From the IMG/VR virus record IMGVR_UViG_3300032893_000205, positions 1-33,983 of that record: a DNA stretch of 33,983 nucleotides. One strand, given 5' to 3'. The translations under genes and the position numbers were made by a program. The notes beneath the pieces were generated by a model, which searched no databases, was not told where the DNA came from, and saw only the letters and a list, made by a program, of their open reading frames with translations. The DNA comes from a virus. Below, piece after piece: positions 1-33,983 of this stretch. The stretch's first letter is position 1. Each line of letters begins with the position of its first letter.

Positions 1-332
1 GCAACCCAGAGGTATCGGCGCTGGTAAGTCTCGACGGCACCAATGTTCTGAACCTCGTGGCATCCCTTTAAGGCAGCGGAACCCATGGGCGATGAGAGGA
101 CGATGAATTCATCCGGCTTATCTACATTGCGAATGCACATCATCGCAATCTTGTCTTCAAATGAAACCGTGGCGCACAGGCCATGCTTTTTGAAGACGCC
201 AAGCGCTGGGATGAGAAAGTCCCCCAACTCGAAGTAGTAATAGCCTGCGAACTTGTTGTGCCCGGTCTTCGTCAGCTTAAAGCTGTGAAACTCTTCCCGA
301 GCTGTATTGAGTTTTTGATAGACGTTCATCAT
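1..332 (-). CDS. erf: ERF-family single-strand annealing recombinase (N-terminal part)
   Basis: This leftward gene is cut by the window start; about 110 N-terminal residues are present. They begin MMNVYQKLNTAREEFHS and continue through KTGHNKFAGYYYFELGDF and an ALKGCHEVQNIGAVETYQRR segment. This is the conserved core of the ERF superfamily (P22 Erf type), which anneals complementary single strands during phage recombination and genome circularisation. It is the last visible gene of the leftward operon. The first ATG overlaps the stop of the upstream mini-gene (TAATG); a second ATG at 329 has better spacing from an AAGGG ribosome site, so either may be used. I recognise the family from sequence pattern only; the C-terminal half is outside the window. 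Confidence 0.85.
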   Translation of the reverse strand, partial: MMNVYQKLNTAREEFHSFKLTKTGHNKFAGYYYFELGDFLIPALGVFKKHGLCATVSFEDKIAMMCIRNVDKPDEFIVLSSPMGSAALKGCHEVQNIGAVETYQRRYLWV

Positions 333-400
333 TAGCCCTTATACGTACCCGCGGCATCAACACCGTCGCCATCAGGATCACTGTCGTCTGGATAGATCAT
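332..400 (-). CDS. 22-residue acidic mini-protein, translationally coupled
   Basis: A very short leftward frame, rich in Asp and Gly (M-I-Y-P-D-D-S-D-P-D-G-D-G...). Its ATG overlaps the TGA of the 55-residue gene before it, and its TAA overlaps the first ATG of the ERF gene (TAATG). It may be a real micro-protein or simply a coupling frame that hands ribosomes from one gene to the next. The acidic composition gives no function. The tight start-stop overlaps on both sides are the only support. Confidence 0.4.
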   Translation of the reverse strand: MIYPDDSDPDGDGVDAAGTYKG

Positions 401-564
401 TTCTTCTCCGCTTCAATCGCAGCCTCAAGCACCTTACGAACCCATGCCGAGCCGCGCCAGGCACGGTGACATTCTTTGTGCAGTTCGGCTCGCATGCGCA
501 CTCCAAGTGTCTTGAACTTGTCGTTTGTGCGTGGCTTCTCTTTTGGGGATTGGTGCTGCTTCAT
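397..564 (-). CDS. Small ribbon-helix-helix-like protein (55 aa)
   Basis: This is a leftward 55-residue frame starting ATG at 564. After a Lys-rich N-terminus it has a short beta-like stretch (KFKTLGVRMRAELHKE) followed by two predicted helices, SAWVRKVLEAAIEAEKK being the second. That layout fits Arc/MetJ-type ribbon-helix-helix DNA-binding proteins, in which the beta strand reads DNA as a dimer. The TGA stop overlaps the next ATG (ATGA). It sits between the 112-residue protein and the ERF gene. The fold is inferred from pattern and length only; the true family could differ. Confidence 0.5.
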   Translation of the reverse strand: MKQHQSPKEKPRTNDKFKTLGVRMRAELHKECHRAWRGSAWVRKVLEAAIEAEKK

Positions 565-575
565 AACGTTAAAGA

Positions 576-914
576 TTAAACGTTGTTCTTTGTTCTTGCA
601 AGCGCTGTTACACGGTTTTTGTTTCGCTCTGCAAGCCGCCTCAAAACGTCCTCGCTCATCGGCCCGCGCAGCTCTGCTTTGAAGTCTTGCGGAGTCGCAT
701 TGCGCAATGCATCCGCCATCTGCGGGCTAATTTCATACCAATATGCTGGATTTGCGCCACTGCAGCCAAGAAGGTTGTGTGCTGGATTTGCGCCAATGCA
801 GCCAAGAAGGTTGTTGCTAGCATAAGATTGGCCGCGCGCAGTCGCTTGCTGATACTCAGCATTAGAGAGCGCCTTGATGTTGCCGAGGCTGCCGAGGCTG
901 TCGAAAGGTTCCAT
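576..914 (-). CDS. Hypothetical early protein with internal 12-residue duplication
   Basis: This leftward gene has 112 residues when started at the ATG at 914, chosen because CAGGAG lies just upstream; the longer frame from 947 has no good ribosome site. The N-terminal half contains two tandem copies of a NLLGC(I/S)GANPA motif, encoded by a 36-bp DNA duplication. The C-terminal half is charged and helical (ADALRNATPQDFKAELRG, then EDVLRRLAERNKNR). I do not recognise a family. The C-terminal style resembles small phage regulatory or accessory proteins encoded near recombination genes. Confidence 0.55.
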   Translation of the reverse strand: MEPFDSLGSLGNIKALSNAEYQQATARGQSYASNNLLGCIGANPAHNLLGCSGANPAYWYEISPQMADALRNATPQDFKAELRGPMSEDVLRRLAERNKNRVTALARTKNNV

Positions 915-1042
915 TCCAGCTCCTGTATGTGAGAGAGAAGACCGCATAGATAGATCGGCCCGACATCACAGCGAGATTGCATCTCGGTGAGTTCTTCTCG
1001 CGCGACATTGAGCTTCCATCGAATCCATGCGGCGCGAATCAA
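656..1042 (-). CDS. Small phage protein in a frame overlapping the 112-aa gene
   Basis: This is an open leftward frame whose likely start is TTG at 1042; that TTG overlaps the TGA of the upstream gene (TTGA) and follows a GGGAG ribosome site. The first 50 residues (LIRAAWIRWKLNVAREELTE, then CDVGPIYLCG) look like a real small phage protein with amphipathic helices. From base 914 downward the frame overlaps the 112-residue gene by about 259 bases, and there the composition looks like a shadow. No earlier stop is present. Either the N-terminal part is a real gene with an unselected tail, or the two frames truly overlap. Confidence 0.35.
   Translation of the reverse strand: MIRAAWIRWKLNVAREELTEMQSRCDVGPIYLCGLLSHIQELEWNLSTASAASATSRRSLMLSISKRLRAANLMLATTFLAALAQIQHTTFLAAVAQIQHIGMKLARRWRMHCAMRLRKTSKQSCAGR
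744..815. repeat. Tandem 36-bp duplication inside a leftward gene
   Basis: Bases 744-779 and 780-815 are nearly identical 36-bp units (tgctggatttgcgcca is the common start). The unit is a multiple of three, so it adds 12 residues to the encoded protein without shifting the frame. The few differences between units show the duplication is not brand new or is under mild divergence. Confidence 0.85.
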
Positions 1043-1284
1043 AGCCTGCTCCCATAAAGACAAAGCACGTAGGCTGCGGTCCCAGCAGCTGTGAATACTA
1101 GAGCCAGCAGAATGGGCACTAGCCATTCAGAGCGCTTGCGTGGCACTTTGAGTGCTGACGGTGGCTTTTGAACGATCTGAGCGCCTTCTGTGGCCCCTGC
1201 TTCGGCTTCTCCATCCATTGCCAGGTGGCGGGGGCTTTTGAAGCGAGCCTTTTGCTTTGAACGAAGGTCGGTGTAGGCGCTCAT
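1039..1284 (-). CDS. Small membrane-anchored protein (81 aa)
   Basis: This leftward gene encodes 81 residues from ATG at 1284, which overlaps the TGA of the gene before it (TGATG). The first 50 residues are charged and Ala/Glu-rich, with a basic patch (KVPRKRSEW) directly before one strong transmembrane segment (LVPILLALVFTAAGTAAYVL) near the C-terminus. The basic patch suggests a cytoplasmic N-terminus with a single C-terminal anchor. No family is recognised. Its stop overlaps the next start candidate. Confidence 0.6.
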   Translation of the reverse strand: MSAYTDLRSKQKARFKSPRHLAMDGEAEAGATEGAQIVQKPPSALKVPRKRSEWLVPILLALVFTAAGTAAYVLCLYGSRL

Positions 1285-1466
1285 CAAATCAGCTCTCCGT
1301 GTCCAGTTGCAGGCTCGTCGGTGAATTTGCGGCGCTCACGCAATGCATGTTGCCGGTTCAGCTGGTCTTGCACCTTCTCATCTTTCATTGGAAGCACAAG
1401 AGGATAGCTCTGCGGGGTTTCGAGGTATTCGAGCACCTGCTGGCGCACGATGTCTACTTGGCCCAT
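1284..1466 (-). CDS. Hypothetical early protein (60 aa)
   Basis: A leftward 60-residue frame starting ATG at 1466 behind GAGGGG, a good ribosome site, and overlapping the end of the preceding gene by 13 bases. The sequence is polar and probably helical (QVDIVRQQVLEYLETPQSY, then DQLNRQHALRERRKF). I see no catalytic or metal-binding motif. Its place among coupled small genes of the leftward operon supports that it is translated. Confidence 0.55.
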   Translation of the reverse strand: MGQVDIVRQQVLEYLETPQSYPLVLPMKDEKVQDQLNRQHALRERRKFTDEPATGHGELI

Positions 1467-1675
1467 TTTTCGCCCCTCATCTCTGCTTCATCGCGGAGTT
1501 CATTGTTAATCTCGTGCTCCCATCCGTATATAACACCAGCATGAAAGCAACCTGCATCGACTAGCTCGCCGTTGATGAATGCTTCTGTGACGTGAGACAG
1601 ACCCATTGCATCGATGTCAAAGCCGACAAGCACCTTTGCGGCGCCGAGTGGTTGGAGGCTTGTGTTAGTGCTCAT
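1454..1675 (-). CDS. Hypothetical early protein (73 aa)
   Basis: This leftward 73-residue frame starts at ATG 1675, overlapping the TGA of the preceding gene (ATGA). It contains GFDIDAMGLSHVTEAFINGE and a C-terminal acidic/basic helix ending EAEMRGEKWAK. No known domain is recognised. The coupling overlap on its upstream side and the 13-base overlap downstream are typical of compact phage operons. Confidence 0.55.
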   Translation of the reverse strand: MSTNTSLQPLGAAKVLVGFDIDAMGLSHVTEAFINGELVDAGCFHAGVIYGWEHEINNELRDEAEMRGEKWAK

Positions 1676-1932
1676 GCTGCACCCACGGTGGCCTTGGCAA
1701 TGGCGGCGCGCATTGCTTTAACCGCCGCCGAGTCTGCGGTACATCCCGCTTCTTTGCGGTCGGCAAGGTACGCGATGCATGCGGCCAGCAACTCCGGCGC
1801 CGAGGCGATCAGCGTCGCATTTTCCGCATAGCCGTCACCCAGGCGGGCGACGCAAAACGAGCCGGCAGACACGATAAGGCCATGTGCATCTCGGTGGGCT
1901 ACCCAAGGCCCCGGCGTGTGCTGCGCGCTCAT
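1672..1932 (-). CDS. Conserved phage protein with HTPGPW N-terminus (86 aa)
   Basis: An 86-residue leftward protein beginning MSAQHTPGPWVAHRDAHG and containing the segment ENATLIASAPELLAACIAYL. This HTPGPW ... LIAAAPELL pattern is a familiar small protein of many phages and prophages of proteobacteria whose function is unknown. The start at 1932 was chosen because it overlaps the upstream TGA (ATGA), lies behind GGGAGCG and matches the usual N-terminus; the longer frame adds an unrelated 51 residues. Confidence 0.75.
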   Translation of the reverse strand: MSAQHTPGPWVAHRDAHGLIVSAGSFCVARLGDGYAENATLIASAPELLAACIAYLADRKEAGCTADSAAVKAMRAAIAKATVGAA

Positions 1933-2168
1933 GCTGCGCTCCCGGTGGCTTTGGCAGCGTTGCGGTACATGCGTATGAGCTTGCGAAGTGTCCGGGATTT
2001 GCTGCTGGCATTGCACTTTTTCGCTTCGGGAAACTCCCCCGACAGACTTAGCACGCGTGCGTGGTTGTAAACGGTGTTCATCCAACGCTTCAGCTTACGT
2101 GTGTCTTGATGTTGCCCCAGCGGAATGCGACGAAAGGCCGCGATCATTGCATTGTAGTTGGTGCTCAT
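1929..2168 (-). CDS. First gene of the leftward operon, hypothetical (79 aa)
   Basis: A 79-residue basic leftward protein starting ATG at 2168 with AGAGGAAAG upstream. It is helical and rich in Arg, Lys and Asn (AAFRRIPLGQHQDTRKLKRW and later SKSRTLRKLIRMYRNAAKA), consistent with nucleic-acid binding, though no family is recognised. It is the promoter-proximal gene of the leftward operon and lies directly downstream of the repeat-containing control region at 2203-2262. Confidence 0.55.
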   Translation of the reverse strand: MSTNYNAMIAAFRRIPLGQHQDTRKLKRWMNTVYNHARVLSLSGEFPEAKKCNASSKSRTLRKLIRMYRNAAKATGSAA

Positions 2169-2202
2169 GTTGCTTTCCTCTGTATTGCGTTGGTATGTCT
2201 TC

Positions 2203-2280
2203 AATGTAGCACACCACGTAGCACAAAAAATAGGTGCAAACACCTAGAACATCCGTAGCACACTGCGCTATGATAACCTC
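2203..2280. promoter_or_regulatory. Divergent control region with three GTAGCACA repeats
   Basis: GTAGCACA occurs three times in direct orientation, at 2206-2213, 2218-2225 and 2255-2262. Copies 1 and 2 are 12 bp apart and cover a leftward extended -10 candidate (TGC-TACATT on the minus strand, hexamer 2208-2203). Copy 3 abuts a rightward -10 (TATGAT, 2269-2274). The rightward start of transcription would fall at or next to the ATG at 2281, so that mRNA may be leaderless. The layout suggests a repressor binding both promoters; the ribbon-helix-helix-like protein encoded at 2281 is the obvious candidate. Confidence 0.55.
2231..2246. repeat. Perfect inverted repeat TAGGTG-CAAA-CACCTA
   Basis: A perfect 6-bp inverted repeat with a four-base spacer lies midway between the divergent promoters and between GTAGCACA copies 2 and 3. 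It reads as a DNA operator, since it is upstream of both transcripts. A second regulator distinct from the one using GTAGCACA is possible. Confidence 0.6.
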
Positions 2281-2457
2281 ATGCGAATCAAACCACAAAC
2301 CAAATCCAGCTGCGTGCGCCTCTCGATATTCCACTGGGCAATGCTTCGCTCTCTGATGCAGAGGCTCGGGCGAGGCTGGCTAGAGAAGGCCATCGAGCGC
2401 GAGTATCAGAGGCAAGAGAAGCGGGCGCTAGAGGAAGAACAGGAGAAAGCCAAATGA
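2281..2457 (+). CDS. Ribbon-helix-helix-like DNA-binding protein, first rightward gene (58 aa)
   Basis: A 58-residue rightward protein: a short N-terminal strand candidate (KSSCVRLSIFHWAML) followed by a helix pair (RLGRGWLEKAIEREYQRQEK) and a highly charged tail. The order fits Arc-like ribbon-helix-helix repressors. No Shine-Dalgarno sequence is seen, and the ATG lies seven bases after a TATGAT -10 box, so translation may be leaderless. It is encoded divergently from the leftward operon next to a repeat-bearing operator, the position expected of a switch regulator. The fold is inferred from pattern; function is not proven. Confidence 0.5.
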   Translation: MRIKPQTKSSCVRLSIFHWAMLRSLMQRLGRGWLEKAIEREYQRQEKRALEEEQEKAK

Positions 2458-2738
2458 AGAGATACACCGCTTTTAATGACGGCCAATACCCGTCATATGC
2501 AGAAGATGACGATGGGGTTTGGGTCACCTATGAAGATGCCCAAGCTGCTATCAAGGCAGCAGTGCTTGCTGAGCGTGAACAGATTGCCCAGCTTTGCGAA
2601 AATTACTCAGTTCAAAACCATCTGCGTCGAAATGGCGATTTTCTTGGTGGAAGAACTTCGCTTGCACCATTTGACGCCTCTTGCATGGGTACGCATGCGG
2701 GCACAACCTTCGCTGAAGCCATCAGAGCAAGGAGCTAG
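2454..2738 (+). CDS. Conserved small phage protein (94 aa)
   Basis: The ATG overlaps the TGA of the preceding gene (ATGA). The protein opens MKRYTAFNDGQYPSYAEDDD and has VTYEDAQAAIKAAVLAERE, a pattern common in phage proteins of unknown function in which a short polar N-terminus precedes an amphipathic helix carrying AEREQ. The C-terminal GTHAGTTFAEAIRARS matches the usual ending of this type. No enzymatic motif is visible. Confidence 0.7.
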   Translation: MKRYTAFNDGQYPSYAEDDDGVWVTYEDAQAAIKAAVLAEREQIAQLCENYSVQNHLRRNGDFLGGRTSLAPFDASCMGTHAGTTFAEAIRARS

Positions 2739-2741
2739 TTC

Positions 2742-2945
2742 GTGACTTTGCATGAATTCTCAGCCGCCTATGTCGCAGCAGCCCAAGCCCCAGTCACTCA
2801 ACCCAAGCCAAGCTCGACCTATGAGCCCCATTGCCTAGAACGATGGTCGTGGAGCGTGAGCGCAATGGATGAGACGATTTCAGCAACTCAAGAAGAAGGC
2901 CAGAAATGGACCCTCAAGACTGCGAAAACATGCTTGCCCGAATGA
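2742..2945 (+). CDS. Hypothetical early protein, GTG start (67 aa)
   Basis: The frame starts at GTG 2742, supported by AAGGAG eight bases upstream. The 67 residues are polar with two tryptophans (LERWSWSVSAMDET) and no recognised motif. It overlaps the next gene by 40 bases. It lies in the run of small genes leading to the replication gene. Confidence 0.5.
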   Translation: MTLHEFSAAYVAAAQAPVTQPKPSSTYEPHCLERWSWSVSAMDETISATQEEGQKWTLKTAKTCLPE

Positions 2946-3106
2946 ACCGCTTCGCCCATATCCTCCGAACCATCGAAGCCAAACCTGGCCCAGCAAGCGG
3001 TGAAGACCTGGAGACGGTCAAGGCAATCCGTGAATCAGCCGATCAGATGATGCGAGAGATTCAGGCAGAGAAAGATGCAAGAGCTTTGATTGCGAGAGTG
3101 AAATGA
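2906..3106 (+). CDS. Hypothetical helical protein (66 aa)
   Basis: A 66-residue, highly charged and probably all-helical protein, with ARMNRFAHILRTIEAKPG and then EDLETVKAIRESADQMMREI suggesting a helical hairpin. AAGAAGGCC upstream can serve as ribosome site. It ends shortly before a promoter candidate for the replication gene. No family is recognised. Confidence 0.5.
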   Translation: MDPQDCENMLARMNRFAHILRTIEAKPGPASGEDLETVKAIRESADQMMREIQAEKDARALIARVK

Positions 3107-3131
3107 GCTTGACAGCTGCGCTCAGGATGCC

Positions 3132-3159
3132 TTGTAAACGATAGAGCTATGCTTATAAT
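3132..3159 (+). promoter_or_regulatory. Sigma70-type promoter for the replication gene
   Basis: TTGTAA (3132-3137, four of six matches) and a perfect TATAAT (3154-3159) are separated by 16 bases. The predicted start is near 3166, leaving a leader of about 20 bases before the ATG at 3189. An upstream TTGACA at 3109-3114 has no good -10 partner. Confidence 0.5.
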
Positions 3160-3188
3160 AAGCGCACTCTGCTTACGAAAGATTATAG

Positions 3189-4010
3189 ATGTACGCAAAG
3201 CTCTTCACGTCGATCTATCAGGGCACCCTTCGAGGAAACTCTCATGGCTTGCTGGTCTTCACAAATCTGCTGGCGCATGCCGACAAAGACGGCTTGGTGG
3301 ACATTCACCCGAAGGCCATTGCTGAAGAAGTGGGGCTTTCGATAGACGAAGTTAAGGCCTCTCTTCTAGTGCTTGAGTCACCAGATGATGAGTCAAGAAG
3401 TCCTGAAGAGCAAGGCCGACGCATCGTTCGGATGGATGAACACCGGGCGTGGGGATGGCGAGTTGTGAATTACGTCAAATACCGGGCAATCCGCAATGAG
3501 GAAGACCGACGCGAACAGAACCGAGCCTCTCAAGAGAGATGGAGGGAGAAAAATAAGCCGCCGTCAGCCACAGTAAGCCAAGCTAAGCCAAAGAAAGCCC
3601 ATACAGAGGAAGAGGCAGATGCAGAGGCATTAAAAGACATAGCACCTACGGTGCTTATCGGCGGAGCCGATGCCTACCGTGTCCCAGACTGCCCTTATCA
3701 AGACCTTCTAGACATCTATCACCAAGAGTGTCCAGCCATGAGCCGAGTGCTTGTTATGAGCTCGATGCGCCAGAAACATCTCATGGCTCGATGGCGTCAG
3801 GTATGCGCAGAGGACAAACTAGACAAATCTGCCGCGCTCGACTGGTTCAGGTGGTACTTCCAAACAGCGGGTAAATCGAAGTTCCTGACCGGCTGCGCTA
3901 GAGGGAATGGAGATAGGGCTTGGAAGGCAGATTTTGAATGGTTAGTTAACGGCGGAAACTTCGCCAAGGTGGTCGAAGGTCGCTACAGCAACGAAAGGTC
4001 AGCAGCATGA
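3189..4010 (+). CDS. Phage replication organiser protein (O/DnaT-like)
   Basis: 273 residues. The N-terminal 100 residues look like a winged-helix region (LLVFTNLLAHADKDGLVDIH, then IAEEVGLSIDEVKASL) ending in a VVNYVKYRAIRN segment. A charged linker follows. The C-terminal domain shows W(Q/R)xxFxxAGKSKFLTGCARG and AWKADFEWLVNGGNFAKVVEG, the typical ending of lambda-O/DnaT-like phage replication initiators that recruit the host helicase. The gene has its own promoter candidate. I see no internal iteron cluster, so the origin is not identified. Family assignment by pattern is fairly secure, the exact mechanism is not. Confidence 0.75.
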   Translation: MYAKLFTSIYQGTLRGNSHGLLVFTNLLAHADKDGLVDIHPKAIAEEVGLSIDEVKASLLVLESPDDESRSPEEQGRRIVRMDEHRAWGWRVVNYVKYRAIRNEEDRREQNRASQERWREKNKPPSATVSQAKPKKAHTEEEADAEALKDIAPTVLIGGADAYRVPDCPYQDLLDIYHQECPAMSRVLVMSSMRQKHLMARWRQVCAEDKLDKSAALDWFRWYFQTAGKSKFLTGCARGNGDRAWKADFEWLVNGGNFAKVVEGRYSNERSAA

Positions 4011-4210
4011 GTTTCGTCAAGACAAGAGAAGTTCGGACAGCTGAGGAGGCGATAAAGCCTGAACTGTATGTTTCGCCCTGCCAAATCTGCCGGAAGGTCA
4101 CAAAGAACGCAGTTCTATCAGATCATGGCGGAATGTGCTTCCCATGCTTTCAAGACTATTGCAATGGCGCAAAACAAAACCGAATCGGGCTGAATGCAGA
4201 CAAGCGGTGA
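4007..4210 (+). CDS. Small zinc-finger-like protein (67 aa)
   Basis: The ATG overlaps the stop of the replication gene. Two cysteine pairs (CQIC and CFPC), about 27 residues apart, could bind one zinc ion, with a basic, Asn-rich tail. Such small zinc-ribbon proteins are frequent beside phage replication genes; the target is unknown. It may act in the same complex or bind nucleic acid by itself. Confidence 0.6.
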   Translation: MSFVKTREVRTAEEAIKPELYVSPCQICRKVTKNAVLSDHGGMCFPCFQDYCNGAKQNRIGLNADKR

Positions 4211-4304
4211 GGCAGCTCACGCAGCAAAGCAAACCGACCCTGAAAAAGTAAGAGAAGCTCTCGCCAGAATGGCTCAGGTCAAAGCAGCGGTAAAAAAGAT
4301 GTAA
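4194..4304 (+). CDS. Candidate 36-residue helical peptide
   Basis: A short frame overlapping the end of the zinc-finger-like gene in another frame, from ATG 4194 to TAA at 4302. It encodes a Lys/Ala-rich helix (DPEKVREALARMAQVKAAVK). The ribosome site is weak. The amphipathic pattern and the intact frame up to the next promoter support it modestly. Confidence 0.4.
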   Translation: MQTSGEAAHAAKQTDPEKVREALARMAQVKAAVKKM

Positions 4305-4310
4305 CGCTTC

Positions 4311-4338
4311 TAGACTTTGCGCAAACGGTGTGTATACT
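4311..4338 (+). promoter_or_regulatory. Promoter directly before the Y RNA-like array
   Basis: TAGACT (4311-4316, four of six) and TATACT (4333-4338, five of six) are 16 bases apart. Transcription should begin near 4345-4348, which is exactly where the first conserved GTGGTGAAG flank begins. This fit between promoter and RNA 5' end supports a dedicated non-coding transcript that may continue into the Ro60 gene. Confidence 0.6.
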
Positions 4339-4347
4339 AAGTTCTGA

Positions 4348-4402
4348 GTGGTGAAGACATGGCGTTCATCTGCAAAATGTTCCCGCCTTGTTGCTTGTTC
4401 CC
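4348..4402 (+). ncRNA. Y RNA-like hairpin, module 1
   Basis: Conserved flank GTGGTGAAG (4348-4356) is followed by a stem of 4357-4363 (ACATGGC) with 4385-4391 (GCCTTGT). Six of seven positions pair; the fourth is U.U. The 21-base loop begins GTTCATC, as in module 2. Five bases then lead to GTTCCC (4397-4402). An outer helix is possible: G4350-C4402 and G4351-C4401, U4352 bulged, then G4353-C4400 and two A-U pairs. A terminal stem with one bulged pyrimidine recalls the Ro60-binding stem of known Y RNAs. That equivalence is inference; the repeat and pairing are seen in the sequence. Confidence 0.7.
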
Positions 4403-4415
4403 TCAAAAGTTTCGC

Positions 4416-4472
4416 GTGGTGAAGTTGTCCGGTTCATCTTTGGTATTTGACTCCCGGTCAACGTTTGTTCCC
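4416..4472 (+). ncRNA. Y RNA-like hairpin, module 2
   Basis: Same architecture as module 1, starting 68 bases further on. Flank GTGGTGAAG (4416-4424) is identical. The stem is 4425-4431 (TTGTCCG) with 4455-4461 (CGGTCAA); again the fourth position is U.U. The stem sequence differs at most positions from module 1 yet still pairs, which is compensatory covariation within the window. The loop starts with the same GTTCATCT. A five-base spacer precedes GTTCCC (4467-4472). The same outer helix with one bulged U can form. Confidence 0.7.
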
Positions 4473-4484
4473 GCTATAAGTTTG

Positions 4485-4605
<121 letters not shown>

Positions 4606-4650
4606 CAACATTTCTAGCGGCCCGCGCATTTATCCAATCCTGGAGAATTC

Positions 4651-5961
4651 ATGCGTACTAATACGGCCATCAAATACCCTGTCCCCAAGACTGCCGAAGG
4701 CGCGCCCGCTGCGCGCATCGATGCAGAACAGCAATTGCGACGCTCAGTCGCAGCGTGCATGCTGTGGGAGGACAACTTCTATGAATCCGGCACAACCATT
4801 GCTGATCGGATCAAAGAGCTGGTGCCAAAGTGCCGCCCTTCGTTCGTTGCTGCATGTGCTTATGAAGCGCGAACGGCCATGAAGCTGCGCCATGCTCCTT
4901 TGCTGCTGGTGCGTGAAATGGCACGGTATCCAGAGCATCGATTGCTGGTTTCCAAGCTCTTGCCGAGCATCATCCAGCGTGCAGACGAATTAACGGAGTT
5001 CGTCTCGATTTACTGGAAAGACAAGCGCCAACCATTGTCAAAGCAAGTCAAGACAGGCTTGGCGGCAGCATTCAAGCAATTCGACGAATACGCGCTGGCG
5101 AAGTACAACCGCGACGGAGCCGTAAAGCTTCGTGATGTACTGTTTCTATGTCACGCGAAGCCCGAAGACGACGCCCAGGCCGCGCTGTGGAAAAAGCTCG
5201 TGGATGGCAAACTGGAAACGCCGGATACGTGGGAAGTTGCCTTATCTGGCGGGGCAGACAAGAAAGAAACCTTCCTTCGTCTGATGGCTGAAAAGCAACT
5301 CGGAGCGCTGGCATTCCTTCGCAACATGCGAAACATGAAAGAGGCGGGGATTGAAGCTCAGCAGGTTGCTGAATATGCCGCATCGGTGAAGATTGATCGC
5401 GTGCTGCCATTTCGTTTTATCGCAGCTGCACGAGTTGTTCCGCAATGGGAGCATGTTATTGAGCCGATGATGCTTCGTGCCTGCGAAGGGCGCCAAAAGT
5501 TCACGGGAAAGACGGTGGTTTTGCTGGACGTATCGGGATCAATGGATTCTCCGATATCAGCAAAGTCTGACCTTCAACGCATCGACGCTGCATGTGGTGT
5601 TGCTATCCTTCTCCGTGAACTTTGTGGAGATGTGGATGTAATCACATTCTCTGAGCTAGTCGTGCAGGTTCCATCGCGGCGAGGGTTTGCGCTGCGAGAT
5701 GCGATCGTTACGAGCCAGCCACACCGAGGAACCTATCTCGGAAACGCGGTGGCGACAATCAACGCAAAGATTCCGCATGATCGGCTAATCGTTCTTACTG
5801 ATGAGCAAAGCGCAGACCGCGTGCCCTTCCCCATCGGTAAAGGCTATGTCATCAACGTGGCGAATGCAAAGAACGGCGTCGGATATGGTGCCTGGCAGCA
5901 CATTGATGGCTGGTCTGAATCCGTGATTGACTACATTCAGGCATGCGAAAACGCCCAATGA
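4651..5961 (+). CDS. rsr: Ro60 homologue (TROVE plus von Willebrand A domain)
   Basis: 436 residues, start ATG 4651 behind GGAGA. The N-terminal two thirds is the helical TROVE/HEAT-like ring (LRRSVAACMLWEDNFYESG, then FVAACAYEARTAMKLRHAPL). The C-terminal third is a von Willebrand A domain with an intact metal-binding site: D293-x-S295-x-S297 (LLDVSGSMD), T361 and D384 (VLTDE). Ro60 proteins bind Y RNAs on the outer face and ends of misfolded RNAs in the ring; in Deinococcus the complex directs PNPase. The protein is shorter than typical Ro60 (about 520-540 residues). The adjoining Y RNA-like array strongly supports the assignment. Role in phage growth is unknown. Confidence 0.92.
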   Translation: MRTNTAIKYPVPKTAEGAPAARIDAEQQLRRSVAACMLWEDNFYESGTTIADRIKELVPKCRPSFVAACAYEARTAMKLRHAPLLLVREMARYPEHRLLVSKLLPSIIQRADELTEFVSIYWKDKRQPLSKQVKTGLAAAFKQFDEYALAKYNRDGAVKLRDVLFLCHAKPEDDAQAALWKKLVDGKLETPDTWEVALSGGADKKETFLRLMAEKQLGALAFLRNMRNMKEAGIEAQQVAEYAASVKIDRVLPFRFIAAARVVPQWEHVIEPMMLRACEGRQKFTGKTVVLLDVSGSMDSPISAKSDLQRIDAACGVAILLRELCGDVDVITFSELVVQVPSRRGFALRDAIVTSQPHRGTYLGNAVATINAKIPHDRLIVLTDEQSADRVPFPIGKGYVINVANAKNGVGYGAWQHIDGWSESVIDYIQACENAQ

Positions 5962-6101
5962 TCGGAAAGTCCCCAGTGCAGCGGTACAACGTATCGTTGC
6001 CGCCGGAGGTTGCCGAACAGCTTAGGGCGCTTGGAGGGGGAAACCTAAGCGCGGGGATTAGGCTTGCGCTTATCAAAGCAGCAGCGAAAGGTAGGACATG
6101 A
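5958..6101 (+). CDS. CopG/Arc-type ribbon-helix-helix protein (47 aa)
   Basis: The ATG overlaps the stop of the Ro60 gene (ATGA), so translation is coupled. The 47 residues follow the ribbon-helix-helix plan: a strand (RYNVSLPPEVA), helix A (EQLRALGGG) and helix B (NLSAGIRLALIKAAAKG). The N-S-L-P-P-E-V sequence is a standard start of this fold. It probably binds DNA as a dimer, possibly controlling the promoter of the Ro60 unit or others nearby. Its stop overlaps the next start. Confidence 0.75.
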   Translation: MIGKSPVQRYNVSLPPEVAEQLRALGGGNLSAGIRLALIKAAAKGRT

Positions 6102-6325
6102 ACCAGCATCCCCCAGCCCATCACATCCAAGCAGTGAAGCAATTCCTAGGATTCAGCCCCAAGAAGGCCCCAGAAATAGCCCAGGAAGCAGGAATAGATG
6201 ATGAGAGCTGCTACCGCGCCTTGGTGTGGCTTTACGACCGCCAAGAGGCTGCAATCTCTCGCGGCGTTGGTTGTAATGGTCGCGGTGGAAAAATTGACGG
6301 GTGGATTGAAGGAATCAATGCATGA
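6098..6325 (+). CDS. Small helix-turn-helix protein (75 aa)
   Basis: The ATG overlaps the previous TGA and AAAGGTAGG lies upstream. A helix-turn-helix is suggested by QAVKQFLGFSPKKAPEIAQ and AGIDDESCYRALVWLYDRQ, followed by a short wing-like C-terminus rich in Gly (VGCNGRGGKIDGW). It is likely a DNA-binding regulator. Partners and targets are not visible. Confidence 0.55.
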   Translation: MNQHPPAHHIQAVKQFLGFSPKKAPEIAQEAGIDDESCYRALVWLYDRQEAAISRGVGCNGRGGKIDGWIEGINA

Positions 6326-6888
6326 ACAACAGCACCATTAACAAAGACGTGATGGATGCTCTCGCTAAACTAATGACACCTGTAGGTGTGTCAAGCGAGA
6401 AGGTCGCTGAGTATCTCGGAATATCAAAGCGCCGGTCCCAAGCGACGCTTGGCAGACTCGATATCAGAGTGAAGCAGATATTCAGTCTGAACGGATGGAA
6501 TCAAAAGCATTATTTCTTGACGGCTAGCGCTAGGGACAATGCGATTGATAGAGTTGCGCAAATCAGGAAAGATTGTAAAGCTGCGGCGAAAAAGCGCGCA
6601 TCTGAACTCCGCGCCAAGCGGTACAAGACCAAATACGCAGCCGACGAGAAATTTAGAGAGGCCGCAAAAGAACATGCTAGGAAATCTCGCCTGAACAAAA
6701 AGAAGCCTAAGCCGATCAAACTAATTCAGCCTAAGATTATCGAGGCACCTGTGAGAATTGCAAAGCCAAAACCTGGTGGCCCCGCCAGAATGGAAGGCGA
6801 GGCTGACTATTCAAAAGCGAAGTGGACGATTGCACCTAAACCGCCGGAAAAGGTCTTTCGCACCAATACGCACAAACTCTGGGGGTAA
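6322..6888 (+). CDS. DNA-binding protein with basic C-terminal tail (188 aa)
   Basis: The N-terminal 50 residues contain a helix-turn-helix (SSEKVAEYLGISKRRSQATL). A long Lys/Arg-rich helical stretch follows (KAAAKKRASELRAKRYKTKY), then a Pro/Lys-rich linker. The C-terminus has the segment ARMEGEADYSKAKWTIAPKP and ends near RTNTHKLWG, similar in style to a group of phage and prophage DNA-binding proteins with a conserved C-terminal tail. It sits in the middle early block and may regulate transcription; no target is evident. Confidence 0.6.
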   Translation: MNNSTINKDVMDALAKLMTPVGVSSEKVAEYLGISKRRSQATLGRLDIRVKQIFSLNGWNQKHYFLTASARDNAIDRVAQIRKDCKAAAKKRASELRAKRYKTKYAADEKFREAAKEHARKSRLNKKKPKPIKLIQPKIIEAPVRIAKPKPGGPARMEGEADYSKAKWTIAPKPPEKVFRTNTHKLWG

Positions 6889-6890
6889 CC

Positions 6891-7073
6891 ATGACTTGTT
6901 CATGCGTCGAAGGAAAAGAGAAATGCGACTGCAGCCTATGCTCGTTCGGCAGCTATCAAGGCGACCTGTACGATGAGCAATTCCCAGCGATCGGAACCTA
7001 TCTTCCGCTTCTCATAAAGTTCTGGGGAATTGTCGGAGCGTTGGCTTTCATAGCTTGGACGATCTATGGATGA
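6891..7073 (+). CDS. Cysteine-rich small membrane protein (60 aa)
   Basis: The N-terminus is unusually rich in cysteine (MTCSCVEGKEKCDCSLCSFG: five Cys in seventeen residues). A C-terminal transmembrane segment follows (LLIKFWGIVGALAFIAWTIY). The cysteines could bind a metal. It overlaps the next gene by eight bases. I recognise no family. Confidence 0.5.
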   Translation: MTCSCVEGKEKCDCSLCSFGSYQGDLYDEQFPAIGTYLPLLIKFWGIVGALAFIAWTIYG

Positions 7074-7398
7074 ACAACTCGACCCACAGAAGCATCTAAA
7101 AAGAATGTGGGAAACAGCCCCAAAGCTCGCAAAGGCAAAAGCTGAGAGAGTTTATATGGAGGAATACAGAAAAACGCTCAAGGCCATGCTAATGAAACAG
7201 AGCCCTGCCAAAAGCTCAGCAGAACAAGAAAGAGACGCCTACGCTCATGACGACTACAAATCCCATCTAGACGGCCTTAGAGTGGCTGTGGAGGCCGAAG
7301 AATTACTTAGGTGGAGGATGGTGACAGATCAGGCCTCTGTAGAGGTCTGGAGGTCTACGGAAGCTAGTAATAGGGCGATGGATCGAGCGACGAAGTGA
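7066..7398 (+). CDS. Conserved phage protein upstream of ninG (110 aa)
   Basis: An all-helical, charged protein: LKRMWETAPKLAKAKAERVY, then EEYRKTLKAMLMKQ, then LRVAVEAEELLRWRMVTDQ, and VEVWRSTEASNRAMDRATK at the end. I recognise this overall pattern (AKAxAxRxYxEEFRK ... VEVWR) as a conserved phage protein of unknown function often found beside recombination nucleases. The end overlaps the ninG GTG start. Confidence 0.65.
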   Translation: MDEQLDPQKHLKRMWETAPKLAKAKAERVYMEEYRKTLKAMLMKQSPAKSSAEQERDAYAHDDYKSHLDGLRVAVEAEELLRWRMVTDQASVEVWRSTEASNRAMDRATK

Positions 7399-7958
7399 AA
7401 ACCTGCCGCATCTGTAAAGAGAAGTTCATCCCCTCAAGACCTTTACAACCCACATGCGGCTTTGAATGCCATCTTAAATACGCAGACAAAGTAATAGCCA
7501 AGAGCAAGGCAAAGCTAGCCAAGGAAGACCGCCGGCAGGACAGGGACAGGAAAGAGAAGCTAAAGACTCGCTCGGACTATCTAAAAGAAGCTCAATATGC
7601 TTTCAATACCTACATCAAAGCCAGGGACAAGGCCGCTGGATACGCATGCATTTCCAGTGGCCGCCCTCTTGACTGGTCGGGGAATGCTGTTGATGCCGGT
7701 CACTGGCGCAGTACCGGAGCCGCAAAACATTTACGCTTCAACGAGGACAACTGCCACGCACAATCGAAGCATGACAACCGCTATCTAGCGGGCAATGCGG
7801 TGGCTTACAGGGCTGGACTTATTGCAAGGATTGGCATTTCTCGCGTCGAAGCATTGGAAAACGACAACACATCAAAGAAATGGTCAATCGAAGAGCTAAA
7901 GTGTATTAAGAATAAATATCGAGCAATGACCCAAGCATTGCAGAAAAAGACCGATTAG
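7395..7958 (+). CDS. ninG: NinG recombination protein
   Basis: 187 residues from GTG 7395, which overlaps the stop of the gene before. It starts with a small zinc-finger (CRIC ... CGFEC), continues with a Lys-rich coiled segment and ends in the NinG core: YIKARDKAAGYACISSGR, NAVDAGHWRSTGAAKHLRFN and NCHAQSKHDNRYLAGN. NinG (Rap) of lambda acts on recombination intermediates, stimulating RecBCD-pathway exchange and cutting branched DNA. Together with the ERF gene it gives this phage its own recombination set. Confidence 0.9.
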   Translation: MKTCRICKEKFIPSRPLQPTCGFECHLKYADKVIAKSKAKLAKEDRRQDRDRKEKLKTRSDYLKEAQYAFNTYIKARDKAAGYACISSGRPLDWSGNAVDAGHWRSTGAAKHLRFNEDNCHAQSKHDNRYLAGNAVAYRAGLIARIGISRVEALENDNTSKKWSIEELKCIKNKYRAMTQALQKKTD

Positions 7959-7959
7959 C

Positions 7960-7968
7960 TGCTATACT
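7960..7968 (+). promoter_or_regulatory. Extended -10 promoter before the H-NS-like gene
   Basis: TGC-TATACT is an extended -10 element; no convincing -35 is found at 16-18 bases. The 11 bases GCTGCTATACT recur exactly at 8383-8393. The predicted start is about 20 bases before the ATG of the H-NS-like gene, which lacks a clear ribosome site. Confidence 0.45.
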
Positions 7969-7995
7969 CATTTTCCCATAGCGCCTAGACTCAAC

Positions 7996-8280
7996 ATGCA
8001 AGCATTTCAAGAAATCCTGGCCAAGAAACAAGCCGAAGAAGCGCGCACGCTCGATTGGAAAGATGTCCGGGTAGCAGAGGTCAAAGCATTCATGAAAACC
8101 CACGGGTTGACTCTCAAAGACATTCGAGAGCCCAAAGAACCAAAGCAAAAGAGCGACAAGCCTGACCTTCGCAAGACAGTCAAGATCAAATACCGTGGCC
8201 CGAATGGAGAGACTTGGACTGGTCGCGGAAAGCAGGCAAGCTGGCTCAAAGGTTTGAACAAGGAAGACTACAAGGTTTAG
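7996..8280 (+). CDS. H-NS-like nucleoid protein
   Basis: 94 residues. The C-terminal 22 residues carry the H-NS DNA-binding motif, Y66-RGPNGETWTGRGKQASW, with the T/S-G-R-G core that inserts into the minor groove of AT-rich DNA. The N-terminal part is helical (FQEILAKKQAEEARTLDWKD) and could form the oligomerisation region; total length matches short Burkholderiales H-NS proteins. A phage-coded copy may keep late genes silent, protect phage DNA from host silencing, or disturb host H-NS filaments. It has its own promoter candidate. Confidence 0.88.
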   Translation: MQAFQEILAKKQAEEARTLDWKDVRVAEVKAFMKTHGLTLKDIREPKEPKQKSDKPDLRKTVKIKYRGPNGETWTGRGKQASWLKGLNKEDYKV

Positions 8281-8308
8281 CCCACCCGAACTGACGGAAC
8301 TCAGCGCC

Positions 8309-8350
8309 GCGCTATACCATTTCTCCTCCTCCCTCCTCTGTTTATAGCGC
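8309..8350. repeat. Inverted repeat with pyrimidine-only loop core
   Basis: GCGCTATA (8309-8316) and TATAGCGC (8343-8350) pair perfectly, with one more C-G pair outside (8308/8351). The 26-base loop is almost all C and T and repeats CTCC, resembling the anti-Shine-Dalgarno sequence of 16S rRNA. A run of five T follows only ten bases later, so this is not a classical terminator. It may end or process the H-NS mRNA, or act as an RNA element. Confidence 0.55.
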
Positions 8351-8365
8351 GAGCGGGCATTTTTA

Positions 8366-8393
8366 TTGACTCATACTAGATTGCTGCTATACT
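8366..8393 (+). promoter_or_regulatory. Strong sigma70 promoter for the late-gene leader
   Basis: TTGACT (8366-8371, five of six) and TATACT (8388-8393, five of six) with a 16-base spacer and TGC just before the -10. This is the best promoter by eye in the window. The start near 8400 gives a leader of about 125 bases before the GroES-like gene. Confidence 0.65.
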
Positions 8394-8470
8394 ACAAATA
8401 TGGTCAGCATTACTAGAACCTTAACCCCGCACTGGACATCAAGGAATACGGTATCCAGCTAGTAGACCAC

Positions 8471-8509
8471 CAACGGCTCACAGGCGATGCATACCCTGTC
8501 GAGCCGTTG
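8471..8509 (+). promoter_or_regulatory. Long leader hairpin before the GroES-like gene
   Basis: CAACGGCTC (8471-8479) pairs with GAGCCGTTG (8501-8509) and ACAGG (8480-8484) with CCTGT (8495-8499), with only C8500 unpaired: 14 base pairs and a ten-base loop. It ends seven bases before the GGAG ribosome site of the TTG start at 8526. A T-rich stretch (TTGTTCTTT) follows at once, so it could terminate weakly, protect the mRNA 5' part, or control initiation. Confidence 0.65.
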
Positions 8510-8525
8510 TTCTTTGGAGAGAAGA

Positions 8526-8792
8526 TTGAAGCCACTTCAAGACTACATCTTTGTTGAACAAGACCCCGAGCGAGAATACCAAGGCGGGATCATCGTCAAG
8601 ACAAGTCAAGGCATCAAAGAATCGCAAACGCAACTCGGGCGATTCGGCACAGTCAAAGCGGTAGGCCCAGATGTAGACCAAGACCAACTCAAGCCAGGAA
8701 ATAGAATCTGCTATGGTGAGTTCGATTACCCAAAGACTCCAACCGGATATATCATCCTTCAAGACGCCGACGTTTGCGGAGTGATCGAATGA
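8526..8792 (+). CDS. GroES-like co-chaperonin
   Basis: 88 residues starting at TTG 8526, chosen because GGAG lies seven bases upstream and because the resulting N-terminus (MKPLQDYIFVEQ) matches GroES (RPLHDRV-IV). A longer ATG frame from 8487 would start inside the hairpin loop. Family features: GGIIVKTSQ in the place of the GroES mobile loop with its hydrophobic I-x-L/I-I-V contact for GroEL, then FGTVKAVGP and KPGNRICYG. It probably caps host GroEL to help fold coat or other virion proteins, as T4 gp31 does. It opens the late operon. Confidence 0.82.
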   Translation: MKPLQDYIFVEQDPEREYQGGIIVKTSQGIKESQTQLGRFGTVKAVGPDVDQDQLKPGNRICYGEFDYPKTPTGYIILQDADVCGVIE

Positions 8793-8965
8793 GTTTCTTC
8801 GATTTCCCAACAGCAGTAACCAAGCCCAAAGAGGAAAAGGCAGCAGAGCAAAAGCCAGCGCCCATCCCGATGCCTAAACTCAGCTTTGAGGAAATCGAAC
8901 AAATTGAACAGGCACGAAAGCCAGAGCCAAAGAAGCGTGGGCGTCCTCCAAAAGCAAAGGAATAA
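8789..8965 (+). CDS. Small AT-hook protein (58 aa)
   Basis: The ATG overlaps the stop of the co-chaperonin gene. After a Pro/Lys-rich N-terminus and an acidic helix (LSFEEIEQIEQARKPE), the C-terminus is KKRGRPPKAKE, a good AT-hook (G-R-P core in basic surroundings) that binds the minor groove of AT-rich DNA. It lies between chaperone and packaging genes and may assist DNA handling. Confidence 0.65.
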   Translation: MSFFDFPTAVTKPKEEKAAEQKPAPIPMPKLSFEEIEQIEQARKPEPKKRGRPPKAKE

Positions 8966-8967
8966 TC

Positions 8968-9117
8968 GTGCCACTCAAGAATTCGACATCTGAGAAGGCG
9001 TTCAAAAGTAACATCAAGGCTGAAGTGAAAGCCGGCAAACCGGTTAAACAAGCCGTCGCTATTGCATATAGTGAAAAGCGACAGGCTGCTAAGAAAAACA
9101 AAACTCCCAATAAATAA
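8968..9117 (+). CDS. Conserved small basic phage protein (49 aa)
   Basis: This frame starts at GTG 8968 two bases after the previous stop, with AAGGA nearby. The N-terminus MPLKNSTSEKAFKSNIKAEV and the motif AGKPVKQAVAIAYSEKRQ match a widespread small phage protein (MPLKKGxSxKxxxxNIKxxxxAGKPxKQAVAIAxS) of unknown function that commonly lies just before terminase genes. Basic and probably helical. Confidence 0.75.
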   Translation: MPLKNSTSEKAFKSNIKAEVKAGKPVKQAVAIAYSEKRQAAKKNKTPNK

Positions 9118-9135
9118 CTGTCTGATAATTGGACA

Positions 9136-9441
9136 ATGGGCATTAAAACAGGAAACCCTCGCGGCAGGCCAAAAGGCTCCGCAAACAAGGCCAGCAAAGA
9201 GCGAGAGGCCGCTATTGCTGCGTCTGGAATCACGCCATTGGAATACATGATTCAGCAAATGCGTGCTCCTCTTCCATCTCCCAAAGCCAAGACATATCAA
9301 GCCGCATTGCTGCTCAAATTCGAGGCTGCAAAAGCCGCGGCGCCCTATGTACATGCCAAGCTGTCGAGTATTGATGTGGGCAATAAGCCGGGCGAGACAT
9401 TCAAGGTGGGGCTACTATCCGAGGATGGCGGCCTGCTTTGA
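9136..9441 (+). CDS. Probable small terminase-type protein
   Basis: 101 residues. The N-terminus (NPRGRPKGSANKASKEREAA) is a basic GRPKGS hook, followed by helices with the KAAAPYVHAKLSSID segment near the end. Proteins of this form sit directly upstream of large terminases in many phages and are often listed as small terminase or terminase-associated. It is shorter than P22 gp3. Its stop overlaps the TTG start of the large terminase. Assignment rests on context and on the GRPKG/AAPYxHxKL pattern. Confidence 0.6.
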   Translation: MGIKTGNPRGRPKGSANKASKEREAAIAASGITPLEYMIQQMRAPLPSPKAKTYQAALLLKFEAAKAAAPYVHAKLSSIDVGNKPGETFKVGLLSEDGGLL

Positions 9442-10784
9442 GTTTTAGCCTCACCGCCAAACAAATTGAGGCCCAGCGCCTCATCAGCGGCCCTCAGACC
9501 CATACCCTGCTAGTAGGTGGCAGCCGAAGTGGTAAGACCTTCCTAGCCGTCAGAGCATTCTGCGCAAGAGCTATTGCTTGCCCAGGTGCAAGACAAGCCA
9601 TCCTCCGATTCCGGTTCAATGCGGCTAAGCAATCCATTGCAATGGATACGCTGCCCAAGGTGATGAATCTATGCTTTCCCGATGTTCCGTTCAAATGGAA
9701 CGACCAGATGGGCTATTTCGACATCGGCAAGGGTAGCCAAATCTGGATTGCAGGCTTGGATGACAAAGAGCGCACTGAAAAGATTCTGGGCCTGGAGTTC
9801 TGCGGCATCTACCTGAACGAGTCGAGTCAAATCCCATGGAGTAGCGTGGAGCTGGTGCGGACTCGCTTGGCCCAAGTGGTCAACATCAAGGTTGAAGGGA
9901 TGGAGCCGCGGCCCATCCGGCTGCTGATGCTTTACGACTGCAACCCACCGAATAAAGGCCATTGGACGTATATCTATTTCATTCAGAAGCGCGACCCAAA
10001 CACCAAGCTACAGTTAACCCACCCGGAGGATTTAGCTTATATCAAGCTAAACCCGACCGACAATATAGACAATCTGCCAGCAGACTATATTGAGAAGACG
10101 CTAGGCGGTATGAGCGCCAAGCAACAGAAGCGATTCCGATATGGTGAGTTCGCAGATGCAACCCCGAATGCATACTTCACAGATGAGACTATAGACAAAT
10201 GGAGGCACATAGGCGGTGAACTACCAGACATGCAAAGAATCGTGGTTGCAGTTGACCCATCGGGATCGGGTGACGCTGATAACGCAGACAATGACGCCAT
10301 TGGAATTGTCGTCGCTGGCCTCGGAACTGATGGGAATGGTTATGTGCTTGAGGACTGCACCGTCAAAGCAGGGCCAGCCACATGGGGAAACATCGCCACA
10401 ACGGCGTTCGATCGACACGCAGCAGATGTAATCGTAGGAGAGGGTAACTATGGCGGAGCCATGGTTGAGCAGGTTATTCGAGTAGCTCGGCCTAGAACAC
10501 CATATAAGATGGTTACTGCAAGCCGAGGAAAGGTAGTTAGAGCGGAACCTTTCTCAAGTCTCTATGAATCCGGTAAGATTCGCCATGTTGGATATTTCCC
10601 AGAACTAGAGGACGAATTGACTGCATTCAGCACCATTGGTTATACGGGAGCTAACTCACCCAATCGTGCAGATGCATTGATCTGGGCATTGACTGAGTTA
10701 TTCCCAGGCATGGTTAATCCACGCAAGAAGCCAGCAGTCAAGCAGCCAGATCGGATGCCCTCTGAACATGGATGGATGGGCTAA
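9438..10784 (+). CDS. terL: Terminase large subunit
   Basis: 448 residues from TTG 9438, overlapping the stop of the previous gene (TTGA). ATPase motifs: Walker A GGSRSGKT (27-34) and Walker B IYLNES with the catalytic E128. The C-terminal nuclease has D273 in VAVDPSGSGDADNADND, VIVGEGNYGGAMVEQ, and the NRADALIWALTEL ending. It powers DNA entry through the portal and cuts the concatemer, as in P22-like headful packaging. Length agrees with podovirus terminases. The stop overlaps the portal start (TAATG). Confidence 0.93.
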   Translation: MSFSLTAKQIEAQRLISGPQTHTLLVGGSRSGKTFLAVRAFCARAIACPGARQAILRFRFNAAKQSIAMDTLPKVMNLCFPDVPFKWNDQMGYFDIGKGSQIWIAGLDDKERTEKILGLEFCGIYLNESSQIPWSSVELVRTRLAQVVNIKVEGMEPRPIRLLMLYDCNPPNKGHWTYIYFIQKRDPNTKLQLTHPEDLAYIKLNPTDNIDNLPADYIEKTLGGMSAKQQKRFRYGEFADATPNAYFTDETIDKWRHIGGELPDMQRIVVAVDPSGSGDADNADNDAIGIVVAGLGTDGNGYVLEDCTVKAGPATWGNIATTAFDRHAADVIVGEGNYGGAMVEQVIRVARPRTPYKMVTASRGKVVRAEPFSSLYESGKIRHVGYFPELEDELTAFSTIGYTGANSPNRADALIWALTELFPGMVNPRKKPAVKQPDRMPSEHGWMG

Positions 10785-12937
10785 TGGCTAAAGAAGAACA
10801 AGACTCGATCCACCCAAAGGATGAAGACATCATCCAAGAGGCCCGCGACCATCTGCGGGAATCGGCTGACTTTGAATCCGAGAATCGAGCTGATGCACTG
10901 GCTGCGACGATCTTTCGTCACGGCGAGCAATGGCCAGCGGAACTGGCAGCTAAGCGCAAGCAGGGTGACCGCCCTAGCCTAGTCATCAACAAGACTGATG
11001 CTTTCTGCATCCAAGTCGCCAATGAACAGCGCCAGCAGCGCCCACGCATCAAGGTGCATCCAATTGGGGGAGGCGCCACAAAGAAGCGCGCAGAGGTCAT
11101 TCAAGGACTTATCAGGCATATCGAGCAGAACAAAGGTGGGGGGGACTTGGCCTACGACACAGGGTTCGATTGCTCGATCACTGGTGGTTGGGGATATTGG
11201 CGCATCATGGCCGAATATGCCCGCGAAGACGCATTTGAGCAGGAACTGTATCTAGCTCCAATCGACAACCAATTCAGCTGCTACGGAGACCCAAATAGCA
11301 CGCTTCCTGACGGTCGGGATCAAGAGAGATTCTTGATTACAGAGGTCATGAGTAAAAGTGCATTCCGATTCAAATATCCAGACGCAGATGATGGGGCTAA
11401 CTTTGTCGATACAGGGACAGGAGATGGCATCTATTGGTCAACGAAGGAAGATATTCGGGTTGCGGAATACTTCAAACTCCGCAAACGCAAAGACATTCTT
11501 GTAAAGCTCTCGGACGGTACGACCGTATGGAAGAAAGAGCTTCCACCCAATGAAGTATTGCAACAAGCGGGCATTTCGATTGTTGACGAACGCCCCTCAT
11601 ATCGTCGCGTAGTCTGTTGGTACAAACTCACAGCCCTTGAAGTCATCGACAAAAAAGAACTGCCGGGGAAATATATACCAGTGATCCCCATGTACGGCAA
11701 GGTGGCCTACATCAACGGGAAGAGAAAGCTGTCGGGCCTGGTGAAGAATGCCATGGACCCGCAGCGTAATATCAATTACTGGAATACGGCTGCGACTGAG
11801 GCAGTAGCTCTTGCTGCAAAGCCCAAATGGCTCACCGTCGCAGGATCGACGGACAACTACAAGGAAGAATGGGCAACAGCTAATACGTCGGCTACCCCAA
11901 CGCTTACCTATGATCCTGTAGACGTAGACGGCAAACCTGCTCCCCCTCCACAGCGGATTGCTCCCGAACCTCCGCCTGCTGGCATGCTGGCCTTGGTGCA
12001 GCTCGCAGACCAGAACCTAAGCTCAGTCCTCGGCATCATCGATCCTGCCATGAGAATTGGCGGGAATGTCTCAGGCAAAGCATTGAATGCCGAAAAAACA
12101 CAGAGCGATAACGGCAGCTATCACTACTTCGACAACATGACTCGCTCGATTGCATTCACCGGAGTGCAGTTGCTCGATCTGATCCCCTACTACTACTCAG
12201 AGCCGGGACGAATCGTGCGGATCATCGGGGATGATGGGCAACCGTCTCAAGAGACGCTGAACCAACCCAATCCAGACCAGCAAGCCGCAGAGCAAATCCT
12301 GAATGATGTGACAGTCGGGGAATACGATGTGGTGATGGATACTGGGCCTGGTTATCAATCCAAGCGCATGGAAGCAGTTGACTCAATGATGCCTCTATTC
12401 GAGAAGAATGAAGAGGTTTTCAAAGTCGCTGGTGACCTCCTATTCCGAAACATGGACTTCCCTGGCTCAGAGGTCATTGCAGACCGCCTGGCAGCTGCTA
12501 ATCCCCTTGCGCAGATCGATGACAAGTCGCCAATTCCTCCAGGCGTGCAGATGAAGCTGAAAGCGCAAGAGGCCCAGATTCAACAATTGCAAAAACAATT
12601 GCAACAGGCCGCGATGGAAATCAAGTTCCGTGGCGGTATCGAGCAGATGAAGCAAGAGGGCGAAACCAGGCGCACACTGATGGAAACGAGCGCCAAGGTT
12701 CACGCCAATGAACAGGATAATACCCAATGGGGCCAAGATATTGCAGCTCGCACAGCAACGGCTCGGCACGATACTGAAGTACGCTCTATTACCGCAGTGA
12801 ACGTGGCCGAGATTAATCAAATGGGCAACCTACTTAAAACAAGGGTAGATAACGCGCATGATTTGATTAAACTAGAGAAAGAAGCGGGGGTTTCCGAGTC
12901 CGAAGTAACCAGTAAATCAAACCAAAACGAGCAGTAG
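10784..12937 (+). CDS. P22-type portal protein
   Basis: 717 residues from ATG 10784 (TAATG overlap); an ATG four codons earlier is the alternative. The body shows the P22 gp1 family: GEQWPAELAAKRKQGDRPSL, FCIQVANEQRQQRPRIKV, TGFDCSITGGWGYWRI and YGDPNSTLPDGRD. P22 gp1 has about 725 residues, so size matches. The C-terminal 130 residues form a long Gln-rich helix (AQEAQIQQLQKQLQQAAMEI), like the barrel of the P22 portal. It forms the dodecameric ring to which terminase and the gp4-like adaptor bind. Confidence 0.92.
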   Translation: MAKEEQDSIHPKDEDIIQEARDHLRESADFESENRADALAATIFRHGEQWPAELAAKRKQGDRPSLVINKTDAFCIQVANEQRQQRPRIKVHPIGGGATKKRAEVIQGLIRHIEQNKGGGDLAYDTGFDCSITGGWGYWRIMAEYAREDAFEQELYLAPIDNQFSCYGDPNSTLPDGRDQERFLITEVMSKSAFRFKYPDADDGANFVDTGTGDGIYWSTKEDIRVAEYFKLRKRKDILVKLSDGTTVWKKELPPNEVLQQAGISIVDERPSYRRVVCWYKLTALEVIDKKELPGKYIPVIPMYGKVAYINGKRKLSGLVKNAMDPQRNINYWNTAATEAVALAAKPKWLTVAGSTDNYKEEWATANTSATPTLTYDPVDVDGKPAPPPQRIAPEPPPAGMLALVQLADQNLSSVLGIIDPAMRIGGNVSGKALNAEKTQSDNGSYHYFDNMTRSIAFTGVQLLDLIPYYYSEPGRIVRIIGDDGQPSQETLNQPNPDQQAAEQILNDVTVGEYDVVMDTGPGYQSKRMEAVDSMMPLFEKNEEVFKVAGDLLFRNMDFPGSEVIADRLAAANPLAQIDDKSPIPPGVQMKLKAQEAQIQQLQKQLQQAAMEIKFRGGIEQMKQEGETRRTLMETSAKVHANEQDNTQWGQDIAARTATARHDTEVRSITAVNVAEINQMGNLLKTRVDNAHDLIKLEKEAGVSESEVTSKSNQNEQ

Positions 12938-12978
12938 TGCCTCTGTTTTTCATATTCAACAGGAACGAAGGAAAGATC

Positions 12979-13182
12979 ATGTCCGCACTCACCGATCTGC
13001 AAAACGCAGTCCAACGCAATACCGAAGCCATCGCGGCAGCGGTGGCAAAACATGCTCAAGATGCACAAACCATCGCGGACCTTACTGCGCAGGTTGAGGC
13101 TCTGAAGTCTCAAGTGACCGACGATGCTGCACTGGCCGCGCTCACCTCGCAATTGGTGGCAGACGATTCCACGCTGGTTTGA
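12979..13182 (+). CDS. Small coiled-coil protein between portal and scaffold (67 aa)
   Basis: The start at ATG 12979 was chosen for the GAAGGAAAG upstream; the longer frame from 12937 has no ribosome site. The chain is a nearly continuous amphipathic helix (LTDLQNAVQRNTEAIAAAV, then TIADLTAQVEALKSQV). Similar small coiled-coil proteins occur in this position in related phages. Possible roles are scaffold helper or minor head protein; neither is shown. Confidence 0.55.
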   Translation: MSALTDLQNAVQRNTEAIAAAVAKHAQDAQTIADLTAQVEALKSQVTDDAALAALTSQLVADDSTLV

Positions 13183-13194
13183 GGTTTAAGCCTA

Positions 13195-13211
13195 CCGCTG
13201 GGCATCAGCGG
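13195..13211 (+). promoter_or_regulatory. Short hairpin before the scaffold gene
   Basis: CCGCTG (13195-13200) and CAGCGG (13206-13211) pair with a five-base loop. No T run follows, so it is not a terminator. It lies about 20 bases before the scaffold start and could influence its translation or mRNA processing. Confidence 0.4.
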
Positions 13212-13231
13212 GTAAATCCTTGGATTCATCC

Positions 13232-14128
13232 ATGACAGCAGAAACCGAAGTAATTGCTCCAGTTGAAACCACGCAGACTCTTGCTGAATACAAGGCAGAG
13301 CGCACAAAACCCGCTCCGGCAGTAGAAGATCAAGTAGCCGAACCAGAAGCTAAGGCAGAGCCCGAGGCGAAGACAGAGACCGAAGACAGGCCTGCACGCA
13401 AGCCAAAGCTTGAGCAGAGGTTTTCCGAGCTGACGGCAGCGCGCCGAGCAGCGGAAGAGAAAGCAGCAGCAGCTGAGGCAAAAGCAGAGGCAGCTGAGGC
13501 CAAAGCACGCGAGCTAGAAGCCAAGATCAACCCGCCCAAGACTGGGACGGTTATCGAGGGGATTGGCCCAAAGCCGGACCCGAAGGAATATACGGATGCG
13601 TTTGCCTACGCAGAGGCTTTGGCCGAATGGAAGGTGAACAACACACTTCATGAGCGGGAAGTGCGAGAGGCCGAGGCGCGTGAACAAGCGGCCAAAGAAA
13701 AGGTATTGGAGACATGGCAATCTCGACTTCAAGCAGCTGAAGCAAAGATTCCCGACTTCAAAGAGATGATTCAAAGCTCCACATTGACGGTGAGCGATGT
13801 TGTCAAAGACACCATCATGGAAAGTGAATTTGGCCCTGAACTTCTATATCACTTCGCATCTGATGATGAAGCAGCACAGAAACTCAATGCAATGACCATC
13901 AAGCAAGCACTGATGCATCTTGCAAAACTTGAAGCAAAGTATGAGGCATTGACCGAGAAAGAGCTCGGGAAACCAGTCGAGACAAAGACCAAAGTTAAGC
14001 TTCCAACCCCCATTGAACCTATTAAGAGTGGGAATATCGGGAATAACCCGGTAACTGCTGCCGGTGAGTTTACTGGCGACTACAAACAGTGGAAAGCCTT
14101 GCGAATGGCAGGCAGGCAAAACCATTGA
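13232..14128 (+). CDS. Scaffolding protein (P22 gp8 position)
   Basis: 298 residues from ATG 13232; a TTG four codons earlier is possible. Acidic N-terminus, then an Ala/Glu-rich coiled coil (RRAAEEKAAAAEAKAEAAEA), a middle helical region (KEYTDAFAYAEALAEWKVNN) and a basic C-terminal end (YKQWKALRMAGRQNH). P22 gp8 is 303 residues, helical, with a basic C-terminal coat-binding hairpin, so length, layout and place between portal and coat agree. It should guide coat assembly and leave the procapsid. Confidence 0.82.
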   Translation: MTAETEVIAPVETTQTLAEYKAERTKPAPAVEDQVAEPEAKAEPEAKTETEDRPARKPKLEQRFSELTAARRAAEEKAAAAEAKAEAAEAKARELEAKINPPKTGTVIEGIGPKPDPKEYTDAFAYAEALAEWKVNNTLHEREVREAEAREQAAKEKVLETWQSRLQAAEAKIPDFKEMIQSSTLTVSDVVKDTIMESEFGPELLYHFASDDEAAQKLNAMTIKQALMHLAKLEAKYEALTEKELGKPVETKTKVKLPTPIEPIKSGNIGNNPVTAAGEFTGDYKQWKALRMAGRQNH

Positions 14129-14129
14129 G

Positions 14130-14157
14130 TTGCAATCTGGAAAGAAACGTATAGAAT
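14130..14157 (+). promoter_or_regulatory. Promoter candidate for the coat gene
   Basis: TTGCAA (14130-14135, four of six) and TAGAAT (14152-14157, five of six) are 16 bases apart and lie just after the scaffold stop. This would give the coat gene extra transcription with a leader of about 130 bases. Confidence 0.45.
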
Positions 14158-14296
14158 GTCCAGAAGCTAGGTAAAGCGCGGCCTTACTAGCGGGCCATAT
14201 TAGGCGCACACGCTGACTTGAGCGTTATCAAGGACAAATCGTATTACCTCCGCGTTAGAGGGGCCGAAAGGTGCTCATTAACTCAAGGAATCGATC
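14158..14296 (+). other. Untranslated leader of the coat gene
   Basis: This stretch holds no credible gene. It has several G/C-rich self-complementary bits (GCGGCC near 14178, GCGGGCC near 14190) and ends in CAAGGA, the ribosome site for the coat ATG. A structured leader would suit very high expression of coat, but I cannot assign a single convincing fold. Confidence 0.4.
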
Positions 14297-15571
14297 ATGT
14301 CCAATAATTTGCTCACTATCAGCAAGATCACCAACGAAGCGTTGATGGTCTTGGAAAACGAGCTCGCTTTCGCTGGCGGTGTCGCCCGCGACTATAACGA
14401 CCAATTTGCCCAGACCGGCGCAAAGATTGGTGATACGGTGAACGTCCGCCGTCCGGGCCGCTTCATCGGTACTTCTGGCCCGAACCTGAGCGTTGAAGAC
14501 TTCTACGAGTCTTCGGTGCCGGTTGTGCTTGGTGATACGACCAAGTACGGCGATCAGTTCCACGTTGACACGCAGTTCAATACCAAAGATTTGCTGTTGA
14601 GCATGGATATGTTCAGCGACCGCGTGATTAAGCCCGCTGTGGCCGCGATTGCCAACCATATCGACCGTGACGGCACGATGATGGCAAAGAACTCCACCGC
14701 AAACACGGTGGGCACGGCAGGCACGATCCCCACGGGGTTGATTACCTACCTGACCGCTGGTGCATACCTCGATGCCGAAGGTGCGCCGCGTGATGGTCGT
14801 CGTTCGATGGTCGTTGAGCCATTCACGGGAGCGACGATTGTTGACAGCTTGAAAGGTCTGTTCGTTCCCGGCAATACATTGGAACGCCAATTCCGCACCG
14901 GCATGATGGGCCGAGACTCGGCAGGCATGGATTGGGTGATGGATCAAAACATCATCTCCCACACCTATGGCTCCTGGGCGACGACTGTTGGCACGCTGAC
15001 TGCTGATACGACCGCTACGTTTACGACCTCTGGATGGGCTGCGACGACGACTCTCACCCTGACTAACTCGCAGACGTTGACCCTTAAGAAGGGCGACACG
15101 ATCCAAATCGATAACGTATTTGCGGTCAACCCGCAAAACCGGGCGGCTTACGGTTCCAACAAGAAACGTAGCTTCGTCGTAACTGCCGATGTAACTGGGG
15201 GTGCAGGCACGATCAGCGTGACGGTTTCGCCGGCAATCATCACTGCTGGTCAATTCCAGAATGTGAGTATTGCGGCCACTTCGGCCACTGCGACGGTTAC
15301 CCCGTTCAGCATTGCAGGCACGACCGCTACGGCAGTTGTGAGCCCGCAGAACATCATGTACCACCGCAACGCGTTTACGCTCGCTACGGCCGATCTGATG
15401 CTGCCTGAAGGAGTGGTTTTCGCTGGGCGTCAGTCTGACAAGGAAGCAGGTCTGTCGATTCGTGTAGTCCGCCAATACACGATCAACAACGATGCCATTC
15501 CCACCCGGATGGATGTTTTGTACGGCTGGGCTCCGCTCTACGCCGAACTCGCTTGCCGTGTCGCGGCTTAA
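14297..15571 (+). CDS. Major capsid protein, P22 coat type
   Basis: 424 residues. The N-terminal arm and core show LTISKITNEALMVLENELAF, VNVRRPGRFIGTSGPNLSVE, VPVVLGDTTKYGDQFHVDTQ and DRVIKPAVAAIANHIDRDG, the pattern of the P22 gp5 coat family (P22 gp5: 430 residues). A Thr-rich insertion at about residues 230-350 corresponds to an accessory domain. Its codon use is noticeably different and GC-richer than in the early genes, as usual for highly expressed coat. It has an own promoter candidate and a good ribosome site. Confidence 0.92.
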   Translation: MSNNLLTISKITNEALMVLENELAFAGGVARDYNDQFAQTGAKIGDTVNVRRPGRFIGTSGPNLSVEDFYESSVPVVLGDTTKYGDQFHVDTQFNTKDLLLSMDMFSDRVIKPAVAAIANHIDRDGTMMAKNSTANTVGTAGTIPTGLITYLTAGAYLDAEGAPRDGRRSMVVEPFTGATIVDSLKGLFVPGNTLERQFRTGMMGRDSAGMDWVMDQNIISHTYGSWATTVGTLTADTTATFTTSGWAATTTLTLTNSQTLTLKKGDTIQIDNVFAVNPQNRAAYGSNKKRSFVVTADVTGGAGTISVTVSPAIITAGQFQNVSIAATSATATVTPFSIAGTTATAVVSPQNIMYHRNAFTLATADLMLPEGVVFAGRQSDKEAGLSIRVVRQYTINNDAIPTRMDVLYGWAPLYAELACRVAA

Positions 15572-15586
15572 TCAAAGGAGCATGAA

Positions 15587-15853
15587 ATGAGCAATCCCGG
15601 ACCCGCAACTACCACGACTTCTAACTATCTCTTTGGTGGCGATGCTTCTGACGGCATTATTGTCGGCGGCAGCGCAACAAAGAAGGTTGGTTTCTATGGC
15701 ACCACTCCTGTCGCCCAGCGAGCCGCCTCGATCCAAGCTAACTCTGTCGTTAGCGTCTCGAGCAACATCACTGTCGCAGCCAGTCTCACGGCATGGATTG
15801 TCGAGGTAACCGCTACTCTCAATGCCCTTGGCATCTGGAAGGGTGCGGCATGA
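15587..15853 (+). CDS. Small virion-associated protein after coat (88 aa)
   Basis: Begins 15 bases after coat behind AAAGGAGC. Rich in Thr, Ser, Gly and Ala, with the segment DKVGFYG-like (TKKVGFYGTTPVAQRAAS) that recurs in phage structural proteins. It ends TATLNALGIWKGAA. Probably a small head protein; decoration or cement function is only a guess from its place. Its stop overlaps the start of the glycosyltransferase-like gene. Confidence 0.6.
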   Translation: MSNPGPATTTTSNYLFGGDASDGIIVGGSATKKVGFYGTTPVAQRAASIQANSVVSVSSNITVAASLTAWIVEVTATLNALGIWKGAA

Positions 15854-16569
15854 TTGAGAAGAAGCGCAAAGTCATTTTTTGCACTCCTTCACTATCTGGT
15901 CCCACCGCGCCATACATTACCTCACTTGAGGCTTCGTTGCCTCTTATCGAGGCGGCGGGGTGGGAACATGGGTATGCACAACAAATTGCATGCCCATATA
16001 TTTCTGCTGCCCGAGCAAATATGCTCCGATCTGCTCTCGATGCAGATGCAGACATTATCGTATTCATTGATTACGACATGAGCTGGGATCCTGGTGATCT
16101 GCTCAAGCTTATCGAGACTGAAGGCGATGTTGTTGCTGGCACCTATCGCCCGAAGATCGACAACGAACAGTATATGGGGACCATCGAGACAAATTCTGAT
16201 TTCACGCCAAAGGTTCGTGAAGACGGCTGCATTAGCGCGAAACTAATTCCTGCTGGGTTCTTGAAGTTGACCAAGAATGCGGTCGATGTGTTCATGGTTC
16301 AATACCCAGAACTCTGTTATGGGCCGCAATATCACCTTTCTGTTGATCTATTCAACCACGGTGTTCATGAGCGCATTTGGTGGGGGGAAGACTATAGTTT
16401 TGCGCGCCGCTGGAAAGATAAATGCGGTGATATCTGGATCGTGCCGGATATCAACCTAAACCACAATACGAATGACAAGGTTTACAAGGGGAACTTTCAT
16501 CAGTTCTTGATGCGTCAGCCTGGTGGTAGTGAAGAGAAACAACCTGACAGTGAAGCTGTCGCAGCTTAG
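15850..16569 (+). CDS. Glycosyltransferase-like protein (GT-A fold)
   Basis: 239 residues from ATG 15850, overlapping the previous TGA. Signs of a GT-A family 2-like enzyme: ADIIVFIDYDMSWDPGDLL with a D-x-D style nucleotide-sugar site, then DVVAGTYRPK, and WWGEDYSFARRWKDKC, where GED matches the usual catalytic base region. No membrane segment, so it acts in the cytoplasm. Sitting between coat and virion genes, it may add sugar to coat or tail proteins, or to host surface precursors. Substrate is not readable. Confidence 0.75.
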   Translation: MIEKKRKVIFCTPSLSGPTAPYITSLEASLPLIEAAGWEHGYAQQIACPYISAARANMLRSALDADADIIVFIDYDMSWDPGDLLKLIETEGDVVAGTYRPKIDNEQYMGTIETNSDFTPKVREDGCISAKLIPAGFLKLTKNAVDVFMVQYPELCYGPQYHLSVDLFNHGVHERIWWGEDYSFARRWKDKCGDIWIVPDINLNHNTNDKVYKGNFHQFLMRQPGGSEEKQPDSEAVAA

Positions 16570-16580
16570 GAGCATATAGC

Positions 16581-16976
16581 ATGGCCGGTCGAATGATGGG
16601 TGTTGCTGATAGCGCGATGATGCGCGATCACGTCAACATGAACTACACCTCTGCGCTTGTTACGCAGAAATTCTTTATCGCAACCATTCCCTGCGTAGTC
16701 GTGGACATCAGTGGTGTTCCGCGTGTTGCCGGCTCGGGCGGTGCTTGTACGCTTCAAGTCTTCAAGGCGCCATCCGGCACTGCCGTAGGGTCGGGGGCGC
16801 TCCTGCATAGCGGTACTTATGATTTGGTCGGAACTGCTGACAAGAATCAAACGCTAACTCTTGTTTCGACGCCTGAGACTCTTCGACTTAACCCTGGTGA
16901 TTCTCTTGGTTATGTCTTGACCGGCACGGCCACCAATGCCGTGGGCATGATTCAAGTCACTCTTGAGCCTATCTAA
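16581..16976 (+). CDS. Beta-rich virion protein, position after glycosyltransferase (131 aa)
   Basis: 131 residues with AGGAG upstream. After the N-terminus (MAGRMMGVADSAMMRDHVNM) the chain is beta-strand rich, with VFKAPSGTAVGSGALLHSGT and LRLNPGDSLGYVLTGTATNA. The last pattern (RLNPGDSLGYVLTG) suggests a jelly-roll or Ig-like virion domain. It belongs to a run of six similar small genes (16581-19181), most likely head decoration or fibre components. Confidence 0.55.
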   Translation: MAGRMMGVADSAMMRDHVNMNYTSALVTQKFFIATIPCVVVDISGVPRVAGSGGACTLQVFKAPSGTAVGSGALLHSGTYDLVGTADKNQTLTLVSTPETLRLNPGDSLGYVLTGTATNAVGMIQVTLEPI

Positions 16977-16978
16977 TC

Positions 16979-17326
16979 ATGACGAACGTCTACCGACCCG
17001 TAGGGCAAACACAGGCGCTATCGGTAACCGGTTCGTCGCATGCGGCGGTTACCTTGACGACCCAAGGAAACGACCAAGCCAATTTCGTGGCCTTGGTGAA
17101 TCTTGGTTCGGTCGGCGTGGCGGTGACGATTTCTCAAGCCGGGATTGCTTCAACCTTGCCAATTGATGGGACGCCAGGCTCTTTCATGTTACCGCCCATC
17201 ATGCAGCAGCCGATTCTGCTACCTCTCCCAAGCGGTACAGGCGGGACAGCCCCAAGCATCACGGCAATCGGTGTCTCGGCTGGCCCTAGTCTGATCTACG
17301 CAACGCCTGTTACTGCACAGCAATGA
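16979..17326 (+). CDS. Beta-rich virion protein (115 aa)
   Basis: 115 residues starting two bases after the previous stop. Starts MTNVYRPVGQTQALSVTGSS; the segment ANFVALVNLGSVGVAVTISQ reads as strands of a beta sandwich, as in small head or fibre domains. No catalytic residue is seen. The stop overlaps the next ATG. Confidence 0.55.
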   Translation: MTNVYRPVGQTQALSVTGSSHAAVTLTTQGNDQANFVALVNLGSVGVAVTISQAGIASTLPIDGTPGSFMLPPIMQQPILLPLPSGTGGTAPSITAIGVSAGPSLIYATPVTAQQ

Positions 17327-17766
17327 CAGCCCTGCTAAACCCCAAAACAGGGGACACCATCGGGTATCAAGAGACGAAAGGCACCACTGCCGAACCGTTT
17401 CTTGCGCCGATGGCTTGGCAGCCGTCTAGCTTGTCTTTCGTGACCCTCAAAGCTGATGCAGGCGGGAATCTGGCGACAGTCACGGGCAATCCGACGATCA
17501 CAGCAGCAGCTCCAGCGACTTACGCAGTTACCAATGCGACAAGTCAAGCCATCGCTGCGAATGCAAACCGCACCGGCCTCATCGTGACGAATGTAGGAAA
17601 TGCGACGGTGTTCTTTGGATTGGGCGCTAACGCAGCTGTCTTGAACAGCGGAATCGCACTAATTGCCAATGGTACTTGGGTGATGGATCGGTATTCATTC
17701 ACAGCGGGCGCAATCAATGTCATCAGCGCATCTAGCTCGACGCTGGCAATTCAGGAGTTCTCATAA
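17323..17766 (+). CDS. Beta-rich virion protein (147 aa)
   Basis: 147 residues, ATG overlapping the previous TGA. The C-terminal half shares a plan with its upstream neighbour: NRTGLIVTNVGNATVFFGLG, then GIALIANGTWVMDRYSFTAG. This N-x-G-x-x-x-V/F pattern and length are common in phage head or neck decoration domains. The stop overlaps the next start (TAATG). Confidence 0.55.
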   Translation: MTALLNPKTGDTIGYQETKGTTAEPFLAPMAWQPSSLSFVTLKADAGGNLATVTGNPTITAAAPATYAVTNATSQAIAANANRTGLIVTNVGNATVFFGLGANAAVLNSGIALIANGTWVMDRYSFTAGAINVISASSSTLAIQEFS

Positions 17767-18245
17767 TGTCAGTTGGTCAAACACACATTCAAGCAAAGTT
17801 TGTCAGCAATATGAGCCTGACAAGCCTTGCGACGCTTTGGGCTACCAATACCATCAAAGCCGGGTTTATCACCAGCTCAACCACGCCGAGCATTACTGAC
17901 TCTGATCCTCGCTGGGGTGCTGGCGGGAGCCAGAATTACAGCACGAATGAGAGTACGCCGGGGGGAAACTACAGCGCTGGTGGCGTGACCTTGAGCGGCA
18001 CAACCTCCACTCTTTCTGGGGCAGTGACAAGTCTGAATTGCACGAGTCCCATCACAATTGCGGCTAACGCAAGCAACCCCACTAGCGCGGCTTGGGTGGT
18101 GTTTTATGACTCTACCGATGCTGGCAAGCACGTCATCGGGTATATGGATTTGGGCGGCACCGTAAGTCTTGTGCCAGGGATTCAAATCAACATCAATGGC
18201 GTTAGCTCGGGCACTCAACCAGTGTTCCAAGGGACTGCAACATGA
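17766..18245 (+). CDS. Probable structural protein (159 aa)
   Basis: 159 residues in the same coupled run. The segment AKFVSNMSLTSLATLWATNT opens the chain and a Ser/Thr/Gly/Asn-rich middle follows; VSLVPGIQININGVSSGTQP ends it. It has the look of a phage virion protein with beta structure. The true role is unknown. Confidence 0.5.
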   Translation: MSVGQTHIQAKFVSNMSLTSLATLWATNTIKAGFITSSTTPSITDSDPRWGAGGSQNYSTNESTPGGNYSAGGVTLSGTTSTLSGAVTSLNCTSPITIAANASNPTSAAWVVFYDSTDAGKHVIGYMDLGGTVSLVPGIQININGVSSGTQPVFQGTAT

Positions 18246-18811
18246 GTGCATATAGCTGGGGCGAGGCCCTCACCGTTGCGAAGGTTGCGGGTCCGGCGCT
18301 TTCCAATAGTTCGTCCGCAACTTCTATTCTTCCAACAGCCAATGTTTATACGTTGCCGGCGAACTTCTTCACCATTGGCAAAGTTCTTGTTCTGAAGGGG
18401 AGTGGGCAACTCAGCAATATCGTGACCACGCCTGGGACGCTTACCCTCGATGTCTATCTTGGCGGGTCTGTGGTCGCATTTACTTCTGGCGCAATGCAGC
18501 TCAGCACGACAGCGCATACGACTCTTCCGTTCGAATTCGAGATTATGCTTACGACTCGTGCGGAAGGTTCTGGGACGAGTGCGAATCTAATGGGGCAGGG
18601 CCGCATTGCGTCTCAGTGCATGAGCCTTACTGCTGTGGCAGATAGCACGACGACAATTGCGTCTTTGATGATGCCAAATACGACCCCTGCTGTTGGCACG
18701 GGTTTTGATTCGACTGCTGCTCAGTCGGTAAATCTTCGTGCGACGTTCTCAATTGCTAACTCTGGCAATGCGCTGACGCTTCAGCAATACGCGCTCATCG
18801 CATTGAACTAA
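18242..18811 (+). CDS. Beta-rich virion protein (189 aa)
   Basis: 189 residues, ATG overlapping the previous TGA. Strand-rich throughout, e.g. GKVLVLKGSGQLSNIVTTPG, LTLDVYLGGSVVAFTSGAMQ and LPFEFEIMLTTRAEGSG, then VNLRATFSIANSGNALTLQQ. This arrangement resembles a phage jelly-roll head protein domain of about 190 residues often coded near capsid genes. I cannot name the family. Confidence 0.55.
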   Translation: MSAYSWGEALTVAKVAGPALSNSSSATSILPTANVYTLPANFFTIGKVLVLKGSGQLSNIVTTPGTLTLDVYLGGSVVAFTSGAMQLSTTAHTTLPFEFEIMLTTRAEGSGTSANLMGQGRIASQCMSLTAVADSTTTIASLMMPNTTPAVGTGFDSTAAQSVNLRATFSIANSGNALTLQQYALIALN

Positions 18812-18824
18812 GAAAGGCGCGGGC

Positions 18825-19181
18825 ATGACTGTGCTCGCCACGCTTCCAAGCACTTCCATAGGGCTTGGACAGACTTCTGCAACCCCATGGATTGCTGTTC
18901 CTTCTGGTGCGGGCCAGGCCATCATCGTAGTCGATGGCTCGACTTGGGCAATGGGCGCCAAGGTCGTCATCAGCGCCGATATCTCGGAAAATGGCGGCAG
19001 CACCTGGACGCGCTACGGCACGGCGCAGTGCCCGCAGTCTGGGCTGATCGGCGGTAAGTGTTTTGTGGTGGGCCAAGCGTTCTTGCAGAGCGCGAACGCC
19101 AACCGCAAGATTCGGCTCTTCGCCGCTGTCACCGCCGGCTCGGCGATCGTGCTGGCCGGCAACATCGTGCAGGTGAGCTGA
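18825..19181 (+). CDS. Beta-rich virion protein, GC-rich gene (118 aa)
   Basis: 118 residues, with AAAGG upstream. Segments include SWTRYG-type strands (ENGGSTWTRYGTAQCPQ) and KIRLFAAVTAGSAIVLAGN. The DNA from about 18900 to 19700 is visibly richer in G and C at third codon positions than the genes on both sides, so this gene and the beginning of the next may have arrived together. Function unknown, virion role likely by context. Confidence 0.5.
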   Translation: MTVLATLPSTSIGLGQTSATPWIAVPSGAGQAIIVVDGSTWAMGAKVVISADISENGGSTWTRYGTAQCPQSGLIGGKCFVVGQAFLQSANANRKIRLFAAVTAGSAIVLAGNIVQVS

Positions 19182-20435
19182 ATGGGGACGCTCACCCTAG
19201 TCACCTCCGGCGCGTGGACTGGCAATGTCGACATCTCGTCGGGCGCAACCGACTGGATGGCGCTCGATGCCTCGCAGGTATCGAACACAAAAAGCGGCGG
19301 CCCGGGGCGCATATCCATCGCCAACGTGGGCGGGGCCAGCAGCCTCTCCACGGCAACTCAATCGTGGCCTAGCGGTGGCACGCCGACTGGCTCGCAGACG
19401 GCGACGAACCAAGCGAGCTATAGCTACAACACCAGCGCACCGCTACTGTCGTATGTTGTCACCATCGGGACCACAGTCGACGACATCTATATCTACGGTG
19501 GCGGCGGGTCGAATTTCAGGTACACGATCTCGCTCAGCGATGGAAGTGCGACCCCGCTCAGCGCAACACGCGGTTCGGCCGGCGACTTCAAGTTGCACAT
19601 TCAGGCTGGCGCAAACTCGGCCGGCCAGACCGTCACCATTGCAGTAGATGGCGTCAGCAACTATGCCTATTTGAATGCGTGTGTCTTGATTGCTGGATCG
19701 GCAAGTGCGCCAGCTATCGGCGGACGATCAGGCATCAAGGGCCCACGGTTCCTCAATAATCCACAAAGAACACTCGCAAGCGGACAGGGGTCAAAGGTCA
19801 TAGATAGTGATGGCGGCCCGAATGCTTGGGGGTGGGCTGGAACGACATCAACGATTACGCAACTGATTAATCAGTCTGCTGGAGCGTGGTCGTGGGCTGG
19901 AACTACTTCTAGCACTAGCCAGCTCATCAATCAGAGCGTGGGGGCTTGGAACTGGTCTGGAACTACCTCTACCGCTACACAAATCATAAACGCAGCTCCA
20001 GGGGCATACAGCTGGGCTGGAACAACCGCCGCCACCTCACAACTTATCAATAGCGATGGCGGGGCTACTGCTTGGAGTTGGGCGGGAACGACTGCAACAA
20101 TTGCTGGTGTTCTGAATGTCTCAGGAATCCCAGGGATTTGGAGTTGGGCCGGAACTACGGCAACCATTTCGCAGCTTATTTCTGCGAGCCCTGGCACTTG
20201 GTCGTGGGCTGGAACAACATCAGTCAATACCCAGCTGATTAACCAGGCGGTTGGAGCGTATACCTGGGTTGGGACTACTTCAACGACCATTCAATTAATA
20301 TTCGCCAGCCCCAACCAATGGTCTTGGATGGGTACAACCGCTACAATTCCAGGCATTGCAAATCCTATAGGCAATAGGGTTATGCAGGGTATTTGGCAGC
20401 CTGTTGGATCGAAAATTTCTGGATCGGGCCATTAA
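19182..20435 (+). CDS. Tryptophan-repeat virion protein (nine 20-residue repeats)
   Basis: 417 residues. The first 200 form a beta-rich domain (LLSYVVTIGTTVDDIYIYGG). From about residue 213 to 392 there are nine repeats of the form A-W-x-W-x-G-T-T-x-x-x-x-Q-L-I-N-x-x-x-G, spaced mostly 20 residues apart, e.g. AWSWAGTTSSTSQLINQSVG. Such regular W-x-W-x-G-T-T units probably build an elongated beta solenoid or fibre. The end is GIWQPVGSKISGSGH. Position just before the tail-closure genes suggests a head fibre or neck appendage. I know no family for it. Confidence 0.6.
   Translation: MGTLTLVTSGAWTGNVDISSGATDWMALDASQVSNTKSGGPGRISIANVGGASSLSTATQSWPSGGTPTGSQTATNQASYSYNTSAPLLSYVVTIGTTVDDIYIYGGGGSNFRYTISLSDGSATPLSATRGSAGDFKLHIQAGANSAGQTVTIAVDGVSNYAYLNACVLIAGSASAPAIGGRSGIKGPRFLNNPQRTLASGQGSKVIDSDGGPNAWGWAGTTSTITQLINQSAGAWSWAGTTSSTSQLINQSVGAWNWSGTTSTATQIINAAPGAYSWAGTTAATSQLINSDGGATAWSWAGTTATIAGVLNVSGIPGIWSWAGTTATISQLISASPGTWSWAGTTSVNTQLINQAVGAYTWVGTTSTTIQLIFASPNQWSWMGTTATIPGIANPIGNRVMQGIWQPVGSKISGSGH
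19809..20350. repeat. Nine degenerate 60-66-bp coding repeats
   Basis: DNA of the W-x-W-x-GTT repeats. Units share a TGG-N-TGG-GCTGGAACNAC core (for example at 19831, 19891, 20014 and 20209) and have diverged in the linkers. Two units carry two extra codons. Slippage between such units could alter the protein length quickly. Confidence 0.75.
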
Positions 20436-20773
20436 TGTCTGCATTCGATAGTATCGACAAGTTCTCTAGGTTGGAAGTTCCATCTGAGAGAATGACGGTG
20501 GTTATCTCAAGATTCTGGAAACACCCAGAAATCACCGTGACAGTGAATCAAGACAAGATTTCAGTCGTGGCGAAGCTCGATGATTTCATCGATGCACTTG
20601 CTGAAGATATATTGAGTGATAAACAAGGCTCTATGAAGCTCGATATTCCATTCATTGATCGGGTTATGAATCGACTCCCGGAACCTTATTCAATGGGGCA
20701 GGAAGAGATTAAGAAGCGTATTTATGCAGCAGTCCCGCGTGTAATCGAGAAGATTAAAGAGGCGACCCAATGA
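20435..20773 (+). CDS. Hypothetical protein before the gp4-like gene (112 aa)
   Basis: 112 residues from ATG 20435, which overlaps the preceding stop (TAATG). It looks soluble and mixed alpha/beta: [20 protein letters not shown], then [20 protein letters not shown], and a helical end ([20 protein letters not shown]). It may be an assembly helper. No family recognised. Confidence 0.55.
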
Positions 20774-21702
20774 CTCAGCCAATCGACATCATTTCGGGGG
20801 CTCTCCGATCTATTGGTGCGCTTGAATCTGGAGAGATGCCAGATTCAGAAGCAGCTACCGATGCATTCAACCTTCTCAACGACATGTTGGCGGAATGGTC
20901 GAATGATCGAATGATGATCCATTATCAGACGGATGTGGTTTTCCCAATTACGAACGGTAAATATCAATATACCGTAGGGCCCGGTGGACAGGCAGGGTCG
21001 GTTTTTACGGGTTCAATCTCAGGGTTTACTCTTACAGTCACCGGGTTGACCTCTGGTGCCTTGGCACTTGGTCAAACCCTGGTCGGAAGCGGTATTGCAG
21101 CAGGAACAAAGATCACAGGATTCCTGACAGGTGCTGGCGGGATGTTGAATGCGACAGGTACGTATACCGTCAATATCAGCCAAACCGTAAATTCAACATC
21201 GATCACGGGAAGTTACGAACGCCCAGTGAGAATCAACACTGCGTTTGTGCGGGTAGCGAATCTTGACTACCCGGTTTCAGTAATGGCGCTTGAGGACTAC
21301 GAGGCAATCGGACTCAAGACGATCAATGGTCCATGGCCGCGAGGAATTTACTACCAAGCCTCAGAACTACTTGGTACGTTCACGGTTTGGCCCGTTCCCT
21401 CAAGCGGCGAGATGCACGTTTTCTGCGACACGATTCTAGGATCGTTCACAACCATCAACGATACTGTCCAGCTACCTCAAGGCTACAACCTAGCCATGCG
21501 ATACAGTCTCGCAGAACTGCTGGCCCCTGAGTATGGGAAAGCTTCTACTCAAGGACTGAATATTGTTTCCATGCATGCAGCCAAAGGACGAGCTGCCATC
21601 AAACGGAGAAACATCAAGCCACAACAAGTGGTGAGACTCGATCCCATGCTGACCACGCATCAAACTATTGATGCGGGCTGGGTGTTTAGTGGGGGCTTCT
21701 AA
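20770..21702 (+). CDS. Tail accessory factor, P22 gp4-like, with inserted domain
   Basis: 310 residues, ATG overlapping the previous TGA. The gp4 core is seen in [40 protein letters not shown] and, after the insert, [20 protein letters not shown] and [14 protein letters not shown]. gp4 adds to the portal after packaging to begin the tail. P22 gp4 has only about 166 residues. Here a Gly/Thr-rich beta domain of about 73 residues (75-148: [18 protein letters not shown] ... [17 protein letters not shown]) is inserted. Related domains appear in many phage tail proteins. Confidence 0.85.
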
Positions 21703-23139
21703 ATGCCCGACTTCGGATTTTGTGGCCCAAGTTATGAGGCCCCGTCAATCTATCAGGACGCCCAGGAAAGCATTAACTGGCGGATTGAGATAGACCCCAC
21801 AAAACAGCCCGGTGAACGGGGGCAGATGTCGCTTTATCCTACGCCCGGTAAGACCCTACGCTGTCAACCGGCTACAGGTGAAGTTAGGGCATTAGCCACG
21901 ATGCCAGGTGGGCAGGTTCTCCTAGCAATCATCGATGCAAATCTATACAGCATCACCCCGTTCTATACCTACACGCATGTAGGAACTTTACTGACAAATG
22001 CCGGGCCAGTTCAGATCACGAACAACGGCCTAGCGGCTTATTTCGGAGATGGGGCGAACCGTTATTCCTACGTCCTAGCAACGGGGTTGTTCTCGGTCAT
22101 TGCAGCGACTGATGGAGCATTCCAGGGTGCTGATATGTGTGGTGTAGTGGATGACTTCATCTTCTACAACCATCCAATGACGAATGAATGGGGAGCGACG
22201 GCCGCACTCTCTACCGCCTCATCGGGTTTGAGCCATGACTATAAAAACGGCTCGCCTTGCAATATCGTTGGCCTCATTGCGAACAATCGAAATGTCTATC
22301 TTCTTGGTGAGACTGAAACGGAAGTATGGATCAACACGGGATTGACGCAATTCCCGTTCTCTCGGATTCCCGGGACGTTCTCACAACATGGATGCGCGTC
22401 AAAAAACTCCATTGCACGACTTGGTAACTCGTTCGCCTTTCTCTCACGAGACACTCGTGGTAATGGGCTTGTTCTCTACATGGATGGATATTCTCCGACG
22501 CAGATTTCAACCCATGCAGTAACAAACTCGCTTCAAGGTAAGACTATCTCCGATGCAGTGGCCTTCACATACCAGATTGAAGGCCATGAGTGCTATGTGA
22601 TTACCTTTCCTTCAGCAGATATTACGTGGGTGTATGACCTAGCTACCCAGATGTGGCACAAATGGTTGTCTATGGATGACTACGGTGTTTATCACCGAGA
22701 CCGATCAAATTGCTGCGCAACTTTCCAAGGTGAGGTGATCGTTGGTGATTACCAAAACGGGAAAATTTATGCATTAAGCAATACGGTATATACAGAAGAC
22801 GGAGCGACCATTCGCAGGCTTCGCCGATGTCCTCATCTGACCAGTGACTTTAACCAAATCTTCTTTGAACATCTTCAACTCCAATTCCAACCTGGTGTTG
22901 GGCTTCCGACTGGTCAAGGTTCAGACCCTCAGGCCATGCTCCGCTGGTCGAATGATGGCGGATCTACATGGTCCAACGAACATTGGAAATCCATTGGACA
23001 GATTGGCAAGTACCGAAACCGCGTGATTTGGAGGCGGCTAGGAAATGCTCGGGATAGAGTGTTTGAGGTCGTCGTTTCCGATCCAGTTAAGGCGGTGATT
23101 GTCTCGGCAAACCTCAAGTCAGAGGCGGGGGATAACTGA
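21703..23139 (+). CDS. Packaged-DNA stabilisation protein, P22 gp10-like
   Basis: 478 residues (P22 gp10: 472). It opens GFCGPSYEAPSIYQDAQESI, continues with beta-propeller-like repeats (ALATMPGGQVLLAIIDANLY), NVYLLGETETEVWINTG and FSRIPGTFSQHGCASKNSIA, and ends VIWRRLGNARDRVFEVVVSD, which matches the gp10 C-terminus. It forms the hexameric collar that closes the tail below gp4. The order gp4-like then gp10-like is the P22 order. Confidence 0.88.
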   Translation: MPDFGFCGPSYEAPSIYQDAQESINWRIEIDPTKQPGERGQMSLYPTPGKTLRCQPATGEVRALATMPGGQVLLAIIDANLYSITPFYTYTHVGTLLTNAGPVQITNNGLAAYFGDGANRYSYVLATGLFSVIAATDGAFQGADMCGVVDDFIFYNHPMTNEWGATAALSTASSGLSHDYKNGSPCNIVGLIANNRNVYLLGETETEVWINTGLTQFPFSRIPGTFSQHGCASKNSIARLGNSFAFLSRDTRGNGLVLYMDGYSPTQISTHAVTNSLQGKTISDAVAFTYQIEGHECYVITFPSADITWVYDLATQMWHKWLSMDDYGVYHRDRSNCCATFQGEVIVGDYQNGKIYALSNTVYTEDGATIRRLRRCPHLTSDFNQIFFEHLQLQFQPGVGLPTGQGSDPQAMLRWSNDGGSTWSNEHWKSIGQIGKYRNRVIWRRLGNARDRVFEVVVSDPVKAVIVSANLKSEAGDN

Positions 23140-23750
23140 TGACTAGCTTAGTCAGCGTTCCCCATTCGCCGCCAGTCAACATAAAGACCGGAGAATTTAA
23201 TCCTGAGTGGCTAATTTGGATCACATCTCCAAATTTTCTGACGCTGACAGTTAACAAAGCTCTCGGCCCGGCTTCGGGGGGTACAGGAATTTCTGGCGTC
23301 CCGGCGAACAATCAACTTCTTGTTGGCAACTCATTGGGGACATATTCCCTTGCAAGCACCATTCCGACAGCTGCACTTCCTGCGTTTTCAGGTGATGCAA
23401 CATCATCAGCCGGGACTTCGGCATTAACTCTCGCAACAGTCAATGCAAACGTGGGAAGCTGGGGATCTGGGACGAATGTCGCCTCGTTCACGGTCAACGC
23501 CAAAGGATTGATAATTGCAGCAAGCAATACTGCAATTTCAGGTGCTCCGGCAGATTTCACTGTAGTCAGCAAATTTGGTTGCAATGGAAAATCTGCACAA
23601 GCTGCCGTTTCTTCTGGTGCTGCAATATCAACGACAGCTTCTACCAATAGCGCGCCGTATGGGTATACCACGCAAGCACAAGCCGATAGAATCGTCGCAT
23701 TAGTCAATTCGATTCAATCAGCATTGATAGCCAATGGGATATTGACATGA
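23139..23750 (+). CDS. Tail needle or fibre-like protein in the gp26 position (203 aa)
   Basis: 203 residues. In P22 the needle gene gp26 follows gp10, and this gene has that place. N-terminal 25 residues are polar; then Gly/Ser/Thr repeats such as GGTGISGVPANNQLLVGNSL and SFTVNAKGLIIAASNTAISG, found in phage fibres. C-terminal helix PYGYTTQAQADRIVALVNSI, also typical of phage fibre proteins. It is not a long coiled coil like true P22 gp26, so plug function is only from position. Confidence 0.6.
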   Translation: MTSLVSVPHSPPVNIKTGEFNPEWLIWITSPNFLTLTVNKALGPASGGTGISGVPANNQLLVGNSLGTYSLASTIPTAALPAFSGDATSSAGTSALTLATVNANVGSWGSGTNVASFTVNAKGLIIAASNTAISGAPADFTVVSKFGCNGKSAQAAVSSGAAISTTASTNSAPYGYTTQAQADRIVALVNSIQSALIANGILT

Positions 23751-25009
23751 GTTTTTGGAGTAATCTGGTAAAGACTGTGACGAACCCCCTAGGGTCAACT
23801 GGATTCACTCCTGTCCCAACAACGGAAGCTGCTGCGGACAAGAATTTCAGCGTATTGAGTCCCGTTGAAAACTTTCTAGGCAGAGAGGAATTTCATCAAG
23901 AAGACAAAATAGGTGCAAAGGCTGCTGGCGGGCTTGGTCTTACTGGATTGAAAAACTACTATCAAAATGACGTTAACACTAGCGATAGTGGCCTCAAACA
24001 TCGTGGCGAAGTTGGGGCCTTGATTTTTGGTGGGTCGCTCCTAGGCGGAGCTGCTGGTGGTAGTTCTGGAGGTGCTTCCGCAGGTGATGCAGCCGCAGGA
24101 ACTGGAGATGCATCTCTTGCTGGAATCGGAAACGCTGGCGGAGATACATCTAGCCTTTGGTATAACCCATCAACTGCAAATCAATTTTCAGACCTATCAC
24201 AATTTGGTGTTAATAGCGGGTCAGCCGCCAACACAGGCGGATATCTGGAAAGTGGGGGCGGATATTTGTCGCCGGGTGATTATGTGTCTGGATATGCGCC
24301 TGGGGCTGGTGTGGGGGCAACTAATGCCACTTCTGTAGGCGGTGCTATGGGTGCAGGAACATCATTAGGAAGTAATGGATGGCTTCAGGCTGCCCAGACT
24401 GGATTTGGTGCATTGGCGAGCCTTTATTCTGCGAAAGTACAGGCCGATGCGGCGAAGCAAGCTGCTGCTACAACTGCTGCTCAGAATGCGCAAACGCGTG
24501 CGGATATGGCCCCCTGGCGAGTCGCTGGAGCCGATGCGGTAGGGCAGATGTCATTGAACACCCAACCCGGTGGCTACTTCACTCATCAGTTCGATGCAAA
24601 TGATCTAAACGCCAATATGGCGCCGAACTATGCCTTTCAGCTCGGGCAGGGTCAACAAGCTCTGAACAACCAAGCCTCAGTTGGTGGGAGCATGCTTGGT
24701 GGTAATGCCATGACTGCGATGCAGAAATATACGCAGGATACGGCGGCAGGGGCTTATCAACAGGCCTATCAAAACTATACCGCCAACCAAACTAATATAT
24801 TCAATAGGCTTTCTGCGATTGCAGGATTGGGGCAAACTGCCAATCAAGCCACAGCTCAATATGGTGCAATGAATAACCAGATTGGTACTGGCTATTCAAC
24901 CTCGGCAGCAGCAGCGAATGCAGCAGGGATTGTTGGGACAGCAAATGCCGCAAATAATGGTTTGAATAACTATCTTGGTTGGAATTATCTAAATAGCCAG
25001 CACCCATAA
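23747..25009 (+). CDS. DNA injection protein, P22 gp7-like
   Basis: 420 residues, ATG overlapping the previous TGA. Gly/Ala-rich first half with a hydrophobic GALIFGGSLLGGAAGG stretch. In the second half, ADMAPWRVAGADAVGQMSLN, FQLGQGQQALNNQASVGGSM and NYTANQTNIFNRLSAIAGLG match the conserved C-terminal region of phage DNA-transfer proteins. This is the first of three probable ejection proteins that leave the capsid with DNA and form a channel across the envelope. Confidence 0.8.
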   Translation: MSFWSNLVKTVTNPLGSTGFTPVPTTEAAADKNFSVLSPVENFLGREEFHQEDKIGAKAAGGLGLTGLKNYYQNDVNTSDSGLKHRGEVGALIFGGSLLGGAAGGSSGGASAGDAAAGTGDASLAGIGNAGGDTSSLWYNPSTANQFSDLSQFGVNSGSAANTGGYLESGGGYLSPGDYVSGYAPGAGVGATNATSVGGAMGAGTSLGSNGWLQAAQTGFGALASLYSAKVQADAAKQAAATTAAQNAQTRADMAPWRVAGADAVGQMSLNTQPGGYFTHQFDANDLNANMAPNYAFQLGQGQQALNNQASVGGSMLGGNAMTAMQKYTQDTAAGAYQQAYQNYTANQTNIFNRLSAIAGLGQTANQATAQYGAMNNQIGTGYSTSAAAANAAGIVGTANAANNGLNNYLGWNYLNSQHP

Positions 25010-25010
25010 T

Positions 25011-26345
25011 ATGCCGATCGATCCAAGCATTTCACTCGGGGTTCAACAGCCGAACTTTGCCAACACGATTGGCAGCTTCCTGGACCTCGGGAACAAGCAA
25101 CTTCAGTTGCAGCGAGGCAAGGCAACTTATGGTGTTGATGTAGCCCAGCGCGAAGCCGAATCCAGATCGGCACAATCGCGGGCGACGGTCGATCAGGCCA
25201 ATGTTGGGCCATTGATTCAACAACAGGCTGCGCAGACGATCAGTGCAATGGCGAAGATGAGCCAGGATCAATTGCAAAACATGCGGGCGCATGTCGCAAA
25301 TGGAATGCAGCAACTTGGGTTGCTGATTCAAAAGCCAGACCTTAACTACAACGATGTAGAACAGTCTTTGAAGGATACGCTTCAAAGCCAAAATGCCCCC
25401 TTAACGGCTTATGTCCAAGCATTCCAGCATCTTCCCCCGGCGAATGCTTCTCCAGATACCCTACGTCAGTACATCAAGCAGGAATTGCTCGCAGGGCAGA
25501 CGATTGCGAGCCAGTTAGACAAGATCGCTCCTCCGCCTGTATTCGTCAACAACGGGCAACAGACTGTCCCCATGGCGTCAGGGAATCCTGCATTGACTGG
25601 CACACCTGCCGGGACGCCACAAGGCATCCCTGTACAAATGCAAGTTCCACCTACTGCAATAACTATGGGGCCGGGTGGGCAGCCAACCTATGTTGGAGCA
25701 CAGCCAAACCAACAAACGCCAATTAAGGCAGGCCCGGCTATTGGCCAGGCAGAAGGAACAATCGGACCAATTGCATCGAATAATGCCCATTACACACAAG
25801 TCATGGCAGAGGCAAAGGATGCGCCTACCCGTATTGCTGCCTTGCAAACGATCATGCAGGAAGCTCCGAAGGCCATCACAGGCGGCGGGGCAGTTGGGGA
25901 TGTGAAGCGAAAGATTCTTTCCTCTTGGGCCAATCTGTACGGCGTTGATACAGGGCCGCAAACCGCGACCGATGTCATGGCAAAGAACCTGGCAATCATT
26001 GCTGGCAATGCTGGAAATACCGATGCAGCGCGGTCTTTGGGAGAAATGGGAACTCCAAACTATCATATGACTAAGGAAGCTATCGATCAGACTGGCGCGC
26101 AACTTCTCGGGATCGATAAGAAGAAACTAGCTGCTCAGCAATTGTTCCAGGGAATGCAGACGAATGATCCTGCATATGCCGCCATTCGAGCCAAATGGGA
26201 TTCTGCTTCCGATCCAAGACTGTTTGAATATGCCGCACTTCCTCCAGAAGACAAGAAAGCGTGGATGGCGAAGCTTTCTCCTGGTGTTCGTGCAGAACTA
26301 GCCATGAAGGCCAAGGCGCTCCATGATCTTGGCGTGACTCCATGA
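25011..26345 (+). CDS. DNA injection protein, P22 gp20 position
   Basis: 444 residues. N-terminal helical region (NKQLQLQRGKATYGVDVAQR ... AAQTISAMAKMSQDQLQNM), then a Pro/Gln/Thr-rich linker (residues ~175-250) and a helical C-terminal domain (ANLYGVDTGPQTATDVMAKN). Helical, Gln-rich composition and place between gp7-like and the large gp16-like gene support the role of second ejection protein. Sequence identity to gp20 itself is not claimed. Confidence 0.68.
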   Translation: MPIDPSISLGVQQPNFANTIGSFLDLGNKQLQLQRGKATYGVDVAQREAESRSAQSRATVDQANVGPLIQQQAAQTISAMAKMSQDQLQNMRAHVANGMQQLGLLIQKPDLNYNDVEQSLKDTLQSQNAPLTAYVQAFQHLPPANASPDTLRQYIKQELLAGQTIASQLDKIAPPPVFVNNGQQTVPMASGNPALTGTPAGTPQGIPVQMQVPPTAITMGPGGQPTYVGAQPNQQTPIKAGPAIGQAEGTIGPIASNNAHYTQVMAEAKDAPTRIAALQTIMQEAPKAITGGGAVGDVKRKILSSWANLYGVDTGPQTATDVMAKNLAIIAGNAGNTDAARSLGEMGTPNYHMTKEAIDQTGAQLLGIDKKKLAAQQLFQGMQTNDPAYAAIRAKWDSASDPRLFEYAALPPEDKKAWMAKLSPGVRAELAMKAKALHDLGVTP

Positions 26346-28516
26346 GTGACTTCTCAGACATTGCTAATGATTTTGCAACTGGGCAGAGCGCAAATACGCC
26401 TAGTACTTTTGCGGATATTGCCAATGATTTTGGCCTTCCAAAACCGGTAAAGCCTTCAAAGAAGGCACAGATCGCGCCTGATTTTCAGTTTGAAGATGCT
26501 GCCGAGTTTCGCAAGAAGCTCGCTGCTTCAACGGCTCCAGATGCAGCGCAAACTCTTGCCGAATTCGACAAACAGTATTCAACGGTCGCCCCTAAGCAGC
26601 AGGCGCAACCGCAACAGCCTCCTCCTGGCTGGACTACTGGAGGTCAACCTACGCCATCCAATCCAAATGGATGGAAGCCCATTCCAACGCCCGATGATCC
26701 ATGGTGGAAGAAAGTTATTGGAGCTGGCGAGGCTGGCCTTACCGCGCTTAGCGGAGCCACAACTGGCACGCTCGGCGGCGTTCTTAGTACTGCTGACAAC
26801 ATCGTCAAACATGCTGGATATGCCGCAGTCGGTGATTGGGAGGCGGCAAAGAAGCTCCCGACCTATGAGCAGGCATTAGCACAAGGTCAATCAGCAGGAA
26901 CCTATCAACCGCGCACGCAATCTGGTCGAGACTATGTAGAAGATGTGGTAGCCCCTGTGGGGCAGGCTTTGATGGCCGTTGCGCCTTTGCCGGAAACAGC
27001 CACATTGATGGGACAGATTCCTACGGCGAGACGCGCAGTCAGCGACCCTCTCCAAGCCGCAATTGATCGGGCGAGAAACGGACAGGCTGGACAACCGCGC
27101 GTTGAACCAACGTTAGGTGGTCAGCCCGCATCAACTGGCGCAGCTCCGACAACTCCGCAAGCAATTGAGGCTGCGGTAACGCCTGCGCTTTCTAAGGCAA
27201 CGCCTGAACTTCAGGCAGCCGTGGCGGATTTGAAAGCAAAGGGTATTCCTGTCAATAAAGAGGTTCTCGGGCGCCATGTTGAGGCAGAGACTCTGCCTGT
27301 TCCGATGAAGCTCAGTGAGGGGCAATCGACGCTTGACCCGGCTCTTGTCTCTCAAGAAATGAATGGCAGAGGGAAGGGCGGGCCGATTGATCCGAATTTC
27401 TACAATGTGCAGGGCAAACAGCTTGTGCAAAACGCAAAGGCTATCCGCGACATCGCAGCCCCTGATGTACCAACGACCAATGCCACAGAAACAGGCCAAC
27501 TATTAGTAGACAGATACAAGGCAATGGATGAGCCCATCCGTGCCGACATCAATGCAAAGTACAAAGCGCTTAGTGATGCTAATGGAGGTGAACTTCCATT
27601 GAGCGGGCACGACTTCGTGACCGCGGCAGACGCGGCATTGAAGAAAGCCGGGCGAGCGAGATTTCTGCCTTCTGAAGTGAACGGAATCTTGGATGATCTT
27701 CGGGATGGTGGCCCGATGACATTCAATGATTTTGAAAATTATCGAACCATTCTTGCCGAACAAGCGCGCAAGGCGGATCGTGCTGGAGATGGTACAGCTT
27801 CTTATGCTGTTGGAGTGGTTCGGGATGCGCTCGAGTCACTTCCTATGAGCAACGAGACGGCAGCCATTAAGCCTCTTGCAGACGCTGCTAGACAAGCGGC
27901 TAAGGCTAGATTTGATGCCATCAAAAAAGACCCGGCTTACAAAGCAGCAGTGAATGATGATGCCCCTATGGGCGAGCCATCTCCTTTGGCGGATAAGTTC
28001 GTGGGTGGATATGTCATTGGTGGAAAGGCCGCGAATATCAAACAGATGAAAGCCAATCTTGGGAATGATCCAATTGCCAATCAGGCCATTTCGGCTGGAG
28101 TAATTGACCATTTGACCAACCGAGCGGGCGCCGATCTGGAAACTGGGAAGTTCTCACAGGCTGGCTGGAATCGAACCCTTAAGGCAGATATTGAGCCAAA
28201 GATAAATGATCTTTTGGACCCTCAATCCGCTCAATATGTGAAACAGCTTGGCAACGTAGCCAAATACACAGAAGTCGCCCCGAAGGGGAGTTACGTCAAT
28301 AGCTCCAATACCTTCACGGCACAGGCCGCAGAAGCGGCCAAAGGCGCCCTAGAAGGGGCTGCGAATGTTGCGGCTCATGGAGTGCCTGTAGGAACGTGGG
28401 CGCGTAAAGCAATGGCTGGCAGAGCAAATGCAAAAGCAGCCAAGGCGAGTATTGCACCAGGTGCCGGATTAACGAGGGGTTCGGACTTTCCCGGCATCAA
28501 GACTGAGCCGGAGTGA
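26342..28516 (+). CDS. Large DNA injection protein, P22 gp16 position
   Basis: 724 residues, ATG overlapping the preceding TGA. The N-terminus has twin copies of a F(S/A)DIANDFxxG motif (FSDIANDFATG, FADIANDFGLP). A hydrophobic AGLTALSGATTGTLGGVL segment (~residues 130-150) may contact membranes. The rest is helical, e.g. LSGHDFVTAADAALKKAGRA and FENYRTILAEQARKADRAG. P22 gp16 is 609 residues and the third ejection protein; size and place agree. No lytic enzyme motif is seen. Confidence 0.7.
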   Translation: MSDFSDIANDFATGQSANTPSTFADIANDFGLPKPVKPSKKAQIAPDFQFEDAAEFRKKLAASTAPDAAQTLAEFDKQYSTVAPKQQAQPQQPPPGWTTGGQPTPSNPNGWKPIPTPDDPWWKKVIGAGEAGLTALSGATTGTLGGVLSTADNIVKHAGYAAVGDWEAAKKLPTYEQALAQGQSAGTYQPRTQSGRDYVEDVVAPVGQALMAVAPLPETATLMGQIPTARRAVSDPLQAAIDRARNGQAGQPRVEPTLGGQPASTGAAPTTPQAIEAAVTPALSKATPELQAAVADLKAKGIPVNKEVLGRHVEAETLPVPMKLSEGQSTLDPALVSQEMNGRGKGGPIDPNFYNVQGKQLVQNAKAIRDIAAPDVPTTNATETGQLLVDRYKAMDEPIRADINAKYKALSDANGGELPLSGHDFVTAADAALKKAGRARFLPSEVNGILDDLRDGGPMTFNDFENYRTILAEQARKADRAGDGTASYAVGVVRDALESLPMSNETAAIKPLADAARQAAKARFDAIKKDPAYKAAVNDDAPMGEPSPLADKFVGGYVIGGKAANIKQMKANLGNDPIANQAISAGVIDHLTNRAGADLETGKFSQAGWNRTLKADIEPKINDLLDPQSAQYVKQLGNVAKYTEVAPKGSYVNSSNTFTAQAAEAAKGALEGAANVAAHGVPVGTWARKAMAGRANAKAAKASIAPGAGLTRGSDFPGIKTEPE

Positions 28517-28609
28517 ATCTATCAAACGATCCGCTTCGGTTCCGGCATAGTACCTATCGAGATACCATTTCAGGCCAAGACACGTGATAATCCACAAAGC
28601 GACAAACAT
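28469..28609 (-). CDS. Candidate tiny membrane protein on the opposite strand (46 aa)
   Basis: A leftward 46-residue frame across the only gap (28517-28620) between injection and fibre genes, overlapping the end of the gp16-like gene by 48 bases. It starts MFVALWIITCLGLKWYLDRY, a short transmembrane segment followed by a charged helix (EADRLIDSLRLSLDAG). No good ribosome site. In P22 this same interval (between gene 16 and the tailspike) holds the leftward immunity I genes including sieA, a superinfection-exclusion membrane protein; the position is suggestive, similarity is not shown. Confidence 0.4.
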   Translation of the reverse strand: MFVALWIITCLGLKWYLDRYYAGTEADRLIDSLRLSLDAGKVRTPR

Positions 28610-28620
28610 CAGCCAATAAT

Positions 28621-29640
28621 ATGCCAGCCGTCAACTTTTCGCCAGTGTTCAACGGTTGGCAAGGATTCACGCCTACTGGTCTTCCTATGAATGGTGGGTA
28701 TCTCTATACCTACCAAGCAGGAACATCTACACCTCTGTCGAGCTATACAACATCAGCAGGTAACATCACCAACTCAAACCCGATTCAACTTGGGAGCGAT
28801 GGAAGACCTCCTAGTGAGATTTGGCTAGTCACGACGAACTCATACAAGTTTGTCCTAACCGACTCTCTTCTGAACATCATCGGGACATACGACAACATCA
28901 CAGGTATCGACAATTCGGTGCCTGCTGCATTATCAGAATGGGTTGTCACTGGTCTAACCCCATCCTATGTCAGTGCGACTCAGTTCACCCTTGCTGGGGA
29001 TCAAACGGCTACTTTCCAGGTAGGCCAAAGAGTTAGATATACGCTCGGAAGCGGTCAGAATACAGGCTCAATCACAGCATCCGTCTACGGAGCGCTGACC
29101 ACAGTCACCCTAGTCACTGACTCAATCCCGCTTGATAACACTCTGTCTGCGGTTGATATTGGGTTTCTGACAGCACTTAAACCGAGCGTTCCTACAGCCT
29201 TCAAAAACGCAGTTACTGCTCCATCAATTTCTACACCTTCATTGGCATTGACCGGTACAGGTGCGGGATCAATTGCTGCGGATGTATATACTCCAACCAT
29301 CACTTCAATATCAAATATAACTTTGGCAAATGCCAATCAATTCCAATATAGCAGGGTTGGGAATGTTATAACAGTTAGCGGTTCTATTGCGATTCGTCCT
29401 ACGTTCGCAGGATTGGCTGTAACTGAATATGGTGTCTCATTGCCTGTCGCATCTAATCTTACTGCCACATCTAATTTAGCTGGCATAGGTGTTTGTACAA
29501 ATTCATCTGGCACAGTCGCTGCCACAATGACTATGATTTTAGCAGATACCACTAATCATAGAGCAGATTGTATATTCTATGCGGGTACAAACGGCAGTAA
29601 TAATGAACATGCAATTATGTTCTCATACATAGTGCAGTAA
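28621..29640 (+). CDS. Short tail fibre with shared N-terminal module (339 aa)
   Basis: Residues 1-95 form a virion-attachment module (VNFSPVFNGWQGFTPTGLPM, GGYLYTYQAGTSTPLSSYTT, IQLGSDGRPPSEIWL) common in phage tail proteins, and nearly the same module begins the next gene. The C-terminal part is a beta domain with FQYSRVGNVITVSGSIAIRP, typical of phage fibre tips. Length suggests a short fibre or an alternative receptor-binding protein. The ribosome site is poor, the start follows from the module alignment. Confidence 0.75.
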   Translation: MPAVNFSPVFNGWQGFTPTGLPMNGGYLYTYQAGTSTPLSSYTTSAGNITNSNPIQLGSDGRPPSEIWLVTTNSYKFVLTDSLLNIIGTYDNITGIDNSVPAALSEWVVTGLTPSYVSATQFTLAGDQTATFQVGQRVRYTLGSGQNTGSITASVYGALTTVTLVTDSIPLDNTLSAVDIGFLTALKPSVPTAFKNAVTAPSISTPSLALTGTGAGSIAADVYTPTITSISNITLANANQFQYSRVGNVITVSGSIAIRPTFAGLAVTEYGVSLPVASNLTATSNLAGIGVCTNSSGTVAATMTMILADTTNHRADCIFYAGTNGSNNEHAIMFSYIVQ

Positions 29641-29644
29641 TAAT

Positions 29645-31828
29645 ATGGCAACCGTAAACCTTAGCCCTGTTTTCAATGCCTATCAGGGGTTTACATCTGG
29701 AGGAACTCCGCTCAATGGAGGTCTGATCTATACGTATCAGGCAGGGACTAGCACTCCCGCTGCCACATATACGACCAATGTTGGAAATGTAGCGAATGCC
29801 AATCCTATCGTTCTCGGAAGCGATGGAAGGCCTCCAAATGAAGTTTGGCTCATCCAAGGACAGGGGTATCTATTCGTTCTCAAAGACTCCGCAGGAAATC
29901 AGCTCGGGTCTTATGACAATATCAGTGCGCCTGATGGAAATGTATTAACGCTTCTCGCCGACCCCACCAATGCAGCGAATGGGGATGCGCTGATTGCTGT
30001 CAAATCGACTTTGACCAGTGGAGTCGCGCGTACACAGCATGACAAGAATGCTGAGACTATCAGCATTGCCGACTTTCTTCCTCCTGGATATGTGACCGAT
30101 GGATCGGTTGATTACACGACATACGTTCAAGCCTTCTTCACTGCCTGCGCGACGAACCACAAACGCGGACTGCTTCTTCCGATTGACATCCAAATCAGTT
30201 CGCAGATCAGCCTCACCTCGGGTTCGAACCTCTCGAACTTTGAGATTTGTGGCGAATCGAGCGATGGCGCGCTGCCCAGCAATGGCGCCTATGGATGCCG
30301 CTTCTTGTGGTCAGGAGCTGGCGGCACCGCCTTCTACTTGAATAACGTCCGCGATGCAAAGCTGTCAGGCATCTTCGTGATGCCAAAGGGCGCGAACAAT
30401 CTCGCGGTGGCACTGGACATCGACGGTGCCAACAGCACCAACCTTGATATCGGTATCGTCGCTGTGAACGGCAGCGGGACGCTCGGCACCGGCATACGTG
30501 TCGCAAACACTTCGACCAGCGGCAACGACTTGCACGACTTCCGCCGTTGCTACGTCAGCGGTGCGACGACCGGATTTGATGTGCGCAACGGGCAGAGCAA
30601 GTTGCATCGTCTCTATGGTTGCACGTTCGCCTTCTGCACGACTGGCGTCAACCAGCTCGATGGCAGCTTCACGCTATACAATCCGAACTTCTCGCACAAC
30701 GGTGTTGACATCGCGCTGGCAACGGCGGCGGACACTTTCTCCATTCACTCAGCACAGAGCGAGTTGTCTGGGCGCTTCCTGTATGCACCTAACCAGCAAT
30801 CTGCGGGGAGTGTCATCAACGTTTTCGGCGGCCGTATCAGGACAGACGCTGGGTATCTCAACGGCGACGGGAAGTACATTGTTTCATCCGCTGGAGGCCC
30901 GCTCAACCTGATAGGCGTTGACTTCGCCTCGGGGAATTACGTAGCCAACTGGCGCATCGCAGCCTTCAACAATAGCGCACCGAATGCAGACGGCACGGTC
31001 AATGCTCTGGGCTGCATTTTCCCGAATTCGACGGTATGGGACTCGACGACGCTCCCGAGTACCGTTCGCGCGCTACTCAACTGCCGCGTGATCAACTCCG
31101 ACGGCACGCAGAGCCCGAAGAGTTCGACGAACTTTCCCTACACCGCGCTCTCGACTGGCATTCCATTTGTGATGGCGTCCAGCGGCACGATGGGAAACAA
31201 TGGGGCTCTGAGCGGCCTGACGGCAGTCGCTGCCACCTACCCGGCCGCCTACGTCTACTTGCCAGCAAACGCGATCAGCGCTGGCTCGGCGGCCGGCTGG
31301 TACTACGCCGTCTTCAGCTCGACAACGGCAGCGACTGTCTACAACAACACCTACACCTCAGGCGTGCCAACTGTTCCGGGATCTCCGACAGCGTTCGCCA
31401 CCACCGGCCCTGGTGCCTATACGCAGACCACGGGCGTCTACATTCCCGGGCCGCAAATGCTGCTGACCGGGAATGCCATGGGTCTGAACGGGAATCTGCG
31501 TTGGGATCTTCAGCAGACCAACAACAACAGCGGCAACGGAAAGTTCTTCGGGTTCTACGCATCGGCTAGCGTCGCGCTTGGCACGCGCTTGGCTACGTTC
31601 ACATCGACGACAAACACATTCGGCCAGATCATGGCCGACACGTTCATCAACAGCACCTTGGCGACGCAGTACACGAGCGGTATCTCAAGCGCCGGCGTAA
31701 CACCGGTTGCAGCCAACCGGACAACTGTCAACTTCGCATCGGACGACTACTTGCAGTTCGCTCTGCAACTGGCGACGGCTACTGACACTGCGACCCTCGA
31801 AGGCTGCGCAATCACTGTTTCACCGTAA
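29645..31828 (+). CDS. Tailspike-like fibre with beta-helix (727 aa)
   Basis: Residues 1-95 repeat the attachment module (VNLSPVFNAYQGFTSGGTPL, LGSDGRPPNEVWL). A linker (GVARTQHDKNAETISIADFL) leads to a right-handed beta-helix-like region of about 300 residues (FEICGESSDGALP, LHDFRRCYVSGATTGFDVRN, LHRLYGCTFAFCTTGVNQLD), as in tailspikes. The C-terminal 200 residues (LLTGNAMGLNGNLRWDLQQT, GQIMADTFINSTLATQYTSG) form a separate receptor-binding or trimer-tip domain. From about 30100 the gene is markedly GC-richer than its start, suggesting passenger exchange. Catalytic residues cannot be assigned. Confidence 0.8.
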   Translation: MATVNLSPVFNAYQGFTSGGTPLNGGLIYTYQAGTSTPAATYTTNVGNVANANPIVLGSDGRPPNEVWLIQGQGYLFVLKDSAGNQLGSYDNISAPDGNVLTLLADPTNAANGDALIAVKSTLTSGVARTQHDKNAETISIADFLPPGYVTDGSVDYTTYVQAFFTACATNHKRGLLLPIDIQISSQISLTSGSNLSNFEICGESSDGALPSNGAYGCRFLWSGAGGTAFYLNNVRDAKLSGIFVMPKGANNLAVALDIDGANSTNLDIGIVAVNGSGTLGTGIRVANTSTSGNDLHDFRRCYVSGATTGFDVRNGQSKLHRLYGCTFAFCTTGVNQLDGSFTLYNPNFSHNGVDIALATAADTFSIHSAQSELSGRFLYAPNQQSAGSVINVFGGRIRTDAGYLNGDGKYIVSSAGGPLNLIGVDFASGNYVANWRIAAFNNSAPNADGTVNALGCIFPNSTVWDSTTLPSTVRALLNCRVINSDGTQSPKSSTNFPYTALSTGIPFVMASSGTMGNNGALSGLTAVAATYPAAYVYLPANAISAGSAAGWYYAVFSSTTAATVYNNTYTSGVPTVPGSPTAFATTGPGAYTQTTGVYIPGPQMLLTGNAMGLNGNLRWDLQQTNNNSGNGKFFGFYASASVALGTRLATFTSTTNTFGQIMADTFINSTLATQYTSGISSAGVTPVAANRTTVNFASDDYLQFALQLATATDTATLEGCAITVSP

Positions 31829-31838
31829 GGAGAAGACG

Positions 31839-31943
31839 ATGGTTTACTTGAAACGACTCTTGCTCGCCCTGCTCGGCAGGCCGCTCCCGCAAGACCCGAA
31901 GAATAAGTCTCCATCTGGCGGCGGTGGCCGCGGAGAAGAGTAA
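31839..31943 (+). CDS. Small amphipathic peptide after the fibre gene (34 aa)
   Basis: 34 residues from ATG 31839, behind AAGGAG. It begins MVYLKRLLLALLGRPLPQ, a short hydrophobic helix with basic start, and ends in Lys/Gly/Glu (GGGGRGEE). The strong ribosome site argues that it is real. Could be a lysis accessory peptide; no family known. Confidence 0.5.
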   Translation: MVYLKRLLLALLGRPLPQDPKNKSPSGGGGRGEE

Positions 31944-32324
31944 TTGAGGTTTGCTGCCGTCCTTCTTTTGATCCTGTCGAGCATGATCCTACTGCCCGAT
32001 CCAATCTCTATGCTCTATGGATCAAACGCACTCCGAGCCGCAAGAGCCTGGGACTATGTCATCCACGGTTTTGGCTGCGCTGCTCTTGTGCTGCTTGGTT
32101 GCATTCTGGCTAGAGTCGCCGTGGCATGGCCTATCGGTCTTTGGGGGGCGTATGAAGAAGCAAGCAGAGGCGTTTGCAGATTGGCTTACCCAATGAATAA
32201 ACCCCCTTCCGATCTAACTTTTCCGTTCGATGGATTGTGCGGGAAGTCTTTCTATCTGCTTGGTGTTGCAATTTGCGCAAGTCTAGCCGTCCTCATCGCA
32301 TCCAAAATAAGGAAGACAAAATGA
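31944..32324 (+). CDS. Three-segment membrane protein, TTG start (126 aa)
   Basis: TTG at 31944 directly follows the previous stop, with GGAG eight bases upstream. Hydrophobic segments at about residues 3-20 (FAAVLLLILSSMILLPDPIS), 40-62 (GFGCAALVLLGCILARVAVA) and 103-121 (YLLGVAICASLAVLIASK), then a basic end. It lies in the lysis region and might be a holin or antiholin, or a superinfection factor. Its stop overlaps the next ATG. Confidence 0.55.
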   Translation: MRFAAVLLLILSSMILLPDPISMLYGSNALRAARAWDYVIHGFGCAALVLLGCILARVAVAWPIGLWGAYEEASRGVCRLAYPMNKPPSDLTFPFDGLCGKSFYLLGVAICASLAVLIASKIRKTK

Positions 32325-32740
32325 CCGATGCTGCAACGACCGCAGCCGCTTGCGCTGCAACTGGTGCGATAGCCGCACCGTTCTGCTCGATCCTTGGTTT
32401 TGATCCTGCTTTGCTGGCCGGTGGCCTTGTCGGTGGGTTTGCCGGCTGCATCATCGTTCAAACCCTTATCCCGGCCAAAAAAAACATGGGTGCGCGGCAG
32501 ATAGTTCCATTTGTGGTTGGGAGCGTCATGTTCTCGACGGTGTTAACGCCTCTCATCGCGTCTATGGTCATCGTTCGGGTTGGGCTCCCGGTCCCTGATG
32601 GATTGACACGAGTCGGGATCGGATGTGTTCTTGCGGCGTTTGCGCAACCGATCGTTGTCATTGGCAAGACAAGATTAGCAAAATCCAAGATCGTCCAATT
32701 GCTCTTGTCCATCGGATCAAAGGAGACGGACAATGCTTGA
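32321..32740 (+). CDS. Putative holin-type membrane protein (139 aa)
   Basis: The start ATG 32321 overlaps the previous TGA and AAGGAAG lies upstream; a longer in-frame start from 32237 has neither. Four hydrophobic segments are visible (ATGAIAAPFCSILGF, LLAGGLVGGFAGCIIVQTLI, FVVGSVMFSTVLTPLIASMV, GIGCVLAAFAQPIVVIG). Position in front of the lysozyme genes suggests a holin, but the topology is not that of a classified holin type that I can name. Confidence 0.5.
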   Translation: MTDAATTAAACAATGAIAAPFCSILGFDPALLAGGLVGGFAGCIIVQTLIPAKKNMGARQIVPFVVGSVMFSTVLTPLIASMVIVRVGLPVPDGLTRVGIGCVLAAFAQPIVVIGKTRLAKSKIVQLLLSIGSKETDNA

Positions 32741-33095
32741 CGTTATGAACGCGATTGCTTGTGCAATCATGTTAATGCTCACGCTTCCGATTGCGGTTGT
32801 GATGAGTCATCGTGGATTCTGGCTTGAACGAATCGTGTTCTCGTGCATCGTCCTGGAACTCGCAGTAGAAACAGTAGGCCCATTCTCTGATTTCGTCCCT
32901 CCAGCCAATTGGCTACAAACCATTTCCAATCTAGTCGTCTTGTGCATTGCTCTCTTATGGCGCCGAGAGGCCATGATGATTGTTCGCTGGCGTGTTGGAC
33001 CGGTTGAGGAAGAACAGAATCACCCGACTCGCAGGGCGAGTGACTTGAGTATGCATAACGCAAGCCATGCGAGTGGCGGAATCGCCCAGAAGTAG
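32733..33095 (+). CDS. Putative holin, three membrane segments (120 aa)
   Basis: 120 residues overlapping the previous gene by eight bases. Hydrophobic segments at roughly 5-24 (MNAIACAIMLMLTLPIAVVM), 33-52 and 63-80 (LQTISNLVVLCIALLWRRE), followed by a long polar tail with NHPTRRASDLSM. Three segments plus charged C-terminal tail is a common holin layout. It and the preceding gene may be a holin pair. Evidence is positional plus topology. Confidence 0.5.
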   Translation: MLDVMNAIACAIMLMLTLPIAVVMSHRGFWLERIVFSCIVLELAVETVGPFSDFVPPANWLQTISNLVVLCIALLWRREAMMIVRWRVGPVEEEQNHPTRRASDLSMHNASHASGGIAQK

Positions 33096-33121
33096 GTAAT
33101 ATCTGCTCAAGGATATTTACA

Positions 33122-33241
33122 ATGCCTGAGCAAATGACATACCAGCAGCGGCAGGATGAAACCGTTAGGCTTCTCCTGCTGGCTCTTGGATTGAAGGTCT
33201 ATGCTCCGCTCCCACCTTCACAAGTGTTGCCTCAGAAATGA
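33122..33241 (+). CDS. Small protein in the lysis region (39 aa)
   Basis: 39 residues with AAGGA upstream (33110-33114) and stop overlapping the next ATG (ATGA). Polar start (MPEQMTYQQRQDETVR) and a hydrophobic middle (LLLLALGLKVYAPLPP). It may be a small peripheral or membrane protein. No family is recognised. Confidence 0.5.
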   Translation: MPEQMTYQQRQDETVRLLLLALGLKVYAPLPPSQVLPQK

Positions 33242-33492
33242 GCTACTCGCTGTATCGAGTCAGACTCTTTTGGGACGCTAGCAAACGATACGGTTTTTTC
33301 AGATACAACGAAAAGTGCGAGGAGTTCACAGAGCTTCAACCCATCAGGGGTCTTCCTCCGAGGCTCATAGCACTTGACTTCGTGCCAAAGGTGTTTGGTT
33401 ACTTGCAGGAATACAATGCAGGTCAACGCGATCTATACGGGGCTGAGATAAAAGCCGTGCTTGAGGCTCTTGATGAATGGTTGAGGAAATGA
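33238..33492 (+). CDS. Hypothetical soluble protein before lysozyme (84 aa)
   Basis: 84 residues, coupled to both neighbours (ATGA overlaps). Rich in aromatic residues (LYRVRLFWDASKRYGFFRYN) with a helical C-terminus (LYGAEIKAVLEALDEWLRK). No motif for lysis. It could be a cargo or host-takeover protein carried in the lysis operon. Confidence 0.55.
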   Translation: MSYSLYRVRLFWDASKRYGFFRYNEKCEEFTELQPIRGLPPRLIALDFVPKVFGYLQEYNAGQRDLYGAEIKAVLEALDEWLRK

Positions 33493-33941
33493 CATCTCAG
33501 ATGGAATACTCTCGCAAAGGACTGGCCCTGACAGAAGGTTTTGAGGGCTGCCGTTTAGTTGCCTATCAAGACAGCGGCGGAGTGTGGACGATCGGATTCG
33601 GGCATACGCGCGATGTCAATCCAGGCGATACATGCACAGAACTTCAAGCACTCGCATGGCTTCTCCAAGACACACAGTTCGCCGTTGACGCAGTGAATCG
33701 TCTAGTGACAGTTCAGCTCAATCAAAGCGAGTTCGATGCACTTGTAGATTTTGTCTTCAATTGCGGGACAGGTAATTTCTCACGATCGACGATGCTTAAA
33801 TTGCTCAACGAAGGGCAATTCCAGGCAGCCGCCGATGAACTAGAGAAATGGGATACCGCTGGCGGCCAAGTCGTCGCCGGCCTGCTACGCAGACGCGTTG
33901 CCGAACACGATGAGTTTCTCAACCCTGAAAGCGAAGCATGA
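33489..33941 (+). CDS. Endolysin, T4-type lysozyme (GH24 muramidase)
   Basis: 150 residues from ATG 33489, overlapping the previous TGA. Catalytic triad visible in FEGCRLVAYQDSGGVWTIGFGHT: E-8x-D-5x-T, the exact T4 lysozyme pattern (E11, D20, T26). Further signature FDALVDFVFNCGTGNF and AGLLRRRVAEHDEF at the end. It cuts the MurNAc-GlcNAc bond of peptidoglycan. No signal or anchor segment, so it depends on a holin. The stop overlaps the next start. Confidence 0.93.
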   Translation: MTSQMEYSRKGLALTEGFEGCRLVAYQDSGGVWTIGFGHTRDVNPGDTCTELQALAWLLQDTQFAVDAVNRLVTVQLNQSEFDALVDFVFNCGTGNFSRSTMLKLLNEGQFQAAADELEKWDTAGGQVVAGLLRRRVAEHDEFLNPESEA

Positions 33942-33983
33942 CTCCTGAGACTGCAATTCTTTTGATCCTCGCTGCTGGCGTGG
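33938..33983 (+). CDS. Probable spanin (Rz-like) start, cut by window end
   Basis: Only 15 residues are present: MTPETAILLILAAGV, the start of a signal-anchor segment. The ATG overlaps the lysozyme stop. An inner-membrane spanin normally follows the lysozyme in this type of cassette, so this is the likely identity; the rest lies outside the window. Confidence 0.5.
   Translation, partial: MTPETAILLILAAGV

What the first reader, a model, noticed from the sequence alone, without database searches (positions are those of the whole stretch)
4651..5961. Compact Ro60 encoded by a P22-like podovirus
An intact TROVE plus von Willebrand A protein with all metal-site residues (D293, S295, S297, T361, D384) lies between replication and ninG in an early operon. 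Ro60 with Y RNA can direct PNPase to structured RNA in other bacteria. A phage copy could alter host RNA decay, protect phage RNA, or act in stress during induction. It is about 100 residues shorter than standard Ro60, so part of the helical ring may be reduced.
Basis: partly seen in the sequence, partly recalled or inferred. Interest (0 to 1): 0.8.

Follow-up and report, generated by a model that had tools for sequence, protein, structure and literature searches.

The report
Phage Ro60 with anticodon-bearing Y RNAs
A bacterial virus carries the RNA-binding ring protein Ro60 together with small partner RNAs, one of which imitates a rearranged transfer RNA complete with an anticodon arm, an arm missing from the usual description of these RNAs, so its target and purpose can now be tested.

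Summary
Its model matches Ro60/Rsr over the whole chain, so the ring is compact, not truncated. Phage Ro60 is already known (Thermus phage phiLo structure 9L5Y; jumbo-phage and actinophage annotations).

The third carries a permuted tRNA domain: anticodon arm, T arm, acceptor helix capped by GAAA, D arm, with the outer stem inserted between D and anticodon arms. Such RNAs accompany Ro60 in nearly all related phage loci examined. Outer stem, T and D arms covary strongly. Of 105 distinct modules, 45 have an anticodon stem-loop in the exact canonical tRNA register (shuffles: mean 0.85, maximum 5). Anticodons vary, are enriched for U36 (37 of 53), and differ between near-identical phages. Bacterial loci have such arms too (6 of 21 units). 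Passages I read describe bacterial Y RNAs with D, T and acceptor arms only; the key 2014 paper was not available.

Most likely this is a Ro60-Y RNA particle presenting a tRNA mimic to a host tRNA-recognising protein: PNPase by precedent, anticodon nucleases as the bolder alternative. Function is untested.

The parts
4651..5961 (+). Ro60 (TROVE + von Willebrand A), 436 aa
4311..4338 (+). promoter-like site TAGACT-16-TATACT just ahead of the first Y unit
   Evidence: 1 found, shuffles mean 1.4, so not significant by itself; position only
4344..4407 (+). Y RNA unit 1, short, no tRNA domain
   Evidence: fold with the Y-stem pattern, z -1.55; model R1 hit 4340-4406, E 3.8e-4
4409..4474 (+). Y RNA unit 2, short, no tRNA domain
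   Evidence: fold with the same stem pattern, z -1.49, and shared end motifs; not found by R1 at E<=1, so the least certain unit
4477..4612 (+). Y RNA unit 3 with permuted tRNA domain
   Evidence: Rfam YrlA partial match 4520-4580, 38.3 bits, below gathering 69; R1 126.8 bits, but this unit is in the seed; covariation in A3
4505..4521 (+). anticodon stem-loop of unit 3 (tRNA positions 27-43), loop CTGTTAA 4510-4516, anticodon GUU (Asn) 4512-4514
4527..4543 (+). T arm GCAGG TTCGAAT CCTGC
4544..4559 (+). acceptor helix CGGGTC/GACACG closed by a GAAA tetraloop (the permutation joint)
4562..4577 (+). D arm GCTC AGTTGGGA GAGC
3189..4010 (+). replication initiation protein (O-like / DnaD-like), upstream neighbour
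7395..7958 (+). NinG, downstream in the same run of genes

Best explanation
The locus encodes a Ro60-Y RNA ribonucleoprotein. Three Y RNAs are laid out just ahead of the Ro60 gene (anatomy shown by computation). By family precedent the paired Y stem docks on Ro60 (inferred). The third Y RNA displays a permuted tRNA domain: its acceptor ends are sealed by a tetraloop, so it cannot be charged, and the Ro-binding stem leaves from between the D and anticodon arms (architecture shown, consequence inferred). This domain would recruit or occupy a host protein that recognises tRNA folds. The best-precedented target is polynucleotide phosphorylase, giving a RYPER-like structured-RNA decay machine under phage control (inferred). 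The anticodon arm adds an identity-bearing surface beyond the D/T/acceptor mimic described for YrlA.
For: Protein fold. Y array upstream of Ro60. Conservation: full-length R1 matches at E<=0.01 in 18 of 18 viral sources, 63 of 67 and 55 of 59 (my counts from the tables; some sources are in the seed). Covariation: RNAalifold found Y stem, T arm and D arm unaided, 20 of 24 pairs with both-side changes; named structure 97.5% paired, 22 of 26 pairs with both-side changes, 0 of 500 shuffles, slid versions 40-48%. Anticodon arm: 25 of 65 units in the canonical register; 45 of 105 distinct modules in the wider set against shuffle mean 0.85, maximum 5; G26-A44 in 31 of 45 such units against 9 of 52 of the rest. 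PNPase precedent: passages of PMC8394870 and PMC7790460.
Against: No expression, binding or phenotype data. The PNPase tether is known only from other bacteria. In five distant phage Ro60 loci only 2 of 5 gave full-length R1 matches (none near the phiLo, Va1 and HGTV-1 genes). Unit 3 of the window folds no better than shuffles by energy alone (z -0.35). RF02553 scores near 40 bits also arise in genomes rich in tRNA genes (147 of 369 genomes with a match at E<=1e-3, only 2 over cut-off), so the Rfam hit alone proves little. Unit 2 is supported only by motif and fold.
Confidence: 0.55

Rival explanations
1. Anticodon decoys. The tRNA mimics act as competitive inhibitors or sponges of host tRNA-cleaving defences, or of other enzymes reading the anticodon loop; the anticodon is swapped as hosts change.
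For: Anticodon arms are kept by pairing while positions 34-35 vary. Phages 10KY502B (X. citri) and Olaya (X. albilineans): 45-nt 5' flank identical, 128 of 130 bases of the 3' flank identical, but module anticodon UGU against GUU with changed T stem and acceptor helix. L041/L055: GUU against GUG with pairing-preserving acceptor changes. U36 in 37 of 53 against 58 of 175 ordinary tRNA calls, Fisher p 2.9e-6, relatedness not corrected. Hughes et al. (PMC7790460, passage) raise competitive inhibition of an anticodon nuclease by YrlA as a possibility.
Against: Two switch pairs only. About half of the units have no anticodon arm. Bacterial loci carry such arms too (6 of 21). The U36 bias could reflect loop structure or modification rather than decoy specificity. 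No nuclease was identified. In Salmonella, YrlA was not cleaved by the nuclease.
Confidence: 0.22
2. Ro60 works mainly as an RNA chaperone or quality-control ring; the Y RNAs only gate or stabilise it, and the tRNA-like part helps folding or modification of the Y RNA.
For: Many units near Ro60 are about 70-nt Y RNAs without any tRNA domain, including units 1 and 2 of the window; L001 shows only such units upstream.
Against: Permuted tRNA units were found in 51 of 85 nonredundant upstream regions, and their anticodon arm is under pairing constraint, which pure gating does not need.
Confidence: 0.25
3. RNA-repair platform: Ro60 with a tRNA-like partner helps repair cleaved tRNA, as proposed for jumbo phages.
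For: Proposed in PMC7824862 (passage); rsr lies in RtcB operons of some bacteria.
Against: No RNA ligase, kinase or phosphatase among the window proteins searched (not every window ORF was searched).
Confidence: 0.12
4. The tRNA-like pieces are debris or junctions of ordinary tRNA genes with no link to Ro60.
For: RF02553 gives many sub-threshold matches in bacterial genomes, which I read as tandem tRNA genes.
Against: ARAGORN finds no tRNA in the window; the flanking Y stem covaries across 27 units; the order is permuted and sealed by a tetraloop.
Confidence: 0.02

Closest known systems
Ro60 of Thermus phage phiLo (PDB 9l5y, 9kop)
   Same: phage-encoded TROVE + vWA ring; phmmer E 4.7e-24, VIA-align Z 25-29 over residues 24-436
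   Different: 502 aa by annotation against 436; about 24% identity; no R1 or YrlA match in the fetched stretch around the phiLo gene
Rsr of Deinococcus radiodurans (2nvo) with its Y RNA and PNPase
   Same: fold over the whole chain (Z 22.6); a Y RNA partner
   Different: longer protein; the PNPase link is shown there, not here
YrlA (RF02553), bacterial Y RNA
   Same: permuted T arm - sealed acceptor - D arm, stem pairing the ends, next to a Ro gene
   Different: different Ro-stem sequence; below Rfam gathering score; an anticodon arm and canonical variable region in many units, against 'D, T and acceptor arms' in the description I read
Phage Ro60 genes annotated as TROVE, RNA-binding or Ro-like protein (crAss001, CcrColossus, Streptomyces and Gordonia phages)
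   Same: homologous protein, 91 phage records
   Different: their Y RNAs are unannotated, or annotated as tRNAs
Proposed Y RNAs of Listeria phage CKA15 (PMC12282133)
   Same: Rsr homologue near abundant small phage transcripts, proposed to be Y RNAs (passage)
   Different: no tRNA domain or anticodon is described in the passage read

Membership tests
Ro60/Rsr protein | TROVE domain | tested here: met
   PF05731 52.1 bits, cut-off 23
Ro60/Rsr protein | vWA domain with metal-site residues | tested here: met
   fold and residues present; the Pfam vWA profiles stay below their cut-offs
Ro60/Rsr protein | helical-repeat ring closed by vWA | tested here: met
   model aligns to Ro60/Rsr structures over nearly the whole chain, Z 19-29; the ring opening was not measured
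Ro60/Rsr protein | binds Y RNA and misfolded RNA | not testable with these tools
   no binding assay
YrlA RF02553 | score at or above Rfam gathering cut-off | tested here: not met
   38.3 bits against 69, partial match 24-84 of 114; nothing at gathering in the window. So not filed under RF02553
Bacterial Y RNA (by architecture) | ends paired in a long stem, next to a Ro gene | tested here: met
   compensatory changes through the stem; linkage
Bacterial Y RNA (by architecture) | permuted tRNA-like domain | tested here: met
   29 of 29 rotated modules read as tRNA by ARAGORN, but so are 1097 of 1450 with the anticodon segment shuffled, so this test is weak for that arm
RYPER (Ro60-Y RNA-PNPase) | Y RNA tethers PNPase | not testable with these tools
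   no interaction data
Ordinary tRNA gene | contiguous cloverleaf with free acceptor ends | tested here: not met
   ARAGORN 0 in the window; order permuted, ends sealed

The most novel reading that the evidence does not exclude
Phage Ro60 loci hold a fast-changing repertoire of permuted, uncharged tRNA mimics with exchangeable anticodons. Held on a Ro60 ring, they act as decoys or baits against host enzymes that read anticodon loops, in the first place tRNA-cleaving phage defences; the repertoire records which tRNAs the hosts' defences attack.
Probability: 0.2. Interest if true: 0.88.

Novelty: new variant of a known kind. Interest (0 to 1): 0.62.

Why it matters
Why phages carry Ro60 is open. 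Finding the RNA partners, and that many are full tRNA mimics with a constrained anticodon arm that differs between sister phages, turns the question into direct tests: which host protein binds which mimic. It also identifies deposited phage 'tRNA genes' that are Y RNAs, and gives a covariance model that finds them.

Tried and rejected
ARAGORN on rotated (doubled) modules: 29 of 29 called, but 1097 of 1450 controls with the anticodon segment shuffled were called too, so it is not used as proof of the anticodon arm. The fixed-register test is used instead.

Minimum-energy folding of 4330-4650 and of unit 3 gave no significant stability (z 0.02; z -0.35); structure rests on covariation.

The promoter scan is not significant. 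The regular expressions for Y-unit ends were too strict. In one search, 3 of 68 units were dropped by eye for lack of Y flanks (L078 -605, L082 -561, L099 -58), leaving the 65. In one search, 47 of 180 candidate units were dropped by the flank filter. Alignment A3 holds 27 of the 29 units that have the arm (L090 and L014 -376 left out); its rows were chosen for anticodon pairing, so the anticodon pair counts are partly by construction. Some full-length R1 matches are tandem ordinary tRNAs (L018 4694-4830 overlaps two annotated tRNAs), so the locus counts are slightly generous.

'Anticodon arms are a phage-only invention' was considered and rejected: 6 of 21 units in bacterial genomes have them in the 5-nt register. 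Some of these loci may be prophages; not tested. One of the 21 (L222) is not shown to be a Y RNA.

Full report
OBSERVATION. Window 4651-5961 (+) is an intact 436-aa Ro60-like gene with a TROVE domain over Pfam's cut-off and weaker vWA profile matches. It lies between an O-like/DnaD-like replication gene (3189-4010) and ninG (7395-7958) in a P22-like phage record of 33,983 bases.

PROTEIN. The AlphaFold2 model, from an alignment of ten proteins of the window and fetched loci (A1), has mean pLDDT 85.3 and pTM 0.78. It aligns to Ro60/Rsr structures over nearly the whole chain: the Trove-domain structure 9kop and phage phiLo Ro60 9l5y_A (Z 28.9 and 25.3), human 9nen (22.8), Deinococcus 2nvo (22.6, 405 residues, 3.8 A); the next, unrelated matches cover only the vWA domain at Z under 14. 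The protein is therefore compact rather than truncated. Close relatives are also compact. Ro60 homologues occur in 91 of 50,697 phage records, and 503 of 536 candidate viral stretches encode a relative. Phage Ro60 as such is known: PDB 9l5y, and a passage of PMC7824862 on jumbo phages.

THE MISSED PART. Upstream, at 4344-4612, lie three Y-RNA-like units. Unit 3 holds a tRNA in permuted order: anticodon arm (loop CTGTTAA, anticodon GUU), 5-nt variable region AGGTC, T arm, acceptor helix closed by GAAA, D arm, then the 3' half of the outer stem. Rfam's YrlA model matches only the T-acceptor-D part, at 38.3 bits and below its gathering score; ARAGORN sees no tRNA. Because RF02553 gives sub-threshold matches of similar score in many genomes (147 of 369 gammaproteobacterial genomes at E<=1e-3, 2 over cut-off), I did not rely on it.

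CONSERVATION. A covariance model (R1) built from 27 units finds full-length matches in 18 of 18 viral sources, 63 of 67 and 55 of 59 (E<=0.01; my counts; several source loci are themselves in the seed). Arrays usually mix about 70-nt units without a tRNA domain and about 137-nt units with one. In five distant phage loci, 2 of 5 match. RNAalifold, unaided, recovers the two-part outer stem, T arm and D arm, with both-side changes in 20 of 24 pairs. The named 26-pair structure is 97.5% paired, with 22 pairs changed on both sides, 0 of 500 shuffles as high, and 40-48% paired when slid by one to three columns.

ANTICODON ARM. Without choosing rows, 25 of 65 permuted units have pairs 31-39, 30-40 and 29-41 plus U33 and a purine at 37 when the variable region is set to 5 nt; all other settings from 0 to 15 give at most 5. 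Shuffles give mean 0.55, maximum 4; dealing the 3' strands anew gives mean 2.9, maximum 10. In a wider set, 45 of 105 distinct modules pass, against at most 9 at other settings from 0 to 12 (shuffles mean 0.85, maximum 5; redealt mean 5.5, maximum 13). Units with the arm also show G26-A44 (31 of 45, against 9 of 52 of the rest) and C48 (43 of 45). In 53 units (variable region 4-6) the inferred anticodons include UGU 10, GUU 9, GCU 9, UCU 3 and many singles; U36 in 37, A37 in 46, A38 in 48. U36 is commoner than in ordinary tRNA calls of the same loci (58 of 175; Fisher p 2.9e-6, not corrected for relatedness). In bacterial genomes 6 of 21 permuted units pass the 5-nt register, so the arm is not restricted to phages.

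SWITCHING. Xanthomonas phages 10KY502B (host X. citri) and Olaya (host X. albilineans) have an identical 45-nt 5' flank and 128 of 130 identical bases 3' of the module, but the module differs in anticodon (UGU/GUU), T stem (paired both times), acceptor helix and D loop. Contigs L041 and L055 differ at the anticodon (GUU/GUG) and in the acceptor helix, which stays paired. These are two examples, not a rate.

MECHANISM. Shown by computation: protein fold, array, permuted tRNA architecture, covariation, anticodon arm. Inferred: that Ro60 binds the Y stem, that the tRNA domain is the effector surface, and that the target is PNPase (precedent in Deinococcus and Salmonella; passages of PMC8394870 and PMC7790460). 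The anticodon arm is not explained by the PNPase model alone, which keeps the decoy reading alive; Hughes et al. suggested competitive inhibition of an anticodon nuclease as a possibility for YrlA.

NOVELTY. Phage Ro60 and phage Y RNAs are known in kind. A passage of PMC12282133 mentions Y RNAs in mycobacteriophages and proposes them in a Listeria phage. I saw no description of an anticodon arm in the listings of searches or in passages of six papers, but Chen et al. 2014 and the 2020 review are not held, so absence from print is not shown. I rate it a new variant of a known kind.

Noticed in passing
L013 3831-3898; L015 2769-2843; L017 2131-2198: Deposited 'tRNA-Thr', 'tRNA-Ser' and 'tRNA-Gln' genes of Xanthomonas phage 10KY502B, Brevundimonas phage Gurke and Caulobacter phage CcrColossus overlap Y RNA units found by R1.
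   Followed up: partly
L015 6345-6690; L016 6777-7034: Permuted tmRNA (RF04321, 57.7 and 57.9 bits, over gathering) downstream of Ro60 in two Brevundimonas jumbo phages.
   Followed up: no
window 8487-8792 and 7996-8280: GroES-like (Cpn10) and H-NS C-terminal-like proteins encoded by this phage.
   Followed up: no
L008, Ro60 frame near 5322: One in-frame stop where relatives have a residue; the contig may use a recoded stop, or it is an error.
   Followed up: no
L016 2792-2945; L017 2612-2764 and 2787-2915: Leu-type D arms; in L016 and the first L017 unit also a hairpin like a class II variable arm, but no anticodon loop: mimicry of long-variable-arm tRNAs (read by eye).
   Followed up: partly
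L019 4545-4625: Weak Y-like match (E 2.8e-4) downstream of the crAss001 TROVE gene.
   Followed up: no
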